From Deltaproteobacteria bacterium (GTDB taxonomy: Bacteria; Myxococcota_A; UBA9160; PR03), in contig JAPSFT010000016.1 of assembly GCA_035063765.1 (NCBI GenBank), positions 1 through 64,000 on the forward strand: a DNA stretch of 64,000 nucleotides. Reading direction: 5' to 3'. The translations under genes were made by a program, and so were the position numbers. This document shows, piece after piece, positions 1-64,000 of the stretch. Numbering within the stretch: the first letter of the stretch is position 1; each line of letters begins with the position of its first letter. Below the pieces are notes generated by a model. The model ran no database searches. It saw only the letters and a program-made list of their open reading frames with translations, and had not been told where the DNA came from.

Positions 1-3
1 AGC

Positions 4-93
4 GGGGACAGACCCGGCGATTCGGCGATTCTCTACGAGAATCGCCGAATCGCCGGGTCTGTCCCCTTTCGCCGAATCGCCGGGTCTGTCCCC
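4..93. repeat. REPIN-like palindrome with an extra half copy
   Basis: Bases 4-33 and 37-66 are exact reverse complements (30-base arms, 3-base loop). Each arm begins with GGGGACAGACCC followed by the doubled motif GGCGATTC. A third half copy in the same orientation as the right arm follows at about 67-93. The element ends just 3' of the SDR gene on the minus strand. The same arm sequence recurs at 36799-36884, so this is a dispersed family rather than a single terminator. Family knowledge: REP/REPIN elements are moved by REP-associated tyrosine transposases; no such gene is in this window. The left context is cut by the window edge. Confidence 0.8.
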
Positions 94-97
94 TCCG

Positions 98-886
98 TCA
101 GACCGCGGTCCAGCCGCCGTCGACGAGGAGGGTGTGGCCGGTGACGTAGCTCGAGGCGTCGGAGGCGAGGAAGAGGAGCGGGCCGACGAGCTCCTCGAGG
201 CGGCCCGGGCGGCCCATCGGGGTGCGCGAGCGCACCCACTTGAGGGCGCGCTCGTCGCCGAACATGCGCTCCGTCATCTCGGTGGGGAACCAGGCCGGTG
301 CGAGGGCGTTCACGCGCACGCCGCGCCGCGCCCACTGCGCCGCCAGCTCGCGCGTCAGGTTCACCACCCCGCCCTTCGACGCCGCGTAGCTCCCTTGCGG
401 GATCTGCCCGACGCCGACGACGCCGAGGATCGACGCCACGTTCACGATCGAGCCGCGGCCCGCCGCGAGCATCTCGCGCCCGAAGCGCTGCGCGCAGCGG
501 AAGCTGCCGACGAGGTTCACCTCGAGCGTCGCCCGGAAGGCCTCGACGGGCTCCTGCTCGGCCGGCAGCGGGTCGCCCAGCCCCGCGTTGTTGACGAGCA
601 CCTGGACCGGCCCGAGCCGCGCCGCCACCTCGCTGGCCAGGCGCTCGACCGACTCGTCGCAGGCGACGTCGCAGGCGAAGGCGTGCGCCTCCGCGCCGGC
701 GGCGCGCAGCCGCGCGGCGAGCTCCTCGAGGCGGTCCGTCCGCCGGGCCGCCAGCGCGACGCGCGCCCCCGCGGCGGCCAGCCCCTCGGCGAGCGCGACA
801 CCGATCCCCGACGAGGCGCCCGTCACGACCGCGACGCGCCCGTCGAGGCGGAACGCCCGGGTCGGATCCGCTCCCACACCCGTCAC
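98..886 (-). CDS. SDR family NAD(P)-dependent oxidoreductase
   Basis: This 262-residue protein is a classical short-chain dehydrogenase/reductase. It has a Rossmann TGASSGIG nucleotide-binding motif at residues 22-29, the NNAG motif at about 99-102, and the Ser-Tyr-Lys triad (S152, Y167, K171 in YAASK). The substrate cannot be read from sequence. The GTG start at 886 is chosen because it overlaps the stop of the upstream flavin reductase in a GTGA arrangement; the reading frame runs further upstream but that part has no SDR similarity. It is the last gene of an aldolase - flavin reductase - SDR group, and a REPIN-like element follows immediately. A ketoreductase or sugar/alcohol dehydrogenase role is possible. 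Confidence 0.88.
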   Translation of the reverse strand: MTGVGADPTRAFRLDGRVAVVTGASSGIGVALAEGLAAAGARVALAARRTDRLEELAARLRAAGAEAHAFACDVACDESVERLASEVAARLGPVQVLVNNAGLGDPLPAEQEPVEAFRATLEVNLVGSFRCAQRFGREMLAAGRGSIVNVASILGVVGVGQIPQGSYAASKGGVVNLTRELAAQWARRGVRVNALAPAWFPTEMTERMFGDERALKWVRSRTPMGRPGRLEELVGPLLFLASDASSYVTGHTLLVDGGWTAV

Positions 887-1374
887 GGGTCGAGCGGCGC
901 CAGCCGCCGGTAGGCGGCGTCGTGGTAGACCAGCGGCTCGCGTTCGGGATCGAACTCCGCCGCCTCCACCTGGCCGACGTAGATCACGTGGTCGCCGGCG
1001 TCGTGGGCGGCGACGGTGCGGCAGTCGAGGACCGCCACGGTGCCGGGCAGCCACGGTGCGCCGCTCGGCCCGGTGCGGCAGGCGAGACCCTCGAAGCGCA
1101 GCTCCTCGTTGCCGGAGAGCGCAAACTGGGCCGAGAGCGCGAACTGGTCCGCCGCGAGCACGTTGACGGCGAAGACGCCGGCCCGGGCGACCACGGGCAG
1201 GGTCAGCGCCTGCTTGTCGGCGCAGAACAGCACGAGCGGGGGCTCGAGCGACACCGCGCTGAAGGAGGACACGGTCATCCCCGCCACGTGCTCGCCGGCC
1301 CGCGTGGTCACGACGGTGACCCCGCTCGCCCAGCGGCGCAGCAGCGTCCGGAACTGCTGCGGGTCGACCGGCAA
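883..1374 (-). CDS. Flavin reductase family protein (FMN-binding split barrel)
   Basis: This 163-residue protein matches the flavin reductase-like split-barrel family, which binds FMN and passes reducing equivalents from NAD(P)H to flavin, often as the small component of two-component monooxygenases. Visible features are the N-terminal RRWASGVTVVTT segment, the SSFSAVSLEPPLVLFC segment that lines the flavin site in this family, and the C-terminal GDHVIYVGQV strand. It starts 4 bases after the aldolase stop and overlaps the SDR start by 4 bases, so the three are probably co-translated. A small internal duplication (QFALS twice) lies near residue 100. No monooxygenase partner is visible nearby, so its acceptor is unknown. 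Confidence 0.85.
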   Translation of the reverse strand: MPVDPQQFRTLLRRWASGVTVVTTRAGEHVAGMTVSSFSAVSLEPPLVLFCADKQALTLPVVARAGVFAVNVLAADQFALSAQFALSGNEELRFEGLACRTGPSGAPWLPGTVAVLDCRTVAAHDAGDHVIYVGQVEAAEFDPEREPLVYHDAAYRRLAPLDP

Positions 1375-1378
1375 GCCC

Positions 1379-2407
1379 CTAGGCCGCCTTCTCCATCGCC
1401 TCGGTGTAGCGGCCGTAGCGCGCTTCGCTGTTGAGGCGGGCCCGCTTGGCGAAGGCCTTCTGGCCCTCGGCGAGATTCTCCTGTTTCCCGCCCCAGGCCT
1501 TCAGCGCCGGCGCCTGCAGCGCTCGGCCGTACGAGAAGGAGAGCTGCCACGGGAAGCCGCCGATCCGGTTCATCTCGTTGAGATGCGCGGTGGCGAGCTC
1601 GTCGCTCTGGCCGCCCGAGAGGAATACGATCCCCGGCACGGCGGCCGGCACGACGCGCCGGAAGCAGCGGATCGTGCGCTCCGCCACCTCGCGCACGGAA
1701 GCCTGCGGCTTCGCCGCGTAGCCCGACAGCACCATGTTCGGCTTGAGCAGGATCTGCTCGAGCGGGACGCGGTGGCCGTAGAGGGCGTCGAAGACGAAGT
1801 GGAGCGTCCGCTCGGTCGCCGCGTCCGAGCGCGCGATCGAATGGTCGCCGTCCATCAGGATCTCGGGCTCCACGATCGGGACCAGGCCTTCCTCGACGCA
1901 CAGCGCGGCGAAGCGCGCGAGCGCGTCGGCGTTGGCGACGAGGCAGGCGTCGCTCGGCTTGCCCTCGGCGATCTCGATCACCGCGCGCCACTTCGTGAAG
2001 CGCGCGCCCAGGCCCCGGTAGTCGACCAGCCGCTGGCGCAGCCCGTCGAGCCCCTCGGTGATCTTCTCGTCGGCGCTGAAGGGCAGCTTCTGGGTGCCCT
2101 TGTCGACCTTGATCCCCGGGATGATGCCGCGCTTCTCGAGCAGCTTCGGCAGCGGCGTGCCGTCGGAGGCCTTCTGGCGGATCGTCTCGTCGTAGAGGAT
2201 CACGCCGCTGATGTGCTGCTCGCAGCCCGGGGTGGTGAAGAGCATCTCCCGGTAGTCGCGCCGGTTCTCCTCCGTCGACTCGACCCGGATCGAGTCGAAG
2301 CGCTTCTTGATCGTGCCCGTGCTCTCGTCGGCGGCGAGGATGCCCTTGCCGGGGGCGACCAGGGCCTGGGCGGTGGCTTCGAGCTCGTGACCTTCGGGGT
2401 GGCTCAT
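1379..2407 (-). CDS. fda: Class I fructose-bisphosphate aldolase
   Basis: The 342-residue product is a class I (Schiff-base) fructose-1,6-bisphosphate aldolase, which splits or forms FBP from glyceraldehyde-3-phosphate and DHAP in glycolysis and gluconeogenesis. The N-terminal KGILAADESTGTIKKRF signature, the WRAVIEI segment and the Schiff-base lysine at about K222 in LLKPNMVLSG are all present, and the length is normal. A GGAGG ribosome-binding site lies 5 bases ahead of the ATG at 2407. It leads a three-gene unit with a flavin reductase and an SDR, an unusual neighbourhood for a central-carbon enzyme. Class I aldolases of this eukaryote-like type occur sporadically in bacteria. Confidence 0.95.
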   Translation of the reverse strand: MSHPEGHELEATAQALVAPGKGILAADESTGTIKKRFDSIRVESTEENRRDYREMLFTTPGCEQHISGVILYDETIRQKASDGTPLPKLLEKRGIIPGIKVDKGTQKLPFSADEKITEGLDGLRQRLVDYRGLGARFTKWRAVIEIAEGKPSDACLVANADALARFAALCVEEGLVPIVEPEILMDGDHSIARSDAATERTLHFVFDALYGHRVPLEQILLKPNMVLSGYAAKPQASVREVAERTIRCFRRVVPAAVPGIVFLSGGQSDELATAHLNEMNRIGGFPWQLSFSYGRALQAPALKAWGGKQENLAEGQKAFAKRARLNSEARYGRYTEAMEKAA

Positions 2408-2509
2408 CGGGTCCTCCGGGATGCGTCTCGCGGTAGGTGGCGGAAAGGGGCGAGAAGGTATCGCCCGCCGCCGGCGCCGTCATGGCGCCTCGCCCCGCAG
2501 TCGGATGCA

Positions 2510-2543
2510 CGACGGGGGCGAGGCTCACGCCTCACCCCCGTCG
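2510..2543 (-). terminator. Hairpin terminator-like structure
   Basis: Bases 2510-2524 and 2529-2543 form a stem of 14 pairs with one A-C mismatch and a 4-base loop. It lies 3' of the small exported-protein gene that ends at 2596 and 5' of the aldolase gene, both on the minus strand. There is no T tract, so termination there is inferred from hairpin strength and position. It could instead be a leader structure of the aldolase mRNA. Confidence 0.5.
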
Positions 2544-2595
2544 GATCCGATCGGCTCCGCACCGCTTCGCCCGCGGCCGGGGCCTCCTGCCTCGG

Positions 2596-3030
2596 CTAGG
2601 GCTCCACCTTGCAGGCGGCGTTCTCGAGGATGTCCGGGTCGGGCTTGCCCGTCGCGTCGTCCATGAAGTCCGGCTGGTCCACCTTGTTGGCGAACTTGCC
2701 GTCCTTGTTCTCGGGATCGACGAGCCAGTACGCGATCACGGGCCGGTTGGTCTCGAGGTCGGTGAGCTGGGCCTTGCGGCCGTCCTTCGTGGCCACCGTG
2801 CCGGCCTTGTCCAGCACCGTTGCGGCCTGCTTCACCCGGAACTCGATCTCCTTCTTCGAGCTCCGGTCCTTGATCACCATCTTCGGTTCCGCGAGCGAGA
2901 TCAGGCAGCCCTCGGTCTTCTTGCGCCCGCCTTGCGCCGAAGCGTCGTACGAGGCGAGGCCGACCACCGCCAGGGCCAGGACGGGGGCGAGCCAGCGCCG
3001 GGCATGCGAACGCCGAACGATGAGCGACAT
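2596..3030 (-). CDS. Small exported protein of unknown function
   Basis: This 144-residue protein is not recognised as a named family. It starts with a positively charged n-region, a hydrophobic core and an ASAQ cleavage site near residue 33, typical of a Sec signal peptide, so the mature part is about 110 residues and periplasmic or secreted. The mature part alternates charged and hydrophobic residues (KMVIKDRSSKKEIEFRV), suggesting a small beta-barrel, and contains two cysteines. The ATG at 3030 is preferred because GGAGG precedes it by 9 bases; an upstream ATG at 3069 would push the signal sequence inward. It resembles in architecture, and weakly in sequence, the exported protein at 54409-54744. 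Confidence 0.7.
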   Translation of the reverse strand: MSLIVRRSHARRWLAPVLALAVVGLASYDASAQGGRKKTEGCLISLAEPKMVIKDRSSKKEIEFRVKQAATVLDKAGTVATKDGRKAQLTDLETNRPVIAYWLVDPENKDGKFANKVDQPDFMDDATGKPDPDILENAACKVEP

Positions 3031-3090
3031 CCAGCAATCCTCCGTGGAGACGTCCGATTGCCGGCCCATCCCCGGCCGGCGGCCGCGATC

Positions 3091-4479
3091 CTACACGCTC
3101 TCGGACGCCGGTGGAAAGGGGCGATTCGGCGGTGACCCGTCGGGATCGACCCGCGCGAGCACGAGATCCATCACGTTGGTGCCGGTCGGACCCGTCCGGA
3201 CCACGCCCCCGTCGGCGAGGAAGAAGGAATGGGAGTCGTGACGTGCCAGGGCGGCCTGCGCGTCGTGGCCCGCGGCCCGCGCCCGCGCTGTGGTCGTGCC
3301 GTCCACGCAGGCGCCCGCCGCGTCGGTCGGGCCGTCGCTGCCGTCGGTGCCGGCCGCGAGCAGGGTGACACCCTCGCAGCCCGCAAGCTCGAGCGCAGCG
3401 GCCAGGGCGAGCTCCTGGCTCCGGCCCCCGCGTCCGGCCGGCTCGCTCGCCGGGAGCGTGACGGTGGTCTCGCCGCCCGCGAGCAGCAGCGTCGGGGCGC
3501 GCGGGCGCAGGGAGGCTGCGAGCGCGGCGAGCCGGCGTCCCGCTTCGCGCGCTTCGCCGCGCAGCGCCTCCGGCAGCGGAACCACGGCGAGGCCGCGCTG
3601 CCGCGCGGCGGTGGTGGCGGCGGCGAGCGCCGTCGCGTTGCCCGCCAGCAGCGTCGTGCGCACGCGCTCGAAGCCCCCGGCACCGGGCTTCGGCGACTCG
3701 GGCCGCTCGCCGCGCACGCCGGCCTCGAGGTGCGCGCGAACGGCGGGCGGCAGCGCGGCCGCGAGCCCGCGTCCCGCGAGCACCGCGAGCGCGTCGGCGA
3801 AGCGCGTCGGGTCGGGCGAACACGGGCCCGAGCCGATCACGTCGAGGTGATCGCCCGGCACGTCCGAGATCGCGAGCACCTCGATGCGGCCCGCACGCGT
3901 GGCGCACGCGAGGCGGCCACCCGCCACCTCGACCAGGTGCTTGCGCACCGCGTTCACCTCGTCGATCGCCGCGCCCGACCCGAGCAGCACGCGGGTCACG
4001 GCGGCGAGGTCGGCGAGCGTGAGGCCGGGCAGCGGGCAGGCCAGCAGCGCCGAGGCGCCGCCCGAGAGCAGCACGACGAGCACGTCCTCGGGCTCGGTCG
4101 CCGCGGCCAGTGCGAGGAGCTCGTGCGCCGCGCTCTCGCTGCGCGCGTCGGGAACCGGGTGGCCCGCCTCGCGCACCGTCCAGCGCGCCGGCGGGAGCGC
4201 GCCGGCGGCACGCGCCGTCTCCGCGTGCCCGTCGCGGGTGACGAGCCAGCCGCGCGCGATCCGGGCCCCCGCAACCGCCTCGAGGCCCGCCGCCATCGCA
4301 GCTGCCGCCTTGCCCGCGGCCGCCACCACGAGTCGCGCGGGCTCCGGCACGCGCCGGCCGGCGATCGCCAGCGCGCCGTCCTGCTCGCACACCGCGTCGC
4401 GCACCAGGCGCTCGCCATGGACCGCGCCGAGCGCGGCGCGCAGCAGCGCCTCGAGCTCGGCGCGCGCGGCAGCGCTCAC
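3091..4479 (-). CDS. Glycerate 2-kinase (DUF4147/MOFRL family)
   Basis: The 462-residue protein has the two-domain layout of glycerate 2-kinases (GckA/TtuD type): an N-terminal DUF4147 domain with AAGKAAAAMA, GHPVPD, LLSGGASALL and GSGPCSPDPT motifs, and a C-terminal MOFRL domain with AGGETTVTL and RSQELALA. It phosphorylates D-glycerate to 2-phosphoglycerate using ATP, linking glycerate or hydroxypyruvate metabolism to lower glycolysis. The GTG start at 4479 overlaps the OmpA-lipoprotein stop by 4 bases (GTGA), so it is translationally coupled to the lon/OmpA transcript, an odd pairing of metabolism with proteostasis. Confidence 0.9.
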   Translation of the reverse strand: MSAAARAELEALLRAALGAVHGERLVRDAVCEQDGALAIAGRRVPEPARLVVAAAGKAAAAMAAGLEAVAGARIARGWLVTRDGHAETARAAGALPPARWTVREAGHPVPDARSESAAHELLALAAATEPEDVLVVLLSGGASALLACPLPGLTLADLAAVTRVLLGSGAAIDEVNAVRKHLVEVAGGRLACATRAGRIEVLAISDVPGDHLDVIGSGPCSPDPTRFADALAVLAGRGLAAALPPAVRAHLEAGVRGERPESPKPGAGGFERVRTTLLAGNATALAAATTAARQRGLAVVPLPEALRGEAREAGRRLAALAASLRPRAPTLLLAGGETTVTLPASEPAGRGGRSQELALAAALELAGCEGVTLLAAGTDGSDGPTDAAGACVDGTTTARARAAGHDAQAALARHDSHSFFLADGGVVRTGPTGTNVMDLVLARVDPDGSPPNRPFPPASESV

Positions 4480-5338
4480 GGGGCGGGCGGAGCGCCGGGG
4501 GCGGTATCCGGGGGGTCTGGCGCGGCCGGTGGCCCGGGCCGCTCCCGGCCCGGCTCGGCGGAGCTCCCTGGGACCGGCGTCGCCGGCCCCTCGGGCTCCG
4601 GGGCCGCGAAGCCCTCCGGCACCCGCGCGTCGGGCCGGGTGCCCGGTCGCGGGACCAGCCGGATCTCGATCCGCCGGTTCTCTGCGCGCGCCTCGGGCGA
4701 ATCACCGGGGACCAGCGGGTGGAACTCGCCGAGCGACACCGCAGCGAGTCGCTCCGGCGGCACGCCCGCCGCCGCCAGAGCGCGCACCACGCGGACCGCG
4801 CGGGCGGCGGCCAGGTCCCAGTTGGTCGGGTAGCGCGCGGCGAGCGCGCCCCGGATCGCGACGTCGTCGGTGTGGCCCTCCACGCGCACCTGGTAGTCCA
4901 GGTCCGCGAGCTGGGCACCGAGCCGGGCCAGCACCTGCTCGCCCTCGGGCGTGAGCTCCGCGGAGCCGGAGGCGAAGAGCGTCGCGGCGGGCAGCCGCGT
5001 GCGCAGGCCCTCGCGCAGGCGGTCGATCTGGATGCGCGCCGCGGCCAGGTCGGCCTCGAGGTCGCGTACCAGCCCCTCGTAGGTGGGCTGGAGCTCGTCG
5101 TAGCCGCGCGCCTTGGGACCCAGCTCGCGCTGCTGCTGCTCGAGGCGCTGGCGGGCCTCGTCGCGCTCCGCCCGCAGCGTGTCGTTCTCGGTGTAGAGCC
5201 GCTCGCGCTCGGCGTCCGCGCTCTCGCGCTCGGCCGCGAGGCGCTGGTTCAGCTCCGACACCGCCTGCTCGTGGGTCGCCGTGCTGACGCAGCCCGCGCC
5301 GAGGGCCGCCAGCGCAGCGAGGCCGACGGCAAAGCCCC

Positions 5339-5342
<4 letters not shown>
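4476..5342 (-). CDS. OmpA/MotB-family outer-membrane lipoprotein
   Basis: This 288-residue protein begins with a short hydrophobic signal ending in the lipobox LGAGC, so Cys18 should be lipidated. Residues about 25-75 form a charged heptad-rich coiled coil. Residues about 115-230 are an OmpA C-terminal-like peptidoglycan-binding domain, with FASGSAELTPEG, EGHTDD, NWDLAAARA and ENRRIEI motifs. The last 55 residues are Pro/Ala/Glu-rich and disordered. The ATG at 5342 overlaps the lon stop by 4 bases. The role is probably tethering the outer membrane to the cell wall. The coiled-coil plus MotB-like C-terminus is common in orphan OmpA proteins that are not flagellar stators. Confidence 0.88.
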
Positions 5343-7729
<2,387 letters not shown>

Positions 7730-7785
7730 CGGGGCCTCCGGCTCGTCGCCTCCCGCTTCGCCCGTCCGCCAGTTCGCGATCGCGC

Positions 7786-8202
7786 TCAGGATGGGTTCTC
7801 CACGTCGATCCGCCGCCGGCTGGCGGAGCGCTTGGGCAGGGTCACGCGCAGGAAGCCGTCCTCGATCTGTGCCGAGACGCGCTCGCGGTCGAAGGGGATC
7901 GCGATCCGCAGCGCTCGCTCGAAGGGTCCGAAGGCGACCTCCATCTGGTGCACGCGCTGGGCGTCGGCGTCGACGCGCGGCTCGCGCCGGCCGCGGATCC
8001 GCAGCACGTCGCCGTCCACCGAGACCTGCACCTCCGCGGACGTGACGCCGGCCAGCTCGAGCCGGACCACGATCGCCCGTTCGGTCTCGTAGACGTCGGC
8101 GGGCGGCTGCCAGCGGTCGCGACCCAGCCGCTCGGCGACGGGCCGCAGCCACTCGCCGAACAGCCCCTCACCGAACGGATCCCGTTCTCGCCGCGCTGCC
8201 AC
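7786..8202 (-). CDS. Hsp20/alpha-crystallin small heat-shock protein
   Basis: The product is a small heat-shock protein of about 138 residues. The alpha-crystallin domain runs from [20 protein letters not shown] to FLRVTLPK, including the VRLELAGV strand and the family A-x-x-x-n-GvL-like motif seen as [14 protein letters not shown]. Such proteins hold unfolding polypeptides for refolding by the DnaK system. The start is uncertain: GTG at 8202 leaves a 28-base gap after dnaK, while GTG at 8250 would add 16 arginine-rich residues and overlap the dnaK end by 20 bases. It lies between dnaK and lon on the same strand, consistent with a heat-shock operon. Confidence 0.88.
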
Positions 8203-8230
8203 GTCTCTTGCGATGCTCCGCGCCGCCCGC

Positions 8231-10183
8231 CTAGTTCGGGCGCTCGCCACCCTTCTCTTCGGTGTACTCGGCGTCGATCACGTCGCCGTCTCCCGAGCCG
8301 CCGCCGCCGCCGGCCGGAGCGGACGCGGGACCCGCGGCGCCGGCGCCATCGCCCGCGGTCTGGGCACGGTAGAGCAGCTCCGCGACGCCGTGCATCTCCT
8401 TCTCGACGCGCTGCCGGGCCGCGTCCATGCGGGCGGCGTCGTTGCTCTCGAGGTCCTTGCGCGCCTCCGCGAGCACACCCTCCGCGCGCACGCGCTCCGC
8501 TTCCGGCAGCTTGTCGCGGTTCTCGGCAAGGGTCTTGTCCGCCTGGTAGAGCAGCGAGTCGAGCTGGTTGTGCTTCTCGACCTGCTCGCGGCGCGCGTGA
8601 TCCTCGCTCGCGTGCGCCTCGGCGTCCTTGACCATGCGGTCGATCTCGTCCTTCTGGAGGCCGCCCGACCCCTCGATGCGGATCGACTGCTCCTTGCCGC
8701 TCGCCTTGTCCTTGGCGCCGACCGCGAGGATACCGTTGGCGTCGATGTCGAAGGTGACCTCGATCTGCGGCATGCCGCGCGGCGCCGGCGGGATCCCGTC
8801 GAGGATGAAGCGCCCGAGCTCGCGGTTGTAGGCCGCCATCTCGCGCTCGCCCTGGAGCACCCGGATCTCGACCTGCGGCTGGTTGTCGGCGGCCGTCGAG
8901 AAGGTCTGGCTGCGCTTGGTCGGGATCGTGGTGTTCTTCTCGATCAGCTTGGTCATGACGCCGCCCAGCGTCTCGATGCCGAGCGAGAGCGGGGTCACGT
9001 CGAGGAGCAGCACGTCGCGCACCTCGCCGGCCAGCACGCCGCCCTGGATGGCGGCGCCGACGGCGACCACCTCGTCGGGGTTCACGCCCTTGTGCGGCTC
9101 CTTGCCGAAGAACTCCTTCACCTTCTGCTGCACGAGCGGCATGCGGGTCGAGCCGCCCACCAGCACCACCTCGTCGATCTCGGACGCCTTCAGGCCGGCG
9201 TCCTGGAGCGCGATGCGGCACGGCTCGAGCGAGCGCTCGACCAGGTCGCCGACCAGCTGCTCGAGCTTCGCCCGGGTCAGCTTCAGGTTCAGGTGCTTCG
9301 GGCCGTTCTGGTCCGCGGTGATGAAAGGCAGGTTCACGTCGGTCTGCTGCGCGGTCGAGAGCTCGATCTTCGCCTTCTCGGCCGCCTCGCGCAGGCGCTG
9401 CATCGCCATCGGGTCCTTCGAGAGGTCGATGCCCTGGTCCTTCTTGAACTCGCCGCTCAGGTACTCGATCACCCGCTGGTCCAGGTTGTCGCCACCCAGA
9501 TGGGTGTCGCCATTGGTGGACTTCACCTCGACCACGTTCTCGCCCACCTCGAGGATCGAGATGTCGAAGGTCCCGCCACCGAAGTCGTAGACGGCGATCT
9601 TCTCGTCCTTCTGCTTGTCGAGGCCGTAGGCGAGCGCCGCGGCGGTCGGCTCGTTGATGATCCGGCGCACCCGCAGGCCGGCGATCTCGCCGGCGTCCTT
9701 CGTGGCCTGGCGCTGGGCGTCGTTGAAGTAGGCCGGCACCGTGATGACGGCGTCCGTCACCGTCTGCCCCAGGTAGGCCTCCGCCGAGGTCTTCAGCTTC
9801 TGGAGGATCCGCGCGGAGATCTCCTGGGGCGAGTACGCCTTGCCGTCGATCCGGATCGCGGCGCGGCCGTCGGGACCCTCGGCGACCTCGTAGGGCACGA
9901 GGCGGATCTCCTCCGGTACCTCCGCCTTGCGGCGGCCCATGAAGCGCTTGATCGAGTAGATCGTCCGGGTCGGGTTGGTCACCGCCTGGCGCTTGGCGGC
10001 GGCGCCAACCAGCCGCTCGTCGTCGCCGAACGCCACCACGGAGGGAGTCGTGCGGCCCCCTTCTTCGTTCGGGATCACGACCGGGCTGCCGGCTTCCATC
10101 ACGGCGACGACGGAGTTCGTCGTGCCGAGATCGATGCCGATGACCTTGCCGGAGCCGCCGGCGGAAGACCCAGGGGACGCCAT
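8231..10183 (-). CDS. dnaK: Molecular chaperone DnaK (Hsp70)
   Basis: The 650-residue product is a full-length Hsp70. The ATPase domain opens with [13 protein letters not shown] and contains [17 protein letters not shown] and [13 protein letters not shown]; the substrate-binding domain includes [15 protein letters not shown]; the C-terminus ends in an acidic EYTEEKGG tail. It refolds client proteins in ATP-driven cycles with DnaJ and GrpE, neither of which is in this window. The ATG at 10183 follows a GGAGGT ribosome-binding site; the longer frame upstream is noise. A short Gly/Ser N-terminal extension (residues 2-10) precedes the ATPase domain. It heads the dnaK-hsp20-lon transcript and is divergent from the T2SS operon. 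Confidence 0.97.
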
Positions 10184-10235
10184 TACGCACACCTCCAACG
10201 GCCTCGTCGCGAGGGACGGGGGAAAAGCGGCTGCG

Positions 10236-10264
10236 AACCTTGGGCCGGCGCTCGCCCCTGTCAA
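10236..10264 (-). promoter_or_regulatory. Candidate sigma-70-type promoter for dnaK
   Basis: On the minus strand a perfect TTGACA (10264-10259) is followed after 17 bases by AAGGTT (10241-10236), about 50 bases ahead of the dnaK ATG. The -35 match stands out in such GC-rich DNA, but the -10 matches the consensus poorly. No CIRCE element (TTAGCACTC-N9-GAGTGCTAA) is visible, so HrcA control is not indicated. Confidence 0.4.
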
Positions 10265-10343
10265 ACGGGATGCGCGCGGAGGCCATCGCCGATCCGCCCC
10301 TCCCCGCTGGGACAAGGGATCCGGGCGGGGGTCCGCGTCGCAG

Positions 10344-10401
10344 CCGCGGTGGTCTCATCAAGCCCGCGATTTCGCGGGCATTCCGTGAGGAACCACCGCG
10401 G
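10344..10401. repeat. Nested inverted repeats between dnaK and gspC
   Basis: An outer 10-base inverted repeat (CCGCGGTGGT at 10344-10353, ACCACCGCGG at 10392-10401) encloses an inner 8-base inverted repeat (GCCCGCGA at 10362-10369, TCGCGGGC at 10372-10379) with a 2-base loop. The set lies in the 283-base divergent region and its right arm sits just upstream of a TATACT box for gspC. It could be an operator or a transcript-insulating hairpin. No known regulator-binding consensus is recognised. The rest of 10184-10466 shows only the candidate dnaK and gspC promoters. Confidence 0.55.
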
Positions 10402-10412
10402 GGGAAGCGGGT

Positions 10413-10418
10413 TATACT
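10413..10418 (+). promoter_or_regulatory. Candidate -10 box for the gsp operon
   Basis: TATACT lies 48 bases ahead of the gspC ATG and matches the TATAAT consensus at five of six positions, unusual in this GC-rich region. No convincing -35 element is seen; the place where it would fall overlaps the right arm of the inverted repeat ending at 10401, which could allow repression or activator dependence. Confidence 0.33.
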
Positions 10419-10466
10419 GCGCGGGCTTCCGGGGGGTCCGATCGGGCCGATGAGCCGGTTTTCGCC

Positions 10467-11366
10467 ATGAACCGAGTCGTCGTCTGGGCGCTGAACGGGG
10501 CGCTCTTCGTCCTGTGCTGCCTCCTCACGGCCAGCCTCGTGAACGGCTGGGTGGGCGAGTGGCTCTCCGCGACCCCGGCCGGTCCGCCGCCCGCGCTGGC
10601 GGCACCGGCGGCGGCGCGCCGCGATTGGAGCGACCGCAAGACCATTCTCGACCGCAACCTCTTCCAGGTCTCCACCCTGCTGCCGGACGAGCCCGTCGCG
10701 GCCGAGCCGATCGGCGAGGACGAGGAGCTCGCCGCCACCCGGCTCCCCCTGAAGCTGCTCGGCACGGTGGCCTCGAACGACCCGAAGGCTGCGTGGGCGG
10801 CGGTCGAGGAGACCACCAAGCGCGAGCGGCTGGTGGTCCGCCCCCAGGATCGGCTGCTCGACAAGGCCACCGTCGTGCGGATCGAGCGCCGGCGGATCGT
10901 GCTCGAGAACGAGGGCAGGCGCGAGGAGCTGGCCCTCGACGAGGAGTCGGCCGGGGCCGGACCCCTGGTCCGGGCGCGCGCAGCGGCCCGGGAGGTTCCC
11001 GCGGTCGCCGACCTGCGCGACCGGATCCAGCAGACCGGCGACAGCAGCTTCCAGGTGCAGCGCGGCCAGGTCGAGGAAGCCATGCGCAACCCGGCCGAGC
11101 TGTTCTCGCAGGCCCGCATCCTGCCCAAGTACGAGAACGGGCAGATGACGGGCGTCCAGCTCAACTCGATCCAGCCCGGAAGCCTCTTCGAGGAGATCGG
11201 GATCCGCGACGGCGACGTGATCACGGAGGTGAACGGGATCGTCGTCTCGAGCCCGCAGGACAGCGCCGCCTTGCTGCGCGAGCTGACCGAGTCCAACGTC
11301 TTCGAGGTCAGCGTGCAGGGCGCCGACGGGCAGCCGCGCACGCTCAGCTACACGGTGCAGCCGTGA
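10467..11366 (+). CDS. gspC: Type II secretion system inner-membrane protein GspC
   Basis: The 299-residue protein has the GspC layout. One N-terminal transmembrane helix (about residues 5-27) is followed by a Pro/Ala linker, a homology-region domain (RKTILDRNLFQ through KLLGTVAS and LVVRPQD), and a C-terminal PDZ-like domain (GVQLNSIQPGSLFEEIGIRDGDVITEVNG). GspC links the inner-membrane platform to the secretin and helps choose substrates. It is the first gene of the T2SS operon, divergent from dnaK, with a TATACT box upstream. The PDZ form, rather than the coiled-coil C-terminus found in some GspC proteins, is clear. Confidence 0.92.
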   Translation: MNRVVVWALNGALFVLCCLLTASLVNGWVGEWLSATPAGPPPALAAPAAARRDWSDRKTILDRNLFQVSTLLPDEPVAAEPIGEDEELAATRLPLKLLGTVASNDPKAAWAAVEETTKRERLVVRPQDRLLDKATVVRIERRRIVLENEGRREELALDEESAGAGPLVRARAAAREVPAVADLRDRIQQTGDSSFQVQRGQVEEAMRNPAELFSQARILPKYENGQMTGVQLNSIQPGSLFEEIGIRDGDVITEVNGIVVSSPQDSAALLRELTESNVFEVSVQGADGQPRTLSYTVQP

Positions 11367-11391
11367 CGGCCGCTGGGGGGAGTGCGACCTG

Positions 11392-13944
11392 ATGCCCGGT
11401 TTCCACCGACGCGGCCCGGCGGCCGTGCTGCTCGCCGCGCTCCTGGCCGGCGGGGCCGCCGGCGCCCAGCCGAGCGATCCCGGCGCCCCCCTGGACGCGG
11501 CGGGCGACCGGACGGAGCTCACGCCCGAGGGCCTCGTCAACCTGGACTTCCAGGACGTCGAGATCGCCACCGTGATCGACACGATCGCGCGTCTCACGGG
11601 GCGCAACTTCGTGTACGACGACCGGGTGCGCGGGCGCGTCACCATCATCTCGCCGACGCCGATCCCGGTCGACCAGGCCTACACGGTCTTCGAGTCGGTG
11701 CTGCAGGTGAAGGGCTTCACGACCGTGGAGGCACCCGGCGGCGTCGTGAAGGTGATCCCGATCCGCGACGCCAAGGAGACCAGCGTCGACACCCGCGCCG
11801 GGCTGCAGGCGCCGGAGACCGACCGCTTCGTCACGCGCCTGATCCCGCTGCGCTACATCGACGCCGAGGCGATCGCCAACACGCTGAAGCCGCTGGTCTC
11901 GAAGGAAGCGGCGCTGATCGCCTACCCGGCCACCAATACGATCATCCTCACCGACTCGGCGGCCAACATCAACCGCATCCTGGAGATCCTCCAGGCGATC
12001 GACGTCGAGACCTACAAGGAGGAGCTGGCGATGATCCGCGTGCAGTACGCGGACGCCCAGGCCCTGGCCGAGCAGCTCTCCGAGGTGTTCGGCGGCGAGG
12101 TCTCCGCGGCGAGCAGCGCCCCGGGAGTGCCGGGCCGGATCCAGCCGCGGGTGCGGCGGACGCCGGTCCAGGCGCAGCAGCCCGAGGCCGGCGGCGGCGC
12201 GCAACGCGACCACGTCCGCATCATCACCGACGCCCGCACCAACGCGCTGATCATCCTGGCCGCCCGCTCCACCCTCGACGAGATGCGCGCCCTGATCCGC
12301 CGGCTCGACGTGCCGGTCGAGGGCCAGGGCCGGATCCAGGTCTACTACCTGAAGCACGCCAACGCCGAGGAGCTGGCGGACACCCTCAACAGCCTGCTCG
12401 GCGGCGGCACGACGGGCGGGGGCGCCGCCACCAACGTCGCAGCGGCTGCGGTCGGCATCCAGCCCCAGGCCCTGCGCGCGGTCTCCGAGATCGCGAACCT
12501 GGTGAGCAGCGTCACGGCCGACATCGGCACCAACGCGCTGGTGATCCAGGCCAGTCCGGAAGGCTTCGAGGCGCTGCGCAAGGTGATCGAGAAGCTCGAC
12601 ATCGAGCGCCCGCAGGTGCTGGTCGAGGCGCTGATCATGGAGGTCGGCGTCAACGACTCGAAGGACCTGGGGCTGAGCTGGGTCCTGCAGTTCGGAGGCC
12701 CCGACACCGCCTACACCATCACCCAGGCCGTCGATGCCATGACCGGCGGGCTGCTCGCGAATCCGGGTCGGAACCCGAAGGGCGACACCAACCCGCCGCC
12801 GATCGGGCCGAACAATGCCTTCACCGCTTCGGTCGCGATCGTAGACGGCGACAACTTCATCCAGGCGGTGCTCAACGCCACCGCCAGCGACGGCAACGTC
12901 AACATCATCTCGGCGCCCCACATCCTCACCTCCGACAACGAGGAGGCCGAGATCCTGGTCGGCGACAACATCCCGATCATCACCAACCGCGTGCAGTCGG
13001 CGCAGGGCATCACGACCGACCAGCCGGACTCGAGCCTTGCCACCTCGGTGAACGTCGAGCGCCAGGACATCGGCGTGACCCTGCGCGTCACGCCCCAGAT
13101 CACCGAGGGCGAGAGCCTGCGCCTCGAGATCTTCCAGGAGATCACCGACATCAACCCGGCGATCCAGTCGGGGGTCGGCGACGTCAACCAGGTGGGGCCG
13201 GCGCTCTCGAACCGCCGGATCGAGAACGTGGTGGTGGCCGCCGATGGCAGCACGGTCGTGATCGGCGGCCTCGTGCGGGACAACTACAGCGACACCCAGA
13301 ACAAGGTCCCCTGGCTCGGTGACATCCCCGTGCTCGGCTGGCTGTTCAAGAACCAGTCCTCGGATCTCCTCAAGACCAACCTGCTGGTCTTCATCACGCC
13401 GCACATCATCCGCAGCCCCGACGACCTCGAGAAGGCGTCGATCGGCAAGCGCGAGGAGTTCCGCAAGCGCTCCGAGCGGGCGCTCGGCCACGAGCTCGAG
13501 GAGCGCGAGGAGGTCCCGCTCGACGAGCCGATCGGGATCCTCGGCGAGATGGGGGACACCGAGGCCGGACCGGCCTCCGCGACGATCGGGATCCTCGAGG
13601 AGCGCTACCCGCTCGAGCGCATGCGCGAGATCGAGCGCAGCCAGGCCCAGGCACGCGAGGCGGAGAAGGCGGCGGCCGCGGGCCGCGCCCGCGGCGCCCG
13701 CTACCTGGTGCTCGCGGGCAGCTACGCCGACCCGAACGACGCCCGCGGCACCCTGATGGAGCTGATCGACGCGGGCTTCGACGGCTCGCTCGTGTCGAGC
13801 GGCCCCGCCGGCCGGGTCCGCTACGAGCTGCGCCTCGGACCCTACCAGGAGCTGGATCGGGCCGAACGCGCGGCCACCACGCTGCAGCGGGCCTACGGCC
13901 TGGCGGCGCAGATCGTGCTCGAGCGCCCGGAGGCTGCGCCGTGA
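11392..13944 (+). CDS. gspD: Type II secretion secretin GspD with C-terminal SPOR-like domain
   Basis: The 850-residue product has a Sec signal peptide (residues 1-25), then the N0 domain (NLDFQDVEIATVIDTIARLTG), repeated N1-N3 domains and the secretin barrel with the VPWLGDIPVLGWLF signature and the LLVFITPHII strand near residue 670. It forms the outer-membrane secretion channel. Beyond the barrel is an acidic/basic linker (about residues 685-765), and residues about 766-845 read as a SPOR-type fold (YLVLAGSYADPNDA, YELRLGPYQELDRAER). SPOR domains bind denuded peptidoglycan. GspD normally ends in a short S domain that binds a pilotin, so this ending is unusual. Its stop overlaps the gspE start by 4 bases. 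Confidence 0.94.
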   Translation: MPGFHRRGPAAVLLAALLAGGAAGAQPSDPGAPLDAAGDRTELTPEGLVNLDFQDVEIATVIDTIARLTGRNFVYDDRVRGRVTIISPTPIPVDQAYTVFESVLQVKGFTTVEAPGGVVKVIPIRDAKETSVDTRAGLQAPETDRFVTRLIPLRYIDAEAIANTLKPLVSKEAALIAYPATNTIILTDSAANINRILEILQAIDVETYKEELAMIRVQYADAQALAEQLSEVFGGEVSAASSAPGVPGRIQPRVRRTPVQAQQPEAGGGAQRDHVRIITDARTNALIILAARSTLDEMRALIRRLDVPVEGQGRIQVYYLKHANAEELADTLNSLLGGGTTGGGAATNVAAAAVGIQPQALRAVSEIANLVSSVTADIGTNALVIQASPEGFEALRKVIEKLDIERPQVLVEALIMEVGVNDSKDLGLSWVLQFGGPDTAYTITQAVDAMTGGLLANPGRNPKGDTNPPPIGPNNAFTASVAIVDGDNFIQAVLNATASDGNVNIISAPHILTSDNEEAEILVGDNIPIITNRVQSAQGITTDQPDSSLATSVNVERQDIGVTLRVTPQITEGESLRLEIFQEITDINPAIQSGVGDVNQVGPALSNRRIENVVVAADGSTVVIGGLVRDNYSDTQNKVPWLGDIPVLGWLFKNQSSDLLKTNLLVFITPHIIRSPDDLEKASIGKREEFRKRSERALGHELEEREEVPLDEPIGILGEMGDTEAGPASATIGILEERYPLERMREIERSQAQAREAEKAAAAGRARGARYLVLAGSYADPNDARGTLMELIDAGFDGSLVSSGPAGRVRYELRLGPYQELDRAERAATTLQRAYGLAAQIVLERPEAAP

Positions 13945-15686
13945 GCGCGGCACTCGGCCCCGGCCCCGACGCCCTCTCGCTCGAGGCGCTGCTGCGGCGC
14001 ACGACGGGCATCTCCCCGGAGCAGCTCGCGGCGGCCCGCGCGCGCGCCGAGGAGAGCGACCGCCGGCTGCTCGACGTGCTGCTCGAGGAGCGCATGGTCG
14101 ATCCCGAGCGCGCGCTCGCCGCGATCGCCGAGGACGTCGGCCTGGCGGTGCGGCCCGCCATCGACGTGGCCGCCTGCGACCCGACGCTCGTCGACCGCGT
14201 GCCGATCGGCTTCGCCAAGCAGCACGCCATCCTGCCCCTCGGGCGCGGTCCCGACGGCACCGTGCGGGTGGCCGTCGCCGACCCCTTCGAGGCCGACTCG
14301 CTCGACGACCTGCGCCTGCTCTTCGAAGGCGTGGAAGTCGCGGCCGAGCTGGCCCCGCGGCGGGCGATCCTCGACGCCATCAACCAGGTCTACGACCGCG
14401 GTCCCGCCTCCGCCGAGGCGCTCGCCCTCGACGCCTCCGAGGACCTCTACGCGATCGCCGACGAGATCAGCCACGAGCCCCAGGACCTGCTCGACTCGGC
14501 CGACGACGCGCCGATCATCCGGCTCGTGAACTCGCTGCTCCAGCACGCCGTCAAGGAGCGCGCGAGCGACGTCCACCTCGAGCCCTTCGAGCGCGAGATC
14601 CGCGTGCGCTTCCGGATCGACGACATCCTCTACGAGCCGGTGCGCCCCCTGCCCCGCAGCCTGCAGGCCCCGATCGTCTCGCGCATCAAGATCATGGGCG
14701 GGCTCAACATCGCCGAGAAGCGCCTGCCCCAGGACGGCCGGATCCGGCTCAAGATCGCCGGCCGCGACTACGACGTGCGCCTCTCGACGCTGCCCGTGGC
14801 GCACGGTGAGCGGGTGGTGATGCGGCTCCTGCCGCGCACCAGCGAGATGCTGAACCTCGAGGCGCTCGGCTTCGACGAGGACCACCTGGCGGCGTGGCAG
14901 AAGCTGATCACGCGGCCCAACGGGATCATGCTCGTCACGGGGCCCACGGGCAGCGGCAAGACCACGACGCTCTACGGCGCTCTCTCGCGCATCAACACCC
15001 TCGACGTGAACATCATCACCGTCGAGGACCCGGTGGAGATCCAGCTGCCGGGGATCGGCCAGATCGAGGTGAACGCCAAGATCGGGCTCAGCTTCGCGAG
15101 CGGCCTGCGCTCGATCCTGCGCCAGGACCCCGACGTGGTGCTGGTCGGCGAGATCCGCGACCTCGAGACCGCCGAGATCGCGATCCAGGCCTCGCTCACC
15201 GGCCACCTGGTGTTCTCGACGCTCCACACCAACGACGCGCCGAGCGCGATCACCCGGCTCGTCGACATGGGGGTCGAGCGCTTCCTGGTGGCCTCCTCGC
15301 TGGTGGCGGTGCTGGCGCAGCGGCTCGTGCGCGTGCTGTGCACGGCCTGCCGCGAGCCCTACGAGCCGACGCCCGAGGAGCTGGCCGAGCTCGGCGTGCG
15401 CCCGCCGCCCCGCCCCATCACGGTGTACCGCCCGCAGTCCTGCGAGCGCTGCAACTTCACCGGCTACCGGGGGCGTCTCGGCATCTTCGAGCTGATGCTG
15501 ATCGACGACCCGATCCGCGAGCTGATCGCGCAGAACGTCGACGCCAAGCGCATCAAGCGCCAGGCGGTCGCCAGCGGCATGCGCACCCTGCGCGTCGACG
15601 GCGCCCGCAAGGTCCTGCGCGGCATCACCTCGATCGCCGAAGTCCTCCGCGCCACCGAAGAGGAAACGGTCGTCGCCGAGGTCTAG
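13941..15686 (+). CDS. gspE: Type II secretion ATPase GspE
   Basis: The 581-residue protein is the cytoplasmic ATPase that powers pseudopilus assembly. It has an N-terminal MshEN-type domain (GISPEQLAAARARAEES and DPFEADSLDDLRLLF segments), the linker SDVHLEPFEREIRVRFRIDD, Walker A GPTGSGKTTT near residue 335, the Asp box, Walker B DPDVVLVGEIRD and the His box. A four-cysteine zinc motif is split between CTAC near residue 467 and CERC near 499. The GTG start at 13941 overlaps the gspD stop. A 164-base spacer (15687-15850) with no recognisable feature separates it from gspF, the largest gap inside the operon. Confidence 0.96.
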   Translation: MSAALGPGPDALSLEALLRRTTGISPEQLAAARARAEESDRRLLDVLLEERMVDPERALAAIAEDVGLAVRPAIDVAACDPTLVDRVPIGFAKQHAILPLGRGPDGTVRVAVADPFEADSLDDLRLLFEGVEVAAELAPRRAILDAINQVYDRGPASAEALALDASEDLYAIADEISHEPQDLLDSADDAPIIRLVNSLLQHAVKERASDVHLEPFEREIRVRFRIDDILYEPVRPLPRSLQAPIVSRIKIMGGLNIAEKRLPQDGRIRLKIAGRDYDVRLSTLPVAHGERVVMRLLPRTSEMLNLEALGFDEDHLAAWQKLITRPNGIMLVTGPTGSGKTTTLYGALSRINTLDVNIITVEDPVEIQLPGIGQIEVNAKIGLSFASGLRSILRQDPDVVLVGEIRDLETAEIAIQASLTGHLVFSTLHTNDAPSAITRLVDMGVERFLVASSLVAVLAQRLVRVLCTACREPYEPTPEELAELGVRPPPRPITVYRPQSCERCNFTGYRGRLGIFELMLIDDPIRELIAQNVDAKRIKRQAVASGMRTLRVDGARKVLRGITSIAEVLRATEEETVVAEV

Positions 15687-15850
15687 ACGCGCGGAGGCGA
15701 CGGCGGGCGTCCGGCGCGGACGGCACGTCGAAGCGTCCGGAGACGCAGACAGGGCCGATCCAGCCGAGCGGCCACCCGAGGGCCAGGCGAAGCCCGCCCC
15801 CGCGGCGGCAGACAGCGAGCGGAGTCCACCAGGACGGAGTTCCCGAGCAC

Positions 15851-17101
15851 GTGCCCGTTTTCGCGTACAAGGGCGTCACAGAGGGCGGTCGCGCCACGCG
15901 CGGCTTCGTCGACGCGGAGAGCGCGCGGGCCGCGCGCGCCAAGCTCAAGCGCGACGGCGTGTTCCTGACCGAGCTTGCCGAGAGCGCCGCCCCCGCTGCG
16001 GCCGCGGACGCCAGCACCCCCGCCGGTGCGCGTCCCGGGGTCTCCTTCTCGCTGGCGCGGCTGCGGCGCATCTCCGCGCTCGACCTCGCGCTGGCCACCC
16101 GCCAGCTCTCGACCCTGGTCGGCGCCGGCGTCCCGCTCGTGCAGGCCCTGTCGGCGCTCACCGAGCAGGTCGAGAACATGCGCCTCAAGGGCGTGATCGC
16201 GCGCGTGCGCGACCGCGTCAACGAGGGCTCGACGCTCGCCGACGCGATGGCCCAGGCGGGGCCCTTCGAGGACCTCTACGTCGGCATGGTCCGGGCCGGC
16301 GAGGCGGGTGGCGCGCTCGAGCAGGTGCTCGACCGGCTCGCCGACTACCTCGAGAGCCAGGTGCGGCTGCGCAACAAGGTCACCTCGATCCTGATCTACC
16401 CAACCGTGATGCTCGGCTTCGCGCTGGTGGTGGTGGCGGTCCTGGTCACCGTCGTCCTGCCGCAGATCACCGAGCTGCTGGCGAGCCTGGACCGGCCGCT
16501 GCCCTGGTTCACCAAGGCCATCATCTCGGGCTCGCACCTCGCGCGCACGTGGTGGTGGGCGATCGCCTTGCTGCTGATCGGCGGCGTGGCCGCCTTTCGT
16601 GCGGTGGCGCGCACCACGCGCGGCCGCGCGCAGCTCGACACGATCAAGCTGCGCCTGCCGGTCGTGGGCCGCACCGTCCGGCTCGTCGCGATCTCGCGCT
16701 TCACGCGCACGCTCTCGACGCTGCTCGCGGGCGGCATCCCGATCGTGCGCGCGCTCGACATCTCGAAGCACGTCGCCAACAACGTCGTGCTCGGCGCGGC
16801 GATCGACGCGGCCCGCGAGAGCGTGACCGAAGGCCAGTCGCTGGCCAGCCCGCTGCGCGCGAGCGGCGAGTTCCCGCCCGTCGTCGTGCACATGGTCGAG
16901 GTCGGCGAGCGGTCGGGCGAGCTCGAGGCGATGCTCGAGAAGGTCGCCCAGACCTACGAGGAGCAGGTGGAGACGTCGGTGTCCCGGCTCACCGCGCTGC
17001 TCGAGCCGCTGCTGATCCTGCTGATGGTCGGCATCGTGATCGTGATCATCGCCGCGACGCTCGTGCCGCTGCTCGACGTCACGTCGTCGCTCGGAACCTA
17101 G
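15851..17101 (+). CDS. gspF: Type II secretion inner-membrane platform protein GspF
   Basis: The 416-residue protein matches GspF. It opens with PVFAYKGVTEGG, continues with two T2SSF domains (repeats around RQLSTLVGAGVPLVQAL and RTLSTLLAGGIPIVRAL, each with a GERSGEL or RAGEAGGALE signature) and has three hydrophobic membrane segments. It is the polytopic centre of the inner-membrane platform contacting GspE and GspL. The GTG at 15851 gives the family-typical N-terminus; a weak GGAG lies 12 bases upstream. The open frame continues far upstream inside gspE, but that part is out-of-frame noise. Confidence 0.94.
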   Translation: MPVFAYKGVTEGGRATRGFVDAESARAARAKLKRDGVFLTELAESAAPAAAADASTPAGARPGVSFSLARLRRISALDLALATRQLSTLVGAGVPLVQALSALTEQVENMRLKGVIARVRDRVNEGSTLADAMAQAGPFEDLYVGMVRAGEAGGALEQVLDRLADYLESQVRLRNKVTSILIYPTVMLGFALVVVAVLVTVVLPQITELLASLDRPLPWFTKAIISGSHLARTWWWAIALLLIGGVAAFRAVARTTRGRAQLDTIKLRLPVVGRTVRLVAISRFTRTLSTLLAGGIPIVRALDISKHVANNVVLGAAIDAARESVTEGQSLASPLRASGEFPPVVVHMVEVGERSGELEAMLEKVAQTYEEQVETSVSRLTALLEPLLILLMVGIVIVIIAATLVPLLDVTSSLGT

Positions 17102-17111
17102 GAGGAAGGAC

Positions 17112-17570
17112 ATGGAACCCACGCGCCGCCGCGAGGACGGCTTCACCCTGATCGAGATCATGGCCGTGGTGCTGATCATCGGCCTGCTCGGCGGGATCGT
17201 CGGCGCCGCCATCTTCGGCCGCATCGACCAGGCCCGCGTGACCACGGCCCGCACCCAGATCAAGCAGATCGAAGCCGCGCTCGACTTCTATCGCATGGAC
17301 AACGGCAAGTACCCGACCACCGACCAGGGCCTCGACGCGCTCGTGCACGCCCCGACCATCGAGCCGATCCCGAAGAACTACCGTCCCGAGGGCTACCTGT
17401 CGGGCGGCAAGGTGCCGACGGATCCCTGGGACAACCCCTACAAGTACCTCGCACCGGGCCAGAACAACGCCTACTCCTTCGACCTGTGGAGCGACGGCGC
17501 CGACGGCGCGCCGGGCGGCACGGGCACCGACGCCGACGTCGGCAACTGGGCCGAGGAAGGCCAGGGGTGA
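17112..17570 (+). CDS. gspG: Major pseudopilin GspG
   Basis: The 152-residue major pseudopilin has a short basic leader ending in Gly followed by FTLIEIMAVVLIIGLLGGIV, with the conserved Glu at +5 of the mature protein. Downstream are the family motifs for YRMDNGKYPTTDQGL and DPWDNPYKY, and the calcium-binding loop DLWSDGADGAPGG near the C-terminus. It polymerises into the periplasmic pseudopilus. A strong GGAGGAAGG ribosome-binding site sits before the ATG at 17112, unlike the coupled neighbours, consistent with the high expression expected of the major subunit. Confidence 0.96.
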   Translation: MEPTRRREDGFTLIEIMAVVLIIGLLGGIVGAAIFGRIDQARVTTARTQIKQIEAALDFYRMDNGKYPTTDQGLDALVHAPTIEPIPKNYRPEGYLSGGKVPTDPWDNPYKYLAPGQNNAYSFDLWSDGADGAPGGTGTDADVGNWAEEGQG

Positions 17571-18172
17571 GGCCGGCCGCGCCGCGCGCCCGGCTCGCCG
17601 GCTTCACGCTGATCGAGCTGCTCGCCGTGCTGGCGATGTTCGCGCTGATCGCGGGGCTGATCCTGCCGCGCTTCTCGATCGGCGGGGAGCGCGAGGTGCG
17701 GCGCGAGGCGGAGGCGCTCGGCGAGGCGGTCGAGCTGGCGCGCCAGCGCGCGATCATGACTGCGCGCCCGCACGAGCTGGTGATCGACGTCGGGCGCGGC
17801 CTGCACTGGGTCGAGTGGGCGCCCCCTCCCCCGCCCGAGACCGAGGCCGTGGCGGCGCGTGCGGAGGAGCGTGCGGCCGGCTCGCGCAAGGTCGACATGA
17901 CCCCGCCCGCGGCCGCCTCCGGCGAGCTCGTCTTCGAGCCGGTGCCGGGCGCCTTCGGCCGTGCCCACGTGCTCGGCGAGGACGTGGTGTTCGTGGCGGC
18001 CGCCTTTCCCGACACCACCTTCGACAGCGGCCTCGTCACGATCGCCTTCGACCCCGACGGCGCGGCCGATCCGGTGATCGTGTCGCTCGCCGAGCCCGGA
18101 GGCGCCCATCGCTTCGAGGTCGAGGTGCAGGCGCTGGCCGACGCCGTCGTGGTGGTCGATGCGACCCCCTGA
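17567..18172 (+). CDS. gspH: Minor pseudopilin GspH
   Basis: The product is 201 residues with a prepilin leader cleaved before FTLIELLAVLAMFALIAGLI, Glu at +5, followed by the GspH-like pattern of EALGEAVELARQRAIMTARPHELVID and a beta-rich C-terminus. It forms part of the pseudopilus tip complex with GspI, J and K. The GTG start at 17567 overlaps the gspG stop by 4 bases. The middle contains an Ala/Pro/Glu-rich insertion (about residues 82-125) that may be a flexible loop. Confidence 0.9.
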   Translation: MRPAAPRARLAGFTLIELLAVLAMFALIAGLILPRFSIGGEREVRREAEALGEAVELARQRAIMTARPHELVIDVGRGLHWVEWAPPPPPETEAVAARAEERAAGSRKVDMTPPAAASGELVFEPVPGAFGRAHVLGEDVVFVAAAFPDTTFDSGLVTIAFDPDGAADPVIVSLAEPGGAHRFEVEVQALADAVVVVDATP

Positions 18173-18800
18173 GCGCACACGGGGCTTCACCCTGCTCGAG
18201 GTGATGGCGGCCTTCGCGCTGCTCGCGATCGCCTACACGACCCTCGGCGGCGCCGGCGCCCAGAGCCTCCAGAAGGAAGGCGAGGCCGCCCGCCGCCTCG
18301 ACGCGTCGCTGCTCGCCGATCGCGTGCTCGAGGGGCTCGAGGCGGCCTTCGAGCAGGGCGCGGCGCCCCCGCTCGGGGAGGAGGAGCGCACCGAGGGGCT
18401 GTACACCGTCGCGATCCGGGTGGCGCCCTGGGAGCCCGTGATCGCGGAGCGCGAGCGCCCGCTCGCGGTCGAGCGCAGCGAGCGGCGCGAGCGCCGGCCG
18501 GGCGAGTCGATCCGCGACGACGAGGGCGCGTCGCTCGGGCCGAGCCTGCTCCACGGCGAGCGCGGCCAGCCCGGTCCCCTGCGCCGGGTGGACGTGGTGG
18601 TGAGCTGGGACGAGGGCTGGAGCCAGGCCCGGGTCGTGCGCACCACCTTCGGGCTCGACCCCGAGGCGGCGGCGGCCTCGCTGGAGGCGCTCGGCGCTGC
18701 TGCCGGCGCCGGGGCCGGCCAGGGCGGTCCGCCCGGCACCGACGCCTCCGGGCTCGGCGGCCGCATCGGGCGCGGCGGCGCCGATCGGAGGGCGCGATGA
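18159..18800 (+). CDS. gspI: Minor pseudopilin GspI, enlarged
   Basis: The 213-residue protein carries a prepilin cleavage site before FTLLEVMAAFALLAIAYTTLGG with Glu at +5. The C-terminal GspI-like strand includes VDVVVSWDEGWSQARVVRTTF. Typical GspI proteins are about 120-130 residues; here a long Arg/Glu-rich insertion (about residues 85-135) and a Gly/Ala-rich tail of about 40 residues are added. It overlaps gspH by 14 bases and gspJ by 4. Position between gspH and gspJ supports the assignment. Confidence 0.85.
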   Translation: MRPPERTRGFTLLEVMAAFALLAIAYTTLGGAGAQSLQKEGEAARRLDASLLADRVLEGLEAAFEQGAAPPLGEEERTEGLYTVAIRVAPWEPVIAERERPLAVERSERRERRPGESIRDDEGASLGPSLLHGERGQPGPLRRVDVVVSWDEGWSQARVVRTTFGLDPEAAAASLEALGAAAGAGAGQGGPPGTDASGLGGRIGRGGADRRAR

Positions 18801-19804
18801 GCGTGCGCCGCCGCACCGGTGGCTTCACGCTGCTCGAGGTGATCGCGGTGGTCCTGCTCACCGGAATCCTGATCACCTTCACGACCAACTTCTACCTGGA
18901 TCTCTCGGCCCAGAGCCGGGCGGCCGTCGAGCGGGCGCGCACCACCCGGCGCGCCGTGGTGCTGCTCGACCGGGTGGCCCGCGACCTCGGCTCCGCGATG
19001 CTCGTGAAGAAGCCCGCCGAGCGCGATCCCCTCGAGCACCCCTGGCTGTTCCTGGCCGAGGCCGACGACCCCGACCAGGGCGCCGGGCGCCTCAAGTTCT
19101 CGAGCCACGGCCATCGCCCGCGCAGCCCGCAGGCGGCCGAGTCCGACGTCGAGATGGTGGCCTGGATGCTGGCGCCGGGCCCGAGCGGGCGCGACTTCGA
19201 GCTGCGTCGCTGGAGCTCGCCCCACCTGCCGCCCGGCCGCGAGCTCGCCTTCCCCCCGCTCGAGGACGGCGACCCGGTGGCAGACGGGATCGCCGGTTTC
19301 GGCGTGTTCCTGATCGGCGAGGACGGCGAGCGGGTGGCGCGCTGGGACTCCTCCGCGATGACCGGCTCGAGCGAGCTCCCGCTCGCCGCCGAGATCCAGG
19401 TCTCGTTCTTCGCCGACGAGGAGAGCGACCTCGTCGCCGGCCCCTACGTGCGGCGCGTGTCCCTGCCCTTGCGCCCGCTCGACCTCGAGGCCCAGCTCGA
19501 GGCTGCCGGCGCGGGTGGACCTGGCAGCGTCGACACGGACGGCGACGGCGTCCCCGACGCGGAGGAGGACGAGGACGGCGACGGGATTCCCGACGGCGAG
19601 GACGACGACGCGAGCGGCGGCGACAGCGAGGGCACCAAGACCGCCCGTGCGTGTCTCCAGGCGAACCCGGGCCTGCAGGCCCTGCTGGACGGCCTCGACC
19701 CGGCGACGCAGGCGAGCGCGGCGAGCATGCTCGACCTGCCGATGAGCGACGTGGCCCCCATCCTCCAGGGCCTCGGCTTCCAGGTACCGCCGGAGTGCCT
19801 GTGA
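18797..19804 (+). CDS. gspJ: Minor pseudopilin GspJ with calcium-binding-type repeat
   Basis: The 335-residue protein has a prepilin leader (GFTLLEVIAVVLLTGILITF, Glu at +5), a GspJ-like body with LLDRVARDLGSAML, and C-terminal strands ending VRRVSLPLRP near residue 232. The family is usually about 200-240 residues. The extra C-terminus holds an acidic DxDGDGxPD segment at residues 245-271 that matches thrombospondin type 3 calcium-binding repeats, then about 60 residues with two cysteines. It sits at the pseudopilus tip with GspI and GspK. The ATG at 18797 overlaps gspI by 4 bases. Confidence 0.9.
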   Translation: MSVRRRTGGFTLLEVIAVVLLTGILITFTTNFYLDLSAQSRAAVERARTTRRAVVLLDRVARDLGSAMLVKKPAERDPLEHPWLFLAEADDPDQGAGRLKFSSHGHRPRSPQAAESDVEMVAWMLAPGPSGRDFELRRWSSPHLPPGRELAFPPLEDGDPVADGIAGFGVFLIGEDGERVARWDSSAMTGSSELPLAAEIQVSFFADEESDLVAGPYVRRVSLPLRPLDLEAQLEAAGAGGPGSVDTDGDGVPDAEEDEDGDGIPDGEDDDASGGDSEGTKTARACLQANPGLQALLDGLDPATQASAASMLDLPMSDVAPILQGLGFQVPPECL

Positions 19805-20952
19805 GCGCCCGCACCCGTCGCCGCACCTCCGGCGTCGTGCTCGTGCTGGTGCTCTTCTACGTGCTCCTCCTCGCGACCACGATCGCGACCCTCCAGCGCC
19901 GCGTCGCGATCGACGCCGGGATCGCCGTGAACCGCGACCGCGCCGCTGCCGCCGAGGCGCTGGCGCGCGGCGGCGTGCGCCTCGCGGAGACGCTCCTGCT
20001 CGAGGACCTGCGCCTCGACGCGGGCGAGCCGGCGCCCGACAGCCTGTGGGACGTGTGGGCGCGCGCCGGGCTCGAGCCGGTCTTCGTCGACGACGAGGGC
20101 GACCAGGCGCTGCGCGTCGAGATCGAGGACGCAGCCGCGCGGCTCGACCTGAACGCCCTGGCCGGCGCGGGCGGAATCGGTCTCGGGGAAGCTGGAGCCG
20201 AAGAGAAGGACGGTGCCGGGCGCGACCAGGCGCCCGCGCCGGCCGACACCCGGGAGGATCGCCCCCGCCCGCGCTCCGGGCTGGGGGGCGGCGCCAGCGG
20301 GATCGAGACGCGCCGGCTCTTCCTCGCGGGCTTCCTGACCCGGGTGATCGAGACCCTTCCCGAACGCCCGGCGCAGGCGGCCTACGATCCCGAGCAGCTC
20401 GCCGCGAACCTGCTCGACTGGGTGGACGAGGACGAGGTGCGCCAGGACGGCGGGCCCGAGGACGAGCCCTACCAGCAGCGCGAGCCGCCCTACCGCGCCC
20501 CCAACCGGCCGCTGCTCTCGCTCGACGAGCTGCGCCTGGTCGAGGGCTTCGACGGCACGCTGGTCGAGGCGCTGCGGCCCTACGCGACGGTGTACCCGCT
20601 GGCCGGCGGCGGCGGACTCAACCTCAACACGGCGCCGTCCTGGGTGCTGGCGCAGCTCACGCGCGGCTCGGACGTCTCCGGCATGCGGCCGGTCGAGGAG
20701 GAGGACGTGCGCCGGGTGCTCGACGCCCGCGACGAGGGCCTCGTGTGCAGCGCCACCGGCGAGGGCGCGGCGTGCACCCCGGTGCTCGAGCTCTTCGACG
20801 GCGAGACCATCAGCCCCCCGATGCTCGACCGCTCGAGCGTCTTCCTGGTGCGGGCCACGGCGCGCGTCGTCGACGTCGAGCGCCGGATCGAGGCCGTGAT
20901 CGACCGCCGCGATCCCCAGGCGCTCCTGCGGCTGTCCTGGCGCGTCGAGTGA
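19801..20952 (+). CDS. gspK: Pseudopilus tip protein GspK
   Basis: The 383-residue protein fits GspK: a short basic N-terminus, one hydrophobic helix (GVVLVLVLFYVLLLATTIA) without the +5 Glu of other pseudopilins, and a large globular domain with GspK-type motifs such as RLDLNAL, LLDWVDEDE and LNLNTAPSWVLAQL. GspK caps the pseudopilus and limits its length. A charged Asp/Gly/Pro-rich insertion lies near residues 135-165. The GTG at 19801 overlaps the gspJ stop; a longer open frame upstream lies inside gspJ and is discarded. Confidence 0.9.
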   Translation: MSARTRRRTSGVVLVLVLFYVLLLATTIATLQRRVAIDAGIAVNRDRAAAAEALARGGVRLAETLLLEDLRLDAGEPAPDSLWDVWARAGLEPVFVDDEGDQALRVEIEDAAARLDLNALAGAGGIGLGEAGAEEKDGAGRDQAPAPADTREDRPRPRSGLGGGASGIETRRLFLAGFLTRVIETLPERPAQAAYDPEQLAANLLDWVDEDEVRQDGGPEDEPYQQREPPYRAPNRPLLSLDELRLVEGFDGTLVEALRPYATVYPLAGGGGLNLNTAPSWVLAQLTRGSDVSGMRPVEEEDVRRVLDARDEGLVCSATGEGAACTPVLELFDGETISPPMLDRSSVFLVRATARVVDVERRIEAVIDRRDPQALLRLSWRVE

Positions 20953-20966
20953 GGTATCCATCTTCC

Positions 20967-22670
20967 ATGCTGGGACGGACCCTCGGCATCGACGTCGGCA
21001 GCCAGTCCATCAAGGTCGTGGAGCTGCGCCAGACCCTGCGCGGGATCGAGCTCGTGCGCGTGCAGTCGATCCCGGTCCCGCCGCCCGCCCCGCCCGACGC
21101 ACCCCACGCACCCCACGCACCCGACGCGCCCGCCGCGATCGCCGGACCCGCCGCGGCCGCCGGGCCGCACGACTCCGCGGCGGCCCCGGAGCCCGCGTCC
21201 GGAGGCGAGCCGGCCGCCGCTCCGGCGCCCTTCCCGCCCGAGGTCGCGACCGCCCTGCGCGAGTGGGCCGCGGGCGAGTCGCTGACGGGCCCGCGCATCG
21301 TGTGCGCGATCCCGGGCGACCGCGTCGCGCGCCGGCGCATGGTGCTGCCCTTCCGCGACCGCAAGCGGATCGCCCAGGCGGTGCCCTTCGAGGTCGAGAG
21401 CGAGACCCCCTTCGACCTCGACGACGTGTTCGTCGACTGGGAGCTCGTCGGAGGCAGCGGCGCGAGCGCCGAGGTGGTCGCGACGGTCGTGCCGCGGGCC
21501 GAGGTCTCGCTGCGTCTCTCGGCGCTGCGCGACGCCGGGATCGCGCCGCGCGTGCTCGAGGTGGAGGGCCTCGCGCTCGCGAACCTGGCCGAGTGGATCG
21601 AGCTGCCGGGCACGCGCCTGCTCCTCGACCTGGGACACCGCCAGACGACGCTGTGCCTCACCGTCGGCGGTGCGCCCCGCTACGCGCGCACCCTCCCGAT
21701 CGGCGGGCGCCACCTGACCGAGGCGCTGGCGGCCGACCTCGGCGTCCCGCTCGACGAAGCGGAGCGGCGCAAGCAGCGCGACGGCGTGATCGGCGGCGCG
21801 AGCCCGGCGGCGGCGCGCGTGCTCGAGCGGCTCGCGCGCGACCTCGTGCGCACGCTCGGCGGTCTCGAGCCCGTGCTCGGCGCGAGCGCCGACAAGGCGA
21901 TCGACGGCATCGTGCTGCTCGGCGGCGGCGCGCGGCTCCAGCGCCTCGACACCTGGCTCGCCGAGCGCACCGGGATCCCGGCCGCACGGCTCGCGGTGGC
22001 GCCGGGCACGCCGGCCGGCGCGCTGCTCGCCGCCGGCGACCCGCTGCGGCTCGGGCCGGCGCTGGCGCTCGCGCTCCGCGGCACGCTCAAGGCGCGCACG
22101 CGCACGAACCTGATGCAGAAGGAGTTCGCGCCGCGCCTCGACCTCGGCCGCTGGAGCCGCGAGCTGCGCCCGACCGCCTTCTGGGCCGGGCTCGCGCTGC
22201 TGCTCGCGATCGTCGCCGGCGCCAACCAGATCGCCCTCGAGTCGCGCCGGGCCGGCCAGCTCGAGGCCGAGCTGGCCGGGATCTGGCAGCAGGCCGCCCC
22301 CGGCCGGCCGGTGCCGGCCGACGTCTCGCGCGCGCTCCTCGACACGTTGCGCCAGACCCAGCAGCGCGCCGAGCTGCTCGGCATCTACGGCGGCAACCTC
22401 TCGGCGCTCGACCTGCTCGGCGAGATCTCGAAGCTGGTGCCGGCGAACCTCGCCGTGATCTTCGAGGAGCTGTCGATCGACGGCCAGGTGGTGCGGATCC
22501 GCGGCCACACCGACAGCTTCGCCGCGGTGGACCAGCTCAAGGCCGCCCTCGCCGGCTTCCCGCACTTCTCGGACATCCGGGTCAGCGAGATCCAGGCCGA
22601 CGCGACCCGCGGCGGCAACAACTTCAGCGTCACGATCAGCCTCGCCAAGGCGGGCGGGGCCCCCCCGTGA
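20967..22670 (+). CDS. gspL: Type II secretion platform protein GspL (PilM-like actin fold plus PilN-like domain)
   Basis: The 567-residue protein has an N-terminal actin-like domain of the PilM/GspL type (LGIDVGSQSIKVVELRQT, VPFEVESETPFDLDDVF, LLLDLGHRQTTLCL, IVLLGGGARL), then one transmembrane helix (ALLLAIVAGANQIAL, about residue 410) and a periplasmic ferredoxin-like domain ending in VTISLAKAG, as in PilN. GspL anchors GspE to the membrane. The N-terminus carries a Pro/Ala/His-rich repeat insertion (about residues 40-95). The ATG at 20967 begins the actin fold; the frame upstream lies within gspK. Confidence 0.88.
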   Translation: MLGRTLGIDVGSQSIKVVELRQTLRGIELVRVQSIPVPPPAPPDAPHAPHAPDAPAAIAGPAAAAGPHDSAAAPEPASGGEPAAAPAPFPPEVATALREWAAGESLTGPRIVCAIPGDRVARRRMVLPFRDRKRIAQAVPFEVESETPFDLDDVFVDWELVGGSGASAEVVATVVPRAEVSLRLSALRDAGIAPRVLEVEGLALANLAEWIELPGTRLLLDLGHRQTTLCLTVGGAPRYARTLPIGGRHLTEALAADLGVPLDEAERRKQRDGVIGGASPAAARVLERLARDLVRTLGGLEPVLGASADKAIDGIVLLGGGARLQRLDTWLAERTGIPAARLAVAPGTPAGALLAAGDPLRLGPALALALRGTLKARTRTNLMQKEFAPRLDLGRWSRELRPTAFWAGLALLLAIVAGANQIALESRRAGQLEAELAGIWQQAAPGRPVPADVSRALLDTLRQTQQRAELLGIYGGNLSALDLLGEISKLVPANLAVIFEELSIDGQVVRIRGHTDSFAAVDQLKAALAGFPHFSDIRVSEIQADATRGGNNFSVTISLAKAGGAPP

Positions 22671-22689
22671 CCCAGGAAGGCGTCTCCCC

Positions 22690-23256
22690 GTGACCGGCCT
22701 GCGCGAGCGCATCGCGGTGTGGATTGCGGGCCTGGCGCCGCGCGAGCGGCTGCTGCTCGGTGCCGCCGGCGCGATGCTGGCGGCCGCGATCGTCTGGCTC
22801 GCAGGGGTCCAGCCCCTGCTCGGCGCGGTGCAGGGTGCGGCGCTGCGGGTCGAGACGGCCGAGCGCAACCTCGAGGTGGCGCGCCGCGTGCAGGGCGAGC
22901 TGGCCGCGCTGCAGGCCAACCTGGCCTCGGTCGAGGCGCGCATCCGGCAGGGTCCGAAGGGCAACCTCTTCACGACCCTCGAGCAGCTCGCCGCCCAGTC
23001 CGCCGTCAAGGTGGAGTCAATGGAGCCCCAGGCGGCGCCGGCCAGCGACACCTATCGCGAGACCAAGGTGCAGGTGGCGCTCAAGCAGGTGACGCTCGCC
23101 CAGGTGGTGAACTTCCTGCACAAGATCGAGTCGGCGGAGCAGCCGCTCTCGGTGAAGAGCCTGCGCATCCGGACCCGCAGCGAGCAGAAGGGCGGCGCCA
23201 AGGTGGACCTGCTCGACGTGACCTTCACCGTCTCCTCCTTCGAGCCGACGACGTGA
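22690..23256 (+). CDS. gspM: Type II secretion protein GspM
   Basis: The 188-residue protein has a GspM layout. A short cytoplasmic stretch with LAPRERLLLGAAGAML is followed by a transmembrane helix (about residues 20-40), a coiled coil, and a small ferredoxin-like periplasmic domain ending in VDLLDVTFTVSSFEP. It partners GspL in the inner-membrane platform. Sequence is poorly conserved in this family, so the assignment rests on topology and its place after gspL. The GTG at 22690 has AGGAAGG upstream. Confidence 0.85.
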   Translation: MTGLRERIAVWIAGLAPRERLLLGAAGAMLAAAIVWLAGVQPLLGAVQGAALRVETAERNLEVARRVQGELAALQANLASVEARIRQGPKGNLFTTLEQLAAQSAVKVESMEPQAAPASDTYRETKVQVALKQVTLAQVVNFLHKIESAEQPLSVKSLRIRTRSEQKGGAKVDLLDVTFTVSSFEPTT

Positions 23257-24155
23257 GCACCCCGGGCGCCGCCCCCTTTCCGCTGCTCCCGCGCGGGCGC
23301 GCCCGCCGGGTGCTCGCGATCGCGGCGGCCTACCTCGCGCTGACCCTCGGGTTCGTGATCGCCCGCTTCCCGGTGGACCGGCTGACCCCCCAGATCGCCG
23401 CGCTCGCGAGCGCCGCCACGGGCGCGCAGGTCGGGATCGGCGAGCTCGAGCTCGACCTGATCGCCCTGCTGCCGACGCTCCACGCGCGCGACGTCACGGT
23501 GACGACGGCCGGCGGCCAGCGGCTGCGCCTCGATCGCGTGCGCGCGCGCCCGGCCTGGTCGTTCTCGTGGCTGCGCGGAGACCCGGCCGCCGTGCTCTCG
23601 CTGCGCGCCGGTGCCGGGCGCGTCGACGGCGTGGTCCGGCTCGGCGGCGCGCCCGGCTTCGAGGGCGAGCTCGCCGACGTGGACCTGGCGCTCCTCCCGG
23701 CGGCGCTCTTCGGCGGGAGCGGCTTCGCGATCGACGGCAAGCTCGGCGGCACGGTCGACCTCCGGCTCGCCGAGGCGGGACCCGAGGGCACGCTCGCGCT
23801 CCGGGCCACGGACGGCTCGGTGTCGCTCCCGAACCTCCCGATCGGGGTGCCCTACCAGTCGATCGCGGCGCAGGCGACGCTCGGCGGCGACGAGCTCGCG
23901 CGCGTCGAGAAGCTCGTCGTCGACGGTCCGATGCTGGCCTTCGAGGCGAGCGGCACCGTGGGCCGCGGCCCGGCGCCGACGCTCGCGCCGCTCGCGCTGC
24001 GCGCCCACGTCGAGGTGCGCGAGCCGGCGCTGCGCGACCTCTTCGCCGGGAGCCCCGTCGCGCTCGGGCCCGACGGCAGCGCGGACCTCACGATCGGCGG
24101 CACGCTCGCGGCGCCCGATCTCGGCAGCGGGCGCCCCGCGCCGCGCCGGCCGTAG
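23253..24155 (+). CDS. gspN: Type II secretion protein GspN
   Basis: The 300-residue protein has one N-terminal transmembrane helix (RVLAIAAAYLALTLGFVIARF) followed by a repetitive beta-rich periplasmic domain with ALASAATGAQVGIGELELDLI, FAIDGKLGGTVDLRL and LTIGGTLAAPDL, which matches GspN/AsmA-like proteins. GspN is an accessory part present in only some T2SS operons. The GTG at 23253 overlaps the gspM stop. It closes the gsp series; the next gene begins 15 bases later, so it is probably on the same transcript. Confidence 0.82.
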   Translation: MSTPGAAPFPLLPRGRARRVLAIAAAYLALTLGFVIARFPVDRLTPQIAALASAATGAQVGIGELELDLIALLPTLHARDVTVTTAGGQRLRLDRVRARPAWSFSWLRGDPAAVLSLRAGAGRVDGVVRLGGAPGFEGELADVDLALLPAALFGGSGFAIDGKLGGTVDLRLAEAGPEGTLALRATDGSVSLPNLPIGVPYQSIAAQATLGGDELARVEKLVVDGPMLAFEASGTVGRGPAPTLAPLALRAHVEVREPALRDLFAGSPVALGPDGSADLTIGGTLAAPDLGSGRPAPRRP

Positions 24156-24170
24156 CCCGAGGGCCCGGCG

Positions 24171-25178
24171 GTGAGCGCCGAATCGCTCCAGAAGATCCTC
24201 CGGACCCTCGCCGACCCGACGCGGGTGCGGATCCTCTCGCTGCTCGAGCGCGAGGAGCTGGCCGTGCAGGAGCTGATGGAGGTGCTCGGGATGGCGCAGA
24301 GCCGGGTCTCGCGCCACCTCGGGATCCTGCGCGAGGCAGGGCTCCTGCGCGACCGCCGCGAGGGCACCTACGTCTTCTACCGCTTCGCGACGCCCGGCGA
24401 CGGCGCCTGGCGCGACGCCTGGGCCCTCGCGCGCCGGGAGCTCTCGGGCGACCCGGCCGCGGAGCGCGACGCGGCGGCGCTCGCGCGCGTGCTCGAGGCG
24501 CGCGCGAGCCGCGCGCGCTCCTTCTTCGACGCGGTGGGGCCGGAGTGGGACGCGCTGCGCAAGGTCTTCCACGACGACGTGCTGCGCGCCCGTGCGCTCG
24601 CCCACCTCGCGCCGCCCGACTGGACCGTCGTGGACGTCGGCACCGGGACCGGGATCCTCGCGATCGAGCTCGCGCGGCTCGGGCTCGACGTGATCGCCGT
24701 AGACCACTCCCGGCGCATGCTCGACGCGGCGCGCGCGAAGCTTGCCGAGGAAGGCTTCACGCTCACGGGCGACGGCATCGCGGTGGGCGCGGAGGGAAGC
24801 GGCGCGGGGCGGGTCTCGCTCCGCGCCGGCGAGGCAGGCGCGCTGCCCCTCGGCGACGGCGAGGTGGACGCCGCCCTCGCCCACATGGTGCTCCACTACC
24901 TGCCGGCGCCAGCCGAGGCGCTGCGCGAGATGGCGCGGGTGGTGCGACCCGGCGGCGCGCTCGTGGTGGTCGACTTCGTCCGCCACGAGGCCGAGTGGAT
25001 GCGCGAGGAGCTCGGCGTCCAGTGGCTCGGCTTCCCGCCCACCGAGGTGGCCGGCTGGCTGCACGAGATCGGCCTCGAGCGCATCCGGCTCGAAACCATC
25101 GCCGCCGGCTCCCCCACCCGCGAGCTCCCCGCGGCCTTCATCGCGGCAGCAAGGCGGCCGAAGGCCGCCGCGCAGTGA
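24171..25178 (+). CDS. ArsR-family regulator fused to a SAM-dependent methyltransferase
   Basis: The 335-residue protein combines an N-terminal winged helix of the ArsR/SmtB type (residues about 1-85, with LADPTRVRILSLLEREEL and SRVSRHLGILREAGLL) and a C-terminal class I methyltransferase (motif I VVDVGTGTGILAIELA near residue 158, VVRPGGALVVVDF later). This fusion is a known architecture, though its ligand is unproven. No ArsR metal-binding cysteine pair is visible. It follows gspN by 15 bases. Its last codons and TGA stop lie inside the first copy of the repeat at 25153-25366, so the C-terminal RRPKAAAQ is repeat-encoded and probably not ancestral. Confidence 0.88.
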   Translation: MSAESLQKILRTLADPTRVRILSLLEREELAVQELMEVLGMAQSRVSRHLGILREAGLLRDRREGTYVFYRFATPGDGAWRDAWALARRELSGDPAAERDAAALARVLEARASRARSFFDAVGPEWDALRKVFHDDVLRARALAHLAPPDWTVVDVGTGTGILAIELARLGLDVIAVDHSRRMLDAARAKLAEEGFTLTGDGIAVGAEGSGAGRVSLRAGEAGALPLGDGEVDAALAHMVLHYLPAPAEALREMARVVRPGGALVVVDFVRHEAEWMREELGVQWLGFPPTEVAGWLHEIGLERIRLETIAAGSPTRELPAAFIAAARRPKAAAQ

Positions 25179-25366
25179 GCCGAAGGCGAACGAAGGTCAT
25201 CCGGCAAGGCGGCCGAAGGCCGCCGCGCAGTGAGCCGGAGGCGAACGAAGCCCATCAGGTGGCGGCCGAAGGCCGCCGCGCAGTGAGCCGAAGGCGAACG
25301 AAGCCCATCCGGTGGCGGCCGAAGGCCGCCGCGCAGTGAGCCGGAGGCGAACGAAGCCCATCCGCA
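25153..25366. repeat. Four tandem copies of a 53-55-base hairpin repeat
   Basis: Copies begin at 25153, 25208, 25261 and 25314. Each starts with the hairpin GGCGGCCGAAGGCCGCC (7-base arms, 3-base loop) and continues with a near-invariant GCGCAGTGAGCCGAAGGCGA core and a tail ending near CCCATCCGG. The block supplies the stop of the ArsR-methyltransferase and runs to the first base of the HAD ATG at 25366. No spacer-like unique segments separate the copies, so it is not a CRISPR. It may act as a set of transcription-attenuating hairpins or be a selfish repeat. Confidence 0.85.
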
Positions 25367-26073
25367 TGGAGATCCCCCGGATCGAGGCCGTCGTCTTCGA
25401 CGCGGCCGGCACCCTGATCCGGCCGGCCGAGCCGGTCGGCGAGACCTATGCCCGGGTCGCGCGCGCGCACGGGGTCGCGATCCCGGCCTGGCGGCTCGAC
25501 GACGCGTTCCGCCGGGTGCTGGCCGCGGCCCCGCCGATGGTCTTCCCGGGCCTCCCGCCCGAGCAGGTGGCCGGGCGCGAGCGCGCCTGGTGGCGGGACC
25601 TGGTGCGCGCCGTCTTCCGGGCTGCGGACCAGATGCAGCGCTTCGGGGACTTCGAGGCCTGCTTCGCGGCGCTCTTCGCCCACTACGCCGAGCCGGCCGC
25701 CTGGCGTCCCCTCCCGGGCGCACGCGCGGCGCTCGACGCCCTCCGCGGCGAGGGGCGGCGCCTCGCCGTGGCCTCGAACTTCGACGGGCGCCTGCCCCGA
25801 CTGCTCGCCGGCCTCGGCCTCGACGAGGGCCTCGAGGCCGTCCTCCTGCCCTCGGCGCTCGGTGCCGCGAAGCCGGATCCCGCCTTCTTCGCCGCGGTCG
25901 CGGCGCGCCTCGGGGTCGCGCCCGCCGCCGCCGCCTACGTCGGCGACGACCCCGAGCAGGACGTGGCCGCCGCCCGGCGCGCCGGCTTCCGGGCGATCGA
26001 CGCGAGCGCGCTTGCTACCCTCGCCGCGCTTCCCGGACACCTCCACGCCCTCGAGGACCCTCCGCTCCGATGA
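25366..26073 (+). CDS. HAD-family hydrolase
   Basis: The 235-residue protein is a HAD-superfamily (subfamily IA type) phosphatase-like hydrolase: motif I FDAAGTL with the nucleophile Asp near residue 12, motif II VASNFDG, motif III lysine in AAKPDP and motif IV VGDDPEQDV. A helical cap lies between motifs I and II. In motif I the usual general acid Asp two residues after the nucleophile is replaced by Ala (DAAGT rather than DxDGT), as in some HAD members, so phosphatase activity is not certain. The ATG at 25366 follows the hairpin repeats. It overlaps tldD by 4 bases. Confidence 0.87.
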   Translation: MEIPRIEAVVFDAAGTLIRPAEPVGETYARVARAHGVAIPAWRLDDAFRRVLAAAPPMVFPGLPPEQVAGRERAWWRDLVRAVFRAADQMQRFGDFEACFAALFAHYAEPAAWRPLPGARAALDALRGEGRRLAVASNFDGRLPRLLAGLGLDEGLEAVLLPSALGAAKPDPAFFAAVAARLGVAPAAAAYVGDDPEQDVAAARRAGFRAIDASALATLAALPGHLHALEDPPLR

Positions 26074-27551
26074 GCGACCCGCACGCCCCGCGCCCGAAGC
26101 CAGCGCCCGCCGGCGCCGACGTGGCCTCCTTCTTCCACGAGCGCTTCGGCGTCGACGAGCACGCGCTCGGGCGCGTGCTCGGGAGCGCGCTCGAGCGCCG
26201 CGCCGACGGCGCCGACCTCTTCTTCGAGTACAGCACCCAGGACTCGGTGGCCCTCGAAGAGGGCATCGTGAAGAGCGGCAACCGCCACGTCGAGCAGGGC
26301 GTCGGCGTGCGGGTCGTGGCCGGCGAGCGCCAGGGCTACGCGCACTCGGACGAGATCACCGTCGAGAGCCTCGAGCTCGCGGCGGCGACGGCGCGGGCCA
26401 TCTCGGAGACCGGCGGCACGAGCGCGCCGGTCGCGCTCCACCCGGCCGCGGGCTCCCGCGACCTGTATCCGGTCGCGACCGCTCCCACGGACGTGCCCGT
26501 CGCCGACAAGGTGCGCCTGCTCGGGGAGATCGACCGCTACGCCCGCGCGCGCGATCCCCGGATCGTGCAGGTGATGGCGAGCGTGGTCGCGGAGCAGCGG
26601 CGCGTGCTGGTGGTGAGCCATGACGGCGCGAGCGCCGGCGACCTGCGCCCGCTCGTGCGGCTCAACGTCCAGGTGATCGCGCAGGATCCGGGCGGGCGGC
26701 GGCGCGAGGTGGGCTACCACGGGATGGGCGGCCGCTACGAGCTCGAGCGCCTGCTCGATCCGGGGGCGTGGCAGCCGCTCGCCGACGAGGCGGTGCGCAT
26801 CGCGCTGCTCAACCTCACCGCCGTCCCCTGCCCCGCCGGCACCATGGACGTGGTGCTCGGCCCGGGCTGGCCGGGGATCCTGCTCCACGAGGCGATCGGG
26901 CACGGGCTCGAGGGCGACTTCAACCGCAAGAAGACCAGCGCCTTCGCCGACCGTCTGGGCCAGCGCGTCGCGGCGCCCGGCGTCACCGTGGTGGACGACG
27001 GCACGCTTCCGGGCCGGCGCGGCTCGCTGAACGTCGACGACGAGGGAACGCCCAGCCAGCGCACCGTGCTGATCGAGGACGGCGTCCTGGTCGGCTACCT
27101 CCAGGACCGGCTCAACGCGCGCCTCATGGGCATGGCGCCCACCGGCAACGGCCGCCGCGAGAGCTACGCGCACCTGCCGATGCCGCGCATGACCAACACC
27201 TTCATGCTCGCCGGCCACGACGACCCGGAGGAGATCGTGCGCTCGGTGTCGCGCGGCCTCTACGCGGTGTCGTTCGGGGGCGGCCAGGTCGACATCACGA
27301 GCGGCAAGTTCGTGTTCAGCGCGAGCGAGGCCTACCGGATCGAGGACGGCCGGATCGGCGCGCCGGTGAAGGGCGCCACCCTGATCGGCAACGGCCCCGA
27401 CGTCCTGACCCGCGTCTCCCGCGTCGGCCACGACCTGGCGCTCGACCAGGGTGTCGGCACCTGCGGCAAGGACGGCCAGTCGGTGCCGGTCGGGGTCGGC
27501 TTGCCGACGGTGCGCGTGGACGGGCTCACGGTCGGAGGCACGGAAGCGTGA
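26070..27551 (+). CDS. tldD: Metalloprotease subunit TldD
   Basis: The 493-residue protein is TldD, the catalytic subunit of the TldD/TldE heterodimeric zinc protease that trims unfolded peptides, matures some modified peptides and is linked to toxin-antitoxin turnover. The metal-binding HEAIGH motif is at residues 273-278, followed by GLEGDFNRKKTSAF and the glycine-rich region after it. The ATG at 26070 overlaps the HAD stop (ATGA) and its stop overlaps the tldE start. A longer open frame upstream lies inside the HAD gene. Length is close to E. coli TldD (481). Confidence 0.94.
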   Translation: MSDPHAPRPKPAPAGADVASFFHERFGVDEHALGRVLGSALERRADGADLFFEYSTQDSVALEEGIVKSGNRHVEQGVGVRVVAGERQGYAHSDEITVESLELAAATARAISETGGTSAPVALHPAAGSRDLYPVATAPTDVPVADKVRLLGEIDRYARARDPRIVQVMASVVAEQRRVLVVSHDGASAGDLRPLVRLNVQVIAQDPGGRRREVGYHGMGGRYELERLLDPGAWQPLADEAVRIALLNLTAVPCPAGTMDVVLGPGWPGILLHEAIGHGLEGDFNRKKTSAFADRLGQRVAAPGVTVVDDGTLPGRRGSLNVDDEGTPSQRTVLIEDGVLVGYLQDRLNARLMGMAPTGNGRRESYAHLPMPRMTNTFMLAGHDDPEEIVRSVSRGLYAVSFGGGQVDITSGKFVFSASEAYRIEDGRIGAPVKGATLIGNGPDVLTRVSRVGHDLALDQGVGTCGKDGQSVPVGVGLPTVRVDGLTVGGTEA

Positions 27552-28912
27552 CGGCCGCCCTGCCGGCCGAGGAGGCCGTCGCGCGCGCCGTGCGCCGGGC
27601 GCTCGACGCCGGCGCCCACGCGGCGGACGCCGCGCTCGCCGAGAGCGACTCCTTCGAGGCGCGCGTGCGCGCGCGCGAGATCGACTTCGTGAAGCAGGCG
27701 CGCGAGCGCGTGCTCGGGATCCGCGCCTTCGTGGCCGGAGCGGGCGGGCTGCGCACGGCGCTCACCTCCACGAGCGACCTCTCGCCCGACACGATCGACC
27801 GGATGGCCCGGGAGACGGTCGCGCTGGCCCGCGCCACCGCGCCGGATCCCGCCGCCGGGCTGCCCGACGGCGGCTTCGCCGGGGATCGGCCGGAGCTCGC
27901 GCTCCTGGCGCCCGAGGACCGCCACGTCTCGGTGGAGGCACGCGTCGAGGAGGCGCGCCGCGCCGAGGCCGCGGCCCGGGCGCTCGACCCCCGGATCGTG
28001 AACTCGGAGGGCAGCCAGGTCGCGAGCGGCTTCCGGCGCACGGCCTATGCGAACAGCGCGGGCTTCGCCGGGAGCTACGAGTCGGCGAGCCACTCGCTCT
28101 TCTGCGAGCCCGTGGCGCGCCAGGGCGAGGCGATGCAGCGCGACTACTGGATGACGGCAGCCCGCCGGCTCGGCGCCCTCGAGGACGCCGGCGCGGTGGG
28201 ACGCCGCGCCGCCGAGCGCGCGCTGCGCCGGCTCGGCGCGCGCCCGGTCGCGACCTGCGAGGTACCGGTGATCTTCGAGCCGATGGTCGCGCGGAGCCTC
28301 CTCGGCCAGCTCGCCGGCTGCGTCGCGGGCAGCGCGGTGTATCGGGACGCGACCTTCCTGAAGGACCGCATGGGCGAGCCGATCGCGAGCGAGCTCGTGA
28401 CCGTGATCGACGACGGGCGCCTGCCGGGCGGACTCGGCTCGCGGCCCTTCGACGGCGAGGGGCTGCCGACCCGGCGCAACGTGCTGGTCGAGGGGGGGCG
28501 GCTGCGAAGCTGGCTCCTCGACGGCTACAGCGCCCGCAAGCTCGGCCTGCGCAGCACCGGCAACGCGGTGCGCGGGGCTGCGGGCGCGCCGGGCCCGGGG
28601 CCCACCAACCTGTGGCTCGAGCCCGGCAAGCTGCCGCCCGAGGAGATCGTCCGCCGCACGGGCCGCGGCCTGCTCGTCACCGAGCTCATCGGGATGGGCT
28701 TCAACCCGGTCACCGGCGACTACTCGCGGGGCGCCGCGGGCCTGTGGATCGAGGACGGCCGGCCCGTGCACGCGGTCGAGGAGGTCACGATCGCGGGCCA
28801 CCTCGGGGACATGCTGGCGGCGATCGACCTGGTCGGGAGCGACCTCGTCTGGCTCGGCGCCATCGCCGCTCCCACCCTGCGGGTGGCGCGCATGACCGTC
28901 GCGGGACGATGA
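27548..28912 (+). CDS. tldE: Metalloprotease subunit TldE (PmbA)
   Basis: The 454-residue protein is the non-metal-binding partner of TldD, recognised by the TldD/PmbA fold (ALTSTSDLSPDTIDRMARETV, PVIFEPMVARSLLGQLAG, TGRGLLVTELIGMGFNPVTGDYSRGAAG). It lacks the HExxxH motif, as expected for TldE. The adjacent, coupled genes imply a TldD-TldE heterodimer. The GTG at 27548 overlaps the tldD stop and its own stop overlaps the next start. No ribosomally made peptide precursor is visible nearby, so the substrate is unknown. Confidence 0.92.
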   Translation: MTAALPAEEAVARAVRRALDAGAHAADAALAESDSFEARVRAREIDFVKQARERVLGIRAFVAGAGGLRTALTSTSDLSPDTIDRMARETVALARATAPDPAAGLPDGGFAGDRPELALLAPEDRHVSVEARVEEARRAEAAARALDPRIVNSEGSQVASGFRRTAYANSAGFAGSYESASHSLFCEPVARQGEAMQRDYWMTAARRLGALEDAGAVGRRAAERALRRLGARPVATCEVPVIFEPMVARSLLGQLAGCVAGSAVYRDATFLKDRMGEPIASELVTVIDDGRLPGGLGSRPFDGEGLPTRRNVLVEGGRLRSWLLDGYSARKLGLRSTGNAVRGAAGAPGPGPTNLWLEPGKLPPEEIVRRTGRGLLVTELIGMGFNPVTGDYSRGAAGLWIEDGRPVHAVEEVTIAGHLGDMLAAIDLVGSDLVWLGAIAAPTLRVARMTVAGR

Positions 28913-29829
28913 GCGCGCCGAACACCATGATCGGGCTCACCCTGCCCGAGGTCGACGTGTGGTCGGAGCGGGTCACGGTCGCGCTCGGGCGCAACCCGAG
29001 CCTCTTCACCGGCCCGGGCACCAACACCTACCTGGTCGGGACCGGACGCGCGCGGCTGCTGCTCGATCCCGGCCAGGGGGTCCACGGCTACCTCGAAGTG
29101 CTCGAGCGGGCGATGGCGCAGGCCGGCTGCGAGGCGATCCAGGAGATCGTCCTCACCCACGGACACGTGGACCACATCGGAGGCGTGGCCCAGGTGCTCG
29201 AGCGCTTCGGCCCGCTGCGGGTGTCGAAGCTCCCCTGGCCCGCCTTCGACCGCGCCTGCCCGGCCCCCCTGACGCCGATCGGCGACGGGTCGGTGCTGCG
29301 TACGGAGGGCGCCACCCTGCGCGCCGTACACACGCCGGGCCACGCGCCCGACCACCTCTGCTTCGTGCTCGAGGAGGAGCGCGCGCTCTTCTCCGGCGAC
29401 AACGTGCTGGGCGTCGGCACCACCGTGATCCCGGACGACACGGGCGACCTCCTCGACTACCTGGCGTCCCTCGAGCGCCTGCTCGCGGAGGCGCCCGGCC
29501 GGATCTATCCCGCGCACGGCCCCTGCATCGAGGACGGCCCGGCGAAGCTGCGCCAGTACATCGCGCACCGCGGCGAGCGCGAGCGGCAGATCCTGGCCGC
29601 GCTCGGCCAGGGGCCGGCAGCGATCGCGACGCTGGTCGCGCGGGTCTACACCGACGTGCCCGTGGCGCTCCACGCGGTGGCGGCGCAGTCGGTGGCCGCG
29701 CACCTGCGCAAGCTCGAGCGCGAGGGGCGCGCGCGGCGCCACGACGACGCTCCGGCCCGCGAGGCCACCTGGAGCCTGCCCGGCGAGGCCGGAGGGCTGG
29801 CCCGACGATCCGGGGGGCCCACCCGATGA
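28909..29829 (+). CDS. MBL-fold metallo-hydrolase (LACTB2-like)
   Basis: The 306-residue protein has a metallo-beta-lactamase fold with the metal motif THGHVDHIGG near residue 84, the later His in PGHAPDHL, the Asp in FSGDNVLG and YPAHGP. A C-terminal winged-helix-like region (QILAALGQGPAAIATLVARVY) matches LACTB2-type members, some of which are ribonucleases; glyoxalase II is another possibility. The ATG at 28909 overlaps the tldE stop. The TGA stop is formed inside the second copy of the 21-base repeat that starts at 29801, so the C-terminus depends on the repeat. Confidence 0.88.
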   Translation: MSAPNTMIGLTLPEVDVWSERVTVALGRNPSLFTGPGTNTYLVGTGRARLLLDPGQGVHGYLEVLERAMAQAGCEAIQEIVLTHGHVDHIGGVAQVLERFGPLRVSKLPWPAFDRACPAPLTPIGDGSVLRTEGATLRAVHTPGHAPDHLCFVLEEERALFSGDNVLGVGTTVIPDDTGDLLDYLASLERLLAEAPGRIYPAHGPCIEDGPAKLRQYIAHRGERERQILAALGQGPAAIATLVARVYTDVPVALHAVAAQSVAAHLRKLEREGRARRHDDAPAREATWSLPGEAGGLARRSGGPTR

Positions 29830-29902
29830 TCCGGAGGGCCCGCCCGATGATCCGGAGGGCCCGCCCGGGGATCCGGAGGGCGGCCCGATGATCCGGCCGG
29901 CT
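29801..29902. repeat. 21-base tandem repeat (minisatellite)
   Basis: Five copies of CCCGATGATCCGGAGGGCC with small changes begin at 29801, 29822, 29843, 29864 and 29884 (periods 21, 21, 21, 20). The first copy has CGA where the second has TGA, and that base change sets the stop of the metallo-hydrolase. The array fills the space up to the next gene, whose GTG is at 29911. Such arrays change copy number by slippage. Confidence 0.85.
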
Positions 29903-29910
29903 CTGCGGCG

Positions 29911-30606
29911 GTGAGCCATCCGCTCCTCGTGCAGCTCGCGAGCGGCGACCCGGGCGATCGCGCGGCCGCCTGCCGCGCGATCGCGGGCGACCCGGCCGGC
30001 GCGCTCCTGGCGGAGCCCCTGATCGGCGCGCTCGGGGACCCGGAGCGCGGCGTCGCGCGGGCGGCGGGCGAGGCGCTCGTCGCGCTCGCCCGGCGCTCGG
30101 AGGGCGTGCTCCCGCTGCTGCGCGCGGCGCTCCGTCGCGGCGGAGCTCCCCGCGTGCCCGCTGCCCTCGCCCTGGCGCGCCTCGAGCCGCCCGACCCGGG
30201 GCTGCTGCCGGCGCTGGTCGACGGGCTCGGCGCGCGCGAGGGCGACGTGCGCTGGTCGGCGGCGCGCGTCCTCGTCGACATGGGGCGGCTCCACCCGCAG
30301 CTCGTCGGCGTCCTGATCGGCCTCGTGCGCAGCGCCGAGGACCCGGCCGCGCGCCGGATGGCCGCGTTCGCGCTGCGCGAGCTCGCACCGGATCATCCCG
30401 AGACCGCGCGCGCGCTGCTCGCTGCGACCGGCGACGACGACCCGCACGTGCGCCGTGCCGCGGTGACGGCGCTGGCGGGTCTCCTCGACCCGCCTCCCGA
30501 GGTGGGCGCGCGGCTCGACGCGCTGCGCGCCGACCCCGACCCGACGCTCGCGCGCCTGGCCACGCTCGCGTTCGAACGGATGCAGGATCGCAGGGAGGCG
30601 CGGTGA
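29911..30606 (+). CDS. HEAT-repeat protein
   Basis: The 231-residue protein is almost entirely HEAT-like repeats: about six helical pairs with the recurring pattern ALxDPxxxVRxxAAxAL (for example IGALGDPERGVARAAGEALVAL and AATGDDDPHVRRAAVTALAGL). Such solenoids bind other proteins; no enzymatic motif is present. No signal peptide is seen, so it should be cytoplasmic. The GTG at 29911 lies 9 bases after the 21-base repeat array. It is co-directional with tldD/tldE and the metallo-hydrolase, but what it binds is unknown. Confidence 0.85.
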   Translation: MSHPLLVQLASGDPGDRAAACRAIAGDPAGALLAEPLIGALGDPERGVARAAGEALVALARRSEGVLPLLRAALRRGGAPRVPAALALARLEPPDPGLLPALVDGLGAREGDVRWSAARVLVDMGRLHPQLVGVLIGLVRSAEDPAARRMAAFALRELAPDHPETARALLAATGDDDPHVRRAAVTALAGLLDPPPEVGARLDALRADPDPTLARLATLAFERMQDRREAR

Positions 30607-31292
30607 TGAGCGATCGGCGCGGGGTGATCGTGACGGGAGGCACGGGCGCCCTCGGCCAGGCGGTGGTGGAGGCCTTCCTGGGCGCCGGCGACCGCGTCTG
30701 GGTGCCCTGGGTCCGGGCGCCCGAGGCGGAGCGGATGCGCGAGCGCTTCGCACGAGCGCTCGCCGGGGACCGGCTCGTGCTCCTCGAGGCCGACGTCGCC
30801 GACGAGGAGGGCGCGGGCGCACTGATCGCGCGGGCCGGCGCGCCGGCGGTCGTGGTCAACGGGGTGGGTGGCTTCGCGGCCGGCCTCCACCACGAGACTC
30901 CACTCGAAGTCTGGGACCGTATGTACCGGATGAACGTACGGACGGCCGCGGTCGTGACGCGCGCCGCCCTGCCCGGCCTCCTGGCCCGGGGCCAGGGTGC
31001 GATCGTGAACGTCGCGGCCCAGGCGGCGCTCGACGCGCCCGGCGGGATGGGCGCCTACGTCGCCTCCAAGGCTGCGCTCGCCGCGTGGACGCGCGCCCTC
31101 GCGCACGAGCTGCCGGCGGCGGTGCGCGTGAACGCGGTGCTGCCCACCACGATCGACACCCCGGCCAACCGCGCCGCCATGCCGGACGCCGACGTCTCGA
31201 GGTGGACGCGCCCGGAGCGGATCGCGGCGGTGATCGCCTGGCTCGCGAGCGACGCCGCCTCGGCGGTGCGCGGCGCGCTGGTGCCCGTGTGA
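30606..31292 (+). CDS. SDR family oxidoreductase
   Basis: The product is a 228-residue short-chain dehydrogenase-like protein. It has TGGTGALGQAV at the nucleotide site, VNVAAQAAL and YVASKAAL with Tyr and Lys of the catalytic set. The active-site Ser usually found before the Tyr is replaced by Ala (VAAQAAL), so activity may be altered. The start is ATG 30606 (GGAGG 7 bases upstream) or GTG 30603 adding one residue. It overlaps the HEAT gene stop and is coupled to the next gene by a GTGA overlap. Confidence 0.85.
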   Translation: MSDRRGVIVTGGTGALGQAVVEAFLGAGDRVWVPWVRAPEAERMRERFARALAGDRLVLLEADVADEEGAGALIARAGAPAVVVNGVGGFAAGLHHETPLEVWDRMYRMNVRTAAVVTRAALPGLLARGQGAIVNVAAQAALDAPGGMGAYVASKAALAAWTRALAHELPAAVRVNAVLPTTIDTPANRAAMPDADVSRWTRPERIAAVIAWLASDAASAVRGALVPV

Positions 31293-31990
31293 GGGGCAGC
31301 GGCACGCCCCGAGCGAGGCTCGGCGCCCCCGCGCCCCTCGCCGCCGCCACGCTCGGGCCGATCCTCGCCGCGCTGGCGCTCGGCGCCGCCGCCGCGGCGC
31401 GCGCCGGCGAGGAGAGCCCGCTCTCGCCCCAGCTCGACATCGTGGTGCTCGCGCGCGAGGTGCTCGCGGTCTCCCCGGGCGGCGGCAACCCCCTCGGCGA
31501 ACGGCTCGAGCGCGGCGAGCGCGTCCTCTACGCGAAGCAGCGCGGGCGCGTCGGCGTCGCCGTCACCGACCGCCGGCTCCTGGCCGTCACCGCGAGCTCG
31601 GGATCCTGGCAGCAGGCGCGCTACCGCAGCGGCGAGGCGCCGCCGGCCGACGTCGCGCTCGGCGACCGCGTGGCGCTGGTCGTGACGCCGCTGCGCGCAA
31701 TCGGCTTCGACGGCAAGACCGGCAACCTGGTCGAGGCGAGCCTGGGGCCCCAGGAGCGCGTGCTCGACAGCGCCGTGGGACAGAACGTGGCCGCCCTGGT
31801 CAGCGACCGGCGCGCGCTCGGCGTCTCGGCGCAGCACGGCGGCTTCTTCGAGACGCGCATGCGTCTCGGGGAGGCGATCGTCGCCCTGCGCGCGCAGGCC
31901 GACACCGTGACGCTCCAGACCTCCGCGCGCCTGCTCGTCTTCGACGGCCCGAGCGGCTCCTGGGAGGAGCGGCGCCTCCCGATCCGCTGA
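31289..31990 (+). CDS. Secreted protein with three internal beta repeats, unknown function
   Basis: The 233-residue protein has a signal peptide (hydrophobic PLAAATLGPILAALALGAAAA ending near an ARA site at about residue 38) and no recognised family. After residue 75 it shows three related segments: DRRLLAVTASSGSWQQARYR, DRRALGVSAQHGGFFETRMR and ARLLVFDGPSGSWEERRLPI. The repeat spacing and beta pattern suggest a small propeller-like or sandwich fold. The GTG at 31289 overlaps the SDR stop. It ends the HAD-tldD-tldE operon and is convergent with fumC, with only 25 bases between. Confidence 0.7.
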   Translation: MRGSGTPRARLGAPAPLAAATLGPILAALALGAAAAARAGEESPLSPQLDIVVLAREVLAVSPGGGNPLGERLERGERVLYAKQRGRVGVAVTDRRLLAVTASSGSWQQARYRSGEAPPADVALGDRVALVVTPLRAIGFDGKTGNLVEASLGPQERVLDSAVGQNVAALVSDRRALGVSAQHGGFFETRMRLGEAIVALRAQADTVTLQTSARLLVFDGPSGSWEERRLPIR

Positions 31991-32015
31991 GCCCCGCCGG
32001 CGCCGGCCGCGCGCC

Positions 32016-33398
<1,383 letters not shown>

Positions 33399-33412
33399 GG
33401 CGCTCCTTCCGT

Positions 33413-33439
33413 GGGCAAGGCTTGCGGGCGAGCTTGCCC
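33413..33439 (-). terminator. Weak inverted repeat between sensor gene and fumC
   Basis: GGGCAAG (33413-33419) and CTTGCCC (33433-33439) form a 7-base stem with a 13-base loop in the 75-base gap between the sensor-like gene and fumC, both on the minus strand. It could reduce read-through or be chance; no T tract follows. Confidence 0.25.
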
Positions 33440-33473
33440 GCGGCCGAGCAGGCTTCGCAACCGGCGGCCCCGC

Positions 33474-35024
33474 TCAGCGGCGGCGGAGGGGACGAAGGGG
33501 CCCGAGCTGCGGCGGGGGAACCTCCGCGGGCGTAGCGGCGAGCGCCGGGAAGAGCAGGCGCACGGTGGTCCCGCGGCCGGGCGCGCTCTCCACGACGAGG
33601 CCGCCGCCCTGGGCGCCGACCAGGCCCGCCACCTCGGCGAGCCCGAGGCCGCGCTCGGGCGACTTGGTGCTGAAGAAGGGGTCGAAGACCTGCGAGCGGG
33701 TGGCGGCGTCCATGCCGCAGCCGTCGTCACTCACCTCGAGCGCGACGCCGGGGCCCGCCCGCAGCGCGCCGGGCGGCTGCAGCGAGGCGAGCTGCGCCTC
33801 GTCGACGTCGAGCACGCGGGTGCGGACCTTCACGGTGCCGCCGCGCGGCGCGAGCGCGTCGGAGGCGTTGTGCACGAGCAGCGCGACGACGCGGCGCAGT
33901 TGGATCGCGTTCACGCGGGCGGGCGGCAGCCCCATCGGCAGGTCGAGGCTCAGCGAGACCCTGGGCTCGAGCCCCGCTTCGAGCCCCTGCGACAGCCCCA
34001 TGACGAGCGCCGAGAGATTCGTGCTCGCCCCGACCGCGGGCCGGCGCCCGACGTAGCCGAGGAGCTGCTCGGTGAGGGCCGCCATCTGCAGACCCACGCG
34101 GCGCACCGGACCCGGCTCGAGCCGTTCCGTCCCGAGGCTCCGGCGCCGGGCCTCGTGGGGCGCCGGGCGCGCCTTCGGATCCGGCCGGCGCGCGCGGCGG
34201 GGGGTGCGGGCCAGGCTCTCGTCGACCTGGTCGAGCAGCTCGGTGGAGAGCCGGCTCAGGCGGTCGGCGACGCCCGCGGCGAGCCGCACCATGCCCTCGC
34301 GCCGGCGTGCCTCCTGCACCTGCTCCTCGAGGCGCCAGCGCTCCGCCTCGGCGCGCCGGCGCTCGCTCACGTCGCGCCCGACGAGCTGGATCGCCGGCTC
34401 GCCCTGGAACGACACCGCGGCGCCCGCGATCTCCACGTCGAGCACGCTGCCGTCGGGGCGCAGGATCTTCTCCTCGAGCAGGAGGGCCGGCCCCCCCGTC
34501 TCGAGCATCTTGCGCACGCGCTCGGCCACCACGGCGTGATAGTCGGGGTGCACGAAGTCGATCATCCGGCGGCCGAGGAGCTCCTCGGACGAGCTGGCGC
34601 CGAGCATCGCGACGGCGGCAGGATTCACGAAGCGGATGCACCCGCCCGCGTGCACCACGATCGGCTCGGGGCACGCCTCGACGAGCCGGCGGTAGCGCTC
34701 CTCGCTCTCGGCGAGCGCGGCGGCGGGCTCGGGGGCGGGCCGCAGCGCGACGCACCAGGCGGGGGCGCCCGCGCCCGCCGCGGGCGCGGCCTCGAGGCTG
34801 AGCCCGTCGATCACGAGCCGGAACGGGGCGCCCGCGGCGAGCGAGGCAGCGAAGCGCTCGCGGGCCGGGGCGTCGAGCCCGGGGAGCGCGGACGCGAGCG
34901 GGCGCGCGAGGAGCGCAGCGGGCGCGCGGCCGGACAACGCCTCGACGGCGCCGCTGCACCAGACCACGACGCCCTGCGCGTCGCAGCCGAGGAGCGCGAA
35001 GGAGCCCTCGGGCGGGCTGGGCAT
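33474..35024 (-). CDS. PAS-domain sensor histidine-kinase-like protein lacking the phosphoacceptor His
   Basis: The 516-residue protein has no transmembrane segment. Residues about 1-100 look like a degenerate PAS fold, residues about 105-225 are a PAS domain (EERYRRLVEACPEPIVVHAGG, GRDVSERRRAEAE), then comes a dimerisation-like helix (about 240-260) and a GHKL ATPase with N box LVHNASDAL, G1 DDGCGMD, F box FDPFFSTKS and G2 RGLGLAEVAGLV. In the expected HisKA motif GxVAHDxNN the histidine is replaced (GVADRLSRL). The ATG at 35024 has GGAGGT 6 bases upstream. It may bind ATP without autophosphorylating on the usual His. No response regulator is nearby. Confidence 0.85.
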   Translation of the reverse strand: MPSPPEGSFALLGCDAQGVVVWCSGAVEALSGRAPAALLARPLASALPGLDAPARERFAASLAAGAPFRLVIDGLSLEAAPAAGAGAPAWCVALRPAPEPAAALAESEERYRRLVEACPEPIVVHAGGCIRFVNPAAVAMLGASSSEELLGRRMIDFVHPDYHAVVAERVRKMLETGGPALLLEEKILRPDGSVLDVEIAGAAVSFQGEPAIQLVGRDVSERRRAEAERWRLEEQVQEARRREGMVRLAAGVADRLSRLSTELLDQVDESLARTPRRARRPDPKARPAPHEARRRSLGTERLEPGPVRRVGLQMAALTEQLLGYVGRRPAVGASTNLSALVMGLSQGLEAGLEPRVSLSLDLPMGLPPARVNAIQLRRVVALLVHNASDALAPRGGTVKVRTRVLDVDEAQLASLQPPGALRAGPGVALEVSDDGCGMDAATRSQVFDPFFSTKSPERGLGLAEVAGLVGAQGGGLVVESAPGRGTTVRLLFPALAATPAEVPPPQLGPLRPLRRR

Positions 35025-35173
35025 GAGGCGACCTCCACGGACGCGAGGGGAACGACGCGGGATCGCGATCACGGCGCGGGCGGGAGCTGCGAGCGGGCGA
35101 GCGGCAGGAGGACCCGAGGGTATCACCGCCGCGAAGCCGTCCGCTATCGTGCAGCCGTCCACACGAGGAACGC

Positions 35174-36793
<1,620 letters not shown>

Positions 36794-36798
36794 GGAAC

Positions 36799-36884
36799 GG
36801 GGACAGACCCGGCGATCCGGCGATTCCCGGAGCTGAGCGCCGGCCACCAGCCGGTCGAATCGCCGGATCGCCGGGTCTGTCCCC
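36799..36884. repeat. REPIN-like element, second copy
   Basis: Exact 28-base inverted arms (36799-36826 and 36857-36884) surround a 30-base unrelated loop. The arms start with GGGGACAGACCC and continue with GGCGATCCGGCGATTC, one base different from the element at 4-66. It starts 6 bases after the class I fumarase stop, as REPINs often do at gene ends, and would also fold into a hairpin able to end transcription from either side; the DUF2203 gene converges on it. Confidence 0.85.
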
Positions 36885-36900
36885 GCCTCTTGCCGCGGGG

Positions 36901-37242
36901 TTACTGGATGCGGGTGCGGCCGGCGAAGCCGTCGTCGTAGCCGTGGAAGTGGTCGAGGGCGGTTTCGGGCCAGCGCCAGCAGTAGTACCCGGAGCCGTTG
37001 TCGAAGTCGACGAGCCAGACGCCCTTCGCCTCCGCGCCGAGCGCTTCGATCTCGCGCGCCCAGCGCGAGACCACGCCCTGGATGCGCTCGTCGATCGCGC
37101 GTCGCCCCTCCGCGCCGGCCTGCTCGCGCTCCCGGATCAGTCCGTCCGCCTGGACGACGGCGCGCTCGGTCCGAGCCCGCACGTCGGCCAGCACCGCCCG
37201 CGCCCCCTCCAGGCTCCAGCGCCGCTCCCCCGCCTGCTCCAT
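36901..37242 (-). CDS. DUF2203 domain-containing protein
   Basis: The 113-residue protein matches DUF2203. It has an N-terminal helical part (LEGARAVLADVRARTERAV, then a charged helix), followed by the family core GVWLVDFDNGSGYYCWRW and the terminal FHGYDDGFAGRTRI motif. The function of the family is unknown. Six tryptophan/aromatic residues in the last 40 positions suggest a ligand- or RNA-binding surface, which is inference. The ATG at 37242 is preferred (GGAGG 11 bases upstream); longer upstream frames lie antisense to maf. Confidence 0.8.
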   Translation of the reverse strand: MEQAGERRWSLEGARAVLADVRARTERAVVQADGLIREREQAGAEGRRAIDERIQGVVSRWAREIEALGAEAKGVWLVDFDNGSGYYCWRWPETALDHFHGYDDGFAGRTRIQ

Positions 37243-37336
37243 CGCCGCGCCGTCCTCCGTGCGCCGAGCGTAGCCGCCGGCGCGGCCGGCGGCGCCGGTT
37301 GACGCCCGCGCGGGCGCCCGTTTCCCTTCGGGCGCG

Positions 37337-37954
37337 ATGGAGACACCCCGCACCACCCGCCCGCGGAACGGGCCGCTGATCCTCGGCAGCGGCTCGCCGC
37401 GCCGGCGCGAGCTCCTGGGCCGCGCCGGGATCCGCTTCGAGGTGCAGCCCGCGGACATCGACGAGCGCGCGCGCCCGGGCGAGGCCCCGCGCGCGCTCGC
37501 GTCGCGGCTCGCGCGGGAGAAGGCGTCAGCCGTCGCGCGGCGGGTGGGTCCGGCGCCGGCGCGCCTCGTGCTCGGCGCCGACACGATCGTGGTCGTGGAC
37601 GGCGCGATGCTCGGCAAGCCCGAGGACCCCGGCGACGCGGAGCGCCTCCTCGCCCGGCTGGTCGGGCGCGCGCACCAGGTGCTGACCGCCGTCGCGCTCG
37701 TCGAGAGCGCGGCGCTCACCGCCTGGAGCGCGCTCGTCGAGAGCCGCGTCTGGATGCGACCGGCCGGCGCCGCCGAGATCCGGCGTTACGTCGCGACCGG
37801 TGAGCCGCTCGACAAGGCCGGCGCCTACGCCGTGCAGGGCGAGGGCCGCCGCTTCATCGAGCGCATCGAGGGCAGCGAGACCAACGTGATCGGGCTGCCG
37901 ATCGAGGAGACGCTCGCGCTGCTGCGCGAGGCCGGACACGATGGCCTCGCCTGA
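37337..37954 (+). CDS. maf: Maf-family nucleotide pyrophosphatase
   Basis: The 205-residue protein is a Maf nucleoside triphosphate pyrophosphatase, which hydrolyses non-canonical or excess dTTP/UTP-type nucleotides. Motifs are LGSGSPRRRELL at the N-terminus, GADTIVVVDGAMLGKP, and DKAGAYAVQG near the end. It opens a long plus-strand operon running to the M48 gene and overlaps yggS by 14 bases. The first 13 residues are a basic extension not seen in most Maf proteins. Confidence 0.92.
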   Translation: METPRTTRPRNGPLILGSGSPRRRELLGRAGIRFEVQPADIDERARPGEAPRALASRLAREKASAVARRVGPAPARLVLGADTIVVVDGAMLGKPEDPGDAERLLARLVGRAHQVLTAVALVESAALTAWSALVESRVWMRPAGAAEIRRYVATGEPLDKAGAYAVQGEGRRFIERIEGSETNVIGLPIEETLALLREAGHDGLA

Positions 37955-38684
37955 GCCCGAGCGCGACGAAGCGCCGGCGCTCGCCGCGCGGCTCGCCGCC
38001 CTGCGCGCGCGCATCGCCGCCGCCGCGGGCCGCGCCGGGCGCGACCCCGCCGCGGTGCGGGTGATCGGCGCGAGCAAGCGGCAGCCGGCCGCCCGGGTCG
38101 CGGCGGCGGCCCGGGCGGGGCTTCGCGACCTGGGCGAGAACTACGTTCAGGAAGCCTCGGCCAAGATCGCGAAGGTGCGGGAGATTCTCGGCGATGAAAC
38201 CGCGGGCGCCCTGCGCTGGCACGGGATCGGCCACCTCCAGCGCAACAAGGCCCGGGAGGCGCTCGCCGCCTTCTCCTGCCTCCACACGCTCGACAGCCCC
38301 CGGCTGGCCGCCGAGCTCGAGCGCCAGGCCGCGGCGGCCGGGCGCGTGCTGCCCGTGCTCGTGCAGGTCAACGTCTCGCGCGAGCCGCAGAAGAGCGGCG
38401 CCCTGGAGGCGGAGCTCCCCGCCCTGCTCGCCGGGCTGGCGGCGCACCCGCACCTGCGCGTCACGGGCCTCATGGCGATGCCCGCTCCCACCGACGATCC
38501 CGAGGCCGCCCGCCCCGCCTTCGCCCGCCTGCGCGCGCTGCGCGACGAGCTGCGCGACGCTCCGGGTGGCGCGCAGCTCGTGGAGCTGTCGATGGGCATG
38601 TCGCACGACTTCGAGGTCGCCGTCGAGGAGGGGGCGACCTGGGTGCGGATCGGGACGGAGCTGTTCGGCCCGCGGCCGGCGTGA
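37941..38684 (+). CDS. yggS: YggS-family PLP homeostasis protein
   Basis: The 247-residue protein is a PLP-binding homeostasis protein of the YggS/PROSC family, an alanine-racemase-like single barrel that buffers pyridoxal phosphate and affects amino acid balance. The PLP lysine is in VIGASKRQPA; later motifs are LGENYVQEA, WHGIGHLQRNK, LVQVNVSREPQKSG and LSMGMSHDFEVAVEEGAT. It overlaps maf and proC. The yggS-proC-divIVA order is widely conserved in bacteria. Confidence 0.94.
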   Translation: MASPEPERDEAPALAARLAALRARIAAAAGRAGRDPAAVRVIGASKRQPAARVAAAARAGLRDLGENYVQEASAKIAKVREILGDETAGALRWHGIGHLQRNKAREALAAFSCLHTLDSPRLAAELERQAAAAGRVLPVLVQVNVSREPQKSGALEAELPALLAGLAAHPHLRVTGLMAMPAPTDDPEAARPAFARLRALRDELRDAPGGAQLVELSMGMSHDFEVAVEEGATWVRIGTELFGPRPA

Positions 38685-38698
38685 CGGGAGGACGGGTG

Positions 38699-39526
38699 AT
38701 GGGTGCGCTCGACGGACTGCGGATCGGCGCGATCGGCGCCGGCGCGATGGGCGAGGCGCTGCTCGGCGGCCTCGCGGCCGCCGGGGTGCCGGCCGCGAGG
38801 CTGCGCGCGACCGACCCCGACGCCGCCCGCCGCGACGCGCTCGCGCGCGGCCTCGGCATCACGACCGGTACCGACAACGGCGCCCTCGTGCGCGAGAGCG
38901 ACGTCGTGCTGCTCGCCGTGAAGCCGGGCCTCGTCCCGCGCGTGCTCGGCGCGCTGCGCAAGGAGCCGGGCGCGGACCTCGCGCGGCCGCTCTGGGTCTC
39001 GATCGCCGCCGGCGTCTCGCTCGCGAAGCTCGCGGCCGAGCTTCCGGCCGGCACGCGCATCGTGCGCGCGATGCCCAACACGCCCGCGCTCGTGCGCGCG
39101 GGCGCCACCGCGTTCGCCGCCAACGCCGCCGCGACCTCCGCCGACCGCGCCGTCGCGCAGGCGCTCTTCGAGAGCGTCGGCGTCGTCTGGGAGGCACCCG
39201 ACGAGGGCCTGCTCGACGCGGTGACCGGGCTCTCGGGGAGCGGCCCGGCCTACGTCTTCGTCTTCCTCGAGGCACTCGCCGACGCCGGCGTGCGCGCCGG
39301 CCTCCCGCGCGAGGCCGCGCACCGGCTGGCCTGCCAGACCGTGCTCGGCGCGGCGCGGCTCGCGCTCGAGAGCGGCCTGCATCCCGGGCAACTGAAGGAC
39401 CGGGTCACCTCTCCCGGCGGCACCACGATCGCGGGCCTCGCCCGGCTCGAGGCCGGCGGCCTGCGCGCCGCGGTCCACGACGCCGTGGAGGCCGCCACCC
39501 GCCGCTCCCGTGAGCTCGGCGGCTGA
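38699..39526 (+). CDS. proC: Pyrroline-5-carboxylate reductase
   Basis: The 275-residue enzyme reduces 1-pyrroline-5-carboxylate to L-proline with NAD(P)H. The Rossmann motif GAIGAGAMGEALLGGL is at the N-terminus, MPNTPALV in the middle, LSGSGPAYVF and the signature VTSPGGTTIAGLARLE near the C-terminus. The ATG at 38699 has GGAGG 7 bases upstream and is preferred over the GTG at 38681, which overlaps the yggS stop and would add six residues. It is flanked by yggS and divIVA. Confidence 0.95.
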   Translation: MGALDGLRIGAIGAGAMGEALLGGLAAAGVPAARLRATDPDAARRDALARGLGITTGTDNGALVRESDVVLLAVKPGLVPRVLGALRKEPGADLARPLWVSIAAGVSLAKLAAELPAGTRIVRAMPNTPALVRAGATAFAANAAATSADRAVAQALFESVGVVWEAPDEGLLDAVTGLSGSGPAYVFVFLEALADAGVRAGLPREAAHRLACQTVLGAARLALESGLHPGQLKDRVTSPGGTTIAGLARLEAGGLRAAVHDAVEAATRRSRELGG

Positions 39527-39606
39527 CGGGTCCCCCCCGCGTGCGGCTAAAGATCGCGCGCGGTTGGGCCGATCGCTTGCCGCAGGCCGAGAGGCTGGAG
39601 GGACCC

Positions 39607-40179
39607 GTGCGCCTGACCCCGCTCGACATCCAGAACCATCACTTCGCCCAGCGCCTGCGCGGCCTCGACCCCGAGGAGGTACAGGCCTTCCACCGGCTGG
39701 TGGCGGAGGACTTCGAGGACCTGATCCGCGAGGGCGAGCGGCTGCGCGAGCGGATCCGCGAGCTCGAGGCGCGCGTCGAGGAGATGGGAAGCCGCGAGGA
39801 GCTCCTGCGCCAGACGCTGCTCACCGCCCAGTCGGTGAGCGAGGACCTGCGCCGCACCGCCGCGAAGGAGGCCGAGGTGGTGCTCGCCGAGGCCGAGGTG
39901 CGGGCCGAGAAGCTGCTCGACGCCGCCCACCGGCGCGTCGCCAAGCTGGCCGAGGACATCCGCGAGATGCGCACGCTGCGCACCCGCCTCGGTGCCTCCG
40001 TGCGCGCCGCGATCGAGACCCACGTGGCGATCCTCGACGGCCTCGTCGAGGAGCTGCCCGACGACCCGATCCTCGACGGCAAGGTCGCGTTCCTGGCCCA
40101 GGCCACGAAGGCGCCGGGGCGCCGCAGCGGAGGCCCGGGCGGCGCGGCGGGGCCGGCCTCGGGGGCCCAGGAGGCTTGA
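39607..40179 (+). CDS. DivIVA-domain coiled-coil protein
   Basis: The 190-residue protein has a DivIVA N-terminus (LTPLDIQNHHFAQRLRGLDPEEVQAFHRLVAEDFEDL) followed by a long coiled coil (about residues 40-130) and a disordered Gly/Ala-rich tail. DivIVA proteins sense membrane curvature and recruit division or growth factors; this one could also be a Gram-negative relative with another role. The GTG at 39607 has GGAGG 5 bases upstream, so the 22 extra residues of the open frame are excluded. It overlaps the next gene by 4 bases. Confidence 0.88.
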   Translation: MRLTPLDIQNHHFAQRLRGLDPEEVQAFHRLVAEDFEDLIREGERLRERIRELEARVEEMGSREELLRQTLLTAQSVSEDLRRTAAKEAEVVLAEAEVRAEKLLDAAHRRVAKLAEDIREMRTLRTRLGASVRAAIETHVAILDGLVEELPDDPILDGKVAFLAQATKAPGRRSGGPGGAAGPASGAQEA

Positions 40180-40532
40180 GCGGCACGGGCGCAGACCTCG
40201 ATCTGCGCCGGCTCGCCCGCGAAGCGCTGCCGCCCTCGGGCGGCGTCTCGTTCTGGATCCACGTGACCCCGCGCGCCGCGCGCGAGCGCGTCGGCGGCCT
40301 GCACGGCGGGGCGCTGCGCCTGGCGGTCCGGGAGCCGCCCGTGGAGGGAGCGGCCAACGACGCCTGCGCCCGCGCCCTCGCACGCGCGCTCGGCGTCGGG
40401 CGTGCGGCGGTCGGGCTCGACCCCTGCGCGAAGGGCCGGCGCAAGCGGGTGCGGGTGGCCGGCGACCCGGCCGCGCTCGAGGAGCGCCTGCGGGCACTCG
40501 CCGGGTTGGCGGGCACCGGGCCGGTGGGTTAG
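40176..40532 (+). CDS. DUF167 (YggU-family) protein
   Basis: The 118-residue protein matches DUF167/Ygg[42 protein letters not shown] and the G-x-K-R-K-x-V pattern [11 protein letters not shown]. The function is unproven. The start is a TTG overlapping the divIVA stop (TTGA), inferred from coupling and the family N-terminus. YggU-type genes often follow yggS/proC, as here. Confidence 0.85.
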
Positions 40533-40563
40533 ATCCCCGGCGCCCTGGATCCGCGGAGACGCC

Positions 40564-40905
40564 ATGCCGATCTACGAGTACCTGTGCGAGAAGTGCGGCC
40601 ACGAGTTCGAGCGCGAGCAGCGCATCACCGAGGACCCGGTGAAGACCTGCCCGAAGTGCCGCGCCCGCAAGGTCCGGCGCCTGATCTCGCGGACCGGCTT
40701 CGTGCTCAAGGGCGGCGGCTGGTACTCGGACCTCTACTCGAGCGCCAAGCCCGGCGCGAAGGAGGGCGAGGGCGCGGCGGCCGACGCGAAGGCCGACGCC
40801 AAGCCCGAGGCGAAGCCCGACGCCAAGGCGGACGCCAAGCCGGGGTCGAAGCCCTCGGGTGGCAAGAAGGGCGGCGGCAAGAAGGGCGCGAAGAGCGCCG
40901 CTTAG
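40564..40905 (+). CDS. FmdB-family zinc-ribbon protein
   Basis: The 113-residue protein has the FmdB zinc ribbon, beginning [16 protein letters not shown] with a second CPKC pair near residue 30. The rest (about 72-113) is a low-complexity Ala/Lys/Asp/Pro repeat (ADAK and PEAK units) ending in Gly/Lys stretches, probably disordered and basic. Family role is uncertain; some members are annotated as regulators of formamidase or amidase genes. It precedes folD by 33 bases. Confidence 0.85.
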
Positions 40906-40938
40906 AAGACCCCCGGCGCTCGGTTATCCTGCGCGCCC

Positions 40939-41829
40939 GTGACGTCCTCCCGCTCCGCGGCCGCCACCGTCGTGGTGGACGGCATGGCGCTCGCCCGAGA
41001 GCTTCGCGCCGAGCTCGCGGCCGAGGTCGCGGCCCTGGTCGCGGCCGGCCACCGGCCGCCGTGTCTCGCCGTCGTCCTGGTCGGCGACGACCCGGCGAGC
41101 CTCTCCTACATCCGGGGCAAGCGGCGCGCGTGCGAGCGGGCGGGGATGGCGTCGCGCGAGCACGACCTGCCGGCGGGCGCGAGCGAGGCCGACGTGCTCG
41201 GCGTCGTCGCGGCGCTCAACCGCGACCCGGAGGTCGACGGCATCCTGGTGCAGCTCCCGCTGCCGAAGCCGCTGCGCGCCACCGCCGTCACCGAGGCGCT
41301 CGACCCCGACAAGGACGTGGACGGCCTGCACACCCGCAACGCCGGCCGGCTCCTGGCGGGCCTGCCCGGCCTGCGGCCCTGCACCCCGCTCGGGATCCTC
41401 GAGGTGCTCGACCGCCACGCGGTCCCGCTCGCCGGCGCGCGCGCGGTGGTGGTCGGGCGCAGCGCGCTGGTCGGGAAGCCCGTGGCGCTGCTCCTGCTCG
41501 AGCGACACGCGACGGTGACGCTCTGCCACTCGCGCACGCGCGACCTCGCCGCGCTGTGCCGCGAGGCCGACGTGCTGGTCGCCTGCGCCGGCAGCCCCCA
41601 GCTCGTGAAGGGCGACTGGATCCGCCCCGGTGCGGCCGTGATCGACATCGGCGTGAACGTCGGCGCCAACGGCGTGCAGGTAGGGGACGTGGACTTCGAC
41701 GCGGCGCTCGGGGTCGCGCGCCTGCTCACGCCGTCGCGCGGCGGCGTCGGCCCGCTCACGATCACGATGCTGCTGCGCAACACCCTGGCGGCCTTCCGGG
41801 CGCGCACCGGCCCCGGCGCCGCGCCTTGA
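40939..41829 (+). CDS. folD: Bifunctional methylene-THF dehydrogenase / methenyl-THF cyclohydrolase FolD
   Basis: The 296-residue enzyme interconverts 5,10-methylene-, 5,10-methenyl- and 10-formyl-tetrahydrofolate. Motifs are SYIRGKRRACERAGM with the active-site Tyr and Lys, DGILVQLPLP, DKDVDGLH, the NADP-site GRSALVGKP and PSRGGVGPLTITML. It overlaps gcvT by 4 bases, so it is placed to process the methylene-THF that the glycine cleavage system makes. The start is a GTG at 40939. Confidence 0.95.
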   Translation: MTSSRSAAATVVVDGMALARELRAELAAEVAALVAAGHRPPCLAVVLVGDDPASLSYIRGKRRACERAGMASREHDLPAGASEADVLGVVAALNRDPEVDGILVQLPLPKPLRATAVTEALDPDKDVDGLHTRNAGRLLAGLPGLRPCTPLGILEVLDRHAVPLAGARAVVVGRSALVGKPVALLLLERHATVTLCHSRTRDLAALCREADVLVACAGSPQLVKGDWIRPGAAVIDIGVNVGANGVQVGDVDFDAALGVARLLTPSRGGVGPLTITMLLRNTLAAFRARTGPGAAP

Positions 41830-42911
41830 GCCTGCTCCGGACCCCGCTCTTCGAGCTCCACCGCCGGCTCGGCGCGCGGCTCGTGCCCTTCGCCGGCTTC
41901 GAGATGCCGGTGCAGTACGCGGGCATCCTCGCCGAGCACGCCGCGGTGCGCAGCGCCGCGGGCCTCTTCGACGTGTCGCACATGGGGCAGCTCCACCTGC
42001 GCGGGCCGGGAGCCGTGGCGGCGCTGGAGCGGCTCGTGAGCTGCCCGGTGGCGTCCCTGAAGCCGGGGCGCGTGCGCTACGGCCTGCTCTGCAACGAGGC
42101 GGGCGGGATCGTCGACGACGTCACCGTCTACCGCCTCGCCGGCGACGCCTTCATGCTGTGCGTGAACGCCGCCAACGTCGAGAAGGACTGGCGCTGGGTC
42201 GTGCGCCACGCGGGCGACGGGGTCAGCGCGGCGGACCGCAGCGCCGAGACCGCGCTCCTCGCGCTCCAGGGCCCCGCTGCAGCGGCCGTGCTGGCGCCCC
42301 TCTGCGACGTCGAGCCCGCCGGCGTCCGGCGCTTCGCCTTCGTCGAGGGGCGCGTCGCCGGCCGGCCGGCCCTCGTCTCGCGGACCGGCTACACCGGCTC
42401 CGACGGCTTCGAGCTCTACCTCGACGCCGGCGCCGGCGAAACGGTGTTCGAGGCGCTGCTCGAGGCGGGGCGCCCGCACGGGCTCGTGCCCGCCGGGCTC
42501 GGCGCCCGCGACACGCTGCGCCTCGAGGCCGCCCTGCCCCTCTACGGCCACGAGCTCGACGACACGACCTCGCCCCTCGAGGCCGGCCTCGAGCGCTTCG
42601 TGAAGCGCGGCGCGGGCGGCTTCCTCGGCGCCGAGGCGATCGAGCGGCGCGCCGCGGCCGGCCATCCGCGCGCGCTGGCCGGCTTCGTGCTCGACGGACG
42701 CGGCGTGGCGCGCGCCGGGCACGCGATCCTCCACGAGGGCCGTCCGGTGGGCCGCGTGACCTCCGGAGCGCCCTCTCCCACCCTCGGAAAACCGATCGGG
42801 CTCGGCTACGTTCCGCCCGCACTCGCCACCCCCGGAACGCTCGTCGAGATCGGGATCCGGGACCGCGGCGTGCCGGCGCGCATCGTGCGCACGCCGTTCC
42901 TCTCGAGCTGA
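41826..42911 (+). CDS. gcvT: Glycine cleavage T protein (aminomethyltransferase)
   Basis: The 361-residue T protein transfers the aminomethyl carbon from H protein to tetrahydrofolate, releasing ammonia. Motifs include FELHRRLGARLVPFAGFEMPVQY, DVSHMGQ, RTGYTGSDGFELYL, ARDTLRLEAALPLYGHEL and the C-terminal GKPIGLGYV. The start is a TTG overlapping the folD stop (TTGA), giving the family-typical SLLRTPLFELH start. It leads gcvT-gcvH-gcvPA-gcvPB. Confidence 0.95.
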   Translation: MSLLRTPLFELHRRLGARLVPFAGFEMPVQYAGILAEHAAVRSAAGLFDVSHMGQLHLRGPGAVAALERLVSCPVASLKPGRVRYGLLCNEAGGIVDDVTVYRLAGDAFMLCVNAANVEKDWRWVVRHAGDGVSAADRSAETALLALQGPAAAAVLAPLCDVEPAGVRRFAFVEGRVAGRPALVSRTGYTGSDGFELYLDAGAGETVFEALLEAGRPHGLVPAGLGARDTLRLEAALPLYGHELDDTTSPLEAGLERFVKRGAGGFLGAEAIERRAAAGHPRALAGFVLDGRGVARAGHAILHEGRPVGRVTSGAPSPTLGKPIGLGYVPPALATPGTLVEIGIRDRGVPARIVRTPFLSS

Positions 42912-42923
42912 CAGGGGGGCCCC

Positions 42924-43325
42924 GTGGCCGACTACGAGATCCCCGCCGATCTCCGCTACACGCGCGAGGACGAGTGGGCGCGCGTGGAAGGCGAGCGCGT
43001 CACGATCGGCGTCACCGACTACGCGCAGCAGCAGCTCGGCGACATCGTGAACGTGGAGCTGCCGGCGGTGGGCACCGCGGTCGAACGCGGTGAGCCCTTC
43101 GGCGTGATCGAATCGGTGAAGGCCGTGAGCGACCTCTACGCGCCGGTGACGGGCGAGGTGGTGGAGGCGAACGCGGACCTCGCCAACCACCCCGAGCACG
43201 TGAACGAGGACTGCTACGGCGACGGCTGGATGCTCTCCATCCGGGTCGCCGACGCGGCGGAGATCGAGACCCTGATCTCCGCCGCCGAGTACCGCCGGCA
43301 CGTCGAGGACCGCAGCACCGAGTGA
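42924..43325 (+). CDS. gcvH: Glycine cleavage H protein
   Basis: The 133-residue lipoyl carrier shuttles the methylamine group between P, T and L proteins. The lipoylated lysine is K66 in ESVKAVSDLYAP, preceded by LGDIVNVELPAVG. The GTG at 42924 follows a purine-rich site. Lipoate must be built by LipA, whose gene is at 59471-60463. It overlaps gcvPA by 4 bases. Length is normal (about 130). Confidence 0.96.
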   Translation: MADYEIPADLRYTREDEWARVEGERVTIGVTDYAQQQLGDIVNVELPAVGTAVERGEPFGVIESVKAVSDLYAPVTGEVVEANADLANHPEHVNEDCYGDGWMLSIRVADAAEIETLISAAEYRRHVEDRSTE

Positions 43326-44671
43326 CCGGCGACCTCCCCCGCTACGTCCCGCACACGCCCGACGACGTCCGCGAGATGCTCGCCACGATCGGCGTGCCCG
43401 GGCTCGACGCCCTCTTCGCCTGCGTGCCGGAGAAGCTCCGGCTCGGCCGCGCGCTCGACCTGCCGCGGGCGGCGAGCGAGCAGGAGGTGGCAGGCGAGCT
43501 GGCCGCGCTGGCGGCGCGCAACGCCAGCGCCGAGACCCATCCGTGGTTCCTGGGCGCGGGCATCTACGCCCACTACGTGCCGGCCGCCGTCCACGCGCTC
43601 GCCTCGCGCGCGGAGTTCTACACCGCGTACACCCCCTACCAGCCCGAGATCAGCCAGGGCACGCTCCAGACCATCTTCGAGTGGCAGACGATGATCTGCG
43701 CGCTGAGCGGTCTCGACGTCGCGAACGCGTCGCTCTACGACGGCGCCTCGGCGGCCGCCGAGGCGGTCCTGCTCGCGCTGCGCGCGACGCGGCGCTCGCG
43801 CGTGGTCGTGGCCCACGGCCTGCACCCGCACTACGGCGAGGTCCTGAAGAGCTACCTGCGCGCGCTCGACACCCGCCTCGAGTGGCTGCCGTGCGCCCCC
43901 GACGGCCGCAGCGTACCCGTCGCGCCGGCGCTCGACGGCGACACCGCCTGCGTGGTCGTGCAGAGCCCGAGCTTCCTCGGCCCCGTCCAGGACCTGCGCG
44001 CGGCGGCCGAGGCCGCGCACGCATGCGGCGCCCTGCTGGTCGTGGTCGTGACCGAGCCGCTCTCGCTCGCGATGCTGCGCGCGCCGGGCGAGCTCGGCGC
44101 GGACGTCGTCTGCGGGGAGGCCCAGAGCTTCGGCGTGCCGGCGAGCTTCGGCGGCCCGGCGCTCGGCTTCCTGGCCACCCGCGAGCGCTTCCTGCGCCAG
44201 CTTCCGGGCCGGCTGTGCGGCGAGACGGTCGACAGCCGCGGCCGGCGCGGCTTCGTGCTGACCCTCGCCACGCGCGAGCAGCACATCCGGCGCGAGAAGG
44301 CGACCTCGAACATCTGCACCAACCAGGGCCTGTGCCTGCTCTACGCGACGATCTACCTGTCGCTGCTCGGCCGCCGCGGCCTGCGCAAGCTCGCGCGCCT
44401 CAACTACGCGAAGGCCGAGTACCTGAAGAGCCGCGTGCGCGCGACGCGCGGCCTCACGCTGCCGCTCGCGGCGCCGGGCTTCCACGAGGTCGTGGTCGGC
44501 GTGCCCGACACCGGCGCGGCCGCCCTCGCGCGCGCGCTCGAGGCCGGCATCGTGGGCGGGCTCGACCTCGCCCCCTACGAGCCCGGGCTCGGCCCGGCCC
44601 TGCTCGTGTGCACGACCGAGCTCGCGACCCGCGCGTCGATCGACCGGCTCGTCGAGAGGCTCGCCGCGTGA
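43322..44671 (+). CDS. gcvPA: Glycine dehydrogenase (decarboxylating) subunit 1
   Basis: The 449-residue protein is the N-terminal half of a split P protein, which decarboxylates glycine with PLP. Motifs are YVPHTPDDVREMLATIG, FLGAGIYAHYVPAAV, YTPYQPEISQGTLQTIFEWQT and ATSNICTNQGLCLL. It has no PLP lysine, which sits on subunit 2. The GTG at 43322 overlaps gcvH; its stop overlaps gcvPB. Many bacteria have this two-gene form instead of a single GcvP. Confidence 0.95.
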   Translation: MTGDLPRYVPHTPDDVREMLATIGVPGLDALFACVPEKLRLGRALDLPRAASEQEVAGELAALAARNASAETHPWFLGAGIYAHYVPAAVHALASRAEFYTAYTPYQPEISQGTLQTIFEWQTMICALSGLDVANASLYDGASAAAEAVLLALRATRRSRVVVAHGLHPHYGEVLKSYLRALDTRLEWLPCAPDGRSVPVAPALDGDTACVVVQSPSFLGPVQDLRAAAEAAHACGALLVVVVTEPLSLAMLRAPGELGADVVCGEAQSFGVPASFGGPALGFLATRERFLRQLPGRLCGETVDSRGRRGFVLTLATREQHIRREKATSNICTNQGLCLLYATIYLSLLGRRGLRKLARLNYAKAEYLKSRVRATRGLTLPLAAPGFHEVVVGVPDTGAAALARALEAGIVGGLDLAPYEPGLGPALLVCTTELATRASIDRLVERLAA

Positions 44672-46233
44672 GCACGCCGGAGGACCGGGGCGCGCGCGAG
44701 CGCGACGGGGACGGTGCCGGCCCGGAGGCCGTAGGGAATGCGACGCGCGGCCTCGCCTGGGAAGAGCCGCTGCTCTTCGAGCGCAGCCGCCCGGGGCGCA
44801 CCGGCTACTCGCTTCCCGACCCCGACGTGCCCGACGCCGACCCCGCCGCCGCCTTCGACGCCGAGCAGCTGCGCGACGACCTGCCCGGCCTCCCGGAGCT
44901 CTCCGAGGTGGAGGTGGTGCGGCACTTCACGCGCCTCTCGACCTGGAACGCCGCCGTGGACCTGGGCCTCTACCCGCTCGGCTCGTGCACGATGAAGTAC
45001 AACCCGAAGATCAACGAGGCGCTCGCGCGCCTGCCGGGCTTCGCGGCCGCGCACCCGCTCCAGCCGCCCGCGCTGGCCCAGGGCTTCCTCGAGCTGTGCT
45101 GGCGCCTCGAGCGCGCCCTCGCCGAGGTCTCGGGGATGGACCGTGTGACGCTCCAGCCGGCCGCCGGCGCGCAGGGCGAGCTGGCCGGGATCATGATGAT
45201 CCGCGCCTACCACGAGCAGCGCGGCGAGCGGCGCTCGCTCGTGCTCGTGCCCGACTCCGCGCACGGCACCAACCCCGCCAGCGCGGCGCTCAACGACTAC
45301 CGCGTGGTGTCGATCCCGAGCGGCCGGGACGGGATCCTCCACCCCGACGCCGTGGCGGCCGCCATGACCCCCGAGGTCGCCGCGCTGATGATCACGAACC
45401 CCAACACGCTCGGGCTCTTCGAGACCCACATCGCCGAGATCTGCGAGATCGTGCACGCGCGCGGCGGGCTCGTCTACGGCGACGGCGCCAACCTGAACGC
45501 GCTGCTCGGGATCGCGCGGCCGGGCGACCTCGGCATCGACGTGATGCACTTCAACCTCCACAAGACCTTCTCGACGCCCCACGGCGGGGGCGGGCCGGGC
45601 GCGGGGCCGGTCGGGGTCAAGAACCTGCTGGCACCCTACCTGCCGGTGCCCGTCGTGCGGAGGCTCGAGGGCAGCGAAGGCACGGGCTTCACGCTCGACT
45701 ACCAGTTCCCCCGCTCGATCGGGCGCCTGCACGCGCACTTCGGGAACGCCGCCATGTTCGTGCGCGCCTGGGCCTACCTGCGCTCGCTCGGACCCGATGG
45801 CCTCCGGCGCTGCGCGGAGATGGCGGTGCTCAACGCCAACTACCTGCTGGCGCGCCTGCGCGGCGAGTGGCACGTCCCGATCGACCGGCCCGTGATGCAC
45901 GAGTGCGTCCTCTCGGACCAGGCGCTCAAGGCCACCGGCGTCACCACCCTCGACGTCGCCAAGCGCCTGATCGACTACGGCTACCACCCGCCGACGGTCT
46001 ACTTCCCGCTGATCGTGGCCGGCGCGCTCATGATCGAGCCCACCGAGAGCGAGCCGCGCGAGGGGCTCGACCAGTTCGTGGCGGCGCTCTCCGCGATCGC
46101 CGCCGAGGCGCGCAGCGACCCCGATCGCGTGCGCACCGCGCCGCACCGCACCCGCCACGGCCGGCTCGACGAGACGCGCGCTGCGCGCAGGCCCGTGCTC
46201 CGATGGCAGCCCGAACGCCCCGCCGGCTCCTAG
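44668..46233 (+). CDS. gcvPB: Glycine dehydrogenase (decarboxylating) subunit 2
   Basis: The 521-residue protein is the C-terminal, PLP-binding half of the split P protein. The Schiff-base lysine is K299 in HFNLHKTFSTPHGGGGPG; other motifs are LYPLGSCTMKYNPK, HGTNPASAA and DGANLNALLG. The GTG at 44668 is taken for the 4-base overlap with gcvPA, giving a short charged N-terminal extension. It overlaps the M48 gene by 31 bases. The C-terminal 30 residues are Arg-rich and probably extraneous. Confidence 0.94.
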   Translation: MSTPEDRGARERDGDGAGPEAVGNATRGLAWEEPLLFERSRPGRTGYSLPDPDVPDADPAAAFDAEQLRDDLPGLPELSEVEVVRHFTRLSTWNAAVDLGLYPLGSCTMKYNPKINEALARLPGFAAAHPLQPPALAQGFLELCWRLERALAEVSGMDRVTLQPAAGAQGELAGIMMIRAYHEQRGERRSLVLVPDSAHGTNPASAALNDYRVVSIPSGRDGILHPDAVAAAMTPEVAALMITNPNTLGLFETHIAEICEIVHARGGLVYGDGANLNALLGIARPGDLGIDVMHFNLHKTFSTPHGGGGPGAGPVGVKNLLAPYLPVPVVRRLEGSEGTGFTLDYQFPRSIGRLHAHFGNAAMFVRAWAYLRSLGPDGLRRCAEMAVLNANYLLARLRGEWHVPIDRPVMHECVLSDQALKATGVTTLDVAKRLIDYGYHPPTVYFPLIVAGALMIEPTESEPREGLDQFVAALSAIAAEARSDPDRVRTAPHRTRHGRLDETRAARRPVLRWQPERPAGS

Positions 46234-47996
46234 GCACCGCCCTGCTCGCGCTCGCCGTCGCGGCGAGCGGCTGCGCGCGCGGCGCCGACGGCGAGCGCCG
46301 CATGACGCTGCCGGGCCAGCTCGCGCCCGTCGAGAGCGACCGCGAGAGCGGCTTCGCCTTCGACCGGGAGCTCCAGAAGCAGATCCCGCTGATCCACGAC
46401 CTCGAGGTGCTCGAGTTCGTCGACCGCCTCGGCCAGCGCCTGGTCGACCACCTCGGCGACCAGCCCTTCGACTACCGCTTCCGCGTGCTGCCGAACCCGC
46501 AGCTCAACGCCTTCGCCGTCCCGGGCGGCTACATCTACCTGCATAGCGGCACGATCCTCGAGGCGGGTAGCGTCGAGGAGCTGGCGGGCGTGGTGGCGCA
46601 CGAGCTCGGCCACGTGAAGGGCCGCCACTCGGCGCGCATGGCCAAGGACACCGCGATCCCGAGCCTGCTCGCGACGGTGGCGGGGCTCGCGGCCTCGGCG
46701 GCGGCGGGCGACCCCACGCCGATGCTCGCCGCCCAGGCCGCGAACGTGGCGATCCAGCTCCAGTACTCGCGCGTCTACGAGGACGAGGCCGATCGCATGG
46801 CCGTCGACTTCCTGTCCCGCTCGGGCATGCGCAGCGAGGGCCTCGTGCGCTTCTTCGAGCGCATCCAGGTCGAGCAGCGCAAGCTCCCGCCCGGCCAGGT
46901 GCCGCCGTACCTCTACTCGCACCCGCAGGTCGAGAACCGGATCGACGTGGTGCGCGACACCGCCCAGGGCGTGCAGCCGGGCGCTCCGCCGCCGTCCGCG
47001 CTCGAGCGCGACTTCCGCGCCGTCCAGCAGCGGCTCGCCTGGCTGGTGCGCAACCGGCGTGCCGCGATGCCCGCCGATCCGCACTTCGATCGCGCGGCCG
47101 CCGCGCCCGCGCTCGCCGAAGCCGGCCGCCTCGCCGGGGCCGGCCGCAGCGACGAGGCGCTCGCGGCCCTCGACGCGGCGGAGCGCGCCCATCCGCAGGA
47201 CCCGCGGATCCCCTACCGGCGCGCCGAGCTGCTCGAGGCGCAGGGGCGGCTCGGCGACGCGATCGCGGCCTATCGCCGCGCGGTGTACCTCGATCCCAAC
47301 CAGGCGGCGACGCTCCTCGCGCTCGGCCGCGCCCACCGCAGCGCGGGCCAGCGCCGCGAGGCGCTCTTCTTCCTCGAGCAGGCGAGCTTCCGCGCCGGCC
47401 CGACCGGACGCGCGCGCGCCCAGATCGACGGCGAGATCGAGCGGCTGGTCTTTCCGGTGCTGCTCGACTCCGGCTTCGCTACCGGCCCTGCCGCGGGGGA
47501 CGAGGCCACGGCCTTCGCCACGCACGACACGGTGCTACCGGCCGGCGCGCGCCGGCTCGCCTGGTGGGGACGCCTCGGGCCCCACTGGCGCGGCCGCGCC
47601 AGCTACTTCCGCGTGCGCTGGCGCGCGGGGGACGGCGAGCCCGGCGCGGCCGAAGGCCCGGGCCGCGAGAGCGGCCACCTGCTCGCCCGCCGCTCGCTTG
47701 GCGACGGCGAGGCCGCGCGCGCGTGGACCCTCGAGCTCCTCTACGGCGACGAGGTCGTCCACCGCGAGACGATCGCGCCGGCGGGCGGCGCGCCGGCTGG
47801 GAGCGCGCCGGCCGGCGACGAGCCGGTTGGGGGCGTGCCGGCCGGGGGGGCGCTGGGGGGTCCGCCGGCTCGGGGCGAACCTCGCGGCCCGGAACCTCCC
47901 CTGCGTGCCCTTCAGGCCGACGCCCCGGGATCGCGCTCGTCGAGGCGCTTGCGCGCCACCTCCGCCCAGGCGCCGGCCGGCGCGCACTGGAGGTAG
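46203..47996 (+). CDS. M48-family metalloprotease lipoprotein with TPR domain
   Basis: The 597-residue protein resembles BepA/YfgC: a signal ending in AASGC (lipobox Cys 24), an M48 peptidase domain with HELGH at residues 133-137 and the third zinc ligand in EDEAD near 196, then TPR-like repeats (about residues 295-400). BepA-type proteins degrade or rescue misassembled outer-membrane proteins in the periplasm. After the TPRs come a beta-rich segment and a Gly/Ala/Pro-rich repeated tail (near 525-555). The last 85 bases overlap the 3' end of the convergent MerR-TPR gene. The ATG at 46203 starts inside gcvPB. Confidence 0.85.
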   Translation: MAARTPRRLLGTALLALAVAASGCARGADGERRMTLPGQLAPVESDRESGFAFDRELQKQIPLIHDLEVLEFVDRLGQRLVDHLGDQPFDYRFRVLPNPQLNAFAVPGGYIYLHSGTILEAGSVEELAGVVAHELGHVKGRHSARMAKDTAIPSLLATVAGLAASAAAGDPTPMLAAQAANVAIQLQYSRVYEDEADRMAVDFLSRSGMRSEGLVRFFERIQVEQRKLPPGQVPPYLYSHPQVENRIDVVRDTAQGVQPGAPPPSALERDFRAVQQRLAWLVRNRRAAMPADPHFDRAAAAPALAEAGRLAGAGRSDEALAALDAAERAHPQDPRIPYRRAELLEAQGRLGDAIAAYRRAVYLDPNQAATLLALGRAHRSAGQRREALFFLEQASFRAGPTGRARAQIDGEIERLVFPVLLDSGFATGPAAGDEATAFATHDTVLPAGARRLAWWGRLGPHWRGRASYFRVRWRAGDGEPGAAEGPGRESGHLLARRSLGDGEAARAWTLELLYGDEVVHRETIAPAGGAPAGSAPAGDEPVGGVPAGGALGGPPARGEPRGPEPPLRALQADAPGSRSSRRLRATSAQAPAGAHWR

Positions 47997-48829
47997 CGGC
48001 GCCAGTGCTCGCGCGCGCGCCGGCGCAGCGCGAGCCGCTCGTAGAGCAGCGCCACCGCGAGATGCGTCTCGGCACGCGTCGGGTCGGTCCGCAGCGCGAC
48101 GCGGTAGTGCGCGAGCGCCGCCTCCAGGCGCTCCTCCTCCTCGTCGAGGTTCGCGAGGTTCAGGTGCGCCTCGACGTGCGCCTCGTCGCAGGCGAGCGCG
48201 CGCTCGTAGCACCCGCGCGCCTCGCCGCGCCGGTCCTGCTGGTGGTGCAGCGCGCCGAGGTTGCAGTGCGCGTCGGCGAAGCCCGGATCGGCCTCGATCG
48301 CGCGCCGGTAGGCCTCGATCGCCTCGGCGAAGGTTTCGGGCCGCGAGTCGAGCCGGCAACCGCGCTCGAACCACTCGAGGGCGCTCTCGGAGTCCGCGGG
48401 CGCCGTCGCGCCGGGGCCCGGTGCGCCCTCGGGCGAGGGCGGCACGAGCGGCGCCACGTCCTCGGCGCGCGCCGGGGCGAGCGCGAAATCGATCACGCGC
48501 TGGCCGTCGGGCTCGTAGAGCGCGTCGCCGTGACGCACGACGACCCGGTCCGAGCCGTCGAGCCAGACCCGCAGGCGCGTGACGGGCTCGTCGAGCTCGG
48601 GGATGCGCTCGCGCACCGCCTCGACGGTGCGCCGGATCCGGCGCAGCGGCACCCCGTGGTCGAGCAGGACGAGGATCGCCTTCACGCACACGAGGTCGCG
48701 GAACCCGTAGGCCGGCCGCTCGCCCTCCCGCGCGCTCGGCCGCACGAGTTCGTTGCGCTCCCAGGAGCGCAGGCGCGCCGCGGAGATCCCGAGGATGCGC
48801 GCCGCCTCGCCTTGCGTGTACGCGGTCAC
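47912..48829 (-). CDS. MerR-family helix-turn-helix regulator with C-terminal TPRs
   Basis: The 305-residue protein begins with a MerR DNA-binding domain (TQGEAARILGISAARLRSWERNELVRPS, then YGFRDLVCVKAILVLLDHGVPLRRIRRTVEAV). A middle region (about residues 70-150) contains a beta-strand pair, and the C-terminal half is three to four TPR units (AIEAYRRAIEADPGFADAHCNLGALHHQQ). No metal-binding cysteines typical of metal-responsive MerR proteins are seen. The GTG at 48829 starts the HTH. It is divergent from the HPF gene (111 bases apart) and its 3' end overlaps the M48 gene antisense by 85 bases. Confidence 0.84.
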   Translation of the reverse strand: MTAYTQGEAARILGISAARLRSWERNELVRPSAREGERPAYGFRDLVCVKAILVLLDHGVPLRRIRRTVEAVRERIPELDEPVTRLRVWLDGSDRVVVRHGDALYEPDGQRVIDFALAPARAEDVAPLVPPSPEGAPGPGATAPADSESALEWFERGCRLDSRPETFAEAIEAYRRAIEADPGFADAHCNLGALHHQQDRRGEARGCYERALACDEAHVEAHLNLANLDEEEERLEAALAHYRVALRTDPTRAETHLAVALLYERLALRRRAREHWRRYLQCAPAGAWAEVARKRLDERDPGASA

Positions 48830-48940
48830 GGTGCGCAGTGTACGACGCGCCGCGCGCTCCGCCGCAGGAAATCCACGGGGCGGAGCCGGGGCCCGAAGCT
48901 GGCTACCATGGCCTCGAGGGCACCCACACGGGAGGAACCC

Positions 48941-49276
48941 ATGGCCGACGACCCGATCGTGGTGATCAGCTTCAAGGACATCGAGGCGGACGACGACGTG
49001 CGCGAGCGGATCGACACGCGCTGCCGCGCCCTGCGTGCGGCCTTTCCCGAGGCGGCACGTTTCGAGATGACGCTCGCGCCGGACGGTGCGGGGCACACGG
49101 CCCACCTCCGGATCGGCGGGCGCGACACCCACCTCGACGCGCACGGCGCCGCGATCGAGCTCGAGCTCGCGGCGGAGCAGGCGCTCGACAAGGCCCAGAG
49201 CCAGCTCCGGACGGTCCACGACAAGCGCATCTTCACGCGCCGGCGCGAGGCGCGAAAGGCAAGCCCCAAGGGCTGA
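48941..49276 (+). CDS. HPF/RaiA-family ribosome-associated protein
   Basis: The 111-residue protein fits the short HPF/RaiA type: VVISFKDIEADDDVRERIDTRCRALRAAFPEAARFEMTL, a beta-strand pair with HLRIGGRDTHLDAHG, and helix AAEQALDKAQSQLRTVHDKRIF, ending in a basic tail. Such proteins bind the 30S decoding region and pause or dimerise ribosomes in slow growth. A GGAGG site is 5 bases before the ATG. It is divergent from the MerR-TPR gene and convergent with the SCP2 gene. The long form's C-terminal dimerisation domain is absent. Confidence 0.82.
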   Translation: MADDPIVVISFKDIEADDDVRERIDTRCRALRAAFPEAARFEMTLAPDGAGHTAHLRIGGRDTHLDAHGAAIELELAAEQALDKAQSQLRTVHDKRIFTRRREARKASPKG

Positions 49277-49284
49277 CGCGACCT

Positions 49285-49647
49285 TCAGCCCAGGATCAGG
49301 TGCAGCTTCACCGCCAGCAGCAGGTTGCCCTGGAGCCGCACCCGGCGGCGCAGGAACGCCTCCGGCGCCGAGAGCTCGCCCCGGTTGAGGGCGCGCCAGG
49401 TCGCGACGTCGGTGCGCACGCGCAGATCGGCATCGGCGAGCGGGCCGACGCACCCCGAGACGGTCCCGTCGGCGAGGCGCACGCCGTAGCAACCGCCGCC
49501 CTCCCCCTCCAGCTCGAACTCGATCTCGACCGGCTTCGGACCCAGGCGCTCGCGCCGCGAGGGGTCGGCCGCGATCGCGGCCGGCACCCAGCGGACGAAG
49601 AACTCCTCGGGCGCGATGTCCTCGGGCGGCCTGGCGCGCTCGGTCAA
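49285..49647 (-). CDS. SCP2 sterol-binding domain protein
   Basis: The 120-residue protein matches the SCP2 lipid-binding fold: FFVRWVPAAIAADPSRR, EIEFELEGEGGGCYGVRL, GCVGPLADADLRVRTDVATWRAL and ALNRGELSAPEAFLRRRVRLQGNLLLAVKL. Such domains bind fatty acyl or sterol-like lipids. The start is probably TTG 49647 with GGAGG 4 bases upstream; an ATG at 49686 adds 13 Arg/Gly-rich residues. It lies 102 bases downstream of uvrA on the same strand. Confidence 0.8.
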   Translation of the reverse strand: MTERARPPEDIAPEEFFVRWVPAAIAADPSRRERLGPKPVEIEFELEGEGGGCYGVRLADGTVSGCVGPLADADLRVRTDVATWRALNRGELSAPEAFLRRRVRLQGNLLLAVKLHLILG

Positions 49648-49749
49648 GGGTCCTCCGGAACGGCGGCGCCAGAGCCTAGAACCCATCTCGTGAACCCGCT
49701 CCCGTCGCCGGCCACGCGCCTCCGGCCCGAGGCTCCTCGCGGATCGGCT

Positions 49750-52554
<2,805 letters not shown>

Positions 52555-52562
52555 GCCGGCGG

Positions 52563-52733
52563 TCAGTCGTGCGGGTCCGGCTCGTCCACCACCAGCGTCA
52601 CCGTGATGTGGTCGCCCGACTCGCTCTGCACCAGGTGCACGAGCTGCATGGCGAGGCGGCCGGAGAGCAGCTTGTTCAGCGACTCCTCGATCTCCTTCGC
52701 CAGCCCGCGCACCACGAAGGCCCGTAGCGCCAT
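52563..52733 (-). CDS. Small 56-residue protein upstream of uvrA
   Basis: A 56-codon ORF begins with ATG after AGGAGAGC, a good ribosome-binding site, and ends 8 bases before uvrA. The product is acidic, with a helix (LAKEIEESLNKLLSGRLAMQL) followed by a beta hairpin (DHITVTLVVDEP). No family is recognised. Its place between the 114-residue gene and uvrA, with short gaps on both sides, supports it being real. Confidence 0.55.
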   Translation of the reverse strand: MALRAFVVRGLAKEIEESLNKLLSGRLAMQLVHLVQSESGDHITVTLVVDEPDPHD

Positions 52734-52754
52734 GCTCTCCTCCGGTCCGGGCCG

Positions 52755-53099
52755 TCAGCCCGTCTTCCGATCCGCGAGCCGTTGCGCCTGCGCGGCGAAG
52801 CGCTCCTTGCCCGCCGCCCGCGCGGCCGCCGCGGTCTCGCGCCAGCCCTCGCTCGTCGGCTCCTCGCCCGCCGCGCGGCACAGCTCGCGGACCAGGAAGG
52901 CGTCGCCGGCCTGGCTCGCCTGCTCGGCGAGCGCGAGAAGGCGGTCGCGCGCCCCGGCCTGGAGCAGGAAGGCGATCGCCTCCCAGATCCGCTCCTCGGC
53001 GAGGTAGGCCTCGGCGAGCTTCAGGGCCGCTGCGGGCGCGAGCTCGCGCTCGACCAGGTGCCGCCGCTCGAGCGGGTTCGGGATCGCCGACTTCGCCAT
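52755..53099 (-). CDS. Helical protein of unknown function
   Basis: The 114-residue protein starts with AKSAIPNPLERRHLVEREL and is otherwise a string of helices with TPR-like spacing (KLAEAYLAEERIWEAIAFLLQAG, RDRLLALAEQASQAGDAFL). No catalytic motif or signal peptide is seen. It may be a small helical adaptor. It lies between the MoeZ-like gene and a 56-residue gene, all on the minus strand and spaced by 13-21 bases, so it is probably co-transcribed with uvrA. Confidence 0.65.
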   Translation of the reverse strand: MAKSAIPNPLERRHLVERELAPAAALKLAEAYLAEERIWEAIAFLLQAGARDRLLALAEQASQAGDAFLVRELCRAAGEEPTSEGWRETAAAARAAGKERFAAQAQRLADRKTG

Positions 53100-53112
53100 C
53101 GCCTCCGCCTCC

Positions 53113-54276
53113 TCAGGTCCGCGGCACGCGCGGGTCCACGGTCAGGGCCCAGGCCTGGATGCCGCCGGCCATGTTCCAGGCATCGGCGAAGCCGCGCTCC
53201 TGGAGGAGCTTCACCGCCTTCGCGCTGCGGGCGCCGGAGCGGCAGTGGACGACCACCCGGGCCTGCCTCCAGTCGGCGAGCTCGCCGAGCCGCGCCGCGA
53301 GCTCGCCGAGCGGCACGAGCCGGGCGCCCTCGATCCGGGCCGCGTCCCACTCCTCCTGCTCGCGCACGTCGAGCAGCAGGAACGGCTCGCCGCGCGCCTG
53401 CATGGCCGCGACGTCCACGGCGCTCTTCTCGCGCACCGCCGGCTCGCCGGCGCCGTGCGGGACGCCACAGAAGCCCTCGTAGTCGATCAGCGCGGTGACG
53501 GTCGGCTGCTCCCCGCAGATCGGACAGGCGGGGTCCTTGCGCAGGCGGAACTCCTGGAAGCTCATCTCGAGCGCGTCGTACTGGAGCAGGCGGCCGATCA
53601 AGGGGGTGCCGAGGCCGGTCAGGAGCTTGATCGTCTCGGTGGCCTGGACCAGCGCGACGATCCCGGGCAGCACGCCGAGCACCCCGCCCTCGGCGCACGA
53701 CGGCACGGTGCCGGGCGGCGGGGGCTCGGGGTACAGGCAGCGGTAGCAGGGGCCGCGCCGGGCGTCGAAGACGGTCGCCTGGCCCTCGAAACGGAAGATC
53801 GAGCCGTGCACGTTCGGCTTGCCGAGCAGCACGCAGGCGTCGTTCGCGAGGTAGCGGGTCGGGAAGTTGTCGGTCCCGTCGACGACCACGTCGTAGTCGG
53901 CAAGGAGCGCGAGCGCGTTGTCGCTCGCGAGGCGGGTCTGGTGCACCTCGACCTTCACGTCGGGGTTGAGCGCCAGGATCCGCTCGCGCGCCACCTCGGC
54001 CTTCGGGCGCCCGAGGTCGCGGGTGCCGAAGAGCACCTGGCGCTGGAGGTTCGAGGCGTCGACGACGTCGAAGTCGACGATCCCGAGCGCGCCGACCCCC
54101 GCGGCGGCCAGATACTGCGCGAGCGGGCAGCCGAGCCCCCCCGCCCCGATCAGGAGCACGCGGGAGGCGAGCAGGGTCTGCTGCGCCTCGGCGCCGAACT
54201 CGGGGAGCGCCAGGTGGCGCTTGTAGCGCTCGTACTGGTCGGCGCGGAACGGGGGCTGCGCGCGTCCGGTGCCCAC
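53113..54276 (-). CDS. MoeZ-like adenylyltransferase/sulfurtransferase
   Basis: The 387-residue protein joins a ThiF/MoeB adenylyltransferase (nucleotide motif LLIGAGGLGCPLAQYLAAAG, later DGTDNF, zinc cysteines in CYRCLY and CPICG) to a C-terminal rhodanese domain with active-site Cys in HCRSGARSAKA. It activates a ubiquitin-like sulfur carrier's C-terminus and passes sulfur to it. No MoaD, ThiS or cysteine-biosynthesis partner lies in the window, so the pathway is unknown. The GTG start is at 54276. Confidence 0.88.
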   Translation of the reverse strand: MGTGRAQPPFRADQYERYKRHLALPEFGAEAQQTLLASRVLLIGAGGLGCPLAQYLAAAGVGALGIVDFDVVDASNLQRQVLFGTRDLGRPKAEVARERILALNPDVKVEVHQTRLASDNALALLADYDVVVDGTDNFPTRYLANDACVLLGKPNVHGSIFRFEGQATVFDARRGPCYRCLYPEPPPPGTVPSCAEGGVLGVLPGIVALVQATETIKLLTGLGTPLIGRLLQYDALEMSFQEFRLRKDPACPICGEQPTVTALIDYEGFCGVPHGAGEPAVREKSAVDVAAMQARGEPFLLLDVREQEEWDAARIEGARLVPLGELAARLGELADWRQARVVVHCRSGARSAKAVKLLQERGFADAWNMAGGIQAWALTVDPRVPRT

Positions 54277-54354
54277 CCCGGCAGGCTACCCGACGAGTCG
54301 GGAGCGGACGAGGGGCGCGCCGCACCCTCCGGGCCGTCGGGCGCACGAACGAGC

Positions 54355-54385
54355 GGGCCCCCCGCGCGTGCCGCGCGGAGGGCCC
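54355..54385 (-). terminator. Strong hairpin downstream of the exported-protein gene
   Basis: Arms at 54355-54368 and 54372-54385 pair at 13 of 14 positions with a 3-base loop. It lies 3' of the gene ending at 54409 (minus strand), with a partly T-rich stretch after it. It separates that gene from the MoeZ-like operon. Confidence 0.6.
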
Positions 54386-54408
54386 GGAACGAACCCGAGC
54401 GCCGGGAC

Positions 54409-54744
54409 CTACTCCTCGTCGGTCCCCGCCTCTTCCTTCGCCGGGATGACGGTGACCGTGTAGGCCTTGCGCGGCTTGTCCACGAACTTCCAGCCGACCG
54501 TGGCCCAGTCGCCCTTCTTCACGTCCGCCCAGGAGGTCTTGAGGCCGTCGACCTTGGTCTCGTCCAACTTGTTGAACGACACCTTGTCGCCCTGGCGGTT
54601 GTCGATGATGATCTTCTTCTCGCTGATCGAATCCACCTTGCCGGTGAACTCGCGCATCTGGGCGGAAGCGGACGCCACACCCACCAGCGAGAGCGCGAAC
54701 GCGAGCAACGCGGTCCCGAAGACCTTGCGAGCGACGTGAGTCAT
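54409..54744 (-). CDS. Small exported protein of unknown function
   Basis: The 111-residue protein has a clear signal peptide (VFGTALLAFALSLVGVASASAQ, cleavage near residue 29) and a mature part that looks like a small beta-barrel: REFTGKVDSISEKKIIIDN, GDKVSFNKLD, KKGDWATVGWKF and AYTVTVIPAKEE, ending acidic. This pattern resembles OB-fold-like metal or ligand-binding exported proteins. GGAG lies 4 bases before the ATG. It has the same plan as the protein at 2596-3030. Confidence 0.75.
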   Translation of the reverse strand: MTHVARKVFGTALLAFALSLVGVASASAQMREFTGKVDSISEKKIIIDNRQGDKVSFNKLDETKVDGLKTSWADVKKGDWATVGWKFVDKPRKAYTVTVIPAKEEAGTDEE

Positions 54745-54871
54745 CTGTCTCCACTCCTCTGTCGTACAGCGCCGCACGCGGCGGCGGCTACGTGCGCGAC
54801 GGCGATTTCGACGGACCCTCGAGCGCCCTATTCGGGCGCTCCGGCCCGCCGGGGATGCCCGCCCAACACGA

Positions 54872-54960
54872 TGGTGCCGGAGGTGGGACTCGAACCCACA
54901 CGGCCAACGAGGGCCGGGGCCTTTTGAGGGCCCTGCGTATACCGATTCCGCCACTCCGGC
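54872..54960 (-). tRNA. tRNA-Leu (anticodon CAA)
   Basis: The minus strand folds into a class II tRNA: acceptor GCCGGAG/CTCCGGC, anticodon stem GGGCC/GGCCC with loop CTCAAAA giving anticodon CAA, a long variable arm and the T-loop GTTCGAGTC. The encoded CCA is at 54872-54874. It should read UUG leucine codons. Confidence 0.93.
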
Positions 54961-55056
54961 CGGCGGGGCGGCCGAACATACCACCGGGGCCCAGGCCGGG
55001 CACCGAGCGGCGCCCGCGCGCGGCCCGCCGGGCGCCGCTTCCCCGCGCCGGTTCTC

Positions 55057-55085
55057 TTGCTAGGGAGGGGGGTGGGCGATAGCTT
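55057..55085 (+). promoter_or_regulatory. Candidate promoter of tRNA-Ala
   Basis: TTGCTA (55057-55062) and TAGCTT (55080-55085) are separated by 17 bases and lie about 30 bases ahead of the tRNA-Ala 5' end. Each is only a partial match to sigma-70 consensus. Confidence 0.3.
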
Positions 55086-55113
55086 GCGCCGCTCTCCGTC
55101 GCGGAGACCCGCT

Positions 55114-55189
<76 letters not shown>

Positions 55190-55223
55190 GCGGATTCCAG
55201 AAGCGAAGCAAGCAGATACGGGA

Positions 55224-55251
55224 AGGGCGGCCCGCTCGCCGGAGCCGCCCT
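55224..55251 (+). terminator. Hairpin after tRNA-Ala
   Basis: AGGGCGGC (55224-55231) and GCCGCCCT (55244-55251) pair over 8 bases with a 12-base loop, 35 bases past the tRNA-Ala end, followed by a pyrimidine-rich stretch. Likely transcription end for the tRNA. Confidence 0.45.
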
Positions 55252-55354
55252 CCTGCTTCCTGGCTGCCGGTCGGGTGCGCGCTCCTGGCTGCGAGGGGTG
55301 CGAGCCGCCGATCCGCCCCTGCCACCTGTCGCCCGGCTCTCCCACCTAGAAGTC

Positions 55355-55516
55355 ATGACGGTCATCTGCGCGTGGTGCCAGCGGCAGATCTCGCGGCTTT
55401 CCCCGCAGGCGGCGGACCGGGCGCGTCCCCACGCGCCGGCGAGCCACGGGATGTGTCCGAGCTGCCTCCAGAAGCAGATCGCGCAGGTGGCCGCCATCCG
55501 CACGCGCGCGGCGTAG
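55355..55516 (+). CDS. Mini cysteine-rich protein (CxxC...SHGxCPxC)
   Basis: The 53-residue protein begins MTVICAWCQRQISRL and later has SHGMCPSCLQKQ, so four Cys form two CxxC-type pairs. The CAWC...SHGxCPxC pattern matches the small C-terminal domain found at the end of many PAS-sensor or response proteins, here standing alone and shortened. A possible role is as a zinc-bound adaptor, which is inference. It lies between tRNA-Ala and the membrane-SDR gene, convergent with the latter. Confidence 0.6.
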   Translation: MTVICAWCQRQISRLSPQAADRARPHAPASHGMCPSCLQKQIAQVAAIRTRAA

Positions 55517-55538
55517 GCTCCGCGCCGCCCGCCCTTCC

Positions 55539-55560
55539 CGCCGGACACCGAGGTCCGGCG
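55539..55560. terminator. Perfect hairpin between convergent genes
   Basis: CGCCGGAC (55539-55546) and GTCCGGCG (55553-55560) pair exactly with a 6-base loop. It sits between the mini cysteine-rich gene (plus) and the membrane-SDR gene (minus) and could end transcription from both sides. Confidence 0.5.
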
Positions 55561-55582
55561 CGGCGCCGGGCTCGCCGCGCCT

Positions 55583-56803
55583 TCAGCGCAGATCGGGCGG
55601 CGTCTGGCGCTCCATCACGTGGCCGGCGCCGAGCACGAGCAGCGAGCGCGGCAGCAGGCGCATGCCGGCGTTGCCGCGCAGCCAGTGCGACCAGCGGGTC
55701 GACACCGAAGGCTGGCGGCCGAGGCGCTCGAGCGCGATCGCGGCCACCTCCTCGGGCGCCTGGCCCCGGTGCGGGAGCTCGCCCGCCACCTGCTGGAACT
55801 CGGTGTCGGTGCTGCCGGGCTCGACGACCAGCACGTCGACGCCGGTCCCGCGCAGCTCCGCCCACAGCGCCTCGCCGACGAAGCCGCCGAAGGCCTTGGT
55901 GGCGGCGTAGACCGCGTGCAGCGGGAGCGGCTGGCGGGCCGCCTGCGAGCCGGTGAAGACGACCGCGCCGCGCCCGCGCGCGAGCAGCCGCGGGAGCAGC
56001 GCGCGCGTGAGCAGCACCGGGGCCGTGCAGTTGAGCTCGACCATCTCGCGCAGGCGCGCGCCGTCGAGCTTGTCGAAGCGCCCCGCGGCGCCGGCGCCCG
56101 CGTTGTTGACGAGGATCGCGAGCTCGAGGTCGGCGACCGCGTCGGCGAGGCGGCTGGCGCCGTCGAGCGCGGCGAGGTCGAGCGCGACCACGCGGGTCGC
56201 GACACCCTCTGCCTCGAGCTCCTTCGCGAGCGCGTGCAGCCGGTCCGCGCGGCGGGCGGTCAGGACCACCGACATCCCCTCGCGCGCCAGGGCGCGCGCG
56301 AAGGCGGTCCCGATGCCGGCCGAGGCGCCGGTCACGAGCGCCCACTCGCCGTAGCGCGCGCGCAGCGAGGGCCGCGGCCCGCGGAAGCGCTCGCGCGCGC
56401 GCCAGAGGGCGATCGTGAGGGCGGCGAAGACCGTGAAGGAGATCGCCCCGAAGAGCGCGGCCCGCGCCAGGCCGCCGCCGAGCTCGTCGCGGTAGAGCAG
56501 CGGCCAGACGAGCATCGCGACGGCCACCTGGGCGGCGTAGACCGCCGCCCACGGCCACATCCAGGGCCGCATGTGCCAGAAGCCGTAGGCTCCCGCCGCG
56601 TAGATCGCGAGGTGGAGCGGCTCGGTCGCCTTCGCCCAGCCCCCGTGCAGGCGGACGCCGAACCAGACCTCCTCGTCGAGGGCGAGCGGCTTGGCGAGGA
56701 AGTCCCAGGGCACGTACACGAACGCCATGTACGCGCAGAAGAGCAGGAGCGCGTTCATCCACACCGGGCGGCGGCCGAAGGCTTCGCGGAGCCAGTCCGA
56801 CAT
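55583..56803 (-). CDS. Membrane domain fused to an SDR oxidoreductase
   Basis: The 406-residue protein has an N-terminal membrane region (about residues 15-140, four likely helices including NALLLFCAYMAFVYVPW and ARAALFGAISFTVFAALTIAL) and a C-terminal SDR domain from about residue 150: VTGASAGIGTAFARALA, LVNNAGAG, VFTGSQA and YAATKAF with Tyr and Lys in place. Such a fusion suggests a lipid or membrane-bound substrate. The ATG at 56803 begins the membrane part; there is no clear ribosome-binding site. It is divergent from the crotonase gene, with 43 bases between. Confidence 0.85.
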   Translation of the reverse strand: MSDWLREAFGRRPVWMNALLLFCAYMAFVYVPWDFLAKPLALDEEVWFGVRLHGGWAKATEPLHLAIYAAGAYGFWHMRPWMWPWAAVYAAQVAVAMLVWPLLYRDELGGGLARAALFGAISFTVFAALTIALWRARERFRGPRPSLRARYGEWALVTGASAGIGTAFARALAREGMSVVLTARRADRLHALAKELEAEGVATRVVALDLAALDGASRLADAVADLELAILVNNAGAGAAGRFDKLDGARLREMVELNCTAPVLLTRALLPRLLARGRGAVVFTGSQAARQPLPLHAVYAATKAFGGFVGEALWAELRGTGVDVLVVEPGSTDTEFQQVAGELPHRGQAPEEVAAIALERLGRQPSVSTRWSHWLRGNAGMRLLPRSLLVLGAGHVMERQTPPDLR

Positions 56804-56846
56804 CGGAGGGAGGCTACCTCCGGGAGGGACGCTACGCTGCGCCGCC

Positions 56847-57632
56847 ATGCCGGGGCGGGTGGACGTCGTCGTCGAGGGCGCGATCGGGTGGCTCGTCTTC
56901 GACCATCCCGAGCGGCGCAACGCGGTCTCGGCCGCGATGTGGCGCGCGATCCCGGCGCTGGCCGCGCGCCTCGACGCGGAGCCCGCCGTCCGCGTGGTCG
57001 TGCTGCGCGGCGCCGGCGAGGAGGCCTTCGTCTCGGGCGCCGACATCTCCGAGTTCGAGCGCACCCGCACGGGCGCGCGCGCCGCGCAGGCCTACGAGGA
57101 CGTCGGCATCGCCGCCTTCGCGGCGATCGCGGGGATGGCGAAGCCGGTGCTCGCGATGATCCACGGCTGGTGCATCGGCGGCGGCATGGCGCTCGCGCTG
57201 TCGGCGGACCTCCGCTACGCGGCCGACGACGCGATCCTCGCGATCCCCGCCGCGCGGCTCGGGCTCGGCTACCACGTGAGCGGCCTCGAGGCCCTGGTGC
57301 GGCTCGTGGGCCCCTCGACCGCGAAGGAGGTGCTGTTCACTGCGCAGCGCTTCCCGGCACCCGAGGCGCTCGCGCGCGGGCTCGTGAACGAGGTGCTGCC
57401 CAAGGCGGCGCTCGAAGCGCGCGTGCGGGCTGTCGCCGCGGCGATCGCCGACAACGCGCCGCTCACGCTGCGCAGCGCCAAGCGCGTGATCGGCGAGCTC
57501 GGCCGCGACCCCGCCGCGCGCGACAGCGACGCGATGCGCCGCTCGATCCTCGCCTGCTTCGAGAGCGAGGACTACCGCGAAGGGGTGCGCGCCTTCCTCG
57601 CGAAGCGCAAGCCGGCCTTCACGGGCCGCTGA
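56847..57632 (+). CDS. Atypical enoyl-CoA hydratase/isomerase (crotonase) family protein
   Basis: The 261-residue protein has the crotonase fold: VVLRGAGEEAFVSGADISEF, the oxyanion-hole segment HGWCIGGGMALALSADLRYA and the helix pair KEVLFTAQRFPAPEALARGLV. The two catalytic glutamates of hydratases (GGGxEL and PEI in rat ECH) are both alanine here (A115 and A135). So it is probably not a standard hydratase; other crotonase chemistries (hydrolase, isomerase, ligase-like) need only the oxyanion hole. It is directly followed by an MFS gene at the next base. Confidence 0.85.
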   Translation: MPGRVDVVVEGAIGWLVFDHPERRNAVSAAMWRAIPALAARLDAEPAVRVVVLRGAGEEAFVSGADISEFERTRTGARAAQAYEDVGIAAFAAIAGMAKPVLAMIHGWCIGGGMALALSADLRYAADDAILAIPAARLGLGYHVSGLEALVRLVGPSTAKEVLFTAQRFPAPEALARGLVNEVLPKAALEARVRAVAAAIADNAPLTLRSAKRVIGELGRDPAARDSDAMRRSILACFESEDYREGVRAFLAKRKPAFTGR

Positions 57633-58823
57633 GTGGCGCCGGCCGCCGGCGCCGCCCTGCCCTCGCTGCGGCGCCGCGGCCTCGCGCACGGCGCCTACTG
57701 GTTCCTGGCGATGACGACGGCCGGGGTCATGCTGCCCTACTTCGCGCTCTACCTGCGCGAGGACGCGGGCCTCTCGGGCACCCAGGTCGGCGCCGTCTTC
57801 GCGACGATGCCGCTGGTCGGGATGGCGACCCAGCCGCTCTGGGGCACCGTCGCCGACCGCACGGGCCTGCGCGCGCGCGTGCTCGTGGTGCTGTGCCTCG
57901 GCTCCGCCGCCGGCTTCCTCGCGATCGGCGCGGCCCGGGCCTTCCCGGCCCTGCTCGCCGCCACGGCCGCCTGCGCGCTCTTCGCGCGCGCGCTGATCCC
58001 GATGTCGCTCTCGGTCAGCATCCCGGCCTTCGCGGACCACGCGCACGCCTTCGGCTTCGTGCGCGCGCTCGGGACCATCGGCTTCGGCGCAGCGATGTTC
58101 GGGCTGCCCGCGCTGCTCAGCCGCGGCGCGGCGCCGCCCGATCTCGCGCGGCTCTTCCCGGCAGCGGCCGCGCTGGCCGTCGCGACCGGGCTCGCCGCCC
58201 TCGCGCTCCCGGGCGGGGGCGTGCTCGCGCTGCGCTCGCAGCCCGGCGAGTGGCGCGGCCTCGCGCGCAACCGCCCGTTCCGGCGCCTGCTCGTGCTCTG
58301 CGCGGGCGCCTTCCTGTTCCAGAACGGGCCGATCGAGCTCTTCCCGGTGCTGGTGCGCGCCCGCGGCGGGGACCTCGAGTCGATCCGCACCTTCTGGCTG
58401 TGGATGCTCGTGCCGGAGGTCGTGCTGGTGGCGCTGCTCGGGACGGCCCTCGCGCGCTTCTCGCCGCGCTCGCTGCTCGCCCTCGGGCTCGCCGCCGGCG
58501 GCCTGCGCTGGCTCGGCACCGCCGCCCTGGGATCGCTCGCCTGGCTCGGCCCGCTCCAGGCGCTCCACGCGGTGGTCGTGCTCGGCCTGATGATCGGCGC
58601 CCCGCTCTACCTCGACGCCGCGGTGCCCCCGCAGCTGCGCTCCACGGCGCAGGCCGGCTTCGCGGTGGTGTCGGTCGGGATCGGCGGCACCGCCTCGAGC
58701 CTGCTCTCGGGCTGGCTCCTCGACGCCGGGGGGCCGGCGGCGCCGTGCTGGGTGGGGGGCGCGGGCTCGCTGCTCCTCGCGCTCGCCGCGCCGCGCTGGC
58801 TGCCCCGCGCCGCCCGGTGCTAA
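57633..58823 (+). CDS. MFS transporter
   Basis: The 396-residue protein has about 12 hydrophobic segments and MFS features: AYWFLAMTTAGVMLPYFALYL, the loop 2-3 motif GTVADRTGLRARV, and FVRALGTIGFGAAMFGLPAL as in MFS_1-like/nucleoside symporter-type transporters. The substrate is unknown. The GTG at 57633 follows the crotonase stop directly. Loop segments between helices are Arg/Gly rich. Confidence 0.86.
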   Translation: MAPAAGAALPSLRRRGLAHGAYWFLAMTTAGVMLPYFALYLREDAGLSGTQVGAVFATMPLVGMATQPLWGTVADRTGLRARVLVVLCLGSAAGFLAIGAARAFPALLAATAACALFARALIPMSLSVSIPAFADHAHAFGFVRALGTIGFGAAMFGLPALLSRGAAPPDLARLFPAAAALAVATGLAALALPGGGVLALRSQPGEWRGLARNRPFRRLLVLCAGAFLFQNGPIELFPVLVRARGGDLESIRTFWLWMLVPEVVLVALLGTALARFSPRSLLALGLAAGGLRWLGTAALGSLAWLGPLQALHAVVVLGLMIGAPLYLDAAVPPQLRSTAQAGFAVVSVGIGGTASSLLSGWLLDAGGPAAPCWVGGAGSLLLALAAPRWLPRAARC

Positions 58824-58833
58824 GCCCAGGGGC

Positions 58834-59460
58834 ATGGCGACCCTCGAGTTCTTCTTCGACTGCTCGAGCCCGTGGACCTACCTGGCCTTCGACCGGATCG
58901 AGGCGCTGGCGCAGGAGACCGGCGCCACCCTGGTCTGGAAGCCGATCCTCGTCGGAGGCGTCTTCAACGCGGTGAACCCGAGCGTCTACGAGACGCGCGC
59001 GAAGCCGGTGCCGGCCAAGGCGCGCTACTACGGGAAGGACCTGGGCGACTGGGTGCGCCGCTCGGGCCTGCGCATCGGGACGCCGAAGCCCTTCCCGGTG
59101 AACAGCGTGAAGGCGATGCGCGGCGCCTTCTTCGCGCTCGACGCCGGGTGCATCGCGCCCTACGCCCGCGCCGTCTTCGAGGCCTACTGGGGCGAGCTGC
59201 GCGACATCTCGCAGGACGAGGTGCTGGCCGACGTGGTGGCGCGCGTCGGCCTCGACCGCGACGCCTACTTCGCGGCGATCGCCGCACCGGCGCTGAAGGA
59301 GCGCCTGCGCGCCACGACCGACGAGCTGGTCGCGCGCGGGGGCTTCGGCTCGCCCACCCTGTTCGTGGACGGCGACGACATGTACTTCGGCAACGACCGG
59401 CTCGTGCTGGTGCGCGAGGCGCTGCTCGCGAAAGGGGGCGCCCCCGCAGGATCTCGCTAG
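58834..59460 (+). CDS. DsbA-fold 2-hydroxychromene-2-carboxylate isomerase-like protein
   Basis: The 208-residue protein is a thioredoxin-fold DsbA-family member of the HCCA isomerase/kappa-GST type. It has [14 protein letters not shown] with the active Ser/Pro near residue 12, the [13 protein letters not shown] segment and C-terminal [26 protein letters not shown] isomerases use glutathione in naphthalene-type degradation; bacteria carry many relatives with other roles. It starts 10 bases after the MFS gene. Confidence 0.87.
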
Positions 59461-59470
59461 CCTCGGCGCC

Positions 59471-60463
59471 ATGGAGGCCAGGCGCGCGCGACTGCGCCGG
59501 GGTCGTCGCGACGACGCCGGGAGCGACGGCGCCGGGAGTGACGGCGCCGCGAGCGACGAGCGGGGCGCCGGCGCCGCGCCGCTGCGCAAGCCCGAGTGGC
59601 TGCGCGTGCGCCTGGTCGACTCGCCGGGCCTGCGCGAGACACGCGAGCTGGTACGCGCGCAGCGGCTGCACACGGTCTGCGAGGAGGCCGCCTGCCCGAA
59701 CCTCGGCGAGTGCTGGTCGCAGCGCCACGCGACGGTGATGATCCTGGGCAGCACCTGCACGCGCGCCTGCACCTTCTGCAACGTGCGGAGCGGACGCCCC
59801 GACCCCGTCGATCCCGGCGAGCCCGCGCGCGTCGCCGCCGCGGTCGCGAAGCTCGCCTTCCGACACGTCGTCGTGACGTCCGTCGACCGCGACGACCTTC
59901 CCGACGGCGGCGCCGCCCACTTCGTGGCCGTGCTCGAGGCGATCCGCGCCGCGGCGCCCGGCGTGACGGTGGAGCTCCTGACCCCCGACTTCCGGCACAA
60001 GCCCGGCGCGATCGAGACGGTGGCGGCGGCCCGCCCCGACGTCCTCAACCACAACCTCGAGACGGTCCCGCGCCGGTACCGGGCCGTGCGGCCCGGCGCG
60101 AGCTACGCGCACTCGCTCGGGCTCCTGCGCCGCGTGAAGGAGGTGGCGCCCGGCGTCTTCACCAAGTCCGGGCTCATGGTCGGGCTCGGTGAGGAGCCCG
60201 CGGAGGTGGACGCGGTGCTCGACGACCTGCGCGCCCACGACGTCGACTTCGTGACCATCGGGCAGTACCTGCGTCCGACCCTCGCCCACATCCCGGTGGC
60301 CCGCTGGGTCGAGCCGGGCGAGTTCGAGGCCCTCGCCGCGCGCGCCCGGGCACGGGGCTTCCTGATGGTCTCGGCCTCCCCGCTCACGCGATCGTCGTAT
60401 CACGCCGATGCGGACTTCGCGCAGCTCCGACTCGCCAGGGAGGCCCGGCTCGCGAGCGCCTGA
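59471..60463 (+). CDS. lipA: Lipoyl synthase
   Basis: The 330-residue radical-SAM enzyme inserts two sulfurs into octanoyl groups on H protein and E2. It has the auxiliary cluster motif [12 protein letters not shown], the radical-SAM CxxxCxxC (CTRACTFC), the NLETVPR segment and the C-terminal RSSYHAD motif for the second cluster's serine ligand. The N-terminus contains a 15-base repeat encoding GSDGA units (near 59515-59560). It sits 37 bases ahead of aceE. LipB or LplA is not visible. Confidence 0.95.
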
Positions 60464-60500
60464 GTCGAAACGCCCCCAGATCCAAGACCCGAGGTTCGCC

Positions 60501-63158
<2,658 letters not shown>

Positions 63159-63168
63159 CGAGGGCCCC

Positions 63169-64000
63169 GTGGCGAGCGAAACCGAGGTCAAGCTCCCCAA
63201 CATCGGCGACTTCGAGGAGGTCGAGGTCATCGAGCTGCTCGTGAAGCCGGGCGACCGGATCGAGGTCGAGCAGGCCCTGCTCGTGCTCGAGAGCGACAAG
63301 GCCACCATGGAGATCCCCTCGCCCGTGGCCGGCGTCCTCGCAAGGCTCCTGGTCGGGGTCGGCGACAAGATCAGCGAAGGCCGGCCGATCGCGCGGATCG
63401 AGGTCGAGGGGGAGGGAGCGACGCCGGGCGAAGCGGGCGCTCGGGCCGCGCAGGCCGCGCCTGCCGGGGCCGCCCAGCCCGCCGGGTCTGCGCGGCCGGA
63501 CGAGGCCGAGAAGCCGGTGGCCCCGGCGCCCGCCGCGAGGACGGCGACGCCGAGCCTCGAGCCCGAAGCCGACGAAGGGGCGGCGCCCACCCCCGCCGAC
63601 CTCGCGCCCTACGCGACGGCCGGCGCTGCGATCCGGGCCCACGCGAGCCCCTCCGTGCGCCGCCTCGCCCGCGAGCTCGGCGTCGAGCTCGACCTCGTCC
63701 CCGGCAGCGGGCCCAAGGGCCGGATCCGGCCCGAGGACGTGCAGGGCTACGTGAAGGCGCTCGTCTCGCAGCGCGGCGCCGCCGCGGTGCCGATCGCCGG
63801 CGTCCACGTGGCGGCGCCCGTCGAGGTGGACTTCGCGAAGTGGGGCCCGGTTGCGAGCGAGCCCCTGAACCGCGTGCGCCGCGTGGCCGCCGCGAACCTG
63901 CACCGGAGCTGGGTCACCGTCCCCCACGTCACCCAGCACGACGAGGCCGACGTCACCGAGCTCGAGGCGTTCCGCGAGGAGCACCGCGCCGAGGCCGGAA
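63169..64000 (+). CDS. aceF: Pyruvate dehydrogenase E2 (dihydrolipoyl acetyltransferase), partial
   Basis: The reading frame opens with a GTG at 63169, 10 bases after aceE, and runs off the window end, so about 277 residues are seen. A single lipoyl domain occupies residues about 1-80 with the lipoylated lysine K44 in ESDKATME; then an Ala/Pro/Glu-rich hinge; a peripheral-subunit-binding domain (ASPSVRRLARELGVELDLV, GPKGRIRPEDV); and the start of the catalytic domain (LNRVRRVAAANLHRSW). The 3' part is cut off. Confidence 0.93.
   Translation, partial: MASETEVKLPNIGDFEEVEVIELLVKPGDRIEVEQALLVLESDKATMEIPSPVAGVLARLLVGVGDKISEGRPIARIEVEGEGATPGEAGARAAQAAPAGAAQPAGSARPDEAEKPVAPAPAARTATPSLEPEADEGAAPTPADLAPYATAGAAIRAHASPSVRRLARELGVELDLVPGSGPKGRIRPEDVQGYVKALVSQRGAAAVPIAGVHVAAPVEVDFAKWGPVASEPLNRVRRVAAANLHRSWVTVPHVTQHDEADVTELEAFREEHRAEAG

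Follow-up and report, generated by a model that had tools for sequence, protein, structure and literature searches.

A PAS sensor gene between two fumarase genes, probable member of a small clade of pseudo-histidine kinases

The window analysed here is a stretch of 64,000 nucleotides from a deltaproteobacterial genome, and the gene under study, located on its minus strand, encodes a PAS/ATPase sensor (Table 1). The gene displays Pfam matches to PAS (E 1.4e-18) and HATPase_c (E 4.9e-16) and a GC content of 0.97 at third codon positions. The original prediction of such a sensor placed between two fumarases, with no response regulator nearby, stands in these parts, as Pfam assigns the flanking genes to a FumC-type and a class I fumarase and none of the 66 receiver-domain matches of the genome falls on the 107-kb contig (C16) bearing the sensor. 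The immediate neighbours of the sensor include no transcription factor. Elsewhere in the window, genes for Maf, an alanine racemase of the N-terminal type, pyrroline-5-carboxylate reductase and DivIVA stand in a row (37337-40176), and a single ORF joins an ArsR-type helix-turn-helix to a methyltransferase domain (24171-25175).

Table 1. Features of the sensor locus, in positions of the window.
Feature	Position	Strand	Basis
Sensor gene, predicted pseudo-histidine kinase, 516 aa	33474..35024	-	ORF listing; ATG start, GGAGG upstream
N-terminal PAS-like domain, residues 10-96, fast evolving	34737..34997	-	Strand/helix order, AF2 model
PAS domain, residues 109-222, best conserved part	34359..34700	-	Pfam and orthologue identity
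Long coil and first DHp helix, residues 220-273	34206..34367	-	AF2 model; HK853 fold match over 224-495
Codon 254, GAC (Asp); His in 81/82 relatives and 3/3 other orthologues	34263..34265	-	Alignment
Arg/Pro-rich DHp-loop insertion of 21 residues, residues 273-293	34146..34208	-	Alignment; low model confidence
CA (HATPase_c) domain, residues 331-495	33540..34034	-	Pfam; CckA CA fold match
N-box, first Asn replaced by Leu382, second Asn kept (Asn386)	33867..33881	-	Alignment
G2 box, Gly replaced by Glu at 457, other glycines kept	33639..33656	-	Alignment
Class II fumarase (FumC type), 75 bp downstream, same strand as sensor	32016..33398	-	Pfam
Class I fumarase, divergent from sensor	35174..36793	+	Pfam
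Divergent intergenic region, 149 bp	35025..35173	.	CGTCCGCTATCGT stretch near class I fumarase start, common to the same-genus genome G010

The protein opens with a PAS-like region for which no Pfam match of its own is listed, residues 1-102 being only 29-44% identical to the orthologues described below. At the other end, the profile match together with the retained G1, F and most G2 residues makes the C-terminal part a HATPase_c/GHKL domain. No match to Pfam HisKA is listed for the window protein (E up to 1) or for the other three orthologues (E up to 10, bearing in mind that HMMER filters discard most weak matches), whereas a canonical paralogue (L004), unlike all four, scores 45.9 bits with this model. 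The insertion in the DHp loop belongs to the window protein only and is absent in the other three orthologues.

The AF2 model, built with 49 sequences (mean pLDDT 83.6, pTM 0.55), gives in order a PAS-like N-terminal domain, a PAS domain, a helix (220-273), a weakly modelled loop corresponding to the insertion, a second helix (306-324) and the CA domain. The Foldseek matches listed include FixL-type chimeras, NifL, CckA, DivL and HK853. By VIA-align, the model matches the CA domain of CckA (Z 22.0, rmsd 2.7, 164 residues), DivL (Z 20.3, rmsd 7.2, 202 residues) and HK853 (Z 19.4, rmsd 3.1, 219 residues over 224-495). As the aligned relatives carry kinase motifs, the model is drawn toward a kinase shape, and likeness in modelled fold to kinases is not a sign of activity.

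At the site of the phosphoacceptor His, residues 251-259 read GVADRLSRL, and Asp254 (codon GAC) occupies the place of the His, as originally reported. The accompanying statement that the N, G1, F and G2 boxes are intact does not hold, since Leu382 replaces the first N-box Asn of 81/82 relatives, and Glu457 the initial Gly of the G2 box, found in 80/82. These 82 relatives are not a random sample of kinases, as they were picked by similarity to the window protein. An origin of the odd motif in a compensated frameshift was discarded, the H-box aligning codon for codon with those of the three other orthologues (L012-L014).

Orthologues were sought in 79 genomes of the order with a protein query, in 90 of the class with a profile and in 377 sampled across the phylum. 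Scoring was confined to the top first-look candidates in each genome, up to 19 for the order, 17 for the class and 4 for the phylum, so that a weakly matching orthologue may have escaped notice. In the profile searches, four orthologues stand at 815-868 bits, the next match being at 347 bits. They come from the window genome, from G010 of the same genus (59% identity) and from G076 and G077 of another family (48% each); the other genomes of the family of the window species, G011-G014, yielded no orthologue at this level. In a quick tree of 86 rows, which are those remaining of 111 loci after E-value and length filters, the four form one clade (SH-aLRT 100), the window row being flagged for its odd letter composition.

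The His is present in each of the other three orthologues, within GIAHSL (L012, from G010), GIAHQL (L013, from G076) and GVAHSL (L014, from G077), and its loss therefore does not define the family. Around it, the signature of a kinase is broken everywhere. The position following the His (H+1) is occupied by Arg, Ser, Gln and Ser in the window protein, G010, G076 and G077, respectively, against Asp in 81/82 relatives; in the same order, H+4 is Arg, Lys, Gly and Thr against Asn in 80/82, and the first N-box Asn, found in 81/82, gives way to Leu, Gly, Asp and Asp. By contrast with these losses, all four retain Asn386, Asp433, Gly435, Gly437, Phe450, Lys454, Gly459 and Gly461, and with them the second N-box Asn, the Asp and glycines of G1, the Phe pair of the F-box and the last two glycines of G2. 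An earlier count over 86-89 rows gave the same picture of lost and kept residues.

The 47 alignment columns conserved at 90% or more among the 82 relatives were used as a yardstick for such departures. The window protein departs at 13 of them, G010 at 11, G076 at 12 and G077 at 13, against a median of 1 and a maximum of 8 in the relatives. Nine departures are common to all four orthologues, seven located in DHp helix 1 and two in the front part of the N-box. Judged from the alignment, the residues by which a HisKA-type kinase transfers phosphate are lost in all four orthologues, and the PAS domain and most residues of the nucleotide-binding motifs are retained. Neither the acid after the His nor the pair of N-box Asn expected of a HisKA-type histidine kinase is found in any of the four, the phosphoacceptor His itself being absent from the window protein only; by sequence and predicted fold, the clade shows what marks a pseudo-histidine kinase, a kinase fold in which catalytic residues are lost across the clade.

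Absence of the His is uncommon in the window genome without being unique to the sensor. Indeed, of 51 HATPase_c matches, 42 distinct DHp segments could be aligned (two duplicate rows having been removed by eye), and two of these 42 are devoid of His, namely the window sensor and G000:C2:51546, the latter read by eye as its row is misaligned. This second His-less kinase (L174, G000:C2:51546-51875 and upstream, minus strand) reads MSRELRTPLNS, with Arg for His; its acidic residue is kept, a Leu stands at the first N-box position, and both HisKA and HATPase_c still match. A PAS kinase relative in a Calditrichota record (JAJRYW010000064.1, L015:5001-6431) reads GIAQDFDD, with Gln for His and the acid kept, and its 8 departures at conserved columns are the most among the 82 relatives.

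The consequences of the shared losses can be read from better-studied kinases. In the sections cited of a study of CpxA (PMC3904827), Glu249 at H+1 is described as being in contact with both the His and the CA-domain residue Asn356, Glu249 and Asn356 activating the His, and the N356Y variant is strongly kinase-deficient, Asn360 being a strictly conserved N-box residue. By their spacing, Asn356 and Asn360 would correspond to positions 382 and 386 of the window protein. For phytochromes, replacement of the H+1 Asp by His is stated to inactivate Agp1, and the H+4 residue is tied to phosphatase activity (PMC8292422, passages cited). On these CpxA and phytochrome accounts, absence of both the H+1 acid and the first N-box Asn predicts a lack of kinase activity even for the three orthologues in which the His is present. 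Loss of kinase activity throughout the clade is thus considered highly probable.

The original prediction held that a His conserved in orthologues would point to a sequence error. The His is indeed present in all three other orthologues, but even apart from this residue none of the four has an intact kinase signature. Since these three carry it and GAC is one base away from CAC, a wrong base at codon 254 is possible, and the window protein might then be a working kinase; the conclusion on kinase loss, however, does not depend on codon 254 being correct. A working kinase could also use another acceptor, as had been suggested. This suggestion gained no support, as the residues activating the acceptor in CpxA are lost and as H290, the one further His of the DHp, is part of the poorly modelled insert found in the window protein only; as far as its sequence tells, a Ser, Thr or Asp might play the part. 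With the other catalytic residues lost in all four orthologues, a working kinase of either kind is scarcely credible.

The same paired loss points to another activity. In DrBphP of Deinococcus radiodurans, replacement likewise affects both the H+1 acid and the N-box Asn, His standing at both places, and the protein is described in the section cited as a phosphatase with no kinase activity (PMC8292422). A sensor acting as a phosphatase only would be compatible with the His kept in three orthologues, and the G077 protein has at H+4 a Thr, a residue named in that source for phosphatase activity. However, the phosphatase-type residue is not kept in the other three orthologues (Arg, Lys and Gly), and no receiver lies on the contig of the window. 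DrBphP itself, by the same account, has a phytochrome sensor, a known partner receiver and a Glu at H+4 for phosphatase activity. Such a function is therefore very unlikely for the clade.

The proposal that the protein had become an ATP-binding switch fits, in that nucleotide-contact motifs are kept and catalytic ones lost in the four orthologues, binding itself being predicted. As DivL is reported to bind nucleotide weakly (PMC4211667, section cited), the kept motifs do not amount to proof of binding, and the lack of one G2 glycine in the window protein also weighs against taking it as assured. In a stronger version of the proposal, the proteins would hydrolyze ATP without phosphotransfer and so drive a conformational change. 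GHKL ATPases carry a catalytic Glu at the first N-box position (PMC3904827, section cited). The G076 and G077 proteins do have an Asp aligned with residue 382, but Asp is not Glu, and the Leu of the window protein and the Gly of G010 at this position speak against hydrolysis, which is regarded as unlikely.

The distribution of constraint along the protein is also peculiar. In all six orthologue pairs, which derive from four sequences only, the PAS domain displays the highest identity and the DHp the lowest, a pattern found in none of 338 canonical pairs at 45-70% identity, many of which are probably not orthologues, a circumstance that lowers their PAS identity. In these 338 pairs PAS is never the highest and DHp never the lowest, and the same is true of the 30 pairs sharing no sequence. 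The sole likely orthologous control, a canonical pair within the genus selected by best match, gives identities of 0.60 for PAS, 0.68 for DHp and 0.57 for CA. Between the window and G010, the pN/pS of the whole sensor, obtained from simple counts without codon-bias correction, is 0.57, with values of 0.37 (PAS), 0.55 (DHp) and 0.58 (CA) for the domains. As DHp and CA are about equal by this measure, it is the identities and the lost residues that argue for a relaxed DHp. Over the N-terminal 102 residues, pN/pS rises to 0.83-1.12 (0.83 for the window and G010).

Such values raise the question of whether the gene still has much function in the window species or is drifting toward a pseudogene. 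Three losses at conserved columns, H254D, D372N and G457E, are unique to the window protein, against none in each of the other orthologues, and the 21-residue insert adds to them, as do the pN/pS of the whole sensor, compared with 0.16 and 0.33 for the flanking fumarases (window and G010), and that of its N-terminal part. On the other hand, the reading frame is intact with a ribosome-binding site and its high third-position GC, the PAS domain remains constrained, and the gene order is kept in G010. Decay is thus rather improbable. It has also to be considered that a wholly free His would not be expected to persist in three of four orthologues at 48-59% identity, and the retained residue may still have some role.

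The prediction that the sensor takes part in the choice between fumarases was drawn from its position, and the position is only partly conserved. G010 has the same order of FumC, sensor and class I fumarase. In G076, the sensor is directly flanked by a transglycosylase-domain ORF and an ornithine cyclodeaminase-like ORF. The class I fumarase lies convergent on the far side of the former, and FumC is found on a different contig. Neither fumarase of G077 shares a contig with the sensor. As both fumarases adjoin the sensor in G010, one in G076 and none in G077, the linkage is weak evidence for function, and control of the neighbouring fumarase genes by the sensor is rather doubtful, redox or respiration being a looser common theme of the neighbourhoods. 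On G077:C92 (L097:6944-8812, 8777-11195), a NapC/NirT-type cytochrome ORF comes after the sensor gene, which is divergent to a gene for a 7TM PAS histidine kinase. This kinase has an AHEVNN motif and both N-box Asn, and it is a possible partner of the G077 orthologue. In three genomes of genus g3, G013, G014 and G012 (L143, L144 and L145), an ORF that by eye resembles a DedA-like membrane protein lies between the fumarases at the place where genus g1 has the sensor, together with an extra ORF of ATPase look in G012 (L145).

As kinase chemistry is apparently lost, output probably occurs through contact with a partner instead of phosphate transfer. The favoured reading, with a probability of roughly 0.6, is that the four proteins are pseudo-histidine kinases that signal by contact with a partner, in the manner of NifL or DivL. 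The PAS dimer would sense a cytoplasmic signal and turn the coiled coil, and the DHp-like hairpin, together with a CA domain loaded with ATP or ADP, would then shift its grip on a partner protein, contact outputs of this type having precedents in the action of NifL on NifA and of DivL on DivK. Loss of the catalytic acid and the N-box Asn would have made the His dispensable, and it would later have disappeared from the protein of the window species. A fuller scenario can be put forward tentatively, in which a kinase turned stepwise into a phosphate-free switch, the acid, the N-box Asn and the H+4 residue being lost in the common ancestor and the His last, in one species, leaving PAS-driven contact by a nucleotide-loaded protein to control fumarase or other respiratory genes.

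Pseudo-histidine kinases are usually spotted by their missing His, a check that three of these four members would pass, whereas a scan for the pair formed by the H+1 acid and the N-box Asn would reveal such His-keeping proteins. The four genes also constitute a small natural series on the role of a retained His in a predicted kinase-dead sensor. The literature searched on pseudo- or inactive histidine kinases, N-box residues, NifL and fumarase-linked sensors, mostly papers outside subscription journals, yielded no description of this four-member clade. An HPt-type reading, as for ChpT, was rejected, the degraded part being here the DHp; in the ChpT-type family, it is the CA domain.

Among proteins of known structure, CckA (5idj) is the nearest solved relative of the window protein (profile search, E 6.7e-34) but is named as a working kinase and displays in the alignment GGVAHDFNN and an NLAVNA N-box. 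The best NCBIfam model for the window protein among the matches listed is NF010411 (VirA-like), far below its cut-off. The structure of NifL, 9qq6, is matched by sequence (E 1.4e-12, whole sequence) and ranks sixth by Foldseek, while being absent from the best 50 VIA-align matches. With the NifL model TIGR02938 (cut-off 242.45), the window protein (P0001) scores 29.3 bits, L012 34.2 and L014 42.9, L013 not being among the matches listed. The conserved His of NifL is reportedly called redundant in the title of a study cited in PMC8063818.

NifL of Azotobacter vinelandii resembles the window protein by its tandem PAS domains, its H domain and its nucleotide-binding GHKL domain, and it is described in the sections cited as having no kinase activity and acting by protein contact (PMC8063818, PMC12998174, PMC3466315). 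By the NCBIfam cut-off, however, the window protein is not NifL and no NifA adjoins it; the immediate neighbours in the window, G010, G076 and G077 include no NifA, distant ORFs having been scanned in part. The chloroplast sensor kinase CSK of green algae and plants also has its His replaced and its CA domain modified with nucleotide binding kept (PMC5054060, section cited), but it is a plastid protein, and the comparison is one of likeness, with no claim of orthology. DivL of Caulobacter crescentus combines PAS, DHp and CA with a replaced His and, according to the section cited, has neither kinase nor phosphatase activity and binds a regulator (PMC4211667). The replacement in DivL is Tyr (Ala in one homologue) and runs through its homologues in that account, whereas here it is Asp and concerns one orthologue out of four.
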